Shown here piece after piece: positions 1-64,000 of a stretch of 64,000 nt of DNA. Source of the stretch: Marinisporobacter sp. (GTDB taxonomy: Bacteria > Bacillota > Clostridia > Peptostreptococcales > Thermotaleaceae). The notes beneath the pieces were generated by a model, which was given only the letters and a program-made list of their open reading frames with translations, had not been told where the DNA came from and made no database searches. Location: positions 496,001-560,000 of the forward strand of contig JAOARP010000047.1 of the NCBI GenBank assembly GCA_025210525.1, written 5' to 3'. How positions within the stretch are numbered: position 1 is the first letter of the stretch; every line of letters begins with the position of its first letter. The translations under genes were made by a program, and so were the position numbers.

Positions 1-125
1 CACACTATTTACACACCTTTCACGTTACACATTAATAGGAAGGGGGCCTTGCAATCAAGGAAAACCTAATTAGTAGTTGCATCCTTTAAAAAATCAAATT
101 ATAAACTTAGAGGAGGACTTTTTTA

Positions 126-1580
126 ATGGGACTTTTAAAAATTTCACCTGTTTTTGTAATGGCAGGACTTATGATTTCTGGTTTTGACGCATTACTGGCA
201 GCACCATTAGCTACTGTATACGCAGCAATTATTGCAATTATTACTGAGAGACTTAAATTTAATGAAATCGTTGACTGTGCAGTTGAAAACGTTAAAGAAA
301 TGCAACTAGTATTCTTTATCTTAATGGCAGCTTACGCTATGGCTGAAGCTTTCATGGCTACTGGTGTAGGAGCATCTATCATCAATGTTGCTCTAAGCCT
401 TGGTATGACTGCTAAAACAGTAGCAGTTACAGGATTTGTTGTTACCGCTGTTTTATCTGTTGCTACAGGTACTTCTTGGGGAACATTCGCAGCATGTGCA
501 CCAATCTTCTTATGGTTAAACCATATCGTTGGTGGAAACCTTTATATCACAACTGCAGCAATTGCAGGTGGAGCATGCTTTGGAGATAACATCGGACTTA
601 TTTCTGATACTACAGTAGTTAGTTCAGGTATTCAAAAGGTTGAGGTTATTCACAGAATTAGACACCAAGGTGTTTGGTCTGTTCTTTGTCTTGTTGTAGC
701 TGGAGCAATCATTTTCGGTTTAAGTATGGGATTACCAAGCACAGCTGGAAATGCAGCTGATGCAATCAATCAAATTCCTCAACAAGTATGGGATAACTTA
801 AATGAAGCTAGACCTTCAGCAGTTGCACTACTTAACCAAGTTAAAGAAGGAGTACCAACTTATATGATTATTCCTTTATTAGTAGTACTAGCTGTAGCTA
901 TTAAAGGATTACCAACTCTTGCTTGTTTAGGATTAGGTATTATTGTATCTTTAGTATTAGGTCTTGTAGCAGGTACAATTGAAAGTACTAGTGCATTCTT
1001 AGATCTTATGTACACAGGTTTTAGTGACGCTGGTGGTTGGGTTATTGTTATGATGATGTGGGTTGGTGCCTTTGGTGGAATCATGGGCAGAATCAAAGCA
1101 TTTGCTCCATTATCTAACTTTATCGCAAGCATCGTTACAAGTGTAAGACAACTTATGTTTGCAAATGGATTGCTTTCTATTATCGGAAATGCAGCTTTAT
1201 CTGATGAAATGGCTCAAATCGTTACAATCGGGCCTATCATCAAGAACTTAACAGATGAGAATGTAGAAGCTAGTGAAGAAGATATGTACAAACTTCGTTT
1301 AAGAAATGCAACTTTCGGAGATGCACTAGGTGTATTTGGTTCTCAGCTTATTCCATGGCACGTATATATTGGATTCTATGTAGGTATTGCTTCTGCAGTA
1401 TATCCACTACATGAATTCGTAGCAATGGATATTATCAAATACAACGTAATGGCTATGGTTGCTGTATCTTCTATCTTAATCTTAACATTAACTGGTTTAG
1501 ATAGAATGATTCCTTTATTTGGACTACCATCAGAGCCACAAGTAAAACTTAAAAAGCACGGAAAAGCAACTGCAAAATAA
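126..1580 (+). CDS. NhaC-family Na+/H+ antiporter
   Basis: The 484-residue protein is almost entirely hydrophobic, with about 11-12 predicted membrane segments, and carries the polar stretch GTSWGTFAACAP (about residues 118-129) followed by GGACFGDNIGLISDTTV, which is typical of the NhaC/ArsB-like antiporter group. Members exchange cytoplasmic protons or sodium across the cell membrane, and some relatives exchange amino or organic acids, so the exact substrate is inferred. The ATG is preceded by GAGGAGG at a good distance. The leader contains a small hairpin at 47-60 and could be part of a longer structured leader cut off by the window edge. It is a single-gene unit closed by a strong terminator. 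Confidence 0.8.
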   Translation: MGLLKISPVFVMAGLMISGFDALLAAPLATVYAAIIAIITERLKFNEIVDCAVENVKEMQLVFFILMAAYAMAEAFMATGVGASIINVALSLGMTAKTVAVTGFVVTAVLSVATGTSWGTFAACAPIFLWLNHIVGGNLYITTAAIAGGACFGDNIGLISDTTVVSSGIQKVEVIHRIRHQGVWSVLCLVVAGAIIFGLSMGLPSTAGNAADAINQIPQQVWDNLNEARPSAVALLNQVKEGVPTYMIIPLLVVLAVAIKGLPTLACLGLGIIVSLVLGLVAGTIESTSAFLDLMYTGFSDAGGWVIVMMMWVGAFGGIMGRIKAFAPLSNFIASIVTSVRQLMFANGLLSIIGNAALSDEMAQIVTIGPIIKNLTDENVEASEEDMYKLRLRNATFGDALGVFGSQLIPWHVYIGFYVGIASAVYPLHEFVAMDIIKYNVMAMVAVSSILILTLTGLDRMIPLFGLPSEPQVKLKKHGKATAK

Positions 1581-1591
1581 ATCACACACTT

Positions 1592-1623
1592 AAAAAGCAC
1601 CCTAAAATTGGGTGCTTTTTTTT
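1592..1623 (+). terminator. Intrinsic terminator after NhaC-type gene
   Basis: A perfect stem AGCACCC / GGGTGCT flanked by A-run and T-run lies 11 bases after the stop codon at 1580. Confidence 0.9.
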
Positions 1624-1644
1624 ATATTTTTTTCTCTTTTATAC

Positions 1645-1662
1645 TGTGAAAAGCTTTTCACA
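1645..1662. promoter_or_regulatory. 18-bp perfect palindrome, candidate operator
   Basis: TGTGAAAAGCTTTTCACA is a perfect 18-base palindrome in the 240-base gap upstream of the CPA2 antiporter gene. It has no T-tail, so it looks like a dimeric-repressor site rather than a terminator. The regulator is unknown. Confidence 0.4.
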
Positions 1663-1866
1663 AATGAAAGATGAAGGAATTCATAGCGTCATTGTATACA
1701 AGATACCAAAACTTCAATAACCAAAAAATTTGACGAAAAACAAAGGATTCTCCATATAAATAGAATTTTACTTATTACATAATTAGGAATAGTATATAGG
1801 TTAGGCGTAAAATTTGTAGCACGTTTTTACGTTCTCATAAAAATAAATCAAGCGAGGTGTTAGCTT

Positions 1867-3039
1867 ATGAATCCATTTATCAGTTTAGGTATTGCTCTTA
1901 TTGTAGGTATTTTATTTGGAAAGCTTATGAACAAATTTAAGGTTCCAGCTGTTGCTGGGTATATCATAGCAGGTCTTCTACTCGGAACGTCTGGTTTTAA
2001 TATTGTTAACGGTGAAATGATAGAAAAATTATCTTTTTTGAGTGATTTTGCTTTAGGGATTATTGCTTTTAACATAGGAAGCGAACTCCAACTATCTGTT
2101 ATTAAGAAATTAGGTAAATCTATATTTGTTATTGCAACGTGTGAAGCCTTAGCAGCATTTTTATTTGTAACTGCTATTACTTACTTATTAACTAAAAATA
2201 TATCTACTGCTTTAATCTTAGGAGCTGTATCTTCAGCTACTGCTCCAGCAGCAACCGTTATGGTTTTAAGAGAATATAACGCAAAAGGTCCTCTAACTAG
2301 TACTTTACTGGGGGTTGTTGCTATAGATGATGCCATTTGTTTGATGATTTATGCAATTGCATCTTCCATCGCAAAGGTATTCATTAAACATGAGACAGTT
2401 ACTATTTATAAGATTTTAGTTCATCCTATTATGGAAATCGTATTATCTATTTTAGCAGGGGCAGTCCTTGGTATTGTTTTAACCTATTTAGTAAGGATCT
2501 CTAAAAAAGAAGGAGAATTGCTTCCTTTTATTACAGGAATGATTATATTGCTTGTTGGTGTAGCTGCTAAATTTCATTTATCTCCACTCCTTTGTTCAAT
2601 GGCTTTAGGGATTGTTATTGCAAATATATCTTCTAATAGCAGAAGAGCATTTTCAAGCGTTGAAAGCTTTTCACCACCAATCATTGCAGCATTTTTCACA
2701 TTAGCAGGTGCAAGACTTGATATCTCTATGCTTCCTCATATAGGAATCATAGGAGTCTGTTATTTACTATTTAGAATCATCGGAAAAGTATTAGGTGCTT
2801 CTCTTGGAGGAATTATTTCTGATGCTCCTAAAGTAGTAAAAAAATATATTGGTTTTGGATTATTATCTCAAGTAGGGGTTGCTGTAGGTCTTGCAATTGT
2901 TGTAAATAGAGAATTTCCAGGTACCGAACTTGGATCTCTTGTCATCACCATTTTACTAGCAACAACTATTATTACAGAAATAGTAGGTCCATTAGCTACC
3001 AAAAATGCTATAATAAAGGCAGAAGAAGCACATTTATAA
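1867..3039 (+). CDS. CPA2-family cation:proton antiporter (KefB-like membrane domain)
   Basis: A 390-residue polytopic membrane protein with the fold signature of the Na+/H+ exchanger family: VPAVAGYIIAGLLLG near the N-terminus, a SSATAPAATVMVLREY stretch (about 121-136) followed by GVVAIDDAICLMIYA, where the conserved DD-type acidic pair would bind the transported cation, and a final GLLSQVGVAVGLA segment. It lacks the C-terminal RCK/TrkA-N nucleotide-binding domain of full KefB/KefC, so it is a membrane-domain-only antiporter. GAGGTG lies before the ATG. The next gene starts 21 bases downstream and encodes a PII-like protein, which suggests the antiporter is controlled by a separate small ligand-sensing subunit. 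The transported ion cannot be told from sequence. Confidence 0.85.
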   Translation: MNPFISLGIALIVGILFGKLMNKFKVPAVAGYIIAGLLLGTSGFNIVNGEMIEKLSFLSDFALGIIAFNIGSELQLSVIKKLGKSIFVIATCEALAAFLFVTAITYLLTKNISTALILGAVSSATAPAATVMVLREYNAKGPLTSTLLGVVAIDDAICLMIYAIASSIAKVFIKHETVTIYKILVHPIMEIVLSILAGAVLGIVLTYLVRISKKEGELLPFITGMIILLVGVAAKFHLSPLLCSMALGIVIANISSNSRRAFSSVESFSPPIIAAFFTLAGARLDISMLPHIGIIGVCYLLFRIIGKVLGASLGGIISDAPKVVKKYIGFGLLSQVGVAVGLAIVVNREFPGTELGSLVITILLATTIITEIVGPLATKNAIIKAEEAHL

Positions 3040-3060
3040 TTTTTAAAGGGGGGAAATAGG

Positions 3061-3429
3061 ATGTATGCCTTATTTCTTATATTAAATGAAATAGAAAAAA
3101 TAGATCAGATTCATAATATATTTTATGAAGTTGGTGTGGGTGCAACCACCATTGATAGTGTTGGAATGGGAAAAGTACTATTAGAACACCAAATAGATGT
3201 TCCCATATTTTCAAGCATTCGAAAACTTGTAGAAGGAAACAAACCTTATAACAAAACTATTATCAGTGTCATTAGAGAAGAAGATAAACTTAGGCAAACA
3301 GTTGACTTAATCAAGGAAGAATTAAATCATATTAATAAACCCGGTGTAGGATTTATGTTTGTTTTACCTGTATTAGAATGTTATGGCTCAAAGCATACAG
3401 GGTCTAAAATTGAAGAAATGAAAAAATAA
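3061..3429 (+). CDS. PII-like signalling protein, probable partner of the antiporter
   Basis: This 122-residue cytoplasmic protein opens with a beta strand MYALFLILN, has an amphipathic helix, a glycine-rich central loop, a second NKTIISVI strand with a following helix, and ends with a conserved GVGFMFVLPV strand. This beta-alpha-beta-beta-alpha-beta order is that of the ferredoxin-like PII/CutA superfamily. The canonical PII uridylylation tyrosine loop and the standard PII ATP motif are not recognisable, so it is PII-like rather than GlnB/GlnK. It lies 21 bases behind the CPA2 antiporter with its own GGGGGG-type ribosome site, and is probably co-transcribed. By analogy with other PII-like proteins next to transporters (SbtA/SbtB) it may bind a nucleotide and gate the carrier; that is inference. 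Confidence 0.6.
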   Translation: MYALFLILNEIEKIDQIHNIFYEVGVGATTIDSVGMGKVLLEHQIDVPIFSSIRKLVEGNKPYNKTIISVIREEDKLRQTVDLIKEELNHINKPGVGFMFVLPVLECYGSKHTGSKIEEMKK

Positions 3430-3458
3430 AACGGAGGCTTCCTCCATTTTATTTTTTT
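3423..3458. terminator. Bidirectional terminator between converging genes
   Basis: GGAGG / CCTCC with A-rich and T-rich flanks that extend the stem overlaps the stop codons of the PII-like gene and the converging amidase gene, so it can serve both strands. Confidence 0.75.
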
Positions 3459-4273
3459 CTTATTTCATATAAATCATTTCTTCTATGCTTTAGTAAAGGA
3501 AGTTCATTTCTAATCTTTTGTATCTTTTTAAAATCAACCTCTCCATAAATAATACATTCCTCGTCTTTTGCCTGACTAACTATTTTTCCCCATGGATCTA
3601 CAATGCTTGAATACCCATAAGCATGGTACGATGCATCTAAATTTCTGCAAGGAGAAGCAGCAACAAAGTATACTTGATTATCTAACGCTCTAGCTTTTAA
3701 TAAAATATCCCAATGGGCTGGTCCTGTTGTCATATTAAAAGCAGCTGGTACTATAATGATTTGCGCCCCTTCTAAAGCCATTAATCTCATTAATTCTGGA
3801 AATCTCATGTCATAGCATATGGCAACACCAATTTTACCATATTTTGTATCTACTACAGTAATAGACTCCCCATATCCTAATGTATCAGATTCCTTAAATT
3901 TTATTCCCCCTTCAACATCAATATCAAACAAATGAACTTTTCTATGTTTTCCAATCAGTTTTCCATCATCATCAAATATGTACGAAGTATTATAAATAGC
4001 ATCTCCATCCTTTTCAGGAATAGATCCTCCAACTATATATATACCTAATTTTTTTGCTAAATCCGCTAGCATATTTGTTGTCTTTCCAGGATAACTTTCC
4101 CCAAACAGTGGAAAATATTTATTTTCATAAGGACAATTAAACATCTCTGGAAGAACTACAAGATTGCTTCCATTTCTAGCAGCTTTACGAATCTTTTCTT
4201 CAGCGTGATTAATATTTTTATCTTTATCTTCTTCAACTTTCATTTGGCATATCCCTATCTTTAGACCTTTCAT
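3449..4273 (-). CDS. Carbon-nitrogen hydrolase (omega-amidase-type nitrilase family)
   Basis: The 274-residue protein carries the complete nitrilase-superfamily catalytic triad: Glu43 in VVLPEMFNCP, Lys112 in GKHRKVHLFD and Cys153 in GVAICYDMRFPE. Length and motifs fit the omega-amidase / Nit2-like branch, which hydrolyses alpha-ketoglutaramate or similar short amides in the cytoplasm. The family is promiscuous, so the substrate is not certain. The gene stands alone; a ten-base inverted repeat at 4321-4348 lies upstream in its promoter region. It converges on the PII-like gene with a shared terminator. Confidence 0.85.
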   Translation of the reverse strand: MKGLKIGICQMKVEEDKDKNINHAEEKIRKAARNGSNLVVLPEMFNCPYENKYFPLFGESYPGKTTNMLADLAKKLGIYIVGGSIPEKDGDAIYNTSYIFDDDGKLIGKHRKVHLFDIDVEGGIKFKESDTLGYGESITVVDTKYGKIGVAICYDMRFPELMRLMALEGAQIIIVPAAFNMTTGPAHWDILLKARALDNQVYFVAASPCRNLDASYHAYGYSSIVDPWGKIVSQAKDEECIIYGEVDFKKIQKIRNELPLLKHRRNDLYEIRKK

Positions 4274-4320
4274 TTTTTACGCTCCTTTCTTTTTTAACTT
4301 TCCCTTTTTTATATTATATA

Positions 4321-4348
4321 ATATAAACGGTTATTTATCCGTTTATAT
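4321..4348. promoter_or_regulatory. 10-bp inverted repeat upstream of the amidase gene
   Basis: ATATAAACGG and CCGTTTATAT form perfect arms around eight bases, 48-75 bases upstream of the amidase start at 4273. There is no T-tail, so a protein-binding operator is more likely than a terminator. Confidence 0.4.
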
Positions 4349-4360
4349 CCTTTTAGATAT

Positions 4361-4398
4361 AAAAAAATAGAACCTAAATTTAGGTTCTATTTTTTATC
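4361..4398. terminator. Terminator overlapping the end of the GGDEF-EAL gene
   Basis: A 26-base perfect palindrome centred at about 4378 is flanked by seven A bases on one side and a T-run on the other. It overlaps the stop codon of the minus-strand GGDEF-EAL gene. Confidence 0.85.
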
Positions 4399-6734
4399 AT
4401 CTTTTCAAATTCCTCGGCTGGTACAGGCTTGCTAAACAAATAGCCTTGTATATATTTACAATTTTCTTCTTTTAAAAATTCTAGCTGTTCTTCCGTCTCT
4501 ACACCCTCTGCAGTTACTTTCAAATTCAAACTATTCCCCATAGCAATAATTGTAGAAGCAATTTCTTGATCATTCTTATTTGAAATAATGTCTCTTACAA
4601 AGGATTGATCAATTTTTAAATTATCAATTGCAAATCTCTTTAAATAACTAAGAGACGAATAACCAGTTCCAAAATCATCCATTGCTATTTGTATATTCAT
4701 TTCTTTTAATTGGTTTAATACCTCAATCGTATGCTCTATATCCTCTACAGCAATACTTTCTGTAATCTCTAATTCTAAATATTGTGGATCTAATTTTGTT
4801 TCCTTTAGAATCTTTTTCACCACATCTATAAAATCAGGTTGTTGAAATTGACGAGCAGAAATGTTTACAGCTACAGCTACAGGTTCATATCCCTTCTCTT
4901 GCCATATCTTATTCTGTTTACAAGCTGTACGCAGTACCCATTCTCCTATAGATAAAATACATCCATTCTCTTCAGCTAATGGAATAAATGTGCCTGGAGA
5001 AATCATTCCCTTTTGGGAATGCTTCCATCTTATTAAAGCTTCCATTCCAATAGTCTTTCTAGTATCTGCCTCTACTTTAGGTTGATAATACACTAAAAGC
5101 TCTTCATTTCTCAATGCCTTATGTAAATCTTTATCTAAATCAAATTGCTCCATCAATTTTTCATTCATAGATGGTGTATAAAATTGATAATGATTCCCCC
5201 CTTGTTCCTTCACTCGATGGAGTGCCGCATCTCCATTCTTCAAGAGGGTTGTAGCATCTGTTCCATCATCAGGATAATAGGCTATTCCAATACTAGCTGT
5301 TGTATGAAATTCATTTCCATTTACTTCCCACGACTTATTCATTTCATATAATATTTCTTGTGCAATTTTAGAAGGGCTTTTATCCTTTGTAATTTCAGGT
5401 AAGAGTATGGTAAATTCTGCTCCTCCTATTCGAGAAACAACATCCTCTTCTTCTACACAATTCTTTAGTTTATCAGCAACTCCTCTTAATAACTGATCTC
5501 CTATATCGTGTCCAAAGGTATCATTAATATTTTTAAATCTATCTAGACCAACAACCATAATCGCAACTTCTTCTTCATTTCGTTTAGCATGGGATAATGC
5601 CAACTTCAATTGTTTATCAAAAAGACCTCTATTAGGTAAATCCGTTAGTGGATCATAATAAGTCATATACTGAATCATTTCCATCATTACATTAAAGCTT
5701 TTAGCAGCTCTTCCTATTTCATCTTTGGAATCAATTTCTGCTCGAACAGTTAAATCTCCTTTTGCTCCCTTTCTGAAAACTTCATCTAACTGAATGATAG
5801 GATTTGCTATCTTTCTAGCCATGATAAATCCTGCCATATTAGCTAGTATAATGCCTATTATTCCTATAAAAAATAACATTTCTGTAATTTTCCGAATGGG
5901 TTGCTTAATATATTGTATAGGTATTTTAGTGACAATTTTCCATCCATCTGTATTAGGTACCTCATAAAAATAATCTATACTAGGAATACCATCTTCCGTA
6001 TATATGTATCCTTTTGTATTTTCTAAAATCTTTAGTATTCTTCCTTTTCTTTGTATATCCTTTTTATCTAATCCATCTTTAATATTCACTTTCATAATTT
6101 TCTCATGCTCAGGATGAGTAATCACCAATCCATCTTTTGCTACTAGATAAGAATACGAATCTGGATGTTCTATTTTAAATTTTTTAATAAAATGATTCAA
6201 TTTTATTAAGTTTACATCAGCCCCCATAACCCCTATTGCTTCTCCTTTTTTATTCTTAATAGGAACAGCTACCACAACAACTTGATTTTCTGTTGATTTT
6301 GCAATTATAGGATTAGATACTACCGTTTTTCCTTTCATAGCAGCTTTAAAGTATTCTCTTTCCTCCACATTAGAACTATCCTTTGATAATAAATCTTTAT
6401 ACACGCCCGTTTGATCTGCAATAAAAAAAGTATCATATATGTCTAACTTATTATCTAGTTCTTTTTGCAAAAATGGCTGAATCTCTTCCCAATTCATTTC
6501 TTGCATAAGTGGAATATTTGCATATATTTCTATTTCTGCCTTTCGTTCTTCTAACCATGATCCAATCAATTCTGCATATAATGCTACACTATTTTCTTCA
6601 TGGTCTCCTAAAAGATCTTTTACAGTGTTAATAGACATATGTTCTGATATAACAATGATTAACGAAGCAATAGTTAAGCTCGCTACAAAAAACATTGCTA
6701 ATATTTTTGCTTTTATGCTTCTTTGAAATTTCAT
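4380..6734 (-). CDS. Membrane GGDEF-EAL protein with degenerate GGDEF; probable c-di-GMP phosphodiesterase
   Basis: Numbering uses a possible GTG start nine bases further upstream (6743, 787 residues); the ATG at 6734 has AAGGTG six bases before it and is preferred. Domains in order: membrane helix 12-32, extracellular dCache-type sensor about 35-285, second membrane helix 288-308, HAMP 308-360, GGDEF 362-525, EAL 535-785. The GGDEF signature is GGAEF (440-444), which lacks the metal-binding acidic third residue, so cyclase activity is doubtful. The EAL domain keeps EALIRW (568), NISARQF (627), Glu659, DDFGTGYSS (689), Lys710, TAEGVE (Glu746) and IQGYLFSKP, all key catalytic positions. It would sense a small external ligand and hydrolyse c-di-GMP, with the GGDEF domain possibly a GTP-binding regulator (inference). 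Confidence 0.88.
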   Translation of the reverse strand: MKFQRSIKAKILAMFFVASLTIASLIIVISEHMSINTVKDLLGDHEENSVALYAELIGSWLEERKAEIEIYANIPLMQEMNWEEIQPFLQKELDNKLDIYDTFFIADQTGVYKDLLSKDSSNVEEREYFKAAMKGKTVVSNPIIAKSTENQVVVVAVPIKNKKGEAIGVMGADVNLIKLNHFIKKFKIEHPDSYSYLVAKDGLVITHPEHEKIMKVNIKDGLDKKDIQRKGRILKILENTKGYIYTEDGIPSIDYFYEVPNTDGWKIVTKIPIQYIKQPIRKITEMLFFIGIIGIILANMAGFIMARKIANPIIQLDEVFRKGAKGDLTVRAEIDSKDEIGRAAKSFNVMMEMIQYMTYYDPLTDLPNRGLFDKQLKLALSHAKRNEEEVAIMVVGLDRFKNINDTFGHDIGDQLLRGVADKLKNCVEEEDVVSRIGGAEFTILLPEITKDKSPSKIAQEILYEMNKSWEVNGNEFHTTASIGIAYYPDDGTDATTLLKNGDAALHRVKEQGGNHYQFYTPSMNEKLMEQFDLDKDLHKALRNEELLVYYQPKVEADTRKTIGMEALIRWKHSQKGMISPGTFIPLAEENGCILSIGEWVLRTACKQNKIWQEKGYEPVAVAVNISARQFQQPDFIDVVKKILKETKLDPQYLELEITESIAVEDIEHTIEVLNQLKEMNIQIAMDDFGTGYSSLSYLKRFAIDNLKIDQSFVRDIISNKNDQEIASTIIAMGNSLNLKVTAEGVETEEQLEFLKEENCKYIQGYLFSKPVPAEEFEKMIKNRT

Positions 6735-6832
6735 ATTTTGCACCTTATCACCTGCAATTCTTTAAAGTTAAATAATGCTAGAACAATTATACGACTTTAT
6801 TGTATATATCTCAACAAAATTTCACTTTTTTA

Positions 6833-6872
6833 CAAAAAATAATAGTAAATCTATTTTCGACCTACTATTATT
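6833..6872 (-). terminator. Terminator of the MoxR/VWA operon
   Basis: AATAATAGTA (6838-6847) pairs perfectly with TACTATTATT (6863-6872). On the minus strand the stem is followed by six T bases, just beyond the stop of the last VWA gene at 6879. Confidence 0.8.
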
Positions 6873-6878
6873 TTTGTA

Positions 6879-9605
6879 TTATCTTTTTCTCTTCTCTTTT
6901 GCTTTTAATAACCTTGATGTATCTATTGTGTATTCTTTACGTTTTTCTTTTAGCTCTATCTTTGCCTCTTTTTTCTTATTATCTTTTATCATATGACTTT
7001 CTGATGGTTTTCTATTACCAGAAATACCTCTTGCCTTTTTAACCATCCTATTTTGTTTTAAAGGAATTCTTTTGAATGTTATATTTAATCTTCTCAATGC
7101 AATATCTGAAACAAACAATAGTAAAGCTATAATCATAAGTATTCTAGATAGATCCTTTAATCCATATACAGGGTCTAAATTTTTTTCAAAAACTTCTTTG
7201 GGAGACTCAATAAATTTTCCGTCTGTTTCATATAGGAGTCTTTCCAAATTATTTTTTCTATCTGCAAAATCATATTCCTTAGGGTAATTGATGACCATTC
7301 CTTGCTTTTGTGTATTTACTAAAGAATTATCTTCATATTGATTTACATTGATCATATAAATTCCCTTTTCTAATACATCAAATTCACCTTTATAAGTTCC
7401 AGGACTTATTGGATCAAGCTTTAATTGTATCTTTTGTAGGGATGGTGTAATAATCGTTGCTTTTGTTTCATATCCTTCTTTGAATTCTCCTACGTTTTTT
7501 GCTATGATTTTGCCCTTTTCTCCTACTTTATCTGCCTCTATCTGTAATCTATTATTTTCAGTATTAGAAAATGTCCATTCCATCATATTTTTAAAAAAAG
7601 CAATTCCCTCTTCAGAATGAAGATAATTTCGTGTCCACTTTCCATTTACATCTGATGCCCATGCAACACTTTTTCCTAATCCATACTGCCAAATAGCAAG
7701 AATTGGATCTTCTTGATCACTCACCAAAAGCATATGTGCTCTAGTTTTTGCTGATACACCAATATATCCATCTAAATCTGGAATATTATCCTTTAGAGGA
7801 TTTAAAATATCATGAAAAACACCAACTTTAGGAGTAAATGTCCTATTATTAATATAAGACTTGGATGCAAGAAAAGTTTCTTTTGTGAAAATCTGAGGGA
7901 TTGTGGAAAATTCATCTACAAAATAATATCGCCCGCTTCCACTATCAGCAATTCCTTCAAGAAGGGATGTATCTGCCCCCTCTCCTACTGCTACTGTAGA
8001 TACGGTAATACCTTTCTTTTTCATCTCTTCTATCAAATTTGTATATCCATGTCTTTCAGCCTGTCCATCTGTTAGTAATATAATATGCTTTAGCTTTGTA
8101 TCTGCATCCTTTAATGATTGATAAGCTTCCTCTAATGCTGGAATAATACTTGTTCCTCCACCAGCTTTAATAGTTCCTATGCTTCTTTTGATCTTCTCCT
8201 CATCATCTGTTGAAGATAATGGAACAACCCACTCTTTAGTATCACTAAAAGCAACAACCCCTATTTTGTCCTTAGACTTTAATGAATGAACTGCCTTTAT
8301 TGCAGCTTCTTTGGCAATACTTATTTTCCTTAATCCGTATTGTCCGCCTTCCATACTTCCAGACTTGTCTATCACCAATACAAGTCCTAAATTAGGAACT
8401 TTTCCTTTTACTTTCATTTCCATATCTACAGGTAAAATTTCTTCTAAAGGGGTTTTATAATATCCCCCTAAGGCAAAGCTATTTTCTCCCCCTGTGACGA
8501 AAAGCCCTCCTCCATAATCTCTCACATATACCTTTAAGGTATTTATGAATTCACTATGGATATTTTCTAGAGATACATCACATAGAATAATCGTCTTATA
8601 TTTAGATAATTCTGCAATGCTTTGAGGAGCCTCTTGTGCTTTTTTATAATCTACCTCTAATGCTGTACTTTTTAATATTTTACTAAATTCCCTTCCTCCA
8701 TTGCTTTTTCCATCTATCAATAAAATCTTTGGTTTTCCCTTTACTTCTGTATAGGTTGCATAAGTATTGTTCTCCCTATTTGTATCCTTCTTTGGCGTAA
8801 TCACTACCTTATAAGAACCTAATCCAGTATCTTTTGCTTCATCCTCAAAAATAAAAGAATTCTCACCTTTTTGAACAAATACTTCTTTTTGTCCTACCAT
8901 ACTTCTTCCTGAGTAAAGATCTATTTTAACATTTGTAGCAACATTGCTCCAAATATTTATTTTTATATGAAAGCTTTGATTTTCATATAATGTCTTAGGA
9001 ACCTCTACATTACTCACCTGTACTTCATTTCCTATATTTTCACTCAATCTTAATACTTTAAAATCAATATTTTCCTCTTTCATCAAAAGGGCTTCGTTCA
9101 TGCTATTGCCTATATTTTCTTCTCCATCGGTTAAAAGAACAATCCTCTTTTTGCTATCCTCTGGAATAATACTTCTAGCAATCTTTAAACTATTTTCTAT
9201 ATTTGTATAGTTTTTCCCTGGATTTGTTTGAAATTCTATATGTTTGATATTTCCTGATAGGGGATTCTCTATTTGTGTTTCCTTTCCGAAAGTCAATACC
9301 CCTACCTGATCATTTTTAGAAGTATCCTTTAAAGATTCTTCTATGAAAGCTTTAAAATCCGCCCTATTTTCTAATGTACTTTCTGATAAATCCACTGCAA
9401 ATATGGTGCTCACTTCATCTACATAAGATTTTATATGGAGTCCACTTAAAGAAAGTATTATTAAAACAACGACCACGCTTCTTACTAAAAATAAACTATT
9501 TTTTCTTCTTTGTTCCATTTTAAGCTTTCTTACAAAATAGAATAGGAATATTAAAGAAAACGGAATCAATGACAATAACATTGGATGATTAAATTCAATG
9601 GCCAC
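6879..9605 (-). CDS. Large membrane protein with two VWA domains and a central glutamine-amidotransferase-like domain
   Basis: The 908-residue protein begins with two membrane helices (about 8-25 and 37-55). A first VWA domain has the MIDAS motif DLSES at 72-76 and TDGEEN at 159. A beta-sandwich segment (about 200-285) precedes a class I glutamine-amidotransferase-like fold (291-400; KPKILLIDG, GGGLFVTGGENSF) that lacks an obvious catalytic cysteine. A second VWA domain follows with an intact MIDAS DKSGS at 413-417, GGGTS at 482 and LTDGQAERHG at 511. A membrane helix lies near 835-855, and the tail is very basic (last about 60 residues rich in Lys/Arg). It overlaps the upstream VWA gene by 11 bases. 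The set resembles the MoxR-BatA class of operons, where VWA proteins act with the ATPase in envelope processes; substrate unknown. Confidence 0.85.
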   Translation of the reverse strand: MAIEFNHPMLLSLIPFSLIFLFYFVRKLKMEQRRKNSLFLVRSVVVVLIILSLSGLHIKSYVDEVSTIFAVDLSESTLENRADFKAFIEESLKDTSKNDQVGVLTFGKETQIENPLSGNIKHIEFQTNPGKNYTNIENSLKIARSIIPEDSKKRIVLLTDGEENIGNSMNEALLMKEENIDFKVLRLSENIGNEVQVSNVEVPKTLYENQSFHIKINIWSNVATNVKIDLYSGRSMVGQKEVFVQKGENSFIFEDEAKDTGLGSYKVVITPKKDTNRENNTYATYTEVKGKPKILLIDGKSNGGREFSKILKSTALEVDYKKAQEAPQSIAELSKYKTIILCDVSLENIHSEFINTLKVYVRDYGGGLFVTGGENSFALGGYYKTPLEEILPVDMEMKVKGKVPNLGLVLVIDKSGSMEGGQYGLRKISIAKEAAIKAVHSLKSKDKIGVVAFSDTKEWVVPLSSTDDEEKIKRSIGTIKAGGGTSIIPALEEAYQSLKDADTKLKHIILLTDGQAERHGYTNLIEEMKKKGITVSTVAVGEGADTSLLEGIADSGSGRYYFVDEFSTIPQIFTKETFLASKSYINNRTFTPKVGVFHDILNPLKDNIPDLDGYIGVSAKTRAHMLLVSDQEDPILAIWQYGLGKSVAWASDVNGKWTRNYLHSEEGIAFFKNMMEWTFSNTENNRLQIEADKVGEKGKIIAKNVGEFKEGYETKATIITPSLQKIQLKLDPISPGTYKGEFDVLEKGIYMINVNQYEDNSLVNTQKQGMVINYPKEYDFADRKNNLERLLYETDGKFIESPKEVFEKNLDPVYGLKDLSRILMIIALLLFVSDIALRRLNITFKRIPLKQNRMVKKARGISGNRKPSESHMIKDNKKKEAKIELKEKRKEYTIDTSRLLKAKEKRKR

Positions 9606-11388
9606 GATGATACACCACCCATTCTACTAAAAGTAAGATTAATACAATCCATAAAAAGATATTTTTAAAATTTCTTCCTGCTTTGATTGGCTCTTTATTT
9701 TCCTCTGTTTTATTCTTATCTTCATGCACAAAGCTTATATCTGATTCCTTCTTTGTATCTATATTTGCTACAAAATAATTTTCAAATTGCTCTTCACCAT
9801 ACCTTTGTTTGATCGTATAAACACCTACTTCATGGGTGTCTTTAAATGGATATATTGGAAAAGGTGGTCCTATTTTTAATTCTTCTCCCTTAGGGCTTTT
9901 CACAAAAACTTCTTCACTTTTTGGAAGGACATCAATATCAATATAATTTCCTGCTACTATTTCTGTTTTTTCCTGTCTATTTAAGCTTAAAGCTTCTTCT
10001 AATAAATTTTGTATAAAAATAGGAAAATCAACCTTTAATGGGAAATCTGTATTATGAAGATCAAAGCCTACTACAACTATTTTTTGATTATCCTTTTTTC
10101 CCTTTATCATAATAGGTTCATCCTCTGAAAATAATATAGGCTTTGCCCATTTAGGAACGACTAGTTCTTTTACTTCACCCACCGTAAAATCAAAATCCAC
10201 AGAAGTGAACAAGGAATCATTTTCTTGCTTTAATCTTCCTCCTTGGCCTTTCCCTTTTACACGGCTAATACTATTGTCAGTTGGTGGATTAAATAAAATG
10301 ATATTCCCATCCTTTGGTAAGTTTTTAGGCAATAACCCGTCATAAACATAAAGATCATATCCTGATAAATCTTCTAATGCTTCATTAGATTTATAAAGAT
10401 TCACATTTTTATTGATGGCAATAGCTTTTTCTAAGAATATATTTTGTTTACTCGTTAAAAGTACCTTACTAGAAGGATTGGTGTGTACAACATGATACCT
10501 TATATTATCTACTTTCAAGCTATCCTCTATATCTACTTCTGCTTTTAAGACATTTACCTCTTTAGGTATTTTTCTAAAATAATAAGGCTTTTTTTCCTTT
10601 CCTTTTAGCTCAATAGCTACTATGTCAAAAATATTGTTATCTGTATAAAGCAATAAATCTCCTTTGAAAGCTTCATCTGAAAAATTTGTTACGTTGATCA
10701 GTACGCTCATTCCTTCTTCATCCATGGTATGGGATATATTTTCAATGGCTATATTTCTTCCATCTCCACGAATATTTTTCACCATCATGTTTGAGAGGGG
10801 TTTTAGTACTCCTTTGTCTGTATAGTAAATGATTTTATGATTTTTATCTTGCCTCATAGCTTTTATCATTTTCATGGCTTCTTCTACATGATCACTACCA
10901 TTCCCAACTTGAATATCTTTTAATTTTCTTTTTAGTAATCCTTTATCCTTTGTTTTTGCAACAATTTGAGAAGTGTTTTCTACCGTCATAAGAGTTACAT
11001 ACGTATTTGGACTTAAATCATTTATAAGTCTTTCGATCTCCTCTTTGGCTGTATTGAATCTACTTTCTCCCACATCTACACTTTGCATACTAGCAGACTT
11101 GTCTAGCATAATGATTATATTTTCTCCATGAGCTTTAGTGGATAAAATATAAGGATTAGCTAAAAATAGAACCACACACAAAGTAATCAAGAGCTGTAAG
11201 AATAATAGGATATTTTTTCTTAATTTCTGCCAAGGCTTATTTGCCTCCATATCTCTTAAAGCTTTTTCCCAAAGATAAGTACTTGGTACTTTTTTCTCTT
11301 TATGCTGCTTTTTCAATAAATACATCAATATAATAGGTACGCCTGCCAATAAATAAAAAAAAGACAAGGGCGAATAAAATTTCATCAT
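9595..11388 (-). CDS. BatA-type membrane protein with VWA domain
   Basis: The 597-residue protein starts with the characteristic BatA N-terminus: a membrane helix (6-25), a basic linker with PWQKLRKN, and a second helix (57-78). The VWA domain follows at about 90-250 with MIDAS residues in DKSAS (96-100). The C-terminal half is predicted to be extracytoplasmic beta-sandwich, and a last membrane helix lies at about 573-592. The next gene upstream ends two bases before this start and the downstream gene overlaps by 11 bases, so translation is probably coupled. It most likely works as a metal-dependent protein-binding subunit with the MoxR ATPase encoded three genes earlier in the transcript order. 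Confidence 0.85.
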   Translation of the reverse strand: MMKFYSPLSFFYLLAGVPIILMYLLKKQHKEKKVPSTYLWEKALRDMEANKPWQKLRKNILLFLQLLITLCVVLFLANPYILSTKAHGENIIIMLDKSASMQSVDVGESRFNTAKEEIERLINDLSPNTYVTLMTVENTSQIVAKTKDKGLLKRKLKDIQVGNGSDHVEEAMKMIKAMRQDKNHKIIYYTDKGVLKPLSNMMVKNIRGDGRNIAIENISHTMDEEGMSVLINVTNFSDEAFKGDLLLYTDNNIFDIVAIELKGKEKKPYYFRKIPKEVNVLKAEVDIEDSLKVDNIRYHVVHTNPSSKVLLTSKQNIFLEKAIAINKNVNLYKSNEALEDLSGYDLYVYDGLLPKNLPKDGNIILFNPPTDNSISRVKGKGQGGRLKQENDSLFTSVDFDFTVGEVKELVVPKWAKPILFSEDEPIMIKGKKDNQKIVVVGFDLHNTDFPLKVDFPIFIQNLLEEALSLNRQEKTEIVAGNYIDIDVLPKSEEVFVKSPKGEELKIGPPFPIYPFKDTHEVGVYTIKQRYGEEQFENYFVANIDTKKESDISFVHEDKNKTEENKEPIKAGRNFKNIFLWIVLILLLVEWVVYHRGH

Positions 11389-11389
11389 C

Positions 11390-12259
11390 TCACCTCAAAA
11401 TCCCATGCTTAACCAATCGGTCAAACAGCATTTCCTCTATAGAAAGCTCATTAGATAAAAGAATATATTTCCCGCCATACTTTCTACAGCTTTCCTTATT
11501 CTTCACAATAAAATTTTTCAATGTTTTTTCATAAGCTTTTAAAACAGAATTTGTTATGGATAAATCCTTTTCTTCCTCTGTTTCGCTATCGATAAATCTT
11601 AAATCCCCTTTTAGATCAGGTTCTAATTCATCTTTACTTAAAACATGTAATACAATGACTGTCTGATTCATATATGCTAAATACTTAATAGCTTCTTCAA
11701 CATCCTCACTATATAAATCAGATACGATAATGGTGATTCCTTTTTTATAATTTCTTTTCTTGATCAATTGAAATAAGTCATTTTTACTTAGGGAGCTTGC
11801 ATTTTCTATATGCTTTAATAATTGTCCAAAAACATTTTTTCCATTAAAATAACCTGTATCTGTTAATTCATGGTCCCCATTACTATAGATCTTTACTGCA
11901 TCTAAATGGGATAAGCTTATATAAGAAAGAGCAGCAGCTATTCTTTTTGCAATGAACGACTTTTTAGGATTTCCAAAATCCATTGAACAAGATGTATCTA
12001 AAAAAATATTCACCTTAGCTTGTCTTTCTTCTTCAAAAACTTTTACATAAAGCTTTTGAAATCTTCCATAAGCGTTCCAATCAATTTTTCTAAAGTCATC
12101 TCCTAAAGCATATTCTTTGTAATCCGAAAATTCCATAGAGGAACCCTTTGCATTTGATTTTCTTCCTCCATTATAACCTTGACTCTGTAATATATTTGTA
12201 TTGAGCTTGAATCTCTCAAGCTTTTTTAAAAGAATATGATCTATAATTTTATTTTCCAT
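11390..12259 (-). CDS. DUF58 domain protein
   Basis: The 289-residue soluble protein contains the DUF58 hallmark GSSMEFSDYKEYALGDDFRKIDWNAYGR split over residues 40-67, then a VWA-like half with DTSCSMDFG (about 88-96). DUF58 proteins are almost always encoded directly after a MoxR ATPase, as here, where it overlaps the MoxR gene by 11 bases. The molecular role of DUF58 is not settled; a partner or substrate adaptor for MoxR is the usual proposal. Confidence 0.9.
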   Translation of the reverse strand: MENKIIDHILLKKLERFKLNTNILQSQGYNGGRKSNAKGSSMEFSDYKEYALGDDFRKIDWNAYGRFQKLYVKVFEEERQAKVNIFLDTSCSMDFGNPKKSFIAKRIAAALSYISLSHLDAVKIYSNGDHELTDTGYFNGKNVFGQLLKHIENASSLSKNDLFQLIKKRNYKKGITIIVSDLYSEDVEEAIKYLAYMNQTVIVLHVLSKDELEPDLKGDLRFIDSETEEEKDLSITNSVLKAYEKTLKNFIVKNKESCRKYGGKYILLSNELSIEEMLFDRLVKHGILR

Positions 12260-13235
12260 GAGGATCTTTCCTTTGTATATCTTCCATGAGTTCTTTTATA
12301 ATATGATCACTGCTAATATTCTCACTCCTAGCTTCAAAATTTAATAATATTCTATGTCTTAATACAGGATACGCCATTTTTTTGATATCCTCAAAAGAAA
12401 CATTATACCTTCCTTGTATCAACGCTCTTACCCTAGCAGCCTTAATAATGGCCTGAGCCCCTCTAGGACTTGAACCAAATTGGATATATTTTTTTGTTAT
12501 TTCAGGAGCATTTTCACTTTCAGGATGAGTGCTTATAATGATTTTCATAGCATAATCTAAAACAGGCTTGGCTATAGGAATTTCCTTTGCTATATCCATC
12601 ATTTTAATAAGGTCATTACCATCTGTTGCTTTTTCAATTACTTCTTGTTCTTTATTAGTTGTAAGGGCCACAATATCTGTAAGCTCCTCTAGGGATGGAA
12701 ATTTTACATCTAATTTAAATAAAAATCTATCCATCTGTGCTTCTGGTAGAGGATAAGTCCCTTCCATTTCTATAGGGTTTTGAGTAGCAAGGACAAAAAA
12801 TGGTTTCGGCAAAATATGTGTTTTGTTCCCTACTGTAACAGTTTTTTCCTGCATGGCTTCAAGCATAGCACTTTGTGTTTTAGGAGTTGCACGATTGATC
12901 TCATCTGCTAAAACAATATTGCTAAATACAGGGCCTTGCTGAAAAGAAAATTGACTATTGTTTATAATATTGGTTCCTACTACATCTGCAGGCATTAAAT
13001 CTGGTGTAAATTGTATTCTTGAAAAATTAAGGTCAAGTACCTTTCCAATAGTCTTTACTAATTGGGTTTTTCCAAGACCCGGTACCCCTTCTAATAGAAC
13101 ATTTCCCTCACATAAAATAGCAATGAGTATTTGATCAATAATCTCTTTTTGACCTATAATCCCTTTACTGATTTCAGCTCTTATTTTGTCTATTTTATCA
13201 ATAAAATCTTTAATATCCTTTTCTGTAATATCCAT
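12249..13235 (-). CDS. MoxR-family AAA+ ATPase
   Basis: The 328-residue protein shows Walker A GVPGLGKT at 50-57, Walker B with LADEINRA (Asp111-Glu112), the sensor region LATQNPIEMEGTYPLPEAQMDRF typical of MoxR (split around residues 155-177), and SPRGAQA as sensor 2. MoxR ATPases are chaperone-like and help assemble or activate protein complexes in cooperation with VWA proteins. A GGAGGG ribosome site precedes the ATG. It begins 29 bases after the 3' end of the extended coiled-coil reading frame, within the same operon. Confidence 0.93.
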   Translation of the reverse strand: MDITEKDIKDFIDKIDKIRAEISKGIIGQKEIIDQILIAILCEGNVLLEGVPGLGKTQLVKTIGKVLDLNFSRIQFTPDLMPADVVGTNIINNSQFSFQQGPVFSNIVLADEINRATPKTQSAMLEAMQEKTVTVGNKTHILPKPFFVLATQNPIEMEGTYPLPEAQMDRFLFKLDVKFPSLEELTDIVALTTNKEQEVIEKATDGNDLIKMMDIAKEIPIAKPVLDYAMKIIISTHPESENAPEITKKYIQFGSSPRGAQAIIKAARVRALIQGRYNVSFEDIKKMAYPVLRHRILLNFEARSENISSDHIIKELMEDIQRKDPHGK

Positions 13236-13264
13236 TTTTACCCTCCAACTAATTCTCGAATATT

Positions 13265-14914
13265 TTATTGTTCCAACTCAGTAAAATAAGTTTTTACAAT
13301 CTCCTTCATATTTTCAGGGATTTCTTTTGTACGAAGCTCCTCATAAGCCCCTTCTTTATAATTTTTTAGTACCTCTTGATAATTTATTGATTCACCTAAT
13401 GTATCTCCAAATTTTTTCACTTGGGTAAAATCTTCTCGTCCGTTCTCATTAAGATTTCCTTTTATTTGTGAACTTTCCCCTTGTCCTCTAGATTTGGATG
13501 TGAATATTTCCTCATATTCCTTTTCTTCTGTAGAGCCTCCTGTAGATGAACCATTCCCACCTTTTCCTGATCCCTTTTTACCCGTTCCTTGCTGATTTTT
13601 ATTTGTACTATTTCCATTTCCATTATTATTTCCTGTATTGCTTTCACACTGACCAGTGCTTTGTCCACTGCTACTTCAGGTGCCCCCACTGTTCTTATTA
13701 GTCGAATTATTATTTTTTGTTTGTTGATTATTTCTATTTTGGTCTGTCTTTGAATCTGAATTGTTTTTTGTATTTTGATCTGTATTTTGAGATACTACTT
13801 TTTCAATTTCCTCTAATTGCTTCGTCAATTGATTGACACTACCTGATACATTGCCATCCTTCATAAGATTATTGAATGTATCATTCAAAGCATTTAAGCT
13901 TTCCTTTAGCTGTTCATCTAAAAGATTCTCATTAATACTTTGTGCCACAGCATCAGATAATTCTTTAAAGCGTTTAGCTAGTTCTTTATTATTTTTCAAG
14001 TTTTTAGCTAATTTTTCTAATTCTTTTGCCTTTTTTTCTAAATCTTCTTTACTCATATTTTTAAGTTGATTCTTCATGTCATTGATAGCTTTTGTAAGCT
14101 CCTTTGAGTCTTTATTCTTTATACTTTGTGCTAATTTTTTTGTGAAATCATGATCAGATAGCTTTTTTGTAATTTCATCTATTTTCTTATCTTGAATATT
14201 TTTCTTAATCTTTTCTATTTCCTTTTTTGTTTTAACAATTTGTTTTTGTAGTTCCTTTGTGTTTTCTGGGTTTTTCATTTTTTCTTTAAGCTCTTTTAAA
14301 TTCTTTTCTATTTCTTTTTTATCTTCTTCTCTAAGAACATGATCCTTTTTTATTTCCTTTTCTACTTGAATGATTTTTTTCTTCTGTTCCTCTATTTTTT
14401 CTCTATTATTTTCTATGGTTCTTGCTCTCATCACTGATTGAGTAGGAATAAACCCTACTAATAGAGTTCCTAACATAAAGATTCCTACCAATAGCATGAT
14501 TTTCTTTGGAAAAATAATAGGCATCTTTTTTCGTAGATCCCATTTTTTGAGATGCTTTATTGCATCTTCTTTTTGAAGCTTCGCAATAATTGTATTTTCT
14601 CCTTTAAGATTCAAAGCTGTAATGGTTCTTTCTTCAAGACCCTTTTCATCTACTAAGAGTGCTGTATCTTCAAAGGAAGGTCTTTTATGCAAAAAATATA
14701 AAAAGCTTAATATGATACTAGCCGCTGAAATCCCTAAAAGCTTTTTCCCGACAAAAACTATTGGAAAAAACCTTGAAAAAATCATGATCATAAGAGAAAT
14801 ACTAGCCCCCACCAATAATCCGTAAAACAAAATAGCAATATATTTATTGAAACAAAATCGAACTCTTATGGGCTTTAAAAGTTCCATTATTTTTTTATCA
14901 AGCATTTTTTTCAT
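13265..14914 (-). CDS. Coiled-coil membrane protein interrupted by an in-frame UGA
   Basis: The first open segment (13676-14914, 412 residues) has membrane helices at about 25-50, 57-72 and 148-166, then a long charged coiled coil (about 170-370, E/K-rich heptads) and an Asn/Ser/Gly-rich linker. It stops at TGA (13678-13676). Reading past that TGA in the same frame gives 136 further codons with no stop until TAA at 13265-13267: first a Ser/Gly/Asn linker continuing the same composition, then a folded-looking end containing YQEVLKNYKEGAYEEL and IPENMKEIVKTYF. That end resembles the conserved C-terminus of proteins in MoxR/VWA operons. No good start codon or ribosome site lies between the TGA and this end. 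So either the gene is nonsense-mutated (GGA to TGA is one change), or the UGA is read through or decoded. Overlaps the permease gene by 17 bases. Confidence 0.75.
13646..13678 (-). other. In-frame UGA followed by SECIS-like hairpin
   Basis: The UGA occupies 13678-13676. Twenty-one bases after it the minus strand can form GCACT-GGTC-AGTGT (13659-13646), a five-pair stem (one G-U) with loop GGUC. A loop beginning with G, 16-37 bases after UGA, is what the published bacterial SECIS consensus asks for. A competing hairpin CAGTG / CACTG overlaps it. The short stem could arise by chance. Confidence 0.3.
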
Positions 14915-15761
14915 CCTTTTTCCTTAATCTAAATTTAAATTGTTTCATTGGATTAATTCTCAAAGATGTAAGATATAAAAGTATACACGAAACAATTAAA
15001 TCAAAACTCATATTTAAATACATTGGTTTTAAAACTGAACCCTTTACCCCTAAGTTTCTAAACAAATCAAAACTTTCTCCAAGCTGATAATCTAATATAG
15101 CACTCAGTCCTGAAAATGGGTTCATATATAATAAAGAAACCATTCCTGTGCCAGTCATCTTATACCCATGAAATTCATACCATAAGCCTACAATAATAAA
15201 GGTTCCTATGGATAAGAATAAAATAACCAACCCACTTACAATAATAGCCGTAACCGTTCTTTTAAAAATAGAAGAGGTAAAAATACCAATGCTTCCAAAC
15301 AATATGGCTGTGATCATATAAAAACCATACAAAAGTAGAATATTATAAAGGTCTACTCCTCCAAATAAAGAAATAATGCTAACAATAGGAATAGATACGA
15401 TTAGCAGTAGTATCATCTTAGAAAGAGCTGCCCATAGCTTTCCTAAAACAATAGAAATACTTGACAATCTCGTACAAATCAATAAATCAAAAGTTCTTCT
15501 TTGCTTTTCTCCTGATATACCACTAGCTGTTGTAGAAGGCACGATTACGCCTATTAAAACTAATTGAAGGATTGTAATGGCAAAATACATTCCTTGAAGA
15601 GAACTAGGTCGAAAGCCTCTATAATATTGATACGATGAAAAGGACTCCATGAATACAATAAATAGTAGTCCTGCTAGTAATAGTGAATATACCGTGATCA
15701 TAGCAGGCATTCTCCAAGTTCTCATACTTGTTTTTAATTCCTTTTTTAGTACTGGATTCAT
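14898..15761 (-). CDS. ABC-2 type transporter permease
   Basis: A 287-residue protein with six predicted membrane helices and the ABC-2 pattern: an early MITVYSLLLAGLLFIVF helix, the motif SGISGEKQRRTFDLLICTRL (about residues 83-102) where the coupling helix sits, and four further helices. Its start overlaps the ATPase gene stop by four bases (ATGA type), so the two form one exporter. In this operon the exporter may move an envelope component or a peptide; the cargo is unknown. Confidence 0.88.
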   Translation of the reverse strand: MNPVLKKELKTSMRTWRMPAMITVYSLLLAGLLFIVFMESFSSYQYYRGFRPSSLQGMYFAITILQLVLIGVIVPSTTASGISGEKQRRTFDLLICTRLSSISIVLGKLWAALSKMILLLIVSIPIVSIISLFGGVDLYNILLLYGFYMITAILFGSIGIFTSSIFKRTVTAIIVSGLVILFLSIGTFIIVGLWYEFHGYKMTGTGMVSLLYMNPFSGLSAILDYQLGESFDLFRNLGVKGSVLKPMYLNMSFDLIVSCILLYLTSLRINPMKQFKFRLRKKDEKNA

Positions 15762-16684
15762 TCTGCATCCCCCTTAGTAACTTTCATGAATATTTCTTCT
15801 AGATTACTTTCAATAGGACTAAAAGAAGTAACCAATAGATCATTACTGATTAGCTTTTTAATAATCTTTGCCGTATCCTTCTCTTCTCCTTCAAAGGAAA
15901 TCTCTATATGCTTTTCATCTGTAAAAACTTCATTAACCAAAGGTTCTTCTTTTAATAAAGTAACCGCTCTTTCTATATTCTCTAATACTTTTATTTTTAT
16001 AAGGTTACTATTTGAAGCTTTTCTCATGATTTTATCCACAGGTCCAATTTGTACAATTTCTCCATTTTCAATGATTCCTATGCTATCACAAAGCTCTGCT
16101 AACTCTGATAAGATATGAGAGCTGATTAAAATAGTCTTTCCCATTCTTTTTAGTTCTTTTAAAATTTCTTTCATCTGAACCCTTGCCCTTGGGTCCATCC
16201 CTGATGCTGGCTCATCAAGAATCAATAATTTAGGGTTATGAATAAGGCTCCTAGCAAGACAAAGTCTTTGCTTCATCCCTCTGGATAAAGAATCTACATA
16301 AGCTTCCCTCTTATGGGTAAGGTCTACTAAAGCTAATAAATCATCTATCGTATTTTTTATTTCATCCTTTGAAAGCCCTGCCACATCTCCATAAAATTCA
16401 AGATACTCAATAGCCTTTAAATTATCATATACACCAAAGAAGTCTGGCATATATCCTATTCTTTCTCGAATTCCTTTTAAATCCTTCGAAAGGTCTACTC
16501 CATCCAAATAAATTTCTCCCGAATCAGGCTTTAAGAGGGTGGCAATCATTTTCATAGTTGTTGTCTTCCCAGCACCATTTGGTCCTACAAAACCAAATAT
16601 TTCTCCTTCCTTAATCTCTAAGGAAAGATGATTGACTGCTTTAAATTTTCCGTAGCTTTTTGTTAAATTTTCAATTTTTAGCAT
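15758..16684 (-). CDS. ABC transporter ATP-binding protein
   Basis: The 308-residue protein has Walker A GPNGAGKTT (about 34-42), Q-loop-equivalent GYMPDFFGVY, signature LSRGMKQRL (about 136-144), Walker B LLILDEPASGMD (about 155-166) and switch His in ISSHILSEL. The C-terminal 80 residues form the regulatory extension seen in ABC-2 exporters of the CcmA/NatA type. It starts one base before the 766-residue gene ends and overlaps the permease gene by four bases. Confidence 0.93.
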   Translation of the reverse strand: MLKIENLTKSYGKFKAVNHLSLEIKEGEIFGFVGPNGAGKTTTMKMIATLLKPDSGEIYLDGVDLSKDLKGIRERIGYMPDFFGVYDNLKAIEYLEFYGDVAGLSKDEIKNTIDDLLALVDLTHKREAYVDSLSRGMKQRLCLARSLIHNPKLLILDEPASGMDPRARVQMKEILKELKRMGKTILISSHILSELAELCDSIGIIENGEIVQIGPVDKIMRKASNSNLIKIKVLENIERAVTLLKEEPLVNEVFTDEKHIEISFEGEEKDTAKIIKKLISNDLLVTSFSPIESNLEEIFMKVTKGDAE

Positions 16685-18985
16685 TTATCTCACAGCCCCC
16701 TTTACAGAGAAATCTGGTATCTCTATATCTGTATCCTCTAATGCATCTATTTTTATTTTTGCACCCATATTTTCATCATAGTACTTGTCTTTGTCTGCAC
16801 CCTGAATGGTTAAATGCTCTTGGTCGTATTTTTCCCATTCTTTAGTTTGATAGTTGTAAATATATACTTGATAATTTTCATTTACCTGATAGTTTGAAAA
16901 GCTGATCTCCATTGCTTCAATTTCCATATTGATTTGAGGCTTCATGCTAAAAACTGCATACCCTTCTCCCCATAACATATCATCAGACCATTCAACGTGC
17001 ATCTTATCCCTATCTATCACATTAGGCTGCCACATACCCTTTGGAATTTCGATCTTCGTCCCTTTCACATAATCAATCTCAACAGGTATGATGATTAGTG
17101 TCCTGTCTATTCGATCTACAACTTTTCCATTGATTTTTATATCCTCTGCTATAGCCTCTTGGTTCCAAGCAACAATATTTAATGTATCATTTCTTCCATC
17201 CATTAAATAATTTTTAAATCCATTTCCTAATATTTCTCTTTTCATTACATTGGTTAAAGATTTTTCATGTTCTGCATTTTTCATTCTGTTTCCTAAAGAT
17301 TGTTGATCTTCTGGATAAATAGCATCTAACATCTGATAATATCCATTTCTTTTTGATTTATTGTTTACTTTTTTCTTGAACATCAGTTGAATTTCTCTAG
17401 ATGCTCCCTTTTCTATATCCCCTAATTTTTCGTATTCATTTCCATAAATGAGTACTGCATCCTCTAGCTTTAAATTGGATGAATTTTTTATTTTTCCTAC
17501 TATTCCATCCTTCTTTAAGGATACCTTTACCTCTATAGGCTTTTCATAATCATATATTTTTTTCATATACATGGTTTCTATATCCCAAAGACCTTGGTTT
17601 TTCATCATAATATGCTTTTCTTCATCCTCTAAATATTCTAATACAACCTCTCCATTTTCATTTTTAAAGTTATATCGATTATATCTATCTAAAGGCAACA
17701 TATGGACATTCCTTTTCACATGAATATCTATATCTCCTTTTTGTGCTGCCATAATTCCTGTTGCTGTATCTAATCTTCCTTTATTGGTATCTTTATTGAT
17801 CTCTATGATAGAAATATTGTTTGCAAAGGCTCTCTTAAAGGTAGTATCCATTCCCCATATATAAATCCCAATAGAAAAGATTACTGCAATGAGAGGGATA
17901 CTCACCCATGCTTTTTCTCTTTTATCTATTTTCTTAAGAATCATATAGTTAATAGGTCCTACAATCATTATAAATATAGCTAATATGACAAAAATCATAT
18001 GAATAGAAGGTAATCGATTGTGGGGAATATATCTTATAAAATTTCTCAAGCCATGAGAAAATCCCCTATCATCTTTTTCATCTCTCTCTTCATGAACGTT
18101 TATCTCTTTTTCTAGTGTCTCACTGATAAATGCTTCTTTTTCCTGATCATCAATAAAAGGCTTCATCCCTAAATCAAAGCTTGATAAAATAATTTTTCCT
18201 TTTCCTAAAGAACTACTTGATATCTTTTTCTTATGATCATCCTCTTCTGTAAATGGATTTGTCTTGATGATTTCCTCTAATCCTTTTAAAGTTTTCTCTT
18301 TATTAACTCCTGTTCCTATAAAGAGGGTTCCTCCTCCATCCACCCATTCCTTTATTGCAGATACTTTTTCCTTTGTATATTTTTGTGTAGGATAATTGTT
18401 TATCACAATTACATTAAAATTCCCTAGTATTTCTGCATCATAAAAAACATCATTGATTGTTTCTACATCATAAAAAGATTTTTTTCCATTATTAAGGGTA
18501 GTGTATGTAGACCCTAAATAACGTAAACTTTCTATATCATCACTAAATACCCCTATGGTTTTCTCCTTAGGAGAACTGATTTTAGCTGTAATATTTATAC
18601 CCTTTTCAAAAACTACCTTTTCATTATGATCAACAATTCTTAATTTACTTCCATAGGGCTTTGTATCTCGATCTATTAAAAACTTCATATTGATAGTTTT
18701 TGTAGTACCTTTTGCAATATTTATTTTTTTGCTAAAGGATGTATATGTCTTTGGTTCAGAATCGTTTTCAAGAAGCACCTGAATTTTTCCATCTATATCT
18801 AAATCATTATTTTTTACCTTTATCTCAATAGGTGCCATTTGACCATATTTAAAATATCCGTTAAATCCTTCTTTTACTTCTATGTCAAACTTTTCTTCTC
18901 CATAGCTCACCATAAAAAATCCTATGCTCCATATAAAAATCATTAATATCATCAAAAGATTTCTTTTATGAATATATTTTCTCAT
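16685..18985 (-). CDS. Secreted/membrane protein of unknown function, first gene of the MoxR/VWA operon
   Basis: The 766-residue protein has an N-terminal signal anchor (about 9-27), a beta-sandwich segment (33-130), a Rossmann-like region resembling an inactive glutamine amidotransferase (about 140-290; GVFSDD, WVDGGGTLFIGTG), two membrane helices (about 330-352 and 362-382), and a long C-terminal extracytoplasmic beta-rich region. This arrangement recurs in front of ABC-2 transporter genes linked to MoxR clusters, but I know of no assigned function. It directly abuts the ATPase gene. Its ATG follows GGGGGAGC. A two-component system lies immediately upstream. Confidence 0.7.
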   Translation of the reverse strand: MRKYIHKRNLLMILMIFIWSIGFFMVSYGEEKFDIEVKEGFNGYFKYGQMAPIEIKVKNNDLDIDGKIQVLLENDSEPKTYTSFSKKINIAKGTTKTINMKFLIDRDTKPYGSKLRIVDHNEKVVFEKGINITAKISSPKEKTIGVFSDDIESLRYLGSTYTTLNNGKKSFYDVETINDVFYDAEILGNFNVIVINNYPTQKYTKEKVSAIKEWVDGGGTLFIGTGVNKEKTLKGLEEIIKTNPFTEEDDHKKKISSSSLGKGKIILSSFDLGMKPFIDDQEKEAFISETLEKEINVHEERDEKDDRGFSHGLRNFIRYIPHNRLPSIHMIFVILAIFIMIVGPINYMILKKIDKREKAWVSIPLIAVIFSIGIYIWGMDTTFKRAFANNISIIEINKDTNKGRLDTATGIMAAQKGDIDIHVKRNVHMLPLDRYNRYNFKNENGEVVLEYLEDEEKHIMMKNQGLWDIETMYMKKIYDYEKPIEVKVSLKKDGIVGKIKNSSNLKLEDAVLIYGNEYEKLGDIEKGASREIQLMFKKKVNNKSKRNGYYQMLDAIYPEDQQSLGNRMKNAEHEKSLTNVMKREILGNGFKNYLMDGRNDTLNIVAWNQEAIAEDIKINGKVVDRIDRTLIIIPVEIDYVKGTKIEIPKGMWQPNVIDRDKMHVEWSDDMLWGEGYAVFSMKPQINMEIEAMEISFSNYQVNENYQVYIYNYQTKEWEKYDQEHLTIQGADKDKYYDENMGAKIKIDALEDTDIEIPDFSVKGAVR

Positions 18986-19415
18986 ATTGCTCCCCCTGTC
19001 TTTTGATTGTATAGATGCTTATACAATATTATTTCTTTTCTCTTTATATTTTACATTTTCTCTAAGCTTTCATCCATTTCTTAACCTTACAAGACGAATC
19101 TTAATCTTACATTTTTGTCACATAGGATAAAAATGTAGCTTTTTAATCACACTCCTCTATGTACTATTTTTAGTATAGTGTAATATTACACTTTTTCTTC
19201 GTTGTTCGTCAATATTTTTTACGTAAATTCTTCTGTTCCCTTATCCAATTATTATATCTGCTATTCATACATTTTACAAATTTTACTATTTTAACAAAAA
19301 TTTATTTTCTTTCTTTACATATATTCTTATAATCTTCACGAAACCTAACAGACTCATCATCAATTGAATATATAAATAAAAAATTTATATCATTTCACTC
19401 ATATTAAAATCTCCT
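18986..19415 (-). promoter_or_regulatory. Promoter region of the MoxR/VWA operon with three repeat elements
   Basis: This non-coding stretch between the operon and the two-component genes holds an 8-bp inverted repeat ATTGTATA / TATACAAT (19006-19027), a 13-base direct repeat (19079-19111) and a 16-base perfect palindrome AGTGTAATATTACACT (19177-19192). No reading frame of note is visible. The elements lie 21-207 bases upstream of the first operon gene. Confidence 0.5.
19079..19111 (-). promoter_or_regulatory. Direct repeat, candidate response-regulator site
   Basis: TCTTAACCTTACA (19079-19091) and TCTTAATCTTACA (19099-19111) differ at one base and are spaced 20 bases apart, close to two helical turns. 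On the minus strand they read TGTAAGRTTAAGA. Tandem repeats of this kind are typical sites for OmpR-family regulators such as the one encoded at 20787-21473. Confidence 0.45.
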
Positions 19416-19445
19416 AAAAAAAGACTCATATCCTTTAGATATAAG
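19416..19445 (-). terminator. Terminator of the two-component operon
   Basis: Arms 19425-19432 and 19438-19445 pair with one mismatch around CTTTA. On the minus strand a T-rich run (19422-19416) follows, right after the histidine kinase stop at 19448. Confidence 0.7.
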
Positions 19446-19447
19446 CC

Positions 19448-20818
19448 CTAGCTTTTAGGTAGCTTCATTGCAAATACAGCTCCCCCACTTTTATGATTAT
19501 AAGCAGTTATTTCACCCTTATGCCCTTCCACAATGGCTTTCGTAATAGCGAGTCCTAATCCAGTATTCCCATTCTGTCCCTTATAGAATCGATCAAAGAC
19601 CTTTTGCTCTTCTCCACTTTTAAACCCCTCACCATCATCACTGACCATAATTTCTACATATTTTGAGTGAGATAATGATTTTACCACTATATTTTCTTTC
19701 GCATATCTTATACCGTTACCTAAAAGATTGATCCATACTCTTTTTATTTTATCTTCATCATAAAATCCTTTAAATCCAAAGTCTCCTTCTACATGGATTT
19801 TTATATTTTTTTCATCTGCTAAAGGCTTTATGCTCTTAAGTGCAGCATTTAAAATCTCCTCCATGCAACGGTCTTTTAGCTGAAAGGTTTCTTCAACATT
19901 TTCAAGCTTTGTGAGATAAGTAATTTCCTCTACAGTTTTTTTGAGTCTTTGGCACTCTCCCATAATAATCTCTAAACTTTCTTCCATCTCTTGTCCTTCT
20001 ACAACACCATCTTTTATAGCTTCTGCATAGCCTTGTATAGACATAAGAGGTGTTTTTAATTCATGGGATGTATTTTGCAAGAACATCTTTTGTTGAAGAT
20101 CGTACCTCTTTAATCGATTAGTAAGGGATGAAAAACATAAAGAAAGCTCTTCTATTTCATCTCCTGTTTTGATATAAAAGTCTTCTTTATGCTCTTTTAG
20201 TGAAAAATTCGTCATATGATTCATCAATTGCTTTATAGGTTTTGTCATGCTCATTTGAAGAAATATTCCTATGATAATTGCAACTATTCCTGCCACAGTA
20301 AAGCTGATGATTCTTGTTCTTTTCATCAATTCATCTACTGCTTTTAATTCTTTTAGCTCCATCATTAAGAATATATGTCCTTTTATATCCCCTTTTTGTG
20401 TAAGAATCGGCAATTTTTCTGAAATGTAACCTTCTAACTTTCCATTTTGGGATTTAATGAGCCTTAATATTTTTTTCCGATCTATATTCTTTAAATTCAA
20501 ATTTGAATAAATAACTCTTCGATTTTTATTAAAAACAATCATTTTTGAATCAATCAATCGCCCAGCGATTTTAAGCTCTCTTCTCGTCAATAATTTTTCT
20601 TTGACATCTTTATCTGCAAGAGGAATCTTATTTAAGATATTAGCTATATATCGCACTTCTTTTCTCAATTCAGCTCTTGCCTCTTTTTCTAAATACCTCT
20701 GTGCTAATAGATTATGGCACATGATGGTTACAACAAACCCAATCAATAAAATGATAAAATAGCTCACAATTATTTTGCTTCCAATTTTATTTGGTTTCAT
20801 CATCAATTTTATATCCAT
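19448..20818 (-). CDS. Sensor histidine kinase
   Basis: The 456-residue protein has membrane helices at about 16-38 and 170-190 bracketing an extracytoplasmic sensor, a HAMP segment (190-240), HisKA with phospho-acceptor His252 in TSHELKTP, and an HATPase domain with N-box NLLGNGIRYA, G1 DDGEG and G2 GLGLA. Its start lies inside the upstream response-regulator gene (32-base overlap), so the pair is translationally coupled. Position next to the MoxR/VWA operon and the repeats in that operon's promoter suggest it controls envelope functions; the signal is unknown. Confidence 0.93.
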   Translation of the reverse strand: MDIKLMMKPNKIGSKIIVSYFIILLIGFVVTIMCHNLLAQRYLEKEARAELRKEVRYIANILNKIPLADKDVKEKLLTRRELKIAGRLIDSKMIVFNKNRRVIYSNLNLKNIDRKKILRLIKSQNGKLEGYISEKLPILTQKGDIKGHIFLMMELKELKAVDELMKRTRIISFTVAGIVAIIIGIFLQMSMTKPIKQLMNHMTNFSLKEHKEDFYIKTGDEIEELSLCFSSLTNRLKRYDLQQKMFLQNTSHELKTPLMSIQGYAEAIKDGVVEGQEMEESLEIIMGECQRLKKTVEEITYLTKLENVEETFQLKDRCMEEILNAALKSIKPLADEKNIKIHVEGDFGFKGFYDEDKIKRVWINLLGNGIRYAKENIVVKSLSHSKYVEIMVSDDGEGFKSGEEQKVFDRFYKGQNGNTGLGLAITKAIVEGHKGEITAYNHKSGGAVFAMKLPKS

Positions 20819-21473
20819 ACCCCCAAACTGTTGTGATCTCTAATTCTGAATTTAAACTTTTTAACTTTTTTCTTATTCTTTTCACTAAATCATCTATAAT
20901 TCTCGTCTCTCCCATATAATCATATCCCCATACTTTCTCTAAGAGTTGTTCTCTTGTAAAGGGAATATTTTTATTTTTTATCATCATTTCAAACAATTCA
21001 TATTCCTTTGTGGTAAGCTTTAATTCTTGTTTATTAATTTCTATGTATCTTCTATCCATGTACATGATCATATCCTTTAAAATTAGTTTTTCAGTATGAT
21101 GATTATTTCCTTTATCTACTCTTCTCAAAATAGTCTTAATCCGAACGACCAATTCCCTTGGACTAAAAGGTTTTGATAAATAATCATCTGCCCCTAATTC
21201 CAGTCCCAATATTCTATCAAACTCTTCATCCCTTGCGGATACAAATATAATAGGCAAATCGCTGATCTTTCGAATTTCTCTACATAACTCTAATCCATCT
21301 ATTTCTGGCATCATAATATCTAGTACTATTAAATCAGGCTTGCCTCTTCTTATTTCTGAAATTAAATTTTTTCCATTATCAAAAAGGGTTGTCTCATAGC
21401 CTTCCTTATCTAAATACTTTTTTATTAATTCTCTAATATTTTTTTCATCATCCACTACAAAAATATGCTTCAA
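20787..21473 (-). CDS. OmpR-family response regulator
   Basis: The 228-residue protein has a receiver domain with acidic pocket VVDDE (8-9), phospho-acceptor Asp52 in LIVLDIMMPEIDG, Thr/Ser switch FVSARD and Lys in YLSKPFSP. The C-terminal winged helix contains LTTKEYELFEMM and GETRIIDDLVKRIRKKL. A TATAAT-type -10 lies at 21494-21499 on the minus strand. Cognate kinase overlaps downstream. Confidence 0.95.
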   Translation of the reverse strand: MKHIFVVDDEKNIRELIKKYLDKEGYETTLFDNGKNLISEIRRGKPDLIVLDIMMPEIDGLELCREIRKISDLPIIFVSARDEEFDRILGLELGADDYLSKPFSPRELVVRIKTILRRVDKGNNHHTEKLILKDMIMYMDRRYIEINKQELKLTTKEYELFEMMIKNKNIPFTREQLLEKVWGYDYMGETRIIDDLVKRIRKKLKSLNSELEITTVWGYGYKIDDETK

Positions 21474-21588
21474 GTTACCACCCCCATACTCGTATTATAT
21501 CATGAAGAAATATCTACTTGGACCGATTTTTCTATCTATATTCATGGAAAATAATAACTAATTTCAGAAAAATATTTTGAATTTTTAG

Positions 21589-21618
21589 TTGCTTTTTATT
21601 GTAAGAGTATGTTACAAT
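21589..21618 (+). promoter_or_regulatory. Promoter of the glycine-riboswitch transcript
   Basis: TTGCTT (21589-21594) and TACAAT (21613-21618) are spaced by 18 bases, directly upstream of the riboswitch. Confidence 0.6.
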
Positions 21619-21674
21619 GTTTTACATAATTTCATAGCGCCGGTTGAAGATAGCAGAAGATTTTTCGACTGTTA

Positions 21675-21762
21675 TTAGACGGGCCTCTGGAGAGACTCTA
21701 AAGAGCACCGAAGGGGAAAACCACTTACGTGGTGAAACTCTCAGGTAAAAGGACAGGGGATT
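21675..21762 (+). promoter_or_regulatory. Glycine riboswitch (single aptamer)
   Basis: The stretch shows the conserved glycine-aptamer boxes in order: CTCTGGAGAG (21685-21694), GCACCGAAGGGG (21705-21716), a variable hairpin CCAC/GTGG (21721-21732), ACTCTCAGGTAAAAGGACAG (21737-21756) and the closing GGGG. It corresponds to the second aptamer of tandem glycine riboswitches; the preceding 60 bases do not show a complete first aptamer, so it is a singlet type, perhaps with a ghost partner. It is followed by hairpins at 21789-21805 and 21844-21873 and then an ACT-domain gene, on the same strand. Confidence 0.92.
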
Positions 21763-21843
21763 ATTGATTACGAAAGATAATTTATTTTTTGTGATTCCAT
21801 CACAAGAATACAATATACTCTTTCATTTATAATCTTGCTTTCC

Positions 21844-21873
21844 AGAGACAAATCAATTGATTGGTCTCTTTTT
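21844..21873 (+). terminator. Riboswitch-controlled terminator
   Basis: AGAGAC / GTCTCT with inner AATC / GATT pairs is followed by a T-run, between the glycine aptamer and the ACT-domain gene. It is the likely expression platform. A separate hairpin TTGTGAT / ATCACAA lies at 21789-21805. Confidence 0.8.
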
Positions 21874-21934
21874 ATTTATATTTTTTATCAAAACTTTTAT
21901 ATATACAAGAAATCAAAAGGGGAGATGAAGTTTT

Positions 21935-22207
21935 ATGAAAGCAGTTGTTACAGTAATAGGAAAAGATACGATTGGTATTATTTCAAAGGTTTCTACTATT
22001 TTAGCAGAAAATCATGTTAATATCCTAGATATTAGTCAAACCATTTTACAGGATTACTTCACCATGATCATGATTGTAGATTTATCAAAAATGACAGAAA
22101 ATTTTAAGACCATGAAAGAAAAGCTAGAATCTTTAGGTGAAGAGATTGGCATGTCTATTAAAATACAACATGAAGATATATTTGATTCTATGCACAAAAT
22201 TTCATAG
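21935..22207 (+). CDS. ACT-domain protein (UPF0237 family)
   Basis: The 90-residue protein is a single ACT domain: AVVTVIGKDTIGIISKVSTI (3-22), NVNILDISQTIL and the LGEEIGMSIKIQHEDIF end. ACT domains bind amino acids or similar small ligands; UPF0237 members form dimers and are usually encoded next to UPF0210 proteins, as here, six bases upstream of the next reading frame. A GGGGAGATG ribosome site precedes the ATG. A glycine riboswitch upstream implies that the pair is switched by glycine. Its biochemical role is not established. Confidence 0.9.
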   Translation: MKAVVTVIGKDTIGIISKVSTILAENHVNILDISQTILQDYFTMIMIVDLSKMTENFKTMKEKLESLGEEIGMSIKIQHEDIFDSMHKIS

Positions 22208-22222
22208 TAGGAGATGATCATA

Positions 22223-23581
22223 ATGAGTAAATTTAAAAATATAATGGAAACCATTCAAATGATTGAAAAGGAAAAGCTAGATATTCGTACTATCACCATG
22301 GGTATATCCTTATTAGATTGTGCAGATACAGATGGAAAAAAATCAAGAATTAAAATTTATGATAAGATCACAAGATATGCAGAAAATCTAGTACAAGTTG
22401 GAGAAGATATTGAAGCAGAGTTAGGAATTCCTATTATCAATAAAAGAATTTCTGTTACTCCTATTTCCTTAATCGCCCAAACAAGTAGTGATATAAGCTA
22501 CATAGAATTCGCAAAAACATTAGACGCAGCCGCTAAAGCTGTAGGGGTAAATTTCATTGGAGGTTTTTCAGCCCTTGTTCAAAAGGGATATTCTAAGGGA
22601 GATAAGATCTTGATCGATTCCATCCCAGAAGCCCTTTCTGTTACGGAAAGAGTTTGTTCCTCTGTAAATATTGGAGATACTCGATCAGGAATCAATATGA
22701 ATGCAGTACGAGATATGGGGAAAATCATAAAAAAGACAGCTTATCTTACAAAAGACCAAAATAGTATTGGTTGTGCAAAGCTCGTTGTTTTTGCTAATGC
22801 TGTAGAAGACAACCCTTTTATGGCTGGAGCTTTTCATGGAGTAGGCGAAGCTGAATCTGTAATTAACGTAGGTGTAAGTGGCCCTGGTGTTGTGAAAGCA
22901 GCTCTTGAAAAAGTAAAGGGTGCACCCTTTGATGTAGTTGCTGAAACCATCAAGAAAACTGCATTTAAAATAACACGAGTGGGACAATTAGTAGCAAAAG
23001 AAGCTTCAAATAGACTAAACGTTCCCTTTGGCATCTTAGATTTATCCCTTGCACCAACCCCTGCTGTAGGAGATAGTGTAGCAAGAATTTTTGAAGAAAT
23101 GGGCATTGAAAGATGCGGTGGACATGGTACAACAGCTGCTTTAGCCCTTTTAAATGATGCTGTTAAAAAGGGTGGAATCATGGCATCCTCTCATGTAGGT
23201 GGTCTTAGTGGCGCATTTATTCCTGTTAGTGAAGATGAAGGAATGATTCAAGCTGTAAAGATGGGAGCACTCAATATTGAAAAACTAGAAGCTATGACAT
23301 GTGTATGCTCTGTAGGACTTGATATGATCGCTATTCCAGGAGACACTCCTGATACGACTATATCTGCAATTATTGCTGATGAAGCAGCTATCGGAGTGAT
23401 CAATCATAAAACTACTGCTGTAAGGATTATTCCTGTTTATGGAAAAACTCTTGGAGATGAAGTAGAGTTTGGAGGTCTTTTAGGAAGTGCTCCTATTATG
23501 GCTGTCAATAAATTTAGCAGTGCTGATTTTATCAATAGAGGTGGAAGAATTCCTGCTCCTGTTCATAGTTTTAAAAATTAA
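22223..23581 (+). CDS. UPF0210 / PFL-family protein
   Basis: A 452-residue soluble protein matching the UPF0210 (DUF711) family through its length and the conserved stretches RIGSINGS-equivalent [43 protein letters not shown]-like [15 protein letters not shown] and [21 protein letters not shown] (split). The fold is related to glycyl-radical/PFL-like barrels but no radical glycine loop is evident. I moved the start from 22214 to 22223: AGGAG ends immediately before the first ATG, which would leave no spacing. It is co-transcribed with the ACT-domain gene under a glycine riboswitch. Function unknown. Confidence 0.9.
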
Positions 23582-23614
23582 AAAAATCAAGGCAGATGAA
23601 AAAACATCTGCCTT
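23581..23614 (-). terminator. Terminator between converging genes
   Basis: AAGGCAGATG (23589-23598) pairs with CATCTGCCTT (23605-23614). On the minus strand a T-run follows, serving the small regulator gene; it can also stop the plus-strand UPF0210 transcript. Confidence 0.8.
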
Positions 23615-23617
23615 CTA

Positions 23618-23860
23618 TTATGCTTGCATATGATTTACTTTTATTCCCTCAAGTCCACTTAATTGATCCATCATATTGTTTATCCTACCCATATCGGATC
23701 TTAAATTTAATGTAATCAAACCATGATTTACTTCATCTGGGTCATGAATCCCCAATCTTCCAACAATAATATCCCCATTTTTCGTAAGAATCTCCTGCAT
23801 GCGAGGTGCAGAATCTGTTCGGTGGTCTACCCTTATACTCATGATACTTAAATGGTCCAT
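23618..23860 (-). CDS. TM1266-type ACT-fold regulator (iron-only hydrogenase system regulator family)
   Basis: The chosen start, ATG at 23860, is preceded by AGGAGG with six bases spacing and gives 80 residues; a longer frame to 23947 has no such site. The sequence contains SIMSIRVDHRTDSAPRM, GDIIVGRLGIHDPDE and LITLNLRSDMGRINNMMDQLSGLEGI, the layout of the small ferredoxin-like family often found with FeFe-hydrogenase maturation genes. No hydrogenase gene lies in this window, so the target is unknown. The family resembles the C-terminal ligand-binding part of NikR but lacks a DNA-binding domain. Confidence 0.75.
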   Translation of the reverse strand: MDHLSIMSIRVDHRTDSAPRMQEILTKNGDIIVGRLGIHDPDEVNHGLITLNLRSDMGRINNMMDQLSGLEGIKVNHMQA

Positions 23861-24079
23861 TTTCATCCTCCTATACCTTTTTCTTAAGTAGTTTTGACAA
23901 TACCTAAAAAATATATACCTTATAAAAATGGTTTTTAAATTAGACAAAGTATCGTATACTAGTATTAGAAATGTTTATATAATAATTAAAATTTATAAAA
24001 ATAGCTTTAATTTAAATAACTATTGTTAAACATGAACATAAACTTAAACATTAACTTTATGATTGGTTAGGTGATAATG

Positions 24080-24715
24080 ATGCGTCTTGATACAATTCAA
24101 AAAATTTTTGAGCATAAAGAATGCAATCCAGAAGGAAAATATGAAAAATTTTCTGTTTTAGTACCTATTGTTAAAGTCAAAGAAGAACTTGAACTTTTAT
24201 TTGAAGTTCGATCAAGTAACCTTAAGGTTCAACCAAAAGAAATATGCTTTCCAGGTGGAAAAATGGAAAACAACGAATCTAAAGAAATGTGTGCCATCCG
24301 AGAAACTTGTGAAGAATTGAACATTTCTCCAAATCATATAGAGATTTTCAGTCCTTTAGACTTTTTAGTCTTACCTTATAACCTAATACTTTATCCTTTC
24401 TTAGGATATATCTCTCAAATCAATCTTGAAAATTTAGATTTTAATAAAGATGAGGTAGCAGAAATATTTACAGTTCCATTAAACTTCTTTTTAGAGAATG
24501 AGCCCACAAAACACTACATAGACCTTGAAGCACATATTCCAGACTCTTTTCCATTTCATATGATTCCAAGTGGAAAAGATTATCATTGGCGAACAGGAAA
24601 ATATCCCGTTTTATTTTATGAATACAACAATTATGTTATATGGGGCATGACAGCAAGAATTGTTAAAAACTTTGTAGATCATATAAAAATGAAAAACTTA
24701 TCTTATGAAGCTTAA
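24080..24715 (+). CDS. NUDIX hydrolase, probable CoA pyrophosphatase
   Basis: The 211-residue protein contains a complete NUDIX box, GGKMENNESKEMCAIRETCEE (split here: GGKMENNES from about residue 59, then REXXEE), preceded by QPKEICFPGG, which is the UPF0035/CoA-type extension LLxxRxxxxxxxxGQVxFPGG in divergent form. Such enzymes cleave CoA or nucleotide diphosphates in the cytoplasm. Several in-frame starts exist (24071 GTG, 24077 and 24080 ATG); AGGTGA spacing favours 24080. The 148-base gap downstream contains only AT-rich promoter-like sequence for the next gene. Confidence 0.85.
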   Translation: MRLDTIQKIFEHKECNPEGKYEKFSVLVPIVKVKEELELLFEVRSSNLKVQPKEICFPGGKMENNESKEMCAIRETCEELNISPNHIEIFSPLDFLVLPYNLILYPFLGYISQINLENLDFNKDEVAEIFTVPLNFFLENEPTKHYIDLEAHIPDSFPFHMIPSGKDYHWRTGKYPVLFYEYNNYVIWGMTARIVKNFVDHIKMKNLSYEA

Positions 24716-24863
24716 AAAACTTTACATCTAAAATTTTAAGCATATTCTTCTTTAGAGATCTATATAATATGTAACAAATAAAGTTTGTACAAAAACTGAC
24801 TCAAATCCTACAAGCTATTATTTAATTTTTTACCTTTCTTCCTATCATAAAGGAGGTCTATAG

Positions 24864-25619
24864 ATGTCTAAAGAAAGAATTTTAGTCGTTGATGATGAAT
24901 TACAAATACAAGAATTAATTCGTATGTACCTCATGAAAGAAGGTTTTGATGTGATTTGTGCTTCAAATGGGGATGACGCCTATGAAGTGGCTTTACAAAA
25001 AAAACCTGACTTAATTATTTTAGATATTCTTATGCCTGGTCTAGATGGTCTAGAAACATGTACTGAGTTAAGAAAAAAAACAGATGTACCCATTCTCTTT
25101 CTTAGCTGCAAGGATCAAGATATAGATAAAGTCTTAGGTCTTAGCGTTGGAGGAGACGATTATATAACTAAGCCCTTTAGTCCTAGAGTTTTAATAGCAA
25201 GAGTAAAAGCACATCTTCGCAGGAATCGTCTATTATCTGAAAGAACAATTGAAAAACAGTTTTTAAGATATCCGGGGCTTGAAATTGATCTATCTAGTCA
25301 TTCTGTATTTGTCAATCATTCTTTAATTCCTTTAACTACAAAAGAATTTGACCTCTTTGTTTTCTTAGCCAAGCATCCTAATAGAGTATTCTATACCCGC
25401 CAAATTTTTGAGAGAATTTGGAACGATCATAGCTTTGAAAAAGATACGAGAACCGTTATGGTACACATCAGTAATTTACGAAAAAAAATAGAAAAGGACC
25501 CTACAAATCCTCAATATGTTGTCACTGTTAGAGGCGTTGGTTATAAGTTTAATAGTTCCTTTTCCTCTATAAAAAGGGATTCATCCTTATATAAAAATTG
25601 TATTTCCTATCCTTATTAA
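24864..25619 (+). CDS. OmpR-family response regulator
   Basis: The 251-residue protein has acidic pocket VVDDE (9-11), phospho-acceptor Asp54 in IILDILMPGLDG, FLSCKD and Lys in YITKPFSP, then a winged-helix domain with LTTKEFDLFVFLAKHPNRVF and VMVHISNLRKKIEKDP. A serine/lysine-rich tail of about 20 residues follows the winged helix. No kinase is adjacent; the nearest, at 30938-32692 on the same strand, lies beyond the minus-strand phosphonate genes, and the two may be a pair split by that cluster. Confidence 0.93.
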   Translation: MSKERILVVDDELQIQELIRMYLMKEGFDVICASNGDDAYEVALQKKPDLIILDILMPGLDGLETCTELRKKTDVPILFLSCKDQDIDKVLGLSVGGDDYITKPFSPRVLIARVKAHLRRNRLLSERTIEKQFLRYPGLEIDLSSHSVFVNHSLIPLTTKEFDLFVFLAKHPNRVFYTRQIFERIWNDHSFEKDTRTVMVHISNLRKKIEKDPTNPQYVVTVRGVGYKFNSSFSSIKRDSSLYKNCISYPY

Positions 25620-25623
25620 TGCT

Positions 25624-25662
25624 AATAGCAGGAGATTTCCCCCTCCTGCTATTATATTTTTT
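25624..25662 (+). terminator. Terminator after the response regulator
   Basis: AATAGCAGGAG (25624-25634) pairs with CTCCTGCTATT (25643-25653), followed by a T-rich run. Confidence 0.88.
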
Positions 25663-25691
25663 TATCTATTTCATTTAAATTTATAATCTTT

Positions 25692-26819
25692 TTAGTATTG
25701 AATAGGTACCTTTACACCCATTTCCTTAAGTCCTTCTTCAAATACCACAAAGAAGTCTTCAATATCAGCTGCATTAATAGCGCCTAAGCTGCATAGCCTA
25801 AAGGTTTCTGTATCTGTAACCTTTCCAGGATAAATAGTAAACCCTCTCTCAAATAAATAATCATGTATTTTATCAAAGCTCCATTTAGAATCATTCGGAT
25901 ATTTTACAGAAATCACAAGCTTTGATTGCAAGTCTCGTTGAATCAAATCCTTAAATCCTAATTTTTCTAAACCCTTATGTAAAGCTTGCCAAACACTACT
26001 ATGACGAGTCCATTTGGCTTCTTCTCCCTCTTCCCAATACTCTTTGATGGCTTGCTCTGTTGCATATACTGTTTGTACAGGTGGTGTAAAATGCATTTGA
26101 CCTTTCTTCTCAAAGAATTTATATTGCATATAAAGATTTGTATAATAAGAACGAGTAGGATACTCCTTAGATTTTTCTAATAAAGCTCTATTTCCAACTA
26201 CAAATGAAAGTCCTGTCATAGACATTAACCCTTTTTGAGCTGATGCCATTAAAAAGTCCACATTATCCTTTTCAATATCAATTGGAATCATAGCATAAGT
26301 AGATGTAGTATCTACTACAAAAATGCATCCATATTCATGAGCAATCTTTCCTATTTCCCTAATAGGATTTAACAGTCCTGTTCCTGTTTCATGATGACAT
26401 GCATAAACCACTGCAATATCTTTATCTTCTTCTAATGCTTTTTTCATTTTTTCTAAATCTAATGCTTGATCTATAGGGAACTTAAGATTCACGTGAGGTA
26501 AATGATAATATTCACATACTTCAGCAGCTCTTGCACTATAAGAGCCATTATTAAGTACTAACATCTTTTTATTCACTGGTAATAAAGAATTCACACAAGC
26601 ATCAATATTGATGGTTCCTGATCCACAAAATAATACAGAAGTATACTTTTTAAGATCTCCATGGACAATTTTTACCAACTCGTCTCTCATGTTCAACATA
26701 AGATCTCCAAATTCTTTCTCTCTAGGACAAATATCTGGTACTATTTGAGCAAACTTCACTGTATCTGTTGTAGTTGCAGGTCCTGGATTTAACAATACAT
26801 TTCTTTTTACTTTATACAT
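25692..26819 (-). CDS. phnW: 2-aminoethylphosphonate--pyruvate transaminase
   Basis: The 375-residue protein is a class V, PLP-dependent aminotransferase. It has the AEP-transaminase start LLNPGPATTTDTVKFA, the DICPREKEF segment, GSGTINIDA at 67-75, PLP-interacting Asp170 (FVVDTTSTY) and the Schiff-base Lys196 in ASAQKGLMS. Length fits PhnW (about 370). It transfers the amino group of 2-aminoethylphosphonate to pyruvate, giving phosphonoacetaldehyde and alanine. It lies 27 bases behind an OPA-type carrier gene, in the same transcript, with phnX further upstream. Confidence 0.9.
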   Translation of the reverse strand: MYKVKRNVLLNPGPATTTDTVKFAQIVPDICPREKEFGDLMLNMRDELVKIVHGDLKKYTSVLFCGSGTINIDACVNSLLPVNKKMLVLNNGSYSARAAEVCEYYHLPHVNLKFPIDQALDLEKMKKALEEDKDIAVVYACHHETGTGLLNPIREIGKIAHEYGCIFVVDTTSTYAMIPIDIEKDNVDFLMASAQKGLMSMTGLSFVVGNRALLEKSKEYPTRSYYTNLYMQYKFFEKKGQMHFTPPVQTVYATEQAIKEYWEEGEEAKWTRHSSVWQALHKGLEKLGFKDLIQRDLQSKLVISVKYPNDSKWSFDKIHDYLFERGFTIYPGKVTDTETFRLCSLGAINAADIEDFFVVFEEGLKEMGVKVPIQY

Positions 26820-26846
26820 GCAAACATCCCCCTTTTGATTGTTTGA

Positions 26847-28145
26847 TTATTTATTTTTAGGCTTGATATTAGCAATCAATGCCAAAACCATCATTAAAAC
26901 ACAAATCACTGCAATAGAAGTAAATACAATATTCCAATTTCCTGTTTTGTCTAATACCTTTCCAAAGATAATAGCTTGGAGTGCTGCTCCCATATAGGCT
27001 GCCCAGTCTAATACCCCTGCTGCTGTTCCTGCAAATACACGTCCTCCTACATCTGTAGAATAAGCCCAAACTACACCATTTATGGCATAAACAAAGAATC
27101 CTGCAATGAATAACCCAATGGACGCAGTTCCTAAAGTCTTTAGGCTTGGAAATATAAATACAGATATGGCTGAAACAATTGCACAAATCACTACAGCTGG
27201 CAAACGCCCATTTTTGCCAAATTTATCTGATGCCCAAGGAACAATAAAGGTTCCTAGAGCCATTCCTACAGGTAATACAACAGAGCTAAAAATTCCTGAT
27301 TTCACATTCATATTGAGTTCTTGCACATAATAAGTTGGAATCCATGTAAGTAGCCCATACCTTGAAATATTAGATATGGCAATAATAAAGCACCAAATGA
27401 TAAATCTCCATTGACTAAATAGGTGAATATATGGATATAATTTCCCCTTCTCCTGTACTATTTTTTGTAACTGAGCCTCTTGTTCTTTCGTTCCCTCATC
27501 TTCCTCTTCATAATCTTTAAGACCTACATCACTAGGTTTTGCCTTAACCATCGCCCAGTATACAGCACCCATAACAACCATACTAATTAGAGGGATTCTA
27601 AAAGCTGCTCTCCAACCTAAATCAGAAAAAACAGAAATAGAAGCTAATACACTAAACCAAACAATAATTTGGGCAACTCCTGAAAATCCATTAGCAAACC
27701 CAGTCGCAAATCCCCTTTTATGACTGGGCCACCACTTAGTAATCAAACTGATTCCTGGAGACCAAAGCATAGATTGAAAATATCCATTAAGGGCCCATAA
27801 AAATGCAATCAGACCAATAGAAGATTGAAAACTAATGATTAAATTTGCACCAGCAGATAATAATAGTCCTACTAAAATAATCTTTTTAGGTCCAAAGATT
27901 TCCCCCAAACGACCATTCACCAAATGTCCTATCCCATAAGTCCAAAATAATACAGATGAAAGCAATCCTGCCTGTGTTTTCGTCCATCCCATCTCTTCCA
28001 TCATCATAGGTAAGGCTAATCCCATGTTTAATCTGCCATTATATAAAAATGCATATAAAATAGAAAAACCGAGAAGAGCCATCCAAGCATATTTTTTAAA
28101 TTTCTTTGCTTCTTGCTCTGTATATCCTAAAAATCCCTTCGCCAT
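26847..28145 (-). CDS. MFS transporter, organophosphate:phosphate antiporter type
   Basis: The 432-residue protein has about 12 membrane helices with a central cytoplasmic loop (about 200-225, acidic). The segment WSPGISLITKWWPSHKRG and FATGFANGFSGVAQ is the family pattern of the OPA group (GlpT, UhpT, UhpC). Given its place directly before phnW, it probably carries 2-aminoethylphosphonate or exchanges it for phosphate; this is inference from context. It is a paralogue of the carrier at 29427-30728. Confidence 0.85.
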   Translation of the reverse strand: MAKGFLGYTEQEAKKFKKYAWMALLGFSILYAFLYNGRLNMGLALPMMMEEMGWTKTQAGLLSSVLFWTYGIGHLVNGRLGEIFGPKKIILVGLLLSAGANLIISFQSSIGLIAFLWALNGYFQSMLWSPGISLITKWWPSHKRGFATGFANGFSGVAQIIVWFSVLASISVFSDLGWRAAFRIPLISMVVMGAVYWAMVKAKPSDVGLKDYEEEDEGTKEQEAQLQKIVQEKGKLYPYIHLFSQWRFIIWCFIIAISNISRYGLLTWIPTYYVQELNMNVKSGIFSSVVLPVGMALGTFIVPWASDKFGKNGRLPAVVICAIVSAISVFIFPSLKTLGTASIGLFIAGFFVYAINGVVWAYSTDVGGRVFAGTAAGVLDWAAYMGAALQAIIFGKVLDKTGNWNIVFTSIAVICVLMMVLALIANIKPKNK

Positions 28146-28179
28146 AAAATCCCCCTTTCGTTTATGGATAAAATACTAA

Positions 28180-28246
28180 AAAACTCCAGTAATATGTCTC
28201 ATAAACCTATCCACTAGGTTATTCCCACAACATATACTGGAGTTTT
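28180..28246 (-). promoter_or_regulatory. Long hairpin leader / attenuator ahead of the carrier-phnW genes
   Basis: Eleven perfect pairs (28180-28190 with 28236-28246), one bulged A, six pairs (28192-28197 with 28230-28235), an asymmetric internal loop, and a six-pair top stem AACCTA / TAGGTT (28204-28220) make one element. On the minus strand a run of six T bases ends the stem, as in an intrinsic terminator. Only 34 bases separate it from the carrier gene start, so carrier and phnW transcription must pass through it. Confidence 0.6.
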
Positions 28247-28270
28247 CTCACATGTTTTATAAAGACCATT

Positions 28271-28300
28271 ATTATAAATAAGAGATGATTGTATCAGCAA
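28271..28300 (-). promoter_or_regulatory. Predicted promoter for the carrier-phnW transcript
   Basis: On the minus strand TTGCTG (28300-28295) and TATAAT (28276-28271) are spaced by 18 bases. Transcription would start near 28264, shortly before the hairpin leader at 28246-28180. Confidence 0.55.
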
Positions 28301-28366
28301 TAGCTTTTATTATAAATTTTTATGTATCATTAAATATTTCCTCCAATATACATAGTCATTCGTTCC

Positions 28367-29197
28367 TTAAATGGTTTCTATGATCCCTTGACCAGGTCTG
28401 ATCCCTCTTCTTAATCTTGTTTCAATTTCACCGAAAATAATATCAGGAACATATTCTACTGAAGGAACTAAGAAATCTGGTTTTGCAGCAGCTAACATAT
28501 CATAATTATTGCTTCCTGTTGCATAAAGCCCTATTGTCCAACAGCCTGCATTATTTCCACATTTCATGCCTCCAGCAGTATCATCGATTTTTACTACTGC
28601 ATTCACATTATGTACATTGGCTTTAGCCATACAATCAAATACCATAAATGGACTTGGACGACCCTGAACGATTTCTGAATTAGTGGTTACATCAAAATGC
28701 ATATCATATTCATCAGCAAGCTTTTTATTTAACGCTGCAGAATCACTTGCATAATATCCTGTATCACAACCTACTTTAATTTCTGCTTCCTTTAATTTTC
28801 TGATACATTCTACAGCTCCTTTAATTGGCTTAGCTAAATCAGGATCTACAATATATTTAGTCATTAATGGTCTGAATTCTGCTAGAACCATCTCAAAATC
28901 TTCTTCATTAGGCTTACGTCCATATTTGCCCATCCACTGTTCTTGACATTCTGGCAATGCAAAAAGCATTCTTAAATGTGTTGGTTTATAATGACCCATA
29001 GGCTTTCTAATAGATTCCCAGCTTAGAGTTATCCCAAATTTTTCAAAAGCTTCATAAAAAGGTACTACAGGTGCTTTACAACCTCTTAAATCATCCTCTG
29101 ACCAACGATTTCTTAAATCCTGTGGACCATCACAAAATGTTCCAGCAGTATCTAATACTGCTAATTGAATCTTTCCTGTGTACGTTCTGTTATACAT
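28367..29197 (-). CDS. phnX: Phosphonoacetaldehyde hydrolase-type HAD enzyme
   Basis: The 276-residue protein shows the phosphonatase pattern: nucleophile Asp16 in LDTAGTFCDG, the cap-domain KPMGHYKPTHLR with Lys71 in the place of the Schiff-base lysine, TGYY at 146-149 and GRPSPFM at 179-185. The metal-binding motif reads KIDDTAGGM, so Asp206 (metal ligand) is kept while the second acidic residue of the usual GDTxxDM motif is Gly210. The enzyme would cleave the carbon-phosphorus bond of phosphonoacetaldehyde to acetaldehyde and phosphate. Sequence divergence leaves room for a related phosphonate substrate. An AAAAGGGGG ribosome site precedes the ATG. Confidence 0.8.
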   Translation of the reverse strand: MYNRTYTGKIQLAVLDTAGTFCDGPQDLRNRWSEDDLRGCKAPVVPFYEAFEKFGITLSWESIRKPMGHYKPTHLRMLFALPECQEQWMGKYGRKPNEEDFEMVLAEFRPLMTKYIVDPDLAKPIKGAVECIRKLKEAEIKVGCDTGYYASDSAALNKKLADEYDMHFDVTTNSEIVQGRPSPFMVFDCMAKANVHNVNAVVKIDDTAGGMKCGNNAGCWTIGLYATGSNNYDMLAAAKPDFLVPSVEYVPDIIFGEIETRLRRGIRPGQGIIETI

Positions 29198-29291
29198 TAA
29201 AAATCCCCCTTTTAAATTTTTTAAATCTACTACTCCTTAAATAAAATAATTGCTTTTTTGAATTCCTTTTCTTTTTCTTTAAAATAAGTAT

Positions 29292-29345
29292 AACAAGCTT
29301 GTTTAAAGATTTTTTCAAGATTAGCTAAAGTTTTTCTAAAGTTTT
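29292..29345 (-). promoter_or_regulatory. Palindrome and tandem repeat upstream of phnX
   Basis: AACAAGCTTGTT (29292-29303) is a perfect 12-base palindrome. CTAAAGTTTT occurs twice, at 29325-29334 and 29336-29345, an 11-base period that matches one helical turn and is typical of OmpR-family binding sites. Both lie 95-148 bases upstream of the phnX start. Confidence 0.45.
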
Positions 29346-29368
29346 AAAAATTCAGAATTTAACTCATA

Positions 29369-29399
29369 AAAAAAGCCAACCCTTTATTTGAGTTGGTCA
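29369..29399 (-). terminator. Terminator after the second OPA-type carrier
   Basis: On the minus strand CCAACT pairs with GGTTGG (one G-U), followed by seven T bases, right after the carrier stop at 29427. It separates that gene from phnX. Confidence 0.65.
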
Positions 29400-29426
29400 T
29401 TCTTCTAACGAATATAAATAATTTTT

Positions 29427-30728
29427 TTACTTTTCTTCTTCATATTCTAAATGATCTTGTTTCATTACAATAATCCCTAAAATAACCATCAGCATACACA
29501 TCATAGCTATAGCAGCAAAAACATATGCCCAACTATTTGTATTGTTTAAGATATATCTAAAGAGCATAGCTTCTACTGCTGCTCCCATGTAAGCTGCCCA
29601 GTCAAGAATTCCTGCTGCTGTTCCGGCAAATACTCTCGTTCCTACATCTATAGAATACGCCCAAATGACCCCATTGATTCCATACAAAAAAAAGCCCGAC
29701 CAAAATATCGTAATAATAGCAGTAGTAGATGTCATCATACTAGGAAATATAAAAACCATCAATGCACTCATCGCTCCACAAATAATAATTGCTTCTGCTC
29801 TATTTCTACTAAAAATCCGATCTGTCGTCCATGGTACAATAAATGTTCCTAGTGCCATCCCCATAGGTAATACCAATGTGCTGAATATACCTGTTTTAAT
29901 GGGCATATGCACCTTTTGGGCATAATACAAAGGAATCCAAGTTAATAATCCATATCTAGCAATACTCGCTAAAGCTGAAATCACACACCAAATACAAAAT
30001 TGCCATTGTTTCAATAAACACTTATAAGGAACTATTTTATTTTCTTTCAAACTAATAATTTTATATGCTTCTTCCTTTTTTCTACTCTTCTCATCCTCTT
30101 CATCCCAAAGGTTCATAGCTATTGATTTTTCTTTACTCATCATCCAATACACAAAAGACATGATCCATAAAGAAATTACAGGAATGACAAAAAAGCCTCT
30201 CCATCCATATTGAGGAAACATACATGTTGTAGCCATAGTACTAAGCCATAAGATAATATGCCCCATTCCTGAGAATCCATGAGCAAAACCTGCAGCAAAT
30301 CCTCTTTTTTCACTAGACCACCATTGTGCAATTAAACTTATACCAGGAGCCCATATCATTGATTGAAAAAATCCATTCATCCCCCACAAAATTATAATAA
30401 TCTTAATAGATGTGGACATACTCACAAACCAATTAGTTAATATCGTTAATAATACCCCTGCCATGATAAATCTTTTACAGCCAAATATTTCTCCTAGTCT
30501 TCCATTTACAAAGTTACCAATGGCATATGTCCAATACAATATAACCGTCAGAATTTCCATATCTCCCTTTGTCAGGTTTAGCTCCTTACTCATAAGAGGC
30601 AGTGCTAATTCCATATTAAACCTTCCATTATATACAAAAGCATACATCAAAGAAAATCCCATCAAAGTAAACCATGCATATTTTTTAGATTCTAAACTTT
30701 TTACCTGAATCACTTTAGTATTTTTCAT
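29427..30728 (-). CDS. MFS transporter, second organophosphate:phosphate antiporter type
   Basis: The 433-residue protein aligns along its whole length with the carrier at 26847-28145: same 12-helix layout, same WAPGISLIAQWWSSEKRG and FAAGFAHGFSGMGH motif, same acidic central loop (WDEEDEKSRKK), same GTRVFAGTAAGILDWAAYMG segment. It forms its own transcription unit ending in a terminator before phnX. The two carriers may divide uptake of the phosphonate and export of phosphate or organic product, or one may act as a sensor as UhpC does for UhpT (inference). Confidence 0.85.
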   Translation of the reverse strand: MKNTKVIQVKSLESKKYAWFTLMGFSLMYAFVYNGRFNMELALPLMSKELNLTKGDMEILTVILYWTYAIGNFVNGRLGEIFGCKRFIMAGVLLTILTNWFVSMSTSIKIIIILWGMNGFFQSMIWAPGISLIAQWWSSEKRGFAAGFAHGFSGMGHIILWLSTMATTCMFPQYGWRGFFVIPVISLWIMSFVYWMMSKEKSIAMNLWDEEDEKSRKKEEAYKIISLKENKIVPYKCLLKQWQFCIWCVISALASIARYGLLTWIPLYYAQKVHMPIKTGIFSTLVLPMGMALGTFIVPWTTDRIFSRNRAEAIIICGAMSALMVFIFPSMMTSTTAIITIFWSGFFLYGINGVIWAYSIDVGTRVFAGTAAGILDWAAYMGAAVEAMLFRYILNNTNSWAYVFAAIAMMCMLMVILGIIVMKQDHLEYEEEK

Positions 30729-30877
30729 TCACGTTCCCCCATTTGGTAAAATTATACTTTCACCTATATAAGGGTCTATTCTCCATATAAGAATGCTTTT
30801 CCTTTTATTTTTCATCGTTAAAACGTATATGTAAAATGAAGGAAATTGGTATTTTGCATGGAATCTTTTATTAAGTC

Positions 30878-30901
30878 ACTCTATTTCATCTCCTATAGAG
30901 T
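30878..30901. promoter_or_regulatory. Inverted repeat in the divergent carrier / histidine-kinase promoter region
   Basis: ACTCTAT and ATAGAGT form seven-base perfect arms around ten bases, between the divergently transcribed carrier (start 30728) and histidine kinase (start 30938). Confidence 0.35.
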
Positions 30902-30937
30902 AGTCTTTAAATTGATCAACTATCCTGGAGGGATCTT

Positions 30938-32692
30938 ATGTTTTTAATCACTCACTCCATCATTGCAATGAGCAGTGTCACCTTTGTTTTTGGTCTGGTA
31001 TATTTTTATATTTTTTTACAAAACCATGAATACTACATGGGTTTTTGGGGCTTTGGCTGGATTTTTTATTCTTTAAGCTTCATTTTTGATTTTTTAAAGT
31101 TCGATGGACTAGATACTTCTATTTTTATTATTGCAAAACAAGGCATCTATCTATTTATTAGTTTACTTTTTCTTTTAGGCACTTACCTATTTTTTAAAAA
31201 ATCCATCCCAAAGTTTTGGATATATTTTTTTATTGTAAATAGTCTATGTATTATATTTGCCCCTTTTTCAAGAACTTTATTTTTACCCATGATTATACAT
31301 TCTGCAATCTTTTTATGCTTCATCTCTGTATGTAATGGCTTATTATTTATTTTATCTTCCTTTGAAATAAAATCTTTTGAAACATATATTACAGGCTTTA
31401 TGTTCATTCTCTGGGGTATTTATAAAGGTTATTATCCTTTTATTCATCCAGACTTTTGGTTAGCCCCTTGGAGTTATTTAAGTGGTGCTATACTCATCGA
31501 TATCCTTAGTCTTCTAATCTTGCTCATTTATTTTAAAAAAAATAAAATAGATTTAATAAAGCGCGAAAGACGTTTTCGACTTTTAGCTGAAAATGCTAGA
31601 GATTTTATTTATCTATATCATCCTAAGCCTATTTCAAAATTTGAATATGTAAGTCCCTCAGTCACATCTATGATGGATTATACGCCAGAAGAACTATATA
31701 AAAATCCTAAAATATTTTTCCATCAAGTCCATCCAGATGATCTACACCATCTTCAAGAAACCTTTAATCCTTCAGCAAATTCCTCACATGTTCCTATCAT
31801 CATACGCTTATTTCATAAAAATGGATCTCTTATATGGGGGGAGCTACATCATACAATCATTCAAGGTAAAAATGGAAAGATCACAGCTGTAGAAGGAATT
31901 TTGCGAGATATTACAGTTCGTAAAAAAGTAGAAGAAGATCTTTTTAGAATGGAAAAATCACGTTATGAACTGATTAGCAATGTATCTCATGAATTAAGAA
32001 CCCCTATTACTTTAATTCAAGGATATATAGAAGCCATATTAGATGGTGTTATTACCAATTCAAATGATTTTAAAAAATATCTGAAGCTTATTCATAATAG
32101 AGTATTAGGTCTTAGTCGCTTGATCAATGATTTATTTCAACTAACTCAATTAGAATCTAAAGCAATAGATTTTCAATTATATGAAATTCCTATTCATCCC
32201 TTTATCCATCAGATTTATCATAAATACGAATTAGATGTAAAAAATGCAGGACTCAACTTCGAACTACATCTTCCTTCACAACAGGATAATAGTATTACTG
32301 CCACCATTGATACAGACCGGATTGAACAAGTATTCTCCAATTTAATATTTAATGCTATCAAGCATACTCCAACAGGTGGGACCATTATCCTTTATTATAA
32401 TATTGTCCCTTATCCTAATAACCCTGATTTAATAGATGAAGACCATTCCTACAATCCTAGTCATGAAGTCATCATCCATATTCAAGATAATGGCCTAGGT
32501 ATTTTGTCAGAAGATCTTCCCTTTCTGTTTGATCGCTTTTATAAGGGAAATCAGCCTCAACTTTCAAAGGGGCGTGGTTTAGGATTAAGTATTGCTAAAG
32601 AAATTGTAGTCTATCACAGTGGGCGTATCTGGGCAACAAATAATCAAGATAAAGGTAGTACTTTTTCCTTTTCCTTACCCCTTTATCTTTAA
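30938..32692 (+). CDS. Sensor histidine kinase with 7TM N-terminal region and PAS domain
   Basis: The 584-residue protein starts with seven predicted membrane helices (about 5-27, 35-52, 62-84, 92-110, 114-140, 150-165, 178-199) and no sizeable extracellular domain. A PAS domain follows (about 210-330, with HPDDLHHLQETF and PAC end GILRDITVRKK), then HisKA with His351 in SNVSHELRTP, and HATPase with N-box NLIFNAIKHTP, G1 DNGLG and G2 GRGLGLS. Membrane-embedded sensors of this shape often respond to membrane or internal cues, and PAS may bind a cofactor. It borders the phosphonate cluster and may pair with the orphan regulator at 24864-25619. Confidence 0.88.
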   Translation: MFLITHSIIAMSSVTFVFGLVYFYIFLQNHEYYMGFWGFGWIFYSLSFIFDFLKFDGLDTSIFIIAKQGIYLFISLLFLLGTYLFFKKSIPKFWIYFFIVNSLCIIFAPFSRTLFLPMIIHSAIFLCFISVCNGLLFILSSFEIKSFETYITGFMFILWGIYKGYYPFIHPDFWLAPWSYLSGAILIDILSLLILLIYFKKNKIDLIKRERRFRLLAENARDFIYLYHPKPISKFEYVSPSVTSMMDYTPEELYKNPKIFFHQVHPDDLHHLQETFNPSANSSHVPIIIRLFHKNGSLIWGELHHTIIQGKNGKITAVEGILRDITVRKKVEEDLFRMEKSRYELISNVSHELRTPITLIQGYIEAILDGVITNSNDFKKYLKLIHNRVLGLSRLINDLFQLTQLESKAIDFQLYEIPIHPFIHQIYHKYELDVKNAGLNFELHLPSQQDNSITATIDTDRIEQVFSNLIFNAIKHTPTGGTIILYYNIVPYPNNPDLIDEDHSYNPSHEVIIHIQDNGLGILSEDLPFLFDRFYKGNQPQLSKGRGLGLSIAKEIVVYHSGRIWATNNQDKGSTFSFSLPLYL

Positions 32693-32716
32693 TTTTATTT
32701 GATCTTTTTCATAACA

Positions 32717-32745
32717 AAAGCCAATCCTATTTCATGATTGGCTTT
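32717..32745. terminator. Hairpin between converging genes
   Basis: AAAGCCAATC (32717-32726) pairs with GATTGGCTTT (32736-32745). T-tails are short on both strands, so it is a moderate bidirectional terminator. Confidence 0.6.
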
Positions 32746-32753
32746 ACAAACTT

Positions 32754-33590
32754 TTATTTTAACTTCAAACCATCTTCAATTTGTTCAATCTTATTTTCCT
32801 TTAATAATCTTCCTACTGCACGTTTAAAGGCAGATTTACTCATTTTTAGATGGTACTTTATTCGTTCAGGACTACTTTTGTCATTAAGAGGAAGAAATCC
32901 TTCATTTTTCTTTATTTCCTCTAAAATTCTCTCTGCATCCACATTCATCTGTTTATATGCAATTTTTCTTGTAGATAGATTTAGTTTTCCATCTTCCCTC
33001 ACTTCAGTAATTCTTGCGTCTATTTCATCCCCATTTCTTATTTCACCAAAAATTTCATTCTGAGGTATTAACCCTATGTACTGACCATCTACTGCTATAA
33101 AGGCACCCATATCCCTTTTCATTAAATAAACAATCCCATTTACTCGATCTCCTTTTTGATAAGTTCCATGAGTCTTTAAATATTTTTCAACATCTGTAGT
33201 AGCACTAATTCTTCCACTTTTATCAATGTAAAGAAAAACTAAATATTTTCTACCTTCCTGAACCTTATATTTTTGTTCCCCAAAAGGTAAAAATAAATCC
33301 TTCTCAAGTCCCCAATCTAAAAAGGCTCCAATTTTTGTAGTTTGAATCACTTTCAGATAAGCCAATTCACCAACTTCCGCTAATGGTGTTTTTCTCGTTG
33401 CAATCAAACGATCCTCAGAATCCCTATAAATAAATACTTCTAAAGGATCCCCTTTTTTCGCATCTACAGGAAGCTGGTTCTTTGGAAGAAGAATATTATC
33501 ACTTCTATTCTCTGTCCCTCCATCTAAATAAGCTCCTATAGGTTCTATGTTTACAATTTTCAATTCTTGAAATTTACCAATATTTATCAT
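32754..33590 (-). CDS. cvfB: CvfB/YitL-like S1 RNA-binding protein
   Basis: The 278-residue protein consists of tandem S1-like OB folds: one at 1-65 (GAYLDGG, NILLPKNQLP), one at about 70-135 (GAFLDWGLEKDLFLPFGEQ), and a third at 145-215 (GDRVNGIVYLMKRDMGAFIAV, IPQNEIFGE), followed by a winged-helix end (about 225-278; SPERIKYHLKMSKSAFKRAVGRL split). This order and length match CvfB, an RNA-binding regulator of virulence genes in staphylococci; the role in anaerobes is not known. The gene stands alone. Confidence 0.85.
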   Translation of the reverse strand: MINIGKFQELKIVNIEPIGAYLDGGTENRSDNILLPKNQLPVDAKKGDPLEVFIYRDSEDRLIATRKTPLAEVGELAYLKVIQTTKIGAFLDWGLEKDLFLPFGEQKYKVQEGRKYLVFLYIDKSGRISATTDVEKYLKTHGTYQKGDRVNGIVYLMKRDMGAFIAVDGQYIGLIPQNEIFGEIRNGDEIDARITEVREDGKLNLSTRKIAYKQMNVDAERILEEIKKNEGFLPLNDKSSPERIKYHLKMSKSAFKRAVGRLLKENKIEQIEDGLKLK

Positions 33591-33743
33591 GTTATTTCCA
33601 CCTTTACTTTTATTTATAAGTTCTTCTTATAACTATTTTCTTAATACATATATAAGTTATTTATCCGCTACAAATCCATTTTCACAAGATTATATTCCTA
33701 TTTTTTAATGACAGTCTGCCCTATTTTCAACTTCTTATTCATC

Positions 33744-34214
33744 TTAATTTCTCAAAGTTGCCTTTATTCTATCTGGCTTTAAAAGCATCCCAAATACATC
33801 TTCTATATGATTTACCACAATATCACATACCAATAACAATTTTCCACTAACACCTTCTGTTCCAATGACCCCAATAGAAATAATACTTTCTTGGGACATT
33901 AGTATATCATTGTACCCATTCCCTACACAAATAGTTTTTTCTCCACCTAATTCTTCTATAATCTCTTTTTTACATGTTCCTGCATTTTCACGTGGAAAGG
34001 TTTTTACCATAATATCCATGTCCTTACATGCTTCCTTCACCGTTCCATAAGTGTCTGCTGTTACGATATACACATTTAAAAATTGATTGATTTTTTTAAG
34101 CATTTCCTTCGTAGACATTGACATATTACCATCTACAGCAAGGGTTCCATTGTAATCAAATACGATGTTTTCAATTTCTACAAGATTTCTTCCAGGAATA
34201 TGAATTTTTAACAT
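33744..34214 (-). CDS. HAD hydrolase, soluble P-type-ATPase-like family
   Basis: Start moved to ATG 34214, which has GAAGGAG at proper spacing; a longer frame to 34310 lacks one. The 156-residue protein has FDYNGTLAVDG (Asn in place of the usual acidic or second residue of DxDGT), VTADTYG as motif II and VGNGYNDILM as motif III/IV. The DxNGT form and short length without cap domain match the family named for similarity to the phosphorylation domain of P-type ATPases. Substrate unknown. Confidence 0.75.
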   Translation of the reverse strand: MLKIHIPGRNLVEIENIVFDYNGTLAVDGNMSMSTKEMLKKINQFLNVYIVTADTYGTVKEACKDMDIMVKTFPRENAGTCKKEIIEELGGEKTICVGNGYNDILMSQESIISIGVIGTEGVSGKLLLVCDIVVNHIEDVFGMLLKPDRIKATLRN

Positions 34215-34440
34215 AGGTACTCCTTCCTTGATATACGTAAATCTGTTAACTTCACCATTTATCCCTCTACTTTTTAAGCTTACCTCCATAGTATATATTC
34301 TAAATATCATTTTATATGTATTTAACTAAGTAATCAACATTTTCATCTTATTAGAGTATATACACATAAAAATTTATTCATAATTCTTATATATATTCGG
34401 AATCCTAAAGGTATAAAGATGCTCTTAAAGGAGGTTTAAT

Positions 34441-35622
34441 ATGAAAGGTTTTGAAATTAAAAATAACATCTACTGGACAGGTGTTTTAGATCCTGATTTA
34501 GAAGTTTTTGATATCATTATGAAAACTCCTTATGGTTCTACTTATAATTCCTATTTCATTGATGATAATAAAAAAGTTTTAATCGATACAGTAAAGTCAA
34601 ACTTTAAAGATGAATTTTTAAATAATCTAAAGGATTTAGTAGATATAAATAAGATAGACTATGTGATCATTAATCATACAGAACCGGATCATGCTGGAAG
34701 CTTAAAATATTTACTAGAAATCAATCCAAATATAGAAGTTTTCTGTACAAAAGCTGCTAGTATCTTTTTAAAAGAACAAGTCAATCAAGATTTTAAAATA
34801 CATGTTATTGCAGATGGAGAAACCTTAGATATTGGAAGCCGTCAACTTACATTTATTACAGCTCCTTTTCTTCATTGGTCTGATACTATGTTTGTTTATA
34901 GTAAAAAGGATTATACTTTATTTAGCTGTGATTGTTACGGAGCTCATTACGATAAAATAGATCCAAAATCTGTGAATGATGAAAATTATCCAGAAGCTTA
35001 TGCTCACTATTATGATTGTATTATGAAACCTTTTGCACAACATTATTTAAAGAATCATGAAAAAATTAAAGATCTTCATATTGAAACCATCTTACCCTCC
35101 CATGGCCCAATACTTTCAGAAAATCCTCGAAAAAATATTGATCTCTATTTTAAATGGTCTACGGAAGAATTTTCAAACCGTAATCAAAAACAGGTAGCCC
35201 TTATTTATCTTTCTGCCTATAGAAATACACAAGCAATGGCAGAAAAAATAGAGACAGGCTTAGAATCTTCTGGTGTAAAAGTCATATTTGTAGATGCACA
35301 AAATAAAGACCTCTCTTTCCTTCATGAGGTGATTACTACCTCAAAGGGAATTCTTTTAGGTTCACCCACCATCAATAAAACCATGGTCAAGCCCATATGG
35401 GATCTTTTATCCATCATAGACCCTATGGCAAATATGGGGAAAATCGCTGGCGTTTTCGGTTCCTATGGTTGGAGTGGAGAAGGCATCAAAATGGCTCATA
35501 CCTTATTAAAGCAGATGGGTTTTAAAATCCCCCTAGAACCTCTTGAAAAAAAATTCACACCTTCTGAAGAAACCTTTAAAAAGTGTATAGCATTTGGTAA
35601 AAAATTTGCAGAAAATATTTAA
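34441..35622 (+). CDS. Flavodiiron protein (A-type flavoprotein), O2/NO reductase
   Basis: The 393-residue protein has an N-terminal metallo-beta-lactamase-like domain with all di-iron ligands: His79, Glu81, Asp83 in NHTEPDHAG, His145 in FLHWSD, Asp164 in SCDCYGAH, and His221 in PSHGPI. A flavodoxin domain (about 250-390) binds FMN: YLSAYRNTQAMAE and VFGSYGWSGEG. These enzymes reduce oxygen or nitric oxide with electrons from rubredoxin and protect anaerobes. An AAAGGAGG ribosome site precedes the ATG. No rubredoxin gene is adjacent. Confidence 0.93.
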   Translation: MKGFEIKNNIYWTGVLDPDLEVFDIIMKTPYGSTYNSYFIDDNKKVLIDTVKSNFKDEFLNNLKDLVDINKIDYVIINHTEPDHAGSLKYLLEINPNIEVFCTKAASIFLKEQVNQDFKIHVIADGETLDIGSRQLTFITAPFLHWSDTMFVYSKKDYTLFSCDCYGAHYDKIDPKSVNDENYPEAYAHYYDCIMKPFAQHYLKNHEKIKDLHIETILPSHGPILSENPRKNIDLYFKWSTEEFSNRNQKQVALIYLSAYRNTQAMAEKIETGLESSGVKVIFVDAQNKDLSFLHEVITTSKGILLGSPTINKTMVKPIWDLLSIIDPMANMGKIAGVFGSYGWSGEGIKMAHTLLKQMGFKIPLEPLEKKFTPSEETFKKCIAFGKKFAENI

Positions 35623-35626
35623 AAAC

Positions 35627-35647
35627 CCACAAACAATATGTTTGTGG
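35627..35647. terminator. Bidirectional terminator
   Basis: CCACAAACA and TGTTTGTGG form a perfect nine-base stem with three-base loop, flanked by A5 on the left, between converging genes. Confidence 0.75.
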
Positions 35648-35655
35648 ATTTCCTT

Positions 35656-35985
35656 TTAAAGATTTTTTCTGATAAAGCTTCCTGTAATTGGGTAAGAATG
35701 ATCTATACCTTTACAAACTCTGATAGTAGCAAGCACTGGAAGAATCAACGCTACAAACCAAAGAATCATTAAAAATGGTAATCCGATTAAAAATATACTT
35801 AAAAACCCGAAAATAGCACCTGAAATAGTCATGGCTATTTGAAAAGCTAATGCTTCTTTTCCTTGATTTTTAACAAATGAATCTGTGCCAAATAACATAA
35901 TCATCAATGGGGCAATAATAGGAAATCCTACTAGCCATCCTAAATGGGCTACACCACATAAAAGCTTTTGCTCCGTTGTTAGCAT
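35656..35985 (-). CDS. DUF4870 membrane protein
   Basis: The 109-residue protein has three to four membrane helices and the DUF4870 features: an early ALxHLGxLxGFP-type VAHLGWLVGFPIIAPLMIMLF, KNQGKEALAFQIAM and a final helix followed by RVCKGIDHSYPI. The family is widespread and of unknown function (related to Tic20-like small proteins). Single gene, own ribosome site AAGGAGCG. Confidence 0.85.
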   Translation of the reverse strand: MLTTEQKLLCGVAHLGWLVGFPIIAPLMIMLFGTDSFVKNQGKEALAFQIAMTISGAIFGFLSIFLIGLPFLMILWFVALILPVLATIRVCKGIDHSYPITGSFIRKNL

Positions 35986-36208
35986 ATATAATCGCTCCTT
36001 AATATAAATTAAAATTATAGTTGCTTAGGATTGAATTTTAACATATAATACATAAAAATAGTCTTTCTTCCTTTTTTAACATATATTTTAATCTTTTTTA
36101 ACAGATTCGAAAAGATTCAAAACTATATTGGAACATTATATCATATATATATATATTATAAAATGTTTTTTACAAATATGCTATGATTGATCGAAGGGGG
36201 TAATAATA

Positions 36209-36931
36209 ATGACAATTGCTGCATTTTTTGATGTTGATGGCACCTTGTATCGTAATTCTTTAATGGTAGAACATTTTAAAAAGCTTGTAAAATATGAAGT
36301 ATTAGATGCTTCTTTATGGCATAGCCATGCTAAAAAAAGCTACAATAATTGGGATAAAAGGCAAGGAAACTACGATGACTATCTTCTTGAAATCGCTCAT
36401 ATTTATATAGACTCTATGAAAGGGTTAAACAAAGAACAGATGGATTTCATTGCAAACCAAGTCATTCACCTAAAAGGAGATCGGGTATATAGATATACTC
36501 GTCAACGCATCCTTTGGCATAAAGAGCAAGGTCATAAAGTAATTTTTATTTCTGGCAGTCCCTCTTATCTTGTGGAAAAAATGGCTAATAAATATAATGT
36601 CCTAGATTTTAGAGGAACAGAATATCTTACAGATGAAAATGGAAATTTCACTGGTGAAATTGCTCAAATGTGGGACTCCGAAAATAAACAAAAAGCTATG
36701 CTTACCTTTAAGAAAAAATATCATATTGATATGGAAAAAAGCTACGCTTATGGAGATACAAATGGAGATTTTTCCATGTTTGAAATGGTAGGTTGCCCTA
36801 TTGCTATTAATCCTACAAAAGAGCTTTTACAAAATATTAAAACCAATGAAAAAATGAAGAAAAAGATCCAAATAGTAGTAGAAAGAAAAGATGTCATCTA
36901 CAAGGTAGATTCCTCTGTTGATATTTATTAA
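36209..36931 (+). CDS. HAD-IB family phosphatase (SerB-like)
   Basis: The 240-residue protein has FFDVDGTLYRNS (nucleophile Asp8 region), FISGSPSYLVE as motif II and YGDTNGDFSMFE as motif III/IV, with a helical cap between motifs I and II. This is the HAD-IB subfamily that includes phosphoserine phosphatase and many hydrolases of unknown substrate. A GAAGGGGG ribosome site precedes the ATG. Confidence 0.88.
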   Translation: MTIAAFFDVDGTLYRNSLMVEHFKKLVKYEVLDASLWHSHAKKSYNNWDKRQGNYDDYLLEIAHIYIDSMKGLNKEQMDFIANQVIHLKGDRVYRYTRQRILWHKEQGHKVIFISGSPSYLVEKMANKYNVLDFRGTEYLTDENGNFTGEIAQMWDSENKQKAMLTFKKKYHIDMEKSYAYGDTNGDFSMFEMVGCPIAINPTKELLQNIKTNEKMKKKIQIVVERKDVIYKVDSSVDIY

Positions 36932-37006
36932 ACGTATGATTTTAACGACTTAACATATACTAACATTGTAAATTTTTTTTAAGCTTTAAACACGAGGAGG
37001 ATTCTT

Positions 37007-37171
37007 ATGACACAAAAAACAAGAACAGGGATCGTTGGAAAAAAGACCCCTACTACTAATAACAGACAAGATGTAGGTGTAGGTATCAGCTTTACGGATG
37101 AACATATTTCTACTTCCTCAGATATTGAAAGTGTAGTTAAAAGCAAAAAAAATCGACAAGGTTTAAACTAA
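37007..37171 (+). CDS. Small protein of 54 residues, unknown
   Basis: An ATG eight bases after GAGGAGG opens a 54-codon frame ending with TAA at 37169-37171 and followed within ten bases by a clear terminator, so it is a real short gene. The product is basic and polar, with QKTRTGIVGKKTP, a central GVGISFTDEHISTS, and a KSKKNRQGLN end. No membrane helix or cysteine. It lies 75 bases behind the HAD-IB gene and may share its transcript. I do not recognise a family; the low complexity and basic ends resemble small spore proteins (inference). Confidence 0.65.
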   Translation: MTQKTRTGIVGKKTPTTNNRQDVGVGISFTDEHISTSSDIESVVKSKKNRQGLN

Positions 37172-37179
37172 AAAAATTT

Positions 37180-37197
37180 GGGCACCCTCGGGTGCCC
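37180..37197 (+). terminator. Terminator after the 54-residue gene
   Basis: GGGCACC / GGTGCCC closes over a CTCG loop; the T-run is short but the stem is strong. Confidence 0.75.
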
Positions 37198-37314
37198 ATT
37201 TCCATAGCAATTTTTTAAAACTGAAAGAAAGGAGTTGTTTCTTAGTGTATATTTATTCTACAATTGTTTGAAATTTCCTTCTTTTTTCAGAAAATAATTT
37301 TTATTTTTAATAAT

Positions 37315-39387
37315 TTATTCGATTCCATATTTCCATAGCTTTTCATAAAGACTAGATCTACTGATATTCAGAATTTGGGAAGCTTTTGTTCTATTTCCAT
37401 TAACTCTTTTTAAACAATCTAATATGGCTTCTTTTTCCACTTCTTCTAATATACTCTTTAAATCTTTGTCACCACTTGTCTTTAAGCTTATCTCTGTCTT
37501 TCTTATATGCATAGGTAAATGCTTCGCTTGTATTTCTTTTCCATAATCAACTAAATTTATAGCTCTTTCCAAAACATTTTCTAGTTCTCTTACATTTCCT
37601 GGCCAATCATAATTTTTCAAATAATTGATTGCTTCTTTTGAAATCTTCGTCACATAATTTCCAACTTGAGCAGATATTTTTTTCAGTAGATATTTGATCA
37701 TTGGTTCTAAATCACCAGTTCTTTCTCGAAGGGATGGAATATAAATGCTCATAACATTTAATCGATAATATAAATCTTCTCGGAATTCTCCCTCTCCTAC
37801 CATTTCCTCAAGATTTCTATTTGTTGCAGCAATAATCCTTACATCTAATGGGATATTTTTTGTTCCTCCTACTCTTTCCACTTCTTTTTCCTGTAAAACC
37901 CTCAATAGTTTGGCCTGCATACTCTGTGGCATGTCTCCAATCTCATCAAGAAAAATACTACCTCCATTTGCTAGCTCAAATTTCCCTATCTTTCCGCCTC
38001 TTTTTGCTCCAGTAAAAGCTCCTTCTTCATATCCAAACAACTCAGATTCTAAAAGCTCAGCAGGTATAGCTGCACAGTTTACCTTTACAAAAGGTCCCAT
38101 GGATCGATTGCTGGCAGCATGAATAGCATGAGCAAATAATTCTTTACCCGTTCCGCTCTCTCCTCGAATCAATACATTTGAATTAGTATGAGTCGCTTTT
38201 TCAGCCAGATATTTTGTCTCTTTTAATTTTTCACTTACACCAATAATATTATCAAAATTATATTTTGTTCCACTAACTTCCTTTAATGCATCCTTATAAT
38301 ATTCAAGCTCATGCTCTATTTGATTGATTTTAGAAGCTAAAACATTTATTTCTTGTACATCTTTAAACATAATCTTTCCAATAGCTCCGACCACTTTTCC
38401 TGCTTTATATATAGGTGTTCTCATTACAACAATATGCTTTCCTCTTACCTTTTGTACTTCCCCAATTTCTTCTTTTCCTGTTTTTACTACAATATGAAGT
38501 CTTGTGGTGTCTATAATCTCTGTAGCATGCTTTCCTACAATATCCTTTTTACTTCCTCCTAAAAATTTAGCATAAGGTTCATTGATCATTGTAATATATC
38601 CCTTTTCATTGACAACAATAATCCCCTCATAAGCATTATCAATAATGGCTCTTAAAATTTCAGAAGCATTTTTTTCATGTTCTAACTCTTCTGTGACTCT
38701 TTTCAAATCTGTAATATCTTGGAATATAGCTATAGCTCCTACTATTTCTGCATCCTTTATAATAGGTGTTCTATTAATGATCAATGTTCTATTATTAAAA
38801 ACTTCTCTTTTTCCTAACTCACGTTTTCCCGTTTTCAATACTTCTGGAAGACGTGTATTCGAAAGAATCTCTCGCACTGAAGTTCCTACTGAATTTTGTG
38901 CCTTTGACCCTAATATTCTCTCTGCCGAATGGTTGTAAACAATAATATCTTCATTTTTATTAATAGCAATAATTCCATTATAGGTAGAATCTAATATAGC
39001 ATTAAATTCATTAACTAAATATTGTTGCCGATGAAAATAATCTTTTACAATTTTATCCTTTTGGATAAAGCCTTTAAATCTTTCATCCTCATCTACTACA
39101 ATAATAGATTGGTCAATTATTGGAAAAATACTCTCTATATCCTCTGTCTCCTTGATCATTACAAATTTATCCTTTATTCGTTCATCAATGCTGCCAAGTG
39201 AAAGTTCATGATCTAACATAAGATTGCATAAATTATTTTTTGAAATAATATTTTTAATAGAACAACTTTCATCTACAATAGGAATAAACTCTAAAAAATT
39301 ATCTTTTAATAAAGTAACAGCGTCCTCTAATTTACTGTCCTCTTGAATAGACAGTGTACTATATATGGTATAATCCTTTACTTTCAT
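37315..39387 (-). CDS. Sigma-54-dependent activator with CBS pair and two PAS domains
   Basis: Domains of the 690-residue protein in order: two CBS motifs (about 1-115), PAS (about 120-235), PAS (about 240-360), AAA+ (about 375-610) and a Fis-type helix-turn-helix (about 645-690, [19 protein letters not shown]). The AAA+ part has Walker A GESGTGKE, the sigma-54 contact loop GAFTGA and Walker [13 protein letters not shown]. It would activate sigma-54 promoters in answer to a nucleotide bound by the CBS pair and a cofactor or small ligand in the PAS domains. No sigma-54 promoter is recognisable in the flanks, so its targets lie elsewhere. It is divergent from feoAB. Confidence 0.92.
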
Positions 39388-39506
39388 TGGCGTTGCCTCC
39401 TCAAACCTCTAAAATACTTACGAATACACCTATTATATCACAACTTTATCTTTTTTTTGTATGAATAAATGAACACCTTCCATTCAATAAAACCCCTCTA
39501 AATATA

Positions 39507-39535
39507 TTGACACTCATTCTCATTTCCTATATACT
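39507..39535 (+). promoter_or_regulatory. Promoter of feoAB
   Basis: TTGACA (39507-39512) and TATACT (39530-39535) are spaced by exactly 17 bases. Confidence 0.75.
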
Positions 39536-39575
39536 TATAGTACATAAAGAATAAAAACAATTATGATTATAACGT

Positions 39576-39594
39576 GATAATGATTTTCATTTTA
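39576..39594 (+). promoter_or_regulatory. Fur box upstream of feoAB
   Basis: GATAATGATTTTCATTTTA matches the classical 19-base Fur site at 15 positions and lies just downstream of the promoter, where Fur-Fe2+ would block transcription. Confidence 0.7.
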
Positions 39595-39642
39595 TGATTA
39601 CATTAATTATTATTATTGTATAGATACGAAGGAGGTCATCCT

Positions 39643-39864
39643 ATGACACTTGATTTAATAGGAAAAGGTCAAAAATTAGAAATTATTCATATTCCAGATT
39701 CATCTATTCGTGCACAAGCTATACGTTTAGGCATTTATGAAGGTGCAAGATTAACATGCTCTGAAAAATTACCTGCAGGTCCTGTAATCCTTCAAAATAG
39801 AATGCAAGAAATTGCTATTGGCAGAAATTTAGCAAAAAAAATAGCCATTAAGTCTATTGCTTAA
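39643..39864 (+). CDS. feoA: Ferrous iron transport protein A
   Basis: The start at 39643 has GGAGG in correct spacing; an upstream in-frame extension to 39616 has none. The 73-residue SH3-like protein shows LDLIGKGQKLEIIHIPDSS, RLGIYEGARLTCSEKLPAGPVIL and IGRNLAKKIAI, the FeoA pattern. It binds FeoB and supports ferrous iron uptake. feoB starts 21 bases downstream. Confidence 0.9.
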   Translation: MTLDLIGKGQKLEIIHIPDSSIRAQAIRLGIYEGARLTCSEKLPAGPVILQNRMQEIAIGRNLAKKIAIKSIA

Positions 39865-39885
39865 GTTCCTTGAGGAGGTTTTTCA

Positions 39886-41745
39886 ATGAGTTGTCACAAT
39901 CCAATAGAAAATATGTCCATACCAAAAGATACAAAAAAAATCGTATTAGCGGGTAATCCTAATGTTGGAAAATCTGTTTTCTTTAATGCACTAACAGGTA
40001 TATATGTTGATGTTTCAAATTTCCCTGGTACAACAGTGGATATAAGTATGGGAAAATATAAAGATGCAGTTGTCATGGATACTCCAGGGGTATATGGCGT
40101 ATCCTCTTTTAATGATGAAGAAAGAGTTGCACGAGATGTTATTCTATTCGCTGATGTTCTTTTAAATGTTGTGGATGCAGTTCATCTTGAAAGAGACTTA
40201 TTCTTAACGCAGCAAATTATTGATATGGGCATTCCTGTAGTAATTGCTCTAAATATGATGGATGAAGTAAAAAGAAACGGTCTTAAAATAGATATAGAAA
40301 AGCTTTCTGAAAAGTTAGGTGTAGAGGTTATCCCTACAACAGCTGTTAAAAAAGAAGGTCTAGAAGAGATCAAAGCTGCTTTAGATAGAGCCAAGCCTGG
40401 AAATAGGATTCCAGAAATAAAAGATCTAATATTAGAAGTAGTTGATCATGTAGATGTGGAGGCAGAAGCACTTCTTGTAGTGGAAGAAGATGAAAATGTA
40501 TTAAAAAGGCATGATCTCGAAAATAATTACGGAAAAAGAGAACATATTTATAAATTAAGACGAGATCGAGTAGATAAAATCGTAGAAGAGATCATTTCAG
40601 AAACCAACGAAGGAGCTTCTTTCAAAACTAAATTAGGGAGATCTATGCTTCATCCCGTAACAGGTATCCCTATTTTATTTTTAGCCCTTTTCATTACCTA
40701 TCAATTAATCGGTGTATTTGTTGCACAAACAATAGTAGGAATTACAGAAGAGATCATCATGGGACAATATTATCATGGTTTTATTATGAATATCATGACA
40801 AATTTCGTCAGTGAAACGAGTTTAGTTGGTAAACTGCTTATTGGAGAATTTGGAATCCTTACAATGGCTCCTATTTACTTATTTGGACTATTACTTCCTT
40901 TAGTTGCTGGATTTTATTTTATCCTTTCCATCATGGAGGATTCTGGATATCTTCCTAGAATAGCAGCTTTAGTAGATAGACTCCTTACATTCTTTGGTCT
41001 TAATGGACGTGCCATTATTCCAATTATCCTTGGATTTGGCTGTGTGACTATGGCGACTATTACCACTCGTTTATTAGGCTCAAAGAGAGAACGTTTTATT
41101 GCTACCATGCTTTTAGGCTTAGCCATTCCATGTTCTGCTCAGCTTGGTGTTATTGCAGGACTTATTGCTCCCCTTGGTGCAGAAATGTTCATATTATATG
41201 CTGTAACTATTTTTATCGTATTTGTAGTAACAGGGACTATTTTAAATAAGATTCTGCCTGGTGAATCTACTGATTTATTAATAGATCTTCCACCCATTCG
41301 AGTACCTATTTTAAAAAATGTATTGAAAAAGACATATCTTAAATCAAAACAGTTTATCTTTGAAGCAGGTCCATTATTTGTTCTAGGTGCAGTAATCATT
41401 ACCGTACTAGATCATACAGGTGCATTAACAGCTATTTCTGATGCTTTAGCTCCTGTTACTGTAGGATTTTTAAAACTTCCTAAAGAAACAGCTCAGACCT
41501 TTATCATGGGAATCATCCGACGTGATTTCGGTGCAGCAGGTCTTAGTACTTTAGTACAGCAAGGTCTTTTAAATCCATTGCAAGTTGTAATTTCTCTAGT
41601 TGCTATTACCTTATTTGTACCTTGTATCGCAGCTATTATGGTTATCTTCAAAGAAAGAAGCTGGCAAGAATCTGCCCTTATATGGATTGGTAGTTTTGTA
41701 ATTTCATTCTTAACAGCCGGATTACTTGCACAAATCGTTTTATAG
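39886..41745 (+). CDS. feoB: Ferrous iron transporter B
   Basis: The 619-residue protein begins with a cytoplasmic G domain: G1 GNPNVGKS (23-30), G2 in the NFPGTTVDIS loop, G3 DTPGVYG, G4 NMMDE and a helical GDI-like region to about 235, then a membrane domain of about 8-10 helices containing GFGCVTMATITTRLLGSKRER and CSAQLGVIAGL gate motifs. It is shorter than E. coli FeoB (773) but within the range of clostridial forms. FeoC is absent. A TTGAGGAGG ribosome site precedes the ATG. Confidence 0.95.
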   Translation: MSCHNPIENMSIPKDTKKIVLAGNPNVGKSVFFNALTGIYVDVSNFPGTTVDISMGKYKDAVVMDTPGVYGVSSFNDEERVARDVILFADVLLNVVDAVHLERDLFLTQQIIDMGIPVVIALNMMDEVKRNGLKIDIEKLSEKLGVEVIPTTAVKKEGLEEIKAALDRAKPGNRIPEIKDLILEVVDHVDVEAEALLVVEEDENVLKRHDLENNYGKREHIYKLRRDRVDKIVEEIISETNEGASFKTKLGRSMLHPVTGIPILFLALFITYQLIGVFVAQTIVGITEEIIMGQYYHGFIMNIMTNFVSETSLVGKLLIGEFGILTMAPIYLFGLLLPLVAGFYFILSIMEDSGYLPRIAALVDRLLTFFGLNGRAIIPIILGFGCVTMATITTRLLGSKRERFIATMLLGLAIPCSAQLGVIAGLIAPLGAEMFILYAVTIFIVFVVTGTILNKILPGESTDLLIDLPPIRVPILKNVLKKTYLKSKQFIFEAGPLFVLGAVIITVLDHTGALTAISDALAPVTVGFLKLPKETAQTFIMGIIRRDFGAAGLSTLVQQGLLNPLQVVISLVAITLFVPCIAAIMVIFKERSWQESALIWIGSFVISFLTAGLLAQIVL

Positions 41746-41764
41746 AAAATATTTCTATAGATAA

Positions 41765-41800
41765 AAAAAGGACAACTCTTTTATGAGATTTGTCCTTTTT
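41765..41800 (+). terminator. Terminator after feoB
   Basis: AAAAAGGACAA pairs with TTGTCCTTTTT over a loop that itself contains CTC/GAG; strong stem plus T5. Confidence 0.9.
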
Positions 41801-41932
41801 ATGTTTTAAGGGTTATTCTTTATTTCCTGACCATCCCCTCTAAATTTTAAAATCCATTTTATAATATTAAGTCTTGCCGTAAAATGTCTCAATACGACTT
41901 GCTGTAAAAAAGTCTGCCATTACTTCTTCTGC

Positions 41933-43318
41933 CTATTTCACAATATACACAGTCTTATTTGAAGGGAACCATAATACACTACCACCTAATTTTTCTGATA
42001 TATAACGTATTGGTACAAATGTTCTATTATTCATAATAGTAGGAGGTGTATCAAAATCTTCGATTGGTTTATCTATAACCATATTTAAAGCTTTTCCATC
42101 CATATGAACTGTTACAGTTCGAGTTTTTCCATCCCATGCTACCTCTGCCCCAAGATTTTCTGCAATGAATCTTATAGGTACCATCGTTCTATTATTTATG
42201 ATAGTCGGTGCTACATCATTTATTTGGTCTTTATGATTCACTTTTGAGACAAAGTTATCAATTGTTATGCTTATGGTAGAAATTTTATCCGTCTTTAAAA
42301 CGCTATAGTTGCTAAATTTATCTGTATAAAATGTAAATGACTTCGTCTTTAAATCATAAGTTCCTCCTAATTTTACTAAATCTATATCATTGTTCTCATC
42401 TTTTTCATAGCGAACTCCCGTTAGCTTGTTGATCTCTTCCTCTTTCAAATTTATATCCCATAAATCAATAGTTACTTCAACAGGCTCACTAAATGTTTTT
42501 ATTTCTTTGACTTTCCTTGTATTATCATTTGTTTCTACAAGCTTTGCACTTAAATCAAAGATCTTTTCTCCTATTTCAAATAATCCACTCTTCTTATCTT
42601 CTAAAATATTTTTTAATAATTTTTCTTTTTCACTTTTATTTAATTCTCGAACTTCTATTTCTAACATTAGATCATCAGATTCTAATCCTTCTATTGTTAA
42701 TAAAGCTTTTGAATCAAATTTCAATTTAACACCATTTAGTTTTACTTCTAGTGGTTTATTTTCTTTGGCCAAAGCATCCATTGCACTTCTTTTTATTTGC
42801 TTCCTATTCTCTTTTATCTTTATAGAAGCATTACTCGAACTACTTGAGCTACTTTTTTTAATAGTTACTTTTTTATTGTCTAAATTATTTTCTTTTACAA
42901 TTTCAGGAATCTTTTCTTTTTCTACGATTTCAGTAATTTTTTCTTTATCATTTTTCTCTATACTTTCTACAAAAACTACTCTTTGTTCTTCATCCCATTC
43001 TTTTAATACATCGATACTCTCCTTTATTACATCTGTTGTAATACCATCTTCTTTTAACAATTCTTTTTCCGTTTCATCCAAAAATGAATCTACTTCTTCT
43101 TTTAAGCTTTCAATTCCCTTATCACTTATAACTTCTTTTCCATCTTCAGTTTTAATATGTTCTTTTATTTTATTCATCATTTCATCACTTTTCTCTGGGA
43201 AAAGTATTTTAAGCTGTAATAAATTGTCTGAAATATTGTCTGATAATTCATTTGCAAAAACCCATTGCACATTTAACATGAGTACTAATAATACCCCTAT
43301 ACATAGCTTTTTTTTCAT
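41933..43318 (-). CDS. Secreted protein with C-terminal copper-amine-oxidase-type stalk repeats
   Basis: Start set at ATG 43318, giving 461 residues with a clear signal peptide KKKLCIGVLLVLMLNVQWVFA; a TTG-initiated extension to 43348 would bury it. The middle is Lys/Glu-rich and helical, with a poly-Ser stretch near residue 155. Two tandem stalk domains close the protein (TIINNRTMVPIRFIAENLGA, and TIMNNRTFVPIRYISEKLGG), a domain found in cell-surface proteins of spore-forming anaerobes and thought to attach to or extend from the wall. No catalytic part of copper amine oxidase is present. Function of the central part unknown. Confidence 0.82.
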   Translation of the reverse strand: MKKKLCIGVLLVLMLNVQWVFANELSDNISDNLLQLKILFPEKSDEMMNKIKEHIKTEDGKEVISDKGIESLKEEVDSFLDETEKELLKEDGITTDVIKESIDVLKEWDEEQRVVFVESIEKNDKEKITEIVEKEKIPEIVKENNLDNKKVTIKKSSSSSSSNASIKIKENRKQIKRSAMDALAKENKPLEVKLNGVKLKFDSKALLTIEGLESDDLMLEIEVRELNKSEKEKLLKNILEDKKSGLFEIGEKIFDLSAKLVETNDNTRKVKEIKTFSEPVEVTIDLWDINLKEEEINKLTGVRYEKDENNDIDLVKLGGTYDLKTKSFTFYTDKFSNYSVLKTDKISTISITIDNFVSKVNHKDQINDVAPTIINNRTMVPIRFIAENLGAEVAWDGKTRTVTVHMDGKALNMVIDKPIEDFDTPPTIMNNRTFVPIRYISEKLGGSVLWFPSNKTVYIVK

Positions 43319-43610
43319 TATCCTATCCCTTCCTTTCTCTTTCTTCAAAGTACAAAGTATAATAAACTTTTTAAAGTTATATTTGTCAAAAGCGAATTTT
43401 GTAAATTGTTGAAAATATTTGTATATTGTGCTAACATTTTAACATAATACCTTTTTCAAAACAATATTAAGTACACATAATTTCTTTCCATAAAACCTTT
43501 AAAAATTAATATAAATCCTTCATCTATAAATATTATTTATTCATACAATATATCATAAAAATTTAATTCCATTTAATTAAACACAAAAACTAAAAATCGG
43601 AGGAAAACAT

Positions 43611-46600
43611 ATGAAAAAAAGATGGCTAATATTTACCCTATGGATTCTAAGCTTTATGATGTCAGGTTCATCTTGTCATGTAAGTGAGACAAATTATAGG
43701 GTAATAGTAGACGATGTAATTGTAACTAATAATGAGACGGGCTTAGAAAGAGCTTTTCCTGTTGAACACAAGGCAAATGCAAATCATAGTATCCTTACTG
43801 TATCCGTATTAGAAAATGAGGCTTATACCTTTGAATTTAAAAAACCTAGTGATGACTATCAGATTGGGTTTCGTATAGCTTCAAATGATAAACCATTTTA
43901 CGACAAGTTTGTTGAACATGAGGATGGAAATAAAACGTATTTTACCTATACACCAAGTAAAGACGACCACAATAAAACTCTACGATTTGTCCTTGGACAT
44001 ACTATAGCCTCAGGACTAGCCGGTCAGAGGAGTGTATACCAAAATATAGATATGACCATAGTTGTAAAAGATACAAATGCAAAGCCTCAAATAAAATCCA
44101 TATCTCAATTAGTAGATAATCAAGAGCTAGAAATAAATGATAGGATAAAAGTACCTATCCTAGAAGCATATACACTAAAATTAAATGCTTTTGATACATA
44201 TGATGATTTTTTAACTTACAATATAGAAGCATCAGATAACTTGGAATTCACACAAGATAATAATAAAGATACCTTTACTTGTATCCCTGATAAGCAAGGC
44301 TTTTATGATATTACCCTTAAAGTACACGATGGCTTTGAAGAGGTATCTAAACAGATTCGTATGCAGGTGTTGTATAAACCACAAATTAAATCTATCACTA
44401 AAATAGTTAATCATGATGAAATAGAATATACTGATGCAGATGAAATCTTCGTTATTAAAGATAAAGAATTTTCTTTTAAAATTAATACTTTATTAGAAAA
44501 TCAATCTCAAGTATTTAGTATCGAAGGAAAGCTTAAGAATAAGTTTAAACAAGATGATATAGACAAAAATATTTTTAGTTTCACTCCTAATAAATCAGAT
44601 GATGGAAAAGAAATCATATTTAAAGTAGCTAATGACATACACATTACCACTCGGACTATAAAATTAAAAATCAATGATCATAATAATAAACCTGTAATAG
44701 AAAATATGAAAATCCTTCGTAATGATCAAGAGACTAAAATAAATGATGATGAAGAAATATTCATTGCCGTGGGAGATGAAGTAAATCTTTGGCTTGAAGC
44801 TTCTGATGATGATAATGATAATCTTCAATACATGGTTGATAATCTTTTTATTCAAGATAAGGATCTTCCAAATGTATTTACTTGGACTGCTACAGAAGGT
44901 TCTTATGATGTGTCTATCAAAGTTCGTGATGTTTTTGACCAAGTATCAAAGAATATACATATTATTTCAAAACCTAAACCTGAAATCAAGTCAATTACAA
45001 GAATATATAATGATCTAGGAACAAATTTTACAAATTCTGATACTATGGTTCTTCTTGATAACAACGAAGTCACTTTCAAAATAAATCTTGAAGATGAAAA
45101 TACCATTGCTTCAAATTATAATATACGTATGTATAATGTAAATAAAGATTCTAGTAAAACATTTATAGATATACCTCGTGCTTCTCTTACTCAAGATTCA
45201 GTAAATAAAAATACTTTTAGATTTAGATATAGTCATTCTCTATATGGTATATTTGATAATCTTCATTTTGAATTTAGCGCATCCAATGAGGTAGGAAAAT
45301 CAACATTCTCAATAGAATCAGCTGTTAAGACTACAAAAAATCATAGACCTAGTTTTGGACAAAACATGAACCTCCTTAAGAATGGTTCATCCTATGCTAT
45401 TTCTAACAATGAAATAACTGTCGATAAAAAGGAAACATTTGGAATTACCATGGATTATTCTGATGAAGACCTAGATAAGTTTACTTTGTATGCTGTAAAT
45501 ACTCCATTGACTTTTGAATATGTAGAGAATGCTCATATGCTTATATGTACTCCAGAAAAAGCCGGTATTTATCATGTATCCTTTAAAGGACATGATGGCT
45601 TTGAAACAACAGAAAATACTCGTGATTTAACCATATATGTAGGCACTCCACCTGTTATCAACTCAATAAAAGTTATTCAAGATACAACAGAAACTATTAT
45701 TGATCAACAAAATACCACAAAATTAATAGTAGGAGAAAAAACTTTATTTAGAATAGATGCTTCTCCACAGAATAATGATTTAACTTACATTGTCGAAGGT
45801 GATTTAAAAGATAAGGTTATGCAAAGCACTGAAAAGGATAACGAATTTGTATATACTCCTACTGAAGAGGATCATGGTAAAAATATTTTATTTAAAGTAT
45901 CTAATGATGCATTAGAAATAACTAAAACTATTATTGTAGCTATTAATCATCCTCCTGTTATTGATGGACTAAAAATACAACAAGATCATGAATGGGTTTC
46001 CCTAAACGATACTGAAGTAATCTTATCAGAGGACGAGGAAATTGCTCTAAAAATAGATGGATCTGATCAGGACAATGATTCTTTAACCTATAGTGCTGTA
46101 GCAATTCCTGAGATAACCTTTATTCAAGACTCTCAAGATCCATCCATATTTAGATGGACACCTGATTCAAATCATACAGGTAATTATGATGTAGCATTTG
46201 CTGTAAATGATACTCTTAAGACAATATTCAACAGGATAAAAATAAAAGTAAAAAATCGTCAACCTGTGATTAACTCAATAAAAGCTATTCAATACTCCAC
46301 TGAAACAATTATAGATGAAGAAAGTAATCGTATAAACATATTAGCAGAAGGCAAAGTTTTATTCAAAATAGATGCATCTCCAAAGGATATTTCTTTAAGT
46401 TATATTGTAGAAGGCGATTTAAAAGATAAATTTATACAAAGCAATGAAAATAATAATGAATTTGTTTACAAACCTACTATAGAAGATAAAGGTAAAAGTA
46501 TTCAATTTAAAGTACTCAATGGTACAGAAGAAACAACTAGAGCCATTACGGTATTCCCTAATCAACGACCTTCTATTAAGGGCTTCAAGCTACAAAAAAA

Positions 46601-47258
46601 TAATGATTGGTCTTTGATAAAGGATAGCGATACGAAAATAGTAGTTGATCTCACCGTAACAGCAGGGGAAGAAATAGCTATAAAAGCAGATGGTTTTGAT
46701 GAAGATAATGATCCTTTGACATATACTTTTCAATCATCAGATGGTGCAAATTTTGTTCAAGATAACCAAGATAAAAGTATTGTTAGATGGACTCCTAGTT
46801 CAAATGATATAGGGGAACATACCCTCGCCTTTATGGTAAAAGATTCTTATGGTGGAGTCTTCAAAGGAATAAATATAATCGTTGTAGAGAGCGTAAATAG
46901 ACCTCCTACCATTCATTCAATTTCTGCTTGTTTTAATATTTGGGATGATGACGCACCTAGAACAGTAATTGATAATGTTTATGAAGTAGATGAAAGGGAT
47001 ATGTTTGATGGTGTATTTTTTATAATAGATGCTAATGATCCAGATGGAGATTCCATCACCTATGCTACTGATTTTGTTTCTAAATCTGGAATAGAAGCGA
47101 GCATTTTAGAATGTGGTATACAAGGAAACCCTAATATAGCTCATTTTTACCGCTATGACTCACCGCTAGAATATCCAATTAGATTTACTGTATCAGATGG
47201 TGAAAACTCAACAAGTGAGGATATTCTATTAAAAATAAAACCTTTGAATGAACAATAA
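43611..47258 (+). CDS. Giant secreted protein of tandem Ig-like repeats
   Basis: The 1215-residue protein has a signal peptide (KKRWLIFTLWILSFMMSGSSC) with a cysteine that may be lipidated, although the residue at -3 is not a standard lipobox one. The remainder is about ten beta-sandwich repeats of roughly 95-105 residues. Two kinds alternate. One carries INSIKxIQ, LFKIDASP, YIVEGDLKDK and FKVxN; the other carries GEEIAIKADGFDEDNDPLTY, FVQD.QD.SIxRWTP and VxFxVxD. The Asp-rich DxDNDxLTY loops look like calcium sites of cadherin-like or BIG domains. No sortase signal or S-layer domain was seen. It is likely a surface adhesin or scaffold; role inferred. GGAGG lies before the ATG. Confidence 0.8.
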   Translation: MKKRWLIFTLWILSFMMSGSSCHVSETNYRVIVDDVIVTNNETGLERAFPVEHKANANHSILTVSVLENEAYTFEFKKPSDDYQIGFRIASNDKPFYDKFVEHEDGNKTYFTYTPSKDDHNKTLRFVLGHTIASGLAGQRSVYQNIDMTIVVKDTNAKPQIKSISQLVDNQELEINDRIKVPILEAYTLKLNAFDTYDDFLTYNIEASDNLEFTQDNNKDTFTCIPDKQGFYDITLKVHDGFEEVSKQIRMQVLYKPQIKSITKIVNHDEIEYTDADEIFVIKDKEFSFKINTLLENQSQVFSIEGKLKNKFKQDDIDKNIFSFTPNKSDDGKEIIFKVANDIHITTRTIKLKINDHNNKPVIENMKILRNDQETKINDDEEIFIAVGDEVNLWLEASDDDNDNLQYMVDNLFIQDKDLPNVFTWTATEGSYDVSIKVRDVFDQVSKNIHIISKPKPEIKSITRIYNDLGTNFTNSDTMVLLDNNEVTFKINLEDENTIASNYNIRMYNVNKDSSKTFIDIPRASLTQDSVNKNTFRFRYSHSLYGIFDNLHFEFSASNEVGKSTFSIESAVKTTKNHRPSFGQNMNLLKNGSSYAISNNEITVDKKETFGITMDYSDEDLDKFTLYAVNTPLTFEYVENAHMLICTPEKAGIYHVSFKGHDGFETTENTRDLTIYVGTPPVINSIKVIQDTTETIIDQQNTTKLIVGEKTLFRIDASPQNNDLTYIVEGDLKDKVMQSTEKDNEFVYTPTEEDHGKNILFKVSNDALEITKTIIVAINHPPVIDGLKIQQDHEWVSLNDTEVILSEDEEIALKIDGSDQDNDSLTYSAVAIPEITFIQDSQDPSIFRWTPDSNHTGNYDVAFAVNDTLKTIFNRIKIKVKNRQPVINSIKAIQYSTETIIDEESNRINILAEGKVLFKIDASPKDISLSYIVEGDLKDKFIQSNENNNEFVYKPTIEDKGKSIQFKVLNGTEETTRAITVFPNQRPSIKGFKLQKNNDWSLIKDSDTKIVVDLTVTAGEEIAIKADGFDEDNDPLTYTFQSSDGANFVQDNQDKSIVRWTPSSNDIGEHTLAFMVKDSYGGVFKGINIIVVESVNRPPTIHSISACFNIWDDDAPRTVIDNVYEVDERDMFDGVFFIIDANDPDGDSITYATDFVSKSGIEASILECGIQGNPNIAHFYRYDSPLEYPIRFTVSDGENSTSEDILLKIKPLNEQ

Positions 47259-47271
47259 AACCTTGGCAACA

Positions 47272-47311
47272 AAATAAAAAAGATAGAGATCCCTCTCCAT
47301 CTTTTTTATTT
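47272..47311 (+). terminator. Terminator after the Ig-repeat gene
   Basis: GAGA / TCTC tip with one mismatch, then GAT/ATC and long A/T arms (47272-47284 with 47299-47311) that include the T-run. Confidence 0.85.
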
Positions 47312-47342
47312 TACTATTTCATATAAAGGAAGTGATCTGTCT

Positions 47343-48335
47343 TTGAAAAAGAAATTATTTCTAGTCTTTCTATTCATTTTTTTAATCAATAATAATCATT
47401 TTGTTTATGGACAAAGTCCTTTAAAAATCTTTTTAAGTGGCTATGATTTTACTAAAGATAAAGAAATCATTGCTAAATATGACTTACTCCATCTACTTAA
47501 AGAATCCAATAATATTGAACAGCGTGCATTAACAAGAAAATATAAGGAAATAGATGGAGAAAAGCTATATTTAGATATTTATCCTCCTATCAATAAAGAT
47601 AAAAAAAATCCTGTCCTTGTCTATTTTCACTATGGCTACTGGAAAGGCATGGGACGAACAGGTATTTTGAATCTTTCTAAACCTTTACTCTATTATTTAA
47701 ATGAACAAGGCTTCTATGTCATCAGTGTAGATGGTCGCCAATTGCCCAAAGGGAAATTCCCAAACAATGTTAAAGACTGTAAAGATGCCATCCGATGGAT
47801 TTATAAAAATTCTGAATCATATGGATTTGACACAAAGAATATAGGAGTCTTAGGAGCTTCTTCTGGAGGACATTTAGCACTTCTTACGGCATTCTCAGAT
47901 AATAATAGTTACATAGGAGATAATGAATTAGCCTCTTATCCATCGAAGGTAAATTATGCAGTAGTCTATGGTACTCCAACATATTTTTCTAAAGAATCTG
48001 AAAGCAACCCCTATGTAAAGGAATATCTTGGTGAATACGCAAAAAATAGATTAAATTATATAAAAGCAAGCCCTATTCACTATATGAATAAAAAATCAAT
48101 TCCTATTTTGCTGATTCATGGAACAAAAGATACTTATGTTCCCTTTGAACATTCACAAAAAATCCTTAAAAAAGCTAAGGAATTAGGATTAGATTTTGAA
48201 TTTATAAAAATAGAAAATGGAGGACATACAGTCTCAGAATTTTTAGAAAAAGAAATAAGTCCTTCCCCTGTAAACATTGTTCATTCAATCCTAGAATACA
48301 TAGAGCAAAAATCAAATTTATCCAAGGATCAATAA
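47343..48335 (+). CDS. Secreted alpha/beta-hydrolase (esterase/lipase)
   Basis: The gene starts with TTG after AGGAAGTGAT, giving 330 residues with a signal peptide (KKKLFLVFLFIFLINNNHFVYG). The esterase motifs are oxyanion-loop VYFHYGYWKGMG (HGGxxxxG-like with Tyr in place), nucleophile Ser in GASSGGH, acid in HGTKDTYVP and base in GGHTVSEF. It belongs to the hormone-sensitive-lipase / BD-FAE-like group that cleaves short acyl or carbohydrate esters outside the cell. It is downstream of the Ig-repeat gene, with its own ribosome site after that gene's terminator. Confidence 0.87.
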   Translation: MKKKLFLVFLFIFLINNNHFVYGQSPLKIFLSGYDFTKDKEIIAKYDLLHLLKESNNIEQRALTRKYKEIDGEKLYLDIYPPINKDKKNPVLVYFHYGYWKGMGRTGILNLSKPLLYYLNEQGFYVISVDGRQLPKGKFPNNVKDCKDAIRWIYKNSESYGFDTKNIGVLGASSGGHLALLTAFSDNNSYIGDNELASYPSKVNYAVVYGTPTYFSKESESNPYVKEYLGEYAKNRLNYIKASPIHYMNKKSIPILLIHGTKDTYVPFEHSQKILKKAKELGLDFEFIKIENGGHTVSEFLEKEISPSPVNIVHSILEYIEQKSNLSKDQ

Positions 48336-48353
48336 ACAAATGAGGTATACATA

Positions 48354-48443
48354 ATGAATCTAATGTATTTCAGATTTACTGTATCAGATGGCAAAAGTTC
48401 TACTAGTAAAGATATTCAGTTAAATATACCCCTGATAATCTAA
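48354..48443 (+). pseudogene. Remnant of a second Ig-repeat gene (3' end)
   Basis: This short frame (29 codons) encodes FRFTVSDGKSSTSKDIQLNI, which matches the C-terminus of the Ig-repeat protein, RFTVSDGENSTSEDILLKI. At DNA level the 20 bases starting at 48372 are identical to those at 47181, and the next 36 match at about 25 positions. It begins 18 bases after the esterase stop and its own stop falls in a terminator loop, so it looks like what is left after deletion of a paralogous gene. Confidence 0.75.
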
Positions 48444-48480
48444 GATTACTTTTGATTATTAAGGGTATATTTAATTTTTT
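48421..48480 (+). terminator. Terminator after the esterase gene and fragment
   Basis: AAATATACCC (48422-48431) pairs with GGGTATATTT (48463-48472), with an inner stem TGATAATC / GATTATTA, followed by a T7 run. Confidence 0.85.
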
Positions 48481-48499
48481 TTATTTTCCCAAAAGTTTT

Positions 48500-49807
48500 T
48501 TAGGATCTTCTCTTTATATTCCAAAATACAACAAATACTAAAATAAGAATTCCCATATTAAATAGGATAAACCCTCGATAGGAGAATTTTTCTTTTTTCG
48601 TCTCTTCTTTCACTTTTATAGGTTTGTCTGTTTTTTTCTCTTTCTTTAGTTGCTGACTTATTTCATATTTTTCTTTTGTTTCACTAGGCAATTGGCTCAT
48701 TTCCTGTTTTACCCATATTTTAATCACTTGTCCATCTCTTTTCCCTTTTTCCAACCCCTTTAGCATTTCTATATATTCATCTATATAGCCACTTTTTTTA
48801 TAGAGCATAGCTAATTGATATAAATTTTTTTCTTCAAAAATGCCATTGGTCTTAAAATAATAAGCTGCATCTTCATATTGTCCTTTTTTCATCAAAATCA
48901 TTGCTCTATAATAATCAAATAAATGAATCATCCTGATGGCATATTTAGCTATTCGATCCTCTTCATTCTCCTTATATTTTTCTATTTGATCCATATACCT
49001 CCATGCATCATCATAATTTTCCTTCTTATATGTATCATAAGCTTTTTTCCCCAAGTTTTGTATTTCCCATAATTCTTCATCCCTTGGCGCAATAGGAATA
49101 TCTAATAAATACGTCTTTTCGTTTTTCATAGAATTTTTATGATAAAGGTTTATATCGAAGTCAGGCTTTAGATTGTAAAACTCCCAAGTCATTTTTTTAT
49201 CCTCTGGGATTACTTTAAATGATACATAATTTTTATAATCTTCATAGCCTACGAGTTCAACGTTTTCTGGATCTAAGTCATCTTCAAATTCTATAGTAAC
49301 TTTTCCATAACCAATTGGATTATCCCAAACACCACCGCTTAGGATATATTCAACTTTTTCCCCTCCTATTCCATCAACGGCAAGATCCACCCAGTAAGTA
49401 TTCTCTACCCTTTTCACTTGCTCTTTATCAAATGTCATTTCTAAGGCATACCAATTATCATTATATAATTCTTTTCTATTTTCCCCTTTTTTTAAAGCAA
49501 TCGAAGTTTTTTCTCCATCTATATATACCTTAAAATCATGTAATTGATGATTCTTGTTTTTTGTAGTATATGCAGGAAATCCTGCTATAATTTTTTCTTT
49601 TTCTCCTGTATTTTTCAAAACAAATTCACTTCGAACATAAGCCATTCCATTTCTTACTTTAATTTCTACTTTTTCTGATATCATTTGTATATTTTTATCA
49701 GAAATGGGATATATATTCCCTGCTTTTGCCTTTAAAATATTATCATCTGCATAAACTGTTAAATTTAAAAGATATAATATAATCAATGGGATATATAGCT
49801 TTTTCAT
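48500..49807 (-). CDS. Secreted/membrane protein with N-terminal beta domain and TPR-like helices
   Basis: The 435-residue protein has a signal peptide (KKLYIPLIILYLLNLTVYA), a beta-rich region (about 30-225) containing IKVRNGMAYVRSEFVLKNTGEKEKIIAGFPA split motifs reminiscent of DUF4424-like or VIT-like domains, a helical repeat region (about 245-365) with TPR-like spacing (AKYAIRMIHLFDYYRAMILMKKGQYEDAAYYFKTNGIFEEKN), a charged linker, and a C-terminal membrane helix (about 410-428) followed by KRRS. It is probably anchored with its bulk outside. No function assigned. It lies 53 bases behind the next upstream gene, in the same orientation. Confidence 0.65.
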   Translation of the reverse strand: MKKLYIPLIILYLLNLTVYADDNILKAKAGNIYPISDKNIQMISEKVEIKVRNGMAYVRSEFVLKNTGEKEKIIAGFPAYTTKNKNHQLHDFKVYIDGEKTSIALKKGENRKELYNDNWYALEMTFDKEQVKRVENTYWVDLAVDGIGGEKVEYILSGGVWDNPIGYGKVTIEFEDDLDPENVELVGYEDYKNYVSFKVIPEDKKMTWEFYNLKPDFDINLYHKNSMKNEKTYLLDIPIAPRDEELWEIQNLGKKAYDTYKKENYDDAWRYMDQIEKYKENEEDRIAKYAIRMIHLFDYYRAMILMKKGQYEDAAYYFKTNGIFEEKNLYQLAMLYKKSGYIDEYIEMLKGLEKGKRDGQVIKIWVKQEMSQLPSETKEKYEISQQLKKEKKTDKPIKVKEETKKEKFSYRGFILFNMGILILVFVVFWNIKRRS

Positions 49808-49860
49808 GAATAATCCTCTTTTCTTTATAGGAAAAGAGCCCTAAAATTGAGCTCTATTCC

Positions 49861-50460
49861 TTATAGTTGTGCTGCAAAGCACCAATTATTATTTTCTTTT
49901 ATAAACTTTAATTTGTATTCATAAGTTTTATTTTCGTGATTTTCTTTAACCTTTACATAAGCAATACTTTCACCATTATACATAACATCTGAATAGACTA
50001 ATTCTTTTAGTTTTCCTTCTCCATTGTCCGTAATAACATTCTTTAATCTGTATGCACTAAAGCCTTTTGGTATATTTCTTTTATAAATTTCACTGGACAT
50101 AGTATAAATAAGATTAGATGCTTCTTTTTGGTCAAGATTTCCATTGGCAGTTCGCACTAATATTTCTCTCCATGCATCTAATGCATTATAAATATCCGTT
50201 AAGTTTGAAAGATTAATAGGCGGTAGCGTTTCTAATTCCTCTACATTTTCCACATTCTCATTTTCAGTGGATTCATCAACCTTAGTGGTTTCTTGTTTTT
50301 CCATACTCTCTCTGATCATCTGTTGTTGCCTATATTCTATATACGCATCTTTCTCTGCATCAGCACATAATGAATATCCCACAAATATCCCAAGTAATCC
50401 CCCTGCCATGGTGAAAGCAAAAAATATTAAGACACCTACCGTTACATTTTTACCTTCCAT
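49861..50460 (-). CDS. Membrane-anchored protein of unknown function
   Basis: The 199-residue protein has one N-terminal membrane helix (about 6-30, VGVLIFFAFTMAGGLLGIFVGYS), an acidic linker with repeated Glu (about 52-72), then a soluble domain (about 85-199) of alternating helices and strands ending SWNN-like NNNWCFAAQL, which recalls the NTF2-like or DUF4440-type ending in which Trp closes the barrel. It shares orientation and probably a transcript with the 48500-49807 gene. Confidence 0.6.
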   Translation of the reverse strand: MEGKNVTVGVLIFFAFTMAGGLLGIFVGYSLCADAEKDAYIEYRQQQMIRESMEKQETTKVDESTENENVENVEELETLPPINLSNLTDIYNALDAWREILVRTANGNLDQKEASNLIYTMSSEIYKRNIPKGFSAYRLKNVITDNGEGKLKELVYSDVMYNGESIAYVKVKENHENKTYEYKLKFIKENNNWCFAAQL

Positions 50461-50614
50461 ACCTCACCTCTTTATATTTTGTTTAATTTTCTACCTACAT
50501 AGTCTATCATAATCAGTTCTATTTTTCATTATTTTATCATAAAAATAGGACCATGCAAACTAGTACTATTTTTAGTAGTTTTTGTAGAATATACAAAAAA
50601 TTCATAATTTACTA

Positions 50615-50643
50615 TTGACATATTCTCTTTTTTCATATAGACT
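50615..50643 (+). promoter_or_regulatory. Promoter of the methionine operon
   Basis: TTGACA (50615-50620) and TAGACT (50638-50643), 17 bases apart, 20 bases upstream of the SAM riboswitch. Confidence 0.7.
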
Positions 50644-50664
50644 TAATAAAAATTAAATATCATT

Positions 50665-50768
50665 CTTATCCTGAGTGGTGGAGGGATCTGGCCCTTTGAA
50701 GCCCGGCAACCAGCATAATTATATGCATTGGTGCTAATTCCAGCGGTATATTACCGACAGATGAGAGC
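50665..50768 (+). promoter_or_regulatory. SAM-I riboswitch (S-box)
   Basis: The stretch shows the conserved S-box order: CTTATC (50665), GGTGGAGGGATCTGGCCCT, GAAGCCCGGCAACC (50698-50711), a variable hairpin, GGTGCTAATTCC (50730-50741), and GACAGATGAGAG (50756-50767). It is on the same strand as, and 85 bases upstream of, the metF start. High SAM would favour the terminator at 50780-50810 and switch the operon off. Confidence 0.97.
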
Positions 50769-50779
50769 TTTCGAATCTA

Positions 50780-50810
50780 AACTTCTTTCACTGTTGAAAG
50801 AAGTTTTTTT
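50780..50810 (+). terminator. SAM riboswitch terminator
   Basis: AACTTCTTTCA pairs perfectly with TGAAAGAAGTT over CTGT, then T6; the expression platform of the S-box. Confidence 0.92.
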
Positions 50811-50853
50811 ACTTTAAAATTACAAAATTATATATAATAAGGAGATGTTTCAA

Positions 50854-51741
50854 ATGTTAATAAAAAATTTATATGAAAAAGAAAAACCAGTTATTTCTTT
50901 CGAAATTTTCCCACCTAAAAAAAATGGGCCTATCGAAACTGTATACAATACAATTGAAGCATTAAAAGATTTAAAACCTGATTTTATTAGTGTTACCTAC
51001 GGTGCTGGTGGAAGTACTACCAAGCAAACTGTTGAAATTGCATCTATTATAAAAAACAAATACCATATTGAAGCCTTAGCCCATCTTACTTGTGTAACCT
51101 CCACTAAAGATGAAATTATAGGTATTTTAAATGATTTCCAAGATAACAATATAGAAAACGTTCTTGCTTTAAGAGGAGATTTTCCTCAAGATCCAAATTT
51201 CAAATTTCCAGATCCTCTTCATTATCAATACGCAAAGGATTTAATTCAGCATATAAAGAAAAGTCATCCTTTTAGCATTGGGGCTGCATGTTATCCAGAA
51301 GGTCATATTGAGTGTACTAGCTTAGATAAGGATCTTCATTATTTAAAAGGAAAAGTAACTACTGGTACTGATTTTTTAATCAGCCAGCTTTTCTTTGACA
51401 ATGAGCTCTTTTATGCTTACAAAGAAAAAATGGATAAACTAAATATTGATATCCCTATTTCAGCAGGAATTCTTCCCGTACTAAATAAAAAACAAATTGA
51501 TTATATTATATCTCTTTGTGGCTGTCATTTACCGAAAAAATTCACTAGAATTATTGAAAAATTCGAGCATAAGCCTGAAGCTTTAAAAGAAGCAGGTATC
51601 GCCTATGCTATTGAGCAAATCATTGATCTACTTTCTTGGGATGTAGAGGGTATTCATATTTACACCATGAACCGCCCAAAAACTACTCGAAAAATTATAG
51701 AAAATATATCAACCATAAGAAGTGTATTAGCAGAGGAGTAG
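50854..51741 (+). CDS. metF: Methylenetetrahydrofolate reductase
   Basis: Start set at ATG 50854, nine bases after GGAG; the in-frame ATG at 50845 touches that GGAG. The 295-residue TIM-barrel protein has SFEIFPPKK (active-site Glu), FISVTYGAGGST, HLTCVTSTK, NVLALRGDFP, IGAACYPEGH, LISQLFFDN and GILPVL, the MetF family pattern. It reduces 5,10-methylene-THF to 5-methyl-THF for methionine synthesis, using FADH2, and in acetogenic clostridia the equivalent step is in the methyl branch. It is under SAM control and precedes the MetH genes. Confidence 0.95.
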   Translation: MLIKNLYEKEKPVISFEIFPPKKNGPIETVYNTIEALKDLKPDFISVTYGAGGSTTKQTVEIASIIKNKYHIEALAHLTCVTSTKDEIIGILNDFQDNNIENVLALRGDFPQDPNFKFPDPLHYQYAKDLIQHIKKSHPFSIGAACYPEGHIECTSLDKDLHYLKGKVTTGTDFLISQLFFDNELFYAYKEKMDKLNIDIPISAGILPVLNKKQIDYIISLCGCHLPKKFTRIIEKFEHKPEALKEAGIAYAIEQIIDLLSWDVEGIHIYTMNRPKTTRKIIENISTIRSVLAEE

Positions 51742-51744
51742 CCT

Positions 51745-52428
51745 ATGAAACTTGATGAAAAGGAAATTCTACGTTATCTAGGATATAACCACCAAAAGAT
51801 TGATCTACAAACAAATAATCTCATAAAAGAATGTATAAAAGAAATAAAAGAATTGATCCATAAACACTATATCTATCAAATTTTTGATATTGAAAAAAAG
51901 TATCATCATATTCATTTAAAAAATACAAAACTATTCCTTGAAGGAATAGATATTTATAATCATTTATTCCACTCAGAAAAATGTGCAATCCTTGCTGTAA
52001 CCCTAGGAAACATTATTGATAAAAGGATAAAGTACTATAGCAAAATAAATTTAACAAAAAGCTTAATCTTTGATGCCTGCGCTACAACTGCAATAGAAGC
52101 TATGGCTGATAATACAGAAGAAGAAATTATAACTTATGCAAAACAAAATAACTATCACACAACTTATCGGTATAGCCCTGGCTATGGAGATTTTCCTCTT
52201 TCTATTCAGCCAGAAATTTTAAAAATTTTAGATACAGAACGTAAAATTGGACTTACAGTAACGCAAGATTTTCTTTTACTTCCTAGAAAATCTATTACTG
52301 CAATCATAGGATTTCAAAAGGATCCAGTTTCTTTAAATTCAAAGAACTGTAAAACTTGTAACCTTTATGAAACTTGTACTTATAAGAAAGAAGGGAATCA
52401 TTGTGGATATAAAAAAATTAACGAATAA
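51745..52428 (+). CDS. Stand-alone MetH reactivation (activation) domain protein
   Basis: The 227-residue protein matches the C-terminal activation domain of cobalamin-dependent methionine synthase, which binds SAM and remethylates oxidised cobalamin. It has AVTLGNIIDKRI, DACATTAIEAMAD and RYSPGYGDFPL (about 142-152, the RxxPGYG SAM-binding motif), then LGLTxTxxxxLxPxKSxxAxIGF-like LTVTQDFLLLPRKSITAIIGF. The tail carries CKTCNLYETC, then GNHCG (Cys at about 204, 207, 213 and 222), a possible metal or iron-sulfur site absent from E. coli MetH. The next gene, MetH, begins inside this one and lacks this domain. Confidence 0.88.
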   Translation: MKLDEKEILRYLGYNHQKIDLQTNNLIKECIKEIKELIHKHYIYQIFDIEKKYHHIHLKNTKLFLEGIDIYNHLFHSEKCAILAVTLGNIIDKRIKYYSKINLTKSLIFDACATTAIEAMADNTEEEIITYAKQNNYHTTYRYSPGYGDFPLSIQPEILKILDTERKIGLTVTQDFLLLPRKSITAIIGFQKDPVSLNSKNCKTCNLYETCTYKKEGNHCGYKKINE

Positions 52429-54769
52429 ACAATTCATTTTTTTTGATGGAGCTATGGGAACCATGCTTCAAGCTGCTGGTCTTGGTGTTGGAGAATATCT
52501 TGAAAGCTATAACATCCTTCACCCTAACATTCTGTATGATATTCATAAAAGATATATTGATGCAGGTGCAGATATTATTACTACAAACACCTTTGGTGCC
52601 AATAGCTATAAGCTAAAAAATTCTCCCTACAGTGTAGGAGATATTATCAGTAGTGCTGTAACTATTGCTAAGAAAGCTGCTGGCTCTAAGCTAGTAGCAC
52701 TTGATATAGGTCCAATTGGTCAGCTTTTAGCACCTATGGGAACCCTTAGCTTTGATGAGGCATATGATCTATTTAAGGAACAAATAATCATTGGCGAAAA
52801 GAGTGGGGCAGATATTATTTTATTTGAAACATTATCTGATTTATATGAAGCGAAAGCTGCTATCCTTGCTGCCAAGGAAAATAGCTCTCTCCCTATATTT
52901 TGCACTATGACTTTCCAACAAAGTGGTAGAACCTTGACAGGAACAGACCCCGAAACTATGGTTCATGTCCTTGAAGGACTAGGGGTAGATGCACTAGGAA
53001 TCAATTGTTCCTTAGGCCCTAAGGAAATAAAACCCCTTGTAGAAAAGATTTTAAAGGTCGCTAGTATTCCTGTAATCATTCAACCAAATGCAGGACTACC
53101 AAAGCTTGTGGAAGGTGAAACAATATTCGATCTAACTCCTGATGCTTTCGCAACAGAAATTCAAAAGCTATCAAAGCTTGGTGTATCTATTATAGGCGGC
53201 TGTTGTGGCACAACACCTTCATTTATCAAAGTAGTAAAAGATTCACTTAAAAATTCATCTCCTACAAAAATCAATCCTATAAAAGAAACAACTGTATGTT
53301 CTTCCACTAAAACAGTAATCATGGGAGACGGTATAAAAATCATTGGAGAGAGAATCAATCCTACTGGTAAAAAGAAACTGAAAGCTGCATTAAAAGAAAA
53401 TGATTTGGACTACATATTAGCAGAAGCCATCAAGCAAAAAGAAGCAGGAGCAGATCTATTAGATATCAATATTGGCCTTCCTGAAATCAATGAAGTAAAA
53501 ATCATGACAAAGATCATAAGGGAAATACAAAGCATTATGGACCTTCCCCTTCAAATTGATAGTTCAAATCCTAAGGTCATTGAAGCTGGAGTAAGATTTT
53601 ATAATGGAAAACCAATCATCAATTCTGTAAATGGCAAAAAAGAAAGTATGGAAGCTATTTTCCCTATTGCAAAAAAATATGGTGCTTGTGTTATTGGTCT
53701 TACTTTAGATGAAAATGGCATTCCCCATACAGCAGAAGAAAGAGTAAAAATTGCAGAAAAAATCATCCATACTGCCAAATTGTACAAAATCCCTAAGGAA
53801 AATATATTGATAGACTGCTTAGTTTTAACAGCTTCTGCTCAACAAAAAGAAGTATTAGAAACATTAAAGGCTATTCAGCTTATAAAAAAAGAATTTGGCG
53901 TAAAAACAGTTTTAGGGGTAAGCAATGTATCCTTTGGTTTACCACAAAGAAAGCTACTCACAAGGACATTTTTAGCCATGAGTCTTTCCTATGGGCTAGA
54001 CGCTCCTATTATAGACCCATTAATAGAAGATAATATATCAACCATCGACACCTTCCATGTTCTTACAAACCATGATGTAGGTTCAGAAAAATATACAAAT
54101 CTTTATAGAAAAGAAATAAAAAAAGAAGTCCAAGCGATCCAAGTAGAAAAAAGCTTAAAAGAAATCATCATAGACGGCATGAAGGATGAAGCAACCCTTA
54201 AAACAAAAGAGCTCTTGAATACTTTAGATCCTTTAAGCATCGTAAATAACTATTTAATTCCAGCCCTAGATACAGTAGGCGATCATTTTGAAAAGGAAAT
54301 CATCTTCCTTCCTCAATTGATTCGCTCTGCTGAAACTGTAAAAGCTTCCTTTGAAGTCATTAAAGAACACTTGCTAAATACAGGAGCTGCCCATATTTCA
54401 AAGGGAAAAATCATATTAGCTACAGTAAAAGGAGACATTCATGACATTGGTAAAAATATTGTAAAAGTCCTTTTAGAAAACTATGGTTTTCATGTACTAG
54501 ATCTAGGAAAGGATGTTCCTATAGAAACAGTTGTAAACACTGCAAAAGAGCATAACATCAAGCTAATAGGTCTCAGTGCCCTTATGACTACCACTGTTAG
54601 AAATATGGAAAAAACTATCCAAGCTATCAGAAAAAATAATATTGACTGTAAAATATTCGTAGGGGGTGCTGTCCTTACAAAGGAATATGCAGATATAATC
54701 GGTGCTGATTATTATTGCAAGGATGCTAGAGAATCTGTATTCGTTGCTCAAAAGATATTTGATATTTAA
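52403..54769 (+). CDS. metH: Cobalamin-dependent methionine synthase without reactivation domain
   Basis: Start taken as GTG 52403 (788 residues), with AAGGGA seven bases upstream; it overlaps the previous gene by 26 bases. Domains in order: homocysteine-binding (1-290, FFDGAMGTMLQ, NTFGANSYK, zinc ligands in INCSLGP and GGCCGTTP), pterin-binding (about 320-560, IIGERINPTGKKKLK, ADLLDINIG), helical B12 cap (about 575-650, LIPALDTVGDHFEKEIIFLPQL) and B12-binding with DIHDIG (about 671-676) donating the cobalt-binding His. It transfers the methyl group of methyl-THF to homocysteine. The reactivation domain is a separate gene upstream. Confidence 0.94.
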   Translation: MDIKKLTNKQFIFFDGAMGTMLQAAGLGVGEYLESYNILHPNILYDIHKRYIDAGADIITTNTFGANSYKLKNSPYSVGDIISSAVTIAKKAAGSKLVALDIGPIGQLLAPMGTLSFDEAYDLFKEQIIIGEKSGADIILFETLSDLYEAKAAILAAKENSSLPIFCTMTFQQSGRTLTGTDPETMVHVLEGLGVDALGINCSLGPKEIKPLVEKILKVASIPVIIQPNAGLPKLVEGETIFDLTPDAFATEIQKLSKLGVSIIGGCCGTTPSFIKVVKDSLKNSSPTKINPIKETTVCSSTKTVIMGDGIKIIGERINPTGKKKLKAALKENDLDYILAEAIKQKEAGADLLDINIGLPEINEVKIMTKIIREIQSIMDLPLQIDSSNPKVIEAGVRFYNGKPIINSVNGKKESMEAIFPIAKKYGACVIGLTLDENGIPHTAEERVKIAEKIIHTAKLYKIPKENILIDCLVLTASAQQKEVLETLKAIQLIKKEFGVKTVLGVSNVSFGLPQRKLLTRTFLAMSLSYGLDAPIIDPLIEDNISTIDTFHVLTNHDVGSEKYTNLYRKEIKKEVQAIQVEKSLKEIIIDGMKDEATLKTKELLNTLDPLSIVNNYLIPALDTVGDHFEKEIIFLPQLIRSAETVKASFEVIKEHLLNTGAAHISKGKIILATVKGDIHDIGKNIVKVLLENYGFHVLDLGKDVPIETVVNTAKEHNIKLIGLSALMTTTVRNMEKTIQAIRKNNIDCKIFVGGAVLTKEYADIIGADYYCKDARESVFVAQKIFDI

Positions 54770-54776
54770 AAAAAAC

Positions 54777-54818
54777 GGTTCTACTGTATCATAAATGATA
54801 CAATAGAACCATCTTTTT
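54777..54818. terminator. Terminator between converging metH and panC
   Basis: GGTTCTA and TAGAACC with an inner perfect TGTATCAT / ATGATACA stem, followed by T7 on the plus strand and A-rich flank giving T on the minus strand. Confidence 0.88.
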
Positions 54819-55667
54819 TTAAGATATTTTTATACGAACATTATCAAGCAATCTAGTGTTTCCAAATTTTACAGCTAATGCAATCAATACCTCTTCTTCT
54901 AGTTTCTTCATATCTTCAAGATTTTCACTATTTACAACCTCTATATAATCAATATTTGCTAAAGGCTCTCCTTGAATGTTATTAACAATAAAATCCTTTA
55001 TTTTCAAGCCATCCCGTTCTCCCTTTTCAATCATTTCTTTTACTTTAAATAAAGATTTTGATAAAACAAGTCCCGCCCTTCGCTCTTCTTCATTTAGATA
55101 AGTATTTCTTGAACTTAAAGCAAGTCCATCTTTTTCTCTTACAATAGGGCAGGGAATAATTTCTATATCCATATTTAAATCCTTTACCATTTGTTTGATC
55201 ACAACTACTTGCTGAGCATCCTTTTGACCAAAATAAGCCCGATGAGGTGCTACAATATTAAATAATTTACAAACTACTGTAGTAACTCCTCTAAAGTGTC
55301 CTGGTCTTGATGCTCCACATAATTTATCTGTTACTTTATAGGTTTCTACATAGGTATTGTAGCCGTTTGGATACATCTCAGCTACAGAGGGATGGAAAAT
55401 CATATCTGCTCCAACACTTTTTGCAAGGTTACTATCTCTTTCTAACTCTCTAGGATAACTTTCATAATCTTCTCCCTCACCAAATTGAGTTGGATTAACA
55501 AATATACTTACTATCACAAAATCATTTTCCTCTTTTGCTTTTTTTATCAATGATAAATGTCCTTCATGAAGATATCCCATAGTAGGAACCAATCCAATTT
55601 TCTTTCCTTCTCTTTTTTCTTTTTTTATTATTTTTCTTGTTTCTTTCATCGTTTCAATAATAAACAT
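54819..55667 (-). CDS. panC: Pantothenate synthetase
   Basis: Start set at ATG 55667 (282 residues), preceded by TAGGAGGG; a 43-codon in-frame extension to 55796 runs through a structured leader and shows no protein homology. Motifs: VPTMGYLHEGHLSLI (ATP-binding HIGH-like), SIFVNPTQFGEGEDYESYPR, FRGVTTVVCKLFNIV, AYFGQKDAQQ and DGLALSSRN. It joins pantoate and beta-alanine using ATP. panB and panD are not next to it. A structured element lies directly upstream (55691-55803). Confidence 0.95.
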   Translation of the reverse strand: MFIIETMKETRKIIKKEKREGKKIGLVPTMGYLHEGHLSLIKKAKEENDFVIVSIFVNPTQFGEGEDYESYPRELERDSNLAKSVGADMIFHPSVAEMYPNGYNTYVETYKVTDKLCGASRPGHFRGVTTVVCKLFNIVAPHRAYFGQKDAQQVVVIKQMVKDLNMDIEIIPCPIVREKDGLALSSRNTYLNEEERRAGLVLSKSLFKVKEMIEKGERDGLKIKDFIVNNIQGEPLANIDYIEVVNSENLEDMKKLEEEVLIALAVKFGNTRLLDNVRIKIS

Positions 55668-55690
55668 CTTTTTCCCTCCTAAGTTCTTTC

Positions 55691-55803
55691 TGAGCCCACG
55701 GAAGATTAAAGTATAAAATTTATACAAAAAATACCTTGCTGAGTATACGCTCGCAAGGCATGGAAATTTCTTTATACTCAACTGTCTCTGTCCCAAAGGC
55801 TCA
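55691..55803 (-). promoter_or_regulatory. Structured panC leader with predicted pseudoknot
   Basis: Closed by TGAGCC / GGCTCA (55803-55798 with 55696-55691) and a GGA/TCC pair set, the element contains a nine-pair hairpin (55761-55753 with 55739-55731, one G-U) whose 13-base loop includes TATACTCA. That loop sequence pairs perfectly over eight bases with TGAGTATA (55780-55773), giving an H-type pseudoknot. A third hairpin GTATAA / TTATAC is at 55711-55725. The 3' end of the closing stem is 24 bases from the panC start. I do not recognise it as a known riboswitch. Confidence 0.55.
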
Positions 55804-56050
55804 AAGCAGATCTATTGAATTTTATTTTCATAATTTTAAAATGGTATAGTTCTTGCGATACTATCCAGTTTCATTTTAGCACAAGGCTCTTATTCATACA
55901 ATAAAGACTATAATTTTATTTTATAGAAATTTTTCTTCATTAGCAACTTAAAACATTTACAATACTATGTATTTCTGCATAATACTACAAGACATATTGT
56001 TACTTTTTAAAGTAGATACTATTAACAAGCTATAAAAAGAGGTGAGATTA
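55804..56050. other. Intergenic AT-rich stretch between panC leader and SASP gene
   Basis: A bulged hairpin GGATAGT / ACTATACC (55842-55866, minus strand) is visible. A loose sigma-G-like pair (TGTATT near 55970 and CATATTG near 55993) is possible ahead of the spore-protein gene but spacing is about 19 bases. No reading frame. Confidence 0.3.
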
Positions 56051-56287
56051 ATGGCAAGAAAACCTGTAGTTAGAGAAGCAAGACAAGCTCTTAATCAATT
56101 CAAAGCAGAAATTGCCAATGAATTAGGACTTTCCATGGAAAATACCCATTTGACTAGTGACATTACTTCAAGAGAAGCTGGTAAAGCAGGTGGCAAGCTT
56201 GGTGGCGAAATGACTAAAAGATTGGTAGAAAATGCTTCAAGAGATATGGCTTATAAAAGCAATTTACTTCCTCCTGATTTAGATTAA
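56051..56287 (+). CDS. Alpha/beta-type small acid-soluble spore protein
   Basis: Start taken as ATG 56051 after GAGGTGAG; an in-frame GTG at 56042 overlaps that site. The 78-residue protein has ALNQFKAEIANELGL (the germination-protease cleavage region EIANE) and TSREAGKAGGKLGGEMTKRLVENA, the DNA-binding SASP motif. These proteins coat spore DNA and are degraded at germination. This is direct evidence for endospore formation. Short for a major SASP but in range. Confidence 0.93.
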   Translation: MARKPVVREARQALNQFKAEIANELGLSMENTHLTSDITSREAGKAGGKLGGEMTKRLVENASRDMAYKSNLLPPDLD

Positions 56288-56288
56288 A

Positions 56289-56322
56289 TTAAAAGGATGA
56301 ACATTTTTGTTCATCCTTTTAA
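56289..56322. terminator. Bidirectional terminator
   Basis: Perfect 15-base arms (56289-56303 and 56308-56322) with a TTTT loop, between the SASP gene and the converging 56319-56741 gene, overlapping the latter's stop. Confidence 0.88.
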
Positions 56323-56741
56323 TCGCCTACAACTGTAATCAATCTATTTCCTACATCCTTCAGTTTTCTTTCTCCTAGGTCATCAAAAGAAACAACTAAT
56401 ATGGTTTTTATGATCCCTTCATCTTCATCATATTCATAAGCATAGTAATAAGCAAGCATATCTTCTGGTAATAACTCTTCTATTTCAACAGCATACTCAT
56501 CTGCTTTATTCATTAATTCAGATATATAATCTTCTTCATTTTCTTCTTCAATACCTAATTCCTCTTCTAATTCTTCCTTCAGAATTTCTATATCACACTG
56601 AAGAATAAATGCCAATACATCTTCTCGTTTTGTTCTTGATGTAATATCTTTCCATACATCAAATTCAGTTTCATCATGAATGACTTTTACAATTTTTTCT
56701 GCATCATATACTTTATTCTCTTCATTTACAATAAAGTTCAT
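56319..56741 (-). CDS. Acidic protein of unknown function
   Basis: The 140-residue protein is strongly acidic (runs such as EELEEELGIEEENEED), starts MNFIVNEENKVYDAEKIVKVI and ends VVSFDDLGERKLKDVGNRLITVVGD. No membrane helix, cysteine or known motif is visible. It lies 15 bases behind the cupin gene with GGAGGTGG ahead of its ATG, and is probably co-transcribed with it. Confidence 0.65.
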   Translation of the reverse strand: MNFIVNEENKVYDAEKIVKVIHDETEFDVWKDITSRTKREDVLAFILQCDIEILKEELEEELGIEEENEEDYISELMNKADEYAVEIEELLPEDMLAYYYAYEYDEDEGIIKTILVVSFDDLGERKLKDVGNRLITVVGD

Positions 56742-56756
56742 AGATCCACCTCCATT

Positions 56757-57092
56757 TTATTTCACTCCAAAATTAGCAAGCAACAAAACATCTTCATCCG
56801 TTTCATTTTTAATCCCATGAGGCACACCAGCAGGTGCCGAAATCATAGTTTTAGCCTTTAATGGAATTCTTTCATCATTTACTAAAACAGATGCAGTTCC
56901 TTCTAATATATAGAATGCCTCTGTTACATCATGGGTATGTACAAGTATTTCTCCTCCTGGCACTATTTTTATGTATTTATTTGTCACATCCATACCATCT
57001 TCTTTTTTTACAAGATCCTTAGCATAAACGCCTTTAAATTGTGGTACCCCTACCCACTCTATATCATTTACATTCCAAACAAGCGTTTTCAT
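56757..57092 (-). CDS. Cupin-domain protein
   Basis: The 111-residue single-domain protein has cupin motif 1 PGGEILVHTHDVTEAFYILEG (split; metal ligands His, His, Glu) and motif 2 APAGVPHGIKNETDEDV with the last His. Such proteins bind a metal and a small ligand in the cytoplasm. The substrate is unknown. First gene of a two-gene unit with 56319-56741. Confidence 0.85.
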   Translation of the reverse strand: MKTLVWNVNDIEWVGVPQFKGVYAKDLVKKEDGMDVTNKYIKIVPGGEILVHTHDVTEAFYILEGTASVLVNDERIPLKAKTMISAPAGVPHGIKNETDEDVLLLANFGVK

Positions 57093-57163
57093 AACAATCC
57101 CTCCATTTATTTAAACTTGTACAAAATCCTTTTTATCAATTATATCATATAGATTAAAAGAAA

Positions 57164-57190
57164 GAAGGATGAATTCCTCATTCACCCTTC
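57164..57190 (-). terminator. Terminator of fhs
   Basis: GAAGG and CCTTC with inner TGAA/TTCA, one A-C mismatch, and T-rich sequence on the minus strand, 20 bases after the fhs stop. Confidence 0.7.
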
Positions 57191-57209
57191 TTCCATACTT
57201 AAAACATCT

Positions 57210-58880
57210 TTAGAATAATCCTACAATTTCGCCATCATCTAAGATATCTATATGATTTGCAGCAGGTACCTTAGGAAGTCCTGGCATAGTCATAATGTCT
57301 CCAGTTAATGCTAGTAAAAATCCTGCTCCTGCTGATATTCTAACATTTTTCACAGTAATTTTAAATCCTGTTGGTTTTCCTAAAAGCTTCGGATTATCCG
57401 ATAGAGAATACTGTGTCTTTGCTACACATATAGGCATTTGATCTAAACCCAATTTTTCATATTTTTCGATTTCCTTCTCTGCCTTAGAAGTAAAATCAAC
57501 TCCATCTGCACCATATATTTCTTTTGCAATAATTTGGACCTTTTCTTTAATAGAAAGCTTCACATCATAAAGGGGTTTAAAATCTGCCTTTCCTGATTCA
57601 CATAGATCTACGACTTTCTTAGCAAGCTCTATTCCACCTTCTCCTCCCTTTGCCCAAACATCTGATAAAACTACATTTACTCCTAATTTTGCACATTTAT
57701 CTTCAATAAGCTTTAATTCGTCTTGTGTATCTGTAGGGAATTTATTGATAGCAACTACTACAGGAACACCAAATTTTCTTACATTTTCAATTTGCTTTTC
57801 TAGATTTCCAAAACCTTTTTCTAAAGCTTCTAGGTTTTCATAATTTAATTCTGCTTTTTTGACGCCTCCGTGATTTTTAAGAGCTCTAGCAGTTGCAACA
57901 ATTACTGTTGCATCAGGTTTTAATCCTGCAAATCTACATTTTATGTTAAAAAATTTCTCTGCTCCTAAATCTGCACCAAAGCCTGCTTCTGTTACAACGT
58001 AATCTGCAAGCTTAAGACCTATTTTTGTAGCCATAACACTATTACATCCATGAGCAATATTTGCAAAGGGTCCTCCATGGATAATTGCTGGTGTATTTTC
58101 TAAGGTTTGTACTAGATTTGGCTTAATAGCATCCTTTAATAATAGTGTTAATGCTCCTGTTGCCTTTAGCATATCTGCTGTTACAGGTTCATTATCATAT
58201 GTATATCCTACAATCATCTTTGATATTCTTTTCTTTAAATCATCTAAATCATTCGCAAGACAAAGGATTGCCATAATTTCTGACGCAACAGAAATATCAA
58301 ATCCATCTTCTCTTGGAACTCCATTGGTTCTTCCACCAAGCCCTACCACAATATTTCTTAAGGCTCTATCATTCATATCTAAACATCTTTTCCATGTAAT
58401 TCTTCTAGGGTCAATATTTAATAGATTTCCTTGTTGTAGATGATTATCCAAAAGGGCTGCTAATAAATTATTTGCCGTTGTAATAGCATGGATATCTCCT
58501 GTGAAATGAAGATTGATATCATCCATAGGCACTACCTGTGCATATCCACCCCCTGCAGCTCCTCCCTTTACTCCAAAGGAAGGCCCTAAAGACGGTTCTC
58601 TAAGAGCTGTGATCGTCTTTTTACCAATTTTATTTAGTCCCATACTAAGTCCTACATTGGTTGTGGTTTTCCCTTCTCCTGCTGCTGTTGGGTTAATAGC
58701 TGTCACTAGTATAAGCTTTCCATCTGACTGATCTTCTAATCGCTTATATACATCTAAGGAAATCTTTGCTTTATATTTACCATATAACTCTAAATCATCT
58801 TCTTCAAGACCTATTTGCTTTCCTATTTCTAAGATAGGAAGCATCTTTGCTTCTTGAGCTATTTGTATATCTGTTTTCAT
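57210..58880 (-). CDS. fhs: Formate--tetrahydrofolate ligase
   Basis: Start taken as ATG 58880 ([16 protein letters not shown]; 556 residues, the normal family length); a 15-residue extension to 58925 lacks a good ribosome site. P-loop [19 protein letters not shown] (about 63-80), [37 protein letters not shown] and [19 protein letters not shown] are the FTHFS signatures. It makes 10-formyl-THF from formate and ATP, feeding purine, serine/glycine metabolism or the Wood-Ljungdahl methyl branch. Stand-alone gene here; metF and metH are a few kb away. Confidence 0.97.
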
Positions 58881-59405
58881 CATAAGCACCCCACAATTAT
58901 GTATATTTTTATCAAATTGTACCATATAATTCGTTATTTTACAATTCTTATTTCGTATTCAAATTTAAATATTCGTGTTTTAAAATATTCTTATATCCTT
59001 CCCCAGAAACTTCTTTTCTTCTTTTGAATTCATATTTTAATAGTACCATATACAATACGCTTCTCTATTATATACATCTTACCATAAACTTTTTCCCTTA
59101 TTCACTAACAAATAACTCACTTCACAATTTTATAAGTTCTTAAAGAACAAGAAAAGGGTAAGCTTTACGCTACCCTTTTCTTATGATGAGTTGTGGGTGG
59201 GAATAAGGTGTATTCAAAAGCCAAAAGGCTTTTAAATGAAATGGATTTGTTTCCATTTAAAGTTTTTCCCAATCCATAAAATTTATACCCATTTCAAATT
59301 ATTTTTTATAAAATTTCCTTACTTTTTCACCAAGCCTATATATTGGAATATTCTAACGTAAATGTTTTCGTCAATACAGGAAATAATATTATTGAGGTGA
59401 TAAAT
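58881..59405. other. 525-base gap with three hairpins, possible small RNA
   Basis: The gap holds a strong 12-pair hairpin (59149-59160 with 59171-59182, loop 59161-59170), AAAAGCC / GGCTTTT (59216-59233) and AAATGGA / TCCATTT (59239-59258). No gene ends before the first hairpin on the plus strand, and fhs starts on its other side on the minus strand, so the hairpin is not an obvious terminator of a known gene. No convincing reading frame; a small RNA is one explanation. Confidence 0.35.
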
Positions 59406-60311
59406 ATGAAAAAAATATTATGTATACTAACTCTATGTACTTTATTATTCTCTGGTTGTACTTCTCCACAGCAAAGACCAAATCCAGTACCTGAAAATGA
59501 TACGTATCGAAATGAAGTACCAGAAGACAAAATGTATCAAAGTGAAGTTCCACAAAAGAAAATGTATGAAAATGACATGCGCAAAGATGAACTACGTGAA
59601 AAGGAAATGATTGAAGACAATAAACCGATGACTTCATCTATTTTCGAGAAAGCTGATGTAGAAAAGGTTCAAATTACAAAGAACAATGCATCTTGTCGTT
59701 CAGGAAAAAGCGCCAATGCTCCTGAAATCAAAAAGCTCCCTAAAGGAAATGTTTATGACGTTGTTGGACAACTTGGAAATCAATATGTAGTACAGACAGA
59801 AGATGGAAAAGTTGGTTGCGTAAATCCTGCTGATTGTGAGCCACAGGTAGAAGGGCCTAAAACAACTACACCATCAGATCAACCTAATCAAACTGCAACT
59901 GATAAACAAGAGGAAAATACCTCAAGACTTACTACTGATGAACAAGAAATGCTTAAACTTGTCAATGGAGAGAGAACAAAGAACGGCTTAAAACCACTAA
60001 CACTTGATATTTCTATCAACAATGTAGCCAGACTAAAATCTCAAGATATGATTGATAATAATTATTTTAGTCACAACTCTCCTACTTACGGTAGTCCTTT
60101 TGATATGTTAAAACAATTTGGTATCAAATATCTTACTGCCGGTGAAAATATAGCAGGAAACCCTTCTGTTCAAAGTGCTCATACATCTCTTATGAATTCA
60201 GAAGGACATCGAAAAAATATTTTAAATCCTAAATTTACTCATATTGGAATTGGTATAAAAGACGGGGGTAAATATGGAAAGATGTATACACAAATGTTTG
60301 TCGGTAGATAA
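59406..60311 (+). CDS. CAP-domain (YkwD-like) lipoprotein with SH3-like domain
   Basis: Start set at ATG 59406, with GAGGTGAT before it, giving 301 residues; a frame to 59343 adds 21 residues with no site. Signal peptide KKILCILTLCTLLFSGC ends in a lipobox. A short charged repeat region (VPEDKMYQSEVPQKKMYEND) follows, then an SH3b-like domain (about 85-150; KNNASCRSGKSANAPEIKKL), a Thr/Gln linker, and a CAP/SCP domain (about 180-301) with LVNGERTKNGL, SHNSPTYGSPFDM, GENIAG and GHRKNIL. Such proteins are found on spore or cell surfaces of Firmicutes; activity unclear. Confidence 0.9.
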   Translation: MKKILCILTLCTLLFSGCTSPQQRPNPVPENDTYRNEVPEDKMYQSEVPQKKMYENDMRKDELREKEMIEDNKPMTSSIFEKADVEKVQITKNNASCRSGKSANAPEIKKLPKGNVYDVVGQLGNQYVVQTEDGKVGCVNPADCEPQVEGPKTTTPSDQPNQTATDKQEENTSRLTTDEQEMLKLVNGERTKNGLKPLTLDISINNVARLKSQDMIDNNYFSHNSPTYGSPFDMLKQFGIKYLTAGENIAGNPSVQSAHTSLMNSEGHRKNILNPKFTHIGIGIKDGGKYGKMYTQMFVGR

Positions 60312-60339
60312 AAAAAATAATCCCTCATAATTGAGAGAT
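60311..60339 (-). terminator. Terminator facing the cobalamin-riboswitch transcript
   Basis: On the minus strand ATCTCTCA and TGAGGGAT pair (one G-U) around ATTA and are followed by TATTTTTTT. On the plus strand one pair is a C-A mismatch and no T-tail follows, so it is oriented for the minus strand. It sits at the CAP gene stop codon. Confidence 0.65.
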
Positions 60340-60430
60340 CGAAAAAAAATTAAAAATTAGAGGAAAAATTTTTGAAAAATCTAACTAGACCATTTAAAAA
60401 AGATAGCAGATAGATTTTCTTCAAGAAATA

Positions 60431-60463
60431 TAATAAAACCCTGTCAGAAGACAGGGTTTATTA
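60431..60463. terminator. Terminator, possible expression platform of the cobalamin riboswitch
   Basis: AAACCCTGTC pairs perfectly with GACAGGGTTT, with flanking TAAT/ATTA extending the stem. On the minus strand it is followed by TATTATATTT; on the plus strand it can stop the CAP gene transcript. Confidence 0.75.
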
Positions 60464-60490
60464 GCTTAAAAAGTATTACAAATTCAACTA

Positions 60491-60699
60491 ATCCCTCCCC
60501 TTCCCACCGAAGGTAGTAACTTACACAATAGGCAGGTCTCCTGACTTATGATTCAACCTACTTCCTCTACCTTCCCGTTTTCACAGTGGTAATCATGAGG
60601 TTTCGTCATCATTTACAGTAGCGGGGGCTGTGACGGATTTTCACCGAGCTTCCCTATTAAACCAAAATGGCACCTAAAGCTTTTCACTTATTTACTTAT
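60491..60699 (-). promoter_or_regulatory. Cobalamin riboswitch with no downstream gene
   Basis: Reading the minus strand, the conserved boxes occur in order: GGTGCC (60673-60668), TAATAGGGAA (60659-60650), GGTGAAAATCC (60644-60634), ACAGCCCCCGCTACTGT (60630-60614), CCACTGTGAAAACGGGAAGG (60589-60570) and AGTCAGGAGACCTGCC (60546-60531). All paired regions look intact, followed by CCTTC/GAAGG. The next gene in this direction on this strand is fhs, 1.6 kb away, and the CAP gene in between is on the other strand. Confidence 0.93.
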
Positions 60700-60705
60700 G
60701 ATAAG

Positions 60706-60734
60706 ATTTTAACATTTTTATATTAAATTGTCAA
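60706..60734 (-). promoter_or_regulatory. Promoter of the cobalamin riboswitch
   Basis: On the minus strand TTGACA (60734-60729) and TAAAAT (60711-60706) are spaced by 17 bases, placing the start near 60699, just before the aptamer. Confidence 0.75.
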
Positions 60735-60797
60735 TATTAATATTTATTTCCGAATATTTTTTTTAGCAATAGAATGTTGTTTCTCGTATCAGAAAAA

Positions 60798-60838
60798 AAT
60801 AAAAATAGCTTAAAACATGATTGCTTTAAGCTATTTTT
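60798..60838 (-). terminator. Terminator of the sodium symporter gene
   Basis: Fourteen perfect pairs (60801-60814 with 60825-60838) and a T-run on the minus strand, nine bases after the stop. Confidence 0.88.
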
Positions 60839-60847
60839 CAACCTATT

Positions 60848-62257
60848 TTAAAGCTTTTTAGATATAGCCGCAAAGATTGCAATAATACCTATTCCGAGTA
60901 ACATAATCGGACCAGAACCACTTTCAAATCCTTGACGAATTCCATTTGCAGCTACTAAAAAGATTGTGATTGGAATAATATACTTAACTAATGGATACCA
61001 TAGCCCGAACAACGGAAATTCCATTGCACCATTATTTGTAACTTCACCATGTAAGTCTTCTTTCTTTAATCTCCAACCTGCGAAAATACATAATAGCATT
61101 CCACCAATTGCTAAGAAGATCTTATCTGTTAACAAGTCAAATATATCAAATGCACCTTTTCCAAATAATGTAGGTCCTACCTCTCCTAATGATAAGGAAG
61201 CTAATATACAAAGTAATGCCATCACTGTTGCTGAAGAAAATACTGCTTTCTTTCTAGAAAATTGCTTTTCATCGATTAAGAATGCAACAACAACTTCTAA
61301 TAGTGAAACAGAAGATGTTAACGCAGCTACTGTAAGGGCGATAAAGAATAACGTTGCAAATAGTGGTCCCATCGCTCCCATTTCAGCGAATAAAGTAGGT
61401 ACAACAACGAAAACTAATCCAGGTCCTGCAGCTGGCTCTATACCAAAAGCAAACATTGCTGGGAACATTGCAATACCAGCTAATAACGCAACCGCTGTAT
61501 CCATTGAAGTAACAATGGCTGCATTTTGTACAAGATTTTCACTCTTAGAAAGGTACGAACCATAAGTGATCATACATCCCATACCTAATGATAATGAGAA
61601 AAACGCTTGCCCTAAAGCCGCAAGTATAACACTTCCATCCAACTTAGTAAAATCAGGCTTAAATAAGAATTCCATACCAGCCATTGCACCTGGTAATGTT
61701 AATCCTTTGATTGCAATAACAATTAAAATACCGAATAATAAAGGCATTAATATTTTTCCAGCTTTTTCAATTCCAGAAGCTACACCTTTTACAACAATTA
61801 CTACATTTAAGATAAGATATAATACCATCCACATAAGGGGTTGACTAGCATTAGTAATAAATCCACCGAAAACGTCCCCAATAGCAGCAGGATTATTTAA
61901 TAATCCTCCCATTACTTTAAATACATATGCAAGTGCCCATCCTCCAACTACAGGATAAAAGCCCATGATTAAGAAACCACTTAAAACACCTAAAACCCCT
62001 GCGAACGTCCAACGCTTATCCTCTGATTTAAACGCACCAACAGCAGCTAGTTGCCTTCTTCTACCTACTGCAAATTCTGTAAGCATAACACTAAAACCTA
62101 TAAGTGCAACAAAAATTAAATAAACTAAAACAAACGCACCGCCACCATTTTCTCCTGCAGTATATGGGAATTTCCATATATTCCCCAATCCTACTGCAGA
62201 ACCAGCTGCAGCCATTATGAAGCCAATTTTCGAGCCCCAATTTTCTCTTTTTTGCAT
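60848..62257 (-). CDS. Sodium-dependent transporter, NSS/SNF family
   Basis: The 469-residue protein has about 12 membrane helices and the NSS signature at the start, NWGSKIGFIMAAAGSAVGLGNIWKFPYTAGENGG (broken across residues 5-38), in which helix 1 holds the two sodium sites. GQAFFSLSLGMG and the later Ser/Thr-rich helix 8 TSSVSLLEVVVA complete the sodium sites. Members take up amino acids or similar compounds with sodium. The substrate is not clear. AGGAGG precedes the ATG. Single-gene unit. Confidence 0.92.
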   Translation of the reverse strand: MQKRENWGSKIGFIMAAAGSAVGLGNIWKFPYTAGENGGGAFVLVYLIFVALIGFSVMLTEFAVGRRRQLAAVGAFKSEDKRWTFAGVLGVLSGFLIMGFYPVVGGWALAYVFKVMGGLLNNPAAIGDVFGGFITNASQPLMWMVLYLILNVVIVVKGVASGIEKAGKILMPLLFGILIVIAIKGLTLPGAMAGMEFLFKPDFTKLDGSVILAALGQAFFSLSLGMGCMITYGSYLSKSENLVQNAAIVTSMDTAVALLAGIAMFPAMFAFGIEPAAGPGLVFVVVPTLFAEMGAMGPLFATLFFIALTVAALTSSVSLLEVVVAFLIDEKQFSRKKAVFSSATVMALLCILASLSLGEVGPTLFGKGAFDIFDLLTDKIFLAIGGMLLCIFAGWRLKKEDLHGEVTNNGAMEFPLFGLWYPLVKYIIPITIFLVAANGIRQGFESGSGPIMLLGIGIIAIFAAISKKL

Positions 62258-62733
62258 ACTTTTCCTCCTCTCTTAATATTACTTCCATCCTCTTGATTTG
62301 AAAGTAAACTCATTTTATGCATACCTTACTTGCCAACTATATCACAAAATATACTCTACAATATTTCGAGCGACATATTGGACTTTTTAAAATAAATAGA
62401 ATATTGCATAAATTTTGTTTATTATATCACACTTTCTCACTTTAATCCAGAAAAATTTTGATTATCACCTGCCTCAATTCCCTATAATACTCATCTTTTA
62501 CAATAAGTGTATGCACTAAAACCCCACTTTATAACTATTTTTCCTCATTTTTCAAGGTTGTACTTTCAAAAACAACATTTTGAACCTTTGTAAGAAAATT
62601 CTCACTTTAGCAATTCAACAAAAGAATTTATGCTTATCCCTCTGATAAATTATTAAAAAGCTAAATCCAGCCATAAAAAAAGAGCAAAATGATTTTTCAT
62701 TTTTACTCTTTAAAAAGTTTCTTTATTCAGTTT
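62258..62733. other. 476-base gap between topB end and symporter start
   Basis: A minus-strand -10-like TATAAT (62426-62421) may start the symporter transcript, with a weak -35. A bulged inverted repeat AAGGTT / AACCTT lies near 62556-62590. Otherwise AT-rich without a convincing reading frame; the topB terminator occupies its end. Confidence 0.4.
62674..62711 (-). terminator. Terminator of the topoisomerase gene
   Basis: AAAGAG...AAAATGA pairs with TCATTTT...CTCTTT around TTTT with a small internal loop; seven T bases follow on the minus strand. Confidence 0.8.
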
Positions 62734-64000
62734 TTATTTTTTCTCATCAACCCTTGTCACATTTTTTAATTCTAAAGCACCTGTTTTATCTTTTCTAAAT
62801 TCAAGAGATGCTTTACACCTTTCATTAGTTTGAGGCAAAACTATATCTATATCCTTTACATTCCCCTTTTCTAAAAGCTCTTTAATCATCTTAGGTGTTA
62901 CCTTTTGACTATATAACTCAAGACTATTTTTCCAAACAGTAAATTTACATCCATTTTTCCAATTGCTACAATAAAAAGCTTTTGTATTTTCTAATATTTT
63001 TCCGTCTTTACAGGCTATACAAGAACCTAAGCTATTTTTTCTTTTTCTAGGTATATGATCTGCGTCACTTTCTCTACTTGGAATGGTAACAAAAGTGTTT
63101 GATGTGTTTCCATAATCATTTAAGCTCAATACTTTTTGTGTATTTTTCCTTATATAAGCTTCTAATTTTTCCATATATTCTGCTGTATTGATTTCTCCAT
63201 TAGCAACCATCATCAATCCCTTTTCCCAACTTGCAGTGAGGGCTGGATTAAGAAGAGATCGAATCGACCCATTCACTACATCATAAATCATTTCTCCCAT
63301 TAAAGCTGGCGTTAATATTTGTGTCTTTTTATTTAATTTAACATATTCAATTTTTTGAAGTTTTTTAAGAATCTCAGCCCTTGTAGCACTGGTTCCTATA
63401 CCACTACCTTTGATTTGTTCTCTTAACTCTTCATCTTCAATAAGTTTTCCTGCATTTTCCATTGCTAAAATCATAGACCCTGAATTATATCTCTTTGGTG
63501 GAGTTGTTTCTCCTTCTTTAATTACAAAATCGAGAATTTTTACTTCTTGACCCTTTTTTAATTTTTTAAGAGCTTCTATATTTTCTGTTTTTTCATCTTT
63601 TCCTTTTTTTCCATCATTTAATATTTTTAAATAACCATCCTCTATACAAACCTTTGAAGAAGTAAAAAAACGTTCCGATTGTACTTTTGTAGTAATAGAT
63701 AATTTGCTAAATACTGCTTGAGGATAAAAAATTGCCAAAAAACGCCTTACTACTAGGATATATATCCTTTTTGCATAATCTGATAATCTATTAAAATTAG
63801 CAAGCCCTTGTCCTGTAGGAATAATGGCATAGTGATCTGTAATGGCCTTATCATTTACATATTTTGTCTTTTCTAAGTTTTTATAAAGATTTTCATTCAT
63901 TATTTTTTTAACAAAACCATCTATTTCTTGATCTTTTGTATCTAATTTACATGCCTTCTGTATGCTTAAAAGACCTTTTATATTTTTGTGGATTTCTTTT
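62734..64000 (-). CDS. topB: DNA topoisomerase III (type IA), C-terminal part; gene runs off the window
   Basis: The frame stays open to the window edge, so the N-terminus is outside. The visible part of about 420 residues includes DHYAIIPTGQGLANF, a zone of barrel helices, PKRYNSGSMILAMENAG and the conserved GIGTSATRAEILKKL motif of type IA topoisomerases, then PALMGEMIYDVV. The end contains a four-cysteine element (CIACKDGK, then CSNWKNGC) that may bind zinc, and a TopB-like tail. The catalytic tyrosine and TOPRIM lie upstream. It could also be a mobile-element topoisomerase, but flanks look chromosomal. Confidence 0.85.
   Translation of the reverse strand, partial: KEIHKNIKGLLSIQKACKLDTKDQEIDGFVKKIMNENLYKNLEKTKYVNDKAITDHYAIIPTGQGLANFNRLSDYAKRIYILVVRRFLAIFYPQAVFSKLSITTKVQSERFFTSSKVCIEDGYLKILNDGKKGKDEKTENIEALKKLKKGQEVKILDFVIKEGETTPPKRYNSGSMILAMENAGKLIEDEELREQIKGSGIGTSATRAEILKKLQKIEYVKLNKKTQILTPALMGEMIYDVVNGSIRSLLNPALTASWEKGLMMVANGEINTAEYMEKLEAYIRKNTQKVLSLNDYGNTSNTFVTIPSRESDADHIPRKRKNSLGSCIACKDGKILENTKAFYCSNWKNGCKFTVWKNSLELYSQKVTPKMIKELLEKGNVKDIDIVLPQTNERCKASLEFRKDKTGALELKNVTRVDEKK

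Follow-up and report, generated by a model that had tools for sequence, protein, structure and literature searches.

A gene-less cobalamin riboswitch unit conserved in Marinisporobacter and related genera: a likely adenosylcobalamin-gated small RNA predicted to pair with mutase mRNAs

Riboswitches usually act on the adjoining gene. At positions 60311-60735 of the window, by which is meant the whole 64,000-nucleotide stretch of Marinisporobacter DNA analysed here, the minus strand carries a complete transcription unit with a cobalamin riboswitch but without a gene, which raises the question of what such a switch controls. The answer regarded as likely is that the locus specifies an adenosylcobalamin-gated, trans-acting small RNA that would repress adenosylcobalamin mutases; all of the evidence is computational, and expression, ligand response and repression are inferred.

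The unit (Table 1) opens with a promoter that matches the consensus at 11 of 12 positions, has TG before the -10 element and is the top-scoring site within 5 kb. The full-length aptamer is followed by a small hairpin, CTACCTTCGGTGGGAAGG, which probably belongs to the expression platform, and terminator 1, kept in other genera, comes right after the aptamer with a stem of 10 pairs (60459-60436) and a T-rich tail. Terminator 2, with a stem of 9 pairs (60340-60319), ends at the stop codon of the CAP gene, and overlap of the RNA with the CAP coding sequence is minimal. No open reading frame of 40 amino acids or more was found on the minus strand between the aptamer and this stop codon, and the fold of the terminator-to-terminator RNA is better than those of 200 of 200 shuffles (z -5.3). 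From a start near 60699, a short product of ≈ 270 nt and a long product of ≈ 390 nt are predicted. A separate terminator closes the sodium-dependent transporter gene upstream, so that the riboswitch unit is insulated and stands alone. A preliminary description of the window, made without database searches, had claimed a complete cobalamin riboswitch with an excellent TTGACA/TAAAAT promoter, two terminators on the same strand without a reading frame between them, a CAP lipoprotein gene as neighbor and a read-through product of about 390 nt; all of this held, the neighbor being a member of the YkwD/CAP family, and only the short product, given there as about 240 nt, had to be corrected.

Table 1. 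Features of the gene-less riboswitch unit and its surroundings (positions in the window)
Feature	Position	Strand	Remark
Terminator of the upstream sodium-dependent transporter gene	60801..60838	-	separates the transporter from the riboswitch unit
Sigma-70-type promoter TTGACA-17-TAAAAT	60706..60734	-	predicted transcription start near 60699
Cobalamin riboswitch aptamer (RF00174)	60514..60692	-	full length (1-189 of 189); Rfam 110.2 bits, E 1e-26, curated threshold 31.5; 1 of 14 in source genome
CTACCTTCGGTGGGAAGG hairpin 3' of the aptamer	60496..60516	-	95% identity; found in paralogous riboswitches too
Terminator 1 (expression platform), AAACCCTGTC-TTCT-GACAGGGTTT and T-rich tail	60428..60459	-	98% identity
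Linker, terminator 1 to core	60393..60435	-	94% identical in the genus; shortened or different in other genera
Target-pairing core GGUCUAGUUAGAUUUUUCAAAAAUUUUUCCUCU	60359..60391	-	complementary to the methylmalonyl-CoA mutase large-subunit mRNA start, G000:C19 about 65300-65340
5' pairing site GGUCUAGUU	60383..60391	-	pairs with codons 7-9 (AACUAG), duplex prediction
3' pairing site UUUUUCCUC (anti-Shine-Dalgarno)	60360..60368	-	pairs with GAGGAAAAA before the start codon, duplex prediction
Terminator 2, 3' end of the read-through RNA	60311..60340	-	other genera keep a terminator with altered stem sequence
CAP/YkwD-family lipoprotein gene, convergent with the RNA	59406..60311	+	neighbor in 8 of 12 genomes, another in 4

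Several neighboring elements may be recorded in passing. The CAP lipoprotein gene contains a tandem repeat with a 30-base unit in 2.4 copies (59504-59575), and the window holds further regulatory RNAs, namely a glycine riboswitch and a pan motif (21677-21766, 55778-55867) as well as a SAM riboswitch (50663-50767).

The direction in which the switch responds can be approached through its relatives. Behind the 13 other cobalamin riboswitches of the source genome lie terminator-like hairpins, and cobT- and cbiA-like open reading frames are among the genes that could be read further downstream (all by eye). In a reporter study, all 38 functional cobalamin riboswitches repressed, 37 of the 38 with predicted terminators (PMC9600662). 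Taken together, these observations support an OFF response in the presence of ligand. A separate observation concerns a paralogous cobalamin riboswitch with a near-identical terminator, which precedes two small open reading frames of about 45-76 amino acids (L007/L021, G000:C2 about 75400-75690; L019, L020, L022 and L110). The first of these ends in ..FVSYGHFPEPPNQ.., the second matches no Pfam family, and the pair may represent a second B12-controlled puzzle, its control being inferred.

The same arrangement of promoter, aptamer, terminator 1, short core and terminator 2, without an open reading frame, is present in 12 genomes (G000-G011) from six genera of one family of anaerobic bacteria. 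In three other genomes of the source genus the whole unit is 86-92% identical, and mean pairwise identity among the four species of the genus amounts to 91% for the promoter, 91% for the aptamer, 98% for terminator 1, 94% for the linker, 89% for the core and 91% for terminator 2, compared with 43% in the sequence before the promoter and 61-67% across the short spacers. The units of the other genera (G004-G011) were found with a covariance model spanning terminator 1 to terminator 2 together with DNA searches; their terminator stems change in sequence and keep their pairing, as in terminator 1 with AAACCCTGCC..GCAGGGTTT. The CAP gene is convergent with the RNA in genera 1, 2, 3 and 5 (the eight genomes of Table 1) and is not beside it in G007, G008, G010 and G011: in G007 and G008 the RNA lies ahead of a codirectional TetR-like gene, and in G010 and G011 it converges on an HD-domain-like gene (both read by eye). 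As the neighbors differ between genera while the RNA stays, it is the RNA and not the neighbor that is conserved, and the persistence of the gene-less unit beside different neighbors speaks for a conserved riboswitch-controlled RNA rather than a lost gene, expression being inferred from sequence alone. Outside the family, covariance-model matches (G079, G109, G117, G187) were weak and had no cobalamin aptamer alongside, and a scan of the genome contigs with the core pattern gave Anaerophilus nitritogenes as the sole true match. Several of the riboswitches found with Rfam in G012, G013, G014 and G015 were inspected, and none was of the gene-less type. No known small RNA in Rfam came near threshold for the read-through RNA. 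The earlier reading of the locus as a riboswitch-controlled non-coding RNA gains support from its gene-less architecture and from the inter-terminator segment conserved in 12 genomes, whose conservation in relatives had been proposed as a check and is met in G000-G011; the lost gene, offered as the alternative, is contradicted by the recurrence of the same gene-less unit. The search for ANTAR-binding hairpins that had also been proposed gave no conserved feature, and the proposed search for paired targets, of which none had been named, now yields predicted targets in trans.

Between the two terminators the read-through RNA contains a core with the pattern 5'-GGUCUAGUU..UUUUUCA.AAAUUUUUCCUCU; the element common to the genera is GGUCUAGUU(n)UUUUUCAnAAAUUUUUCCUCU, with UUUCCU as its most constant part. 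In the predicted fold of the RNA of G001, a genome with the unit, the 3' pairing site is mostly single-stranded, with UUCCUC left free, and most of GGUCUAG is taken up in a hairpin. The pairing element AAGUUUUUCCUC is present twice in G004 (L107, G004:C13 90191-90333), which might point to two target-binding sites, a possibility inferred from the sequence only.

The core is complementary to the region from the Shine-Dalgarno sequence to about codon 10 of the methylmalonyl-CoA mutase large-subunit mRNA in all twelve carrier genomes. In genus 1 the predicted duplex consists of three blocks, with UUUUUCCUC on the Shine-Dalgarno sequence, UUUUUCAAA on codons 2-5 and CUAGUU on codons 7-9. Since the pairing covers the Shine-Dalgarno sequence and the start codon, translational repression is the natural prediction. 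The mechanism proposed on this basis would operate as follows. With enough adenosylcobalamin, transcription would stop at terminator 1 and leave only an inert leader, the short product; when adenosylcobalamin is scarce, read-through to terminator 2 would yield the long RNA, whose core would pair with the Shine-Dalgarno sequence and first codons of the large-subunit mRNA and block its translation. In several genera the mRNAs of the mutase small subunit, lysine 5,6-aminomutase alpha, ornithine 4,5-aminomutase S and glutamate mutase S may be blocked as well. The scarce cofactor would be saved because its binding enzymes are no longer produced, methionine synthase being mostly spared.

For a wider survey of targets, proteins with a B12-binding domain in six genomes were selected as test loci because the switch senses B12, and each of the 513 open-reading-frame starts at these loci was scored by duplex energy against the core from the same genome. 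The highest-ranking genes are lead genes of adenosylcobalamin mutases (names from NCBIfam and Pfam), comprising methylmalonyl-CoA mutase large and small subunits, lysine 5,6-aminomutase alpha, D-ornithine aminomutase alpha/S and methylaspartate (glutamate) mutase S. Such genes, 26 in all, occupy ranks 1-8 of 56-144 start regions per genome, with a mean duplex energy of -25.6 kcal/mol against -16.8 kcal/mol for 50 controls with strong Shine-Dalgarno sequences. The difference of -8.75 kcal/mol was reached by none of 100 full shuffles of the core and none of 100 shuffles that kept its anti-Shine-Dalgarno part, from which it lies 12 and 9 SD away, respectively. When the intramolecular folding of both partners was included, targets and controls still separated (p 1e-13), and the large subunit ranked 1-3 in six of six genomes. 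When the 42 ortholog groups that occur in four or more genomes are ranked, either measure gives the first four places to mutase large subunit, mutase small subunit, OraS and KamD, which are all the mutase lead genes that meet this limit; the chance of picking these four is 1 in 111,930. Furthermore, CTAG occurs early in the gene in 14 of 359 sampled genes, compared with six of six lysine aminomutase and four of six mutase large-subunit starts. Apart from the large subunit, the candidate targets, namely the mutase small subunit and the lead genes of lysine 5,6-aminomutase, ornithine aminomutase and glutamate mutase, are weaker ones.

The reach of this ranking is set by its design. It compares the selected loci with a 400-kb background sample and not with a whole genome; the random background of 359 evenly spaced genes was drawn from one genome (G001); the exact groups of target genes received their names only once a first ranking existed, the loci having been picked beforehand by their B12-binding domain; and duplex energies overpredict targets. 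Against the G001 background no gene beat the mutase large or small subunit, two beat lysine aminomutase and seven beat ornithine aminomutase S; with intramolecular structure, 53 and 66 of the 359 genes match the lysine and ornithine aminomutases, which weaken in genus 1 when folding is counted. Lysine aminomutase is not a predicted target in genera g4 and g6. Simple patterns were less useful: neither AGAGGAAA plus ATG, compared genome-wide with a reversed control, nor a 21-nt complement with three mismatches, searched genome-wide, gave a clear enrichment or excess, and the start regions became informative only when full duplexes were scored. In G015 the mutase start is competent for pairing, yet no such RNA was found.

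Specificity can also be judged from the genes that do not pair. CoA-transferase, MeaB and carboxylase, neighbors in the mutase operon, have background scores and are not predicted targets, and the epimerase of the operon is intermediate by duplex energy only. In start-region scoring KamE lies at background and MtaC-type corrinoid proteins at or near it, OraE is mixed, and the scores of a B12-binding radical SAM protein are high in two genomes but low elsewhere. MetH is weak except in G005, though the start used for the MetH of the window is probably wrong. Most other B12 proteins, such as MetH and the corrinoid proteins of methyltransferases, are not predicted targets. The MetH gene, an 810-codon open frame recovered in the B12-binding-domain search, lies at 52400-54770, a few kb from the RNA, and is not a predicted target; a MetH-like frame is near the RNA in G009 and G002 too. 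Two further starts in G002 may be listed separately. A corrinoid activation protein-like gene (by eye; L147, 2912-4729, minus strand) tops the start regions of the loci in this genome at -28.2 and is a possible B12-related target, and a glyoxalase/epimerase-like gene 12 kb from the RNA (L194, G002:C1 about 820769) has a duplex of -28.5, among the strongest in G002, and could be a species-specific one.

Matched differences between genera are seen in the RNA and the large-subunit leader. In G004 an A-U pair is replaced by G-C (RNA AGUUUUUCCUC with mRNA GAGGAAAAACU), G010 and G011 show a UUC/GAA change (RNA AUUCUUUCCUC with mRNA GAGGAAAAAGAAU), G005 and G009 share a block of 12 bp (RNA GUCUAGUUUUUC with mRNA GAAAAACUAGAC), and G007 and G008 have a CAAACAU/AUGUUUG block. 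The matching of each genus RNA with its cognate target is among the best 6 of 720 permutations, and mutase leaders from genomes without a detected RNA pair less well (p 8e-5). RNA and leader thus appear to change together between genera, an inference for which the covariation support is only moderate because non-cognate pairs score well too.

Several other readings have to be weighed against this one. The RNA could have a local role, as antisense or terminator for the CAP gene, with the mutase complementarity a by-product of its anti-Shine-Dalgarno sequence. The convergent CAP gene in eight of 12 genomes and the position of terminator 2 at its stop codon speak for such a role; however, four genomes keep the RNA beside a different neighbor, RNA and CAP coding sequence hardly overlap, and the shuffles that retain the anti-Shine-Dalgarno part fail to reproduce the preference for mutases, so that this reading is unlikely. 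Even less can be said for a decoy that binds a protein, as the EutV-titrating Rli55 does, or titrates another RNA. The plan of B12 riboswitch, terminator and extra RNA is the same as in Rli55 (PMC8079631), but the read-through RNA has no conserved ANTAR-type pair of hexaloop hairpins: paired hairpins with AxxGxx hexaloops were absent from five of eight species, and G001, G005 and G009 gave isolated matches without a conserved pair. A decaying remnant, i.e., a riboswitch that lost its gene, would account for the absence of a gene behind it but is practically ruled out: within the genus, the promoter, the core and the two terminators equal or nearly equal the aptamer in conservation, and six genera share the plan. 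Two more candidates were rejected. A small peptide product has no open reading frame to encode it, and the stretch between the terminators tolerates indels that are not multiples of three; for an AspocR-type antisense RNA to a regulator, the RNA ends at the CAP stop codon, and the neighbor is not conserved in genera g4 and g6.

The rival that remains possible accepts a trans-acting small RNA and holds that methylmalonyl-CoA mutase is its sole real target, the aminomutases being false predictions. In its favor, the large subunit is supported in 12 of 12 genomes and by the accessibility-aware ranking in six, and the aminomutases weaken in some genera. Against it stand the third and fourth places of OraS and KamD among the 42 ortholog groups by the folding-aware measure, and the presence of CTAGAC in KamD in all six genomes examined, compared with the rarity of CTAG in the sampled start regions. 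A small RNA acting on several adenosylcobalamin mutases remains the preferred reading.

Known systems provide precedents for parts of this arrangement. In Rli55 of Listeria and the EutV-binding RNA of Enterococcus, as at the present locus, a B12 riboswitch and terminator gate a stand-alone non-coding RNA; the full-length RNA is made without B12, Rli55 sequesters EutV, and production of B12-dependent enzymes is thereby confined to conditions with B12 (PMC8079631). In contrast to this sequestration of an ANTAR protein, base pairing with several mRNAs is predicted here. AspocR (Rli39) of Listeria is likewise terminated by a B12 riboswitch and read through without B12, and a B12-using pathway is repressed (PMC8079631), but it is a 1,400-nt antisense RNA to the adjacent regulator pocR, whereas the much shorter RNA described here is predicted to pair imperfectly with unlinked mRNAs and would target the enzymes directly. 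Pairing in trans of a riboswitch-derived RNA with an mRNA is known from the Listeria SAM riboswitches SreA and SreB (PMC8079631). SreA, however, arises when the leader of an ordinary operon is terminated, and it works in the presence of ligand, while in the present case the read-through product would act at low ligand with no operon attached. RyhB-type small RNAs are made in cofactor shortage and pair with the start regions of cofactor-using enzymes, and RyhB is controlled by the Fur protein. The likeness to RyhB lies in a complementarity to start regions of cofactor-using enzymes that is above background and conserved, induction and repression being inferred; the difference is that the present RNA carries its own cofactor sensor, and a sequence relation is not expected. 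The known B12-riboswitch-controlled RNAs that are described in a review have one antisense partner or titrate a protein (PMC8079631), and a literature search returned, among the papers it covered, no report of an RNA of the kind described here.

A bolder reading, toward which the evidence tips by a small margin, is that one RNA combines cofactor sensor and regulon-wide effector in an RNA-only B12-sparing regulon spanning at least six genera. The pairing predictions are specific enough for testing with reporters and compensatory mutations, and gene-less riboswitches deserve a search for targets in trans. If true, a ligand sensor would have been turned into the controller of a regulon without any protein, and these bacteria would possess a B12 counterpart to the iron sparing by RyhB.
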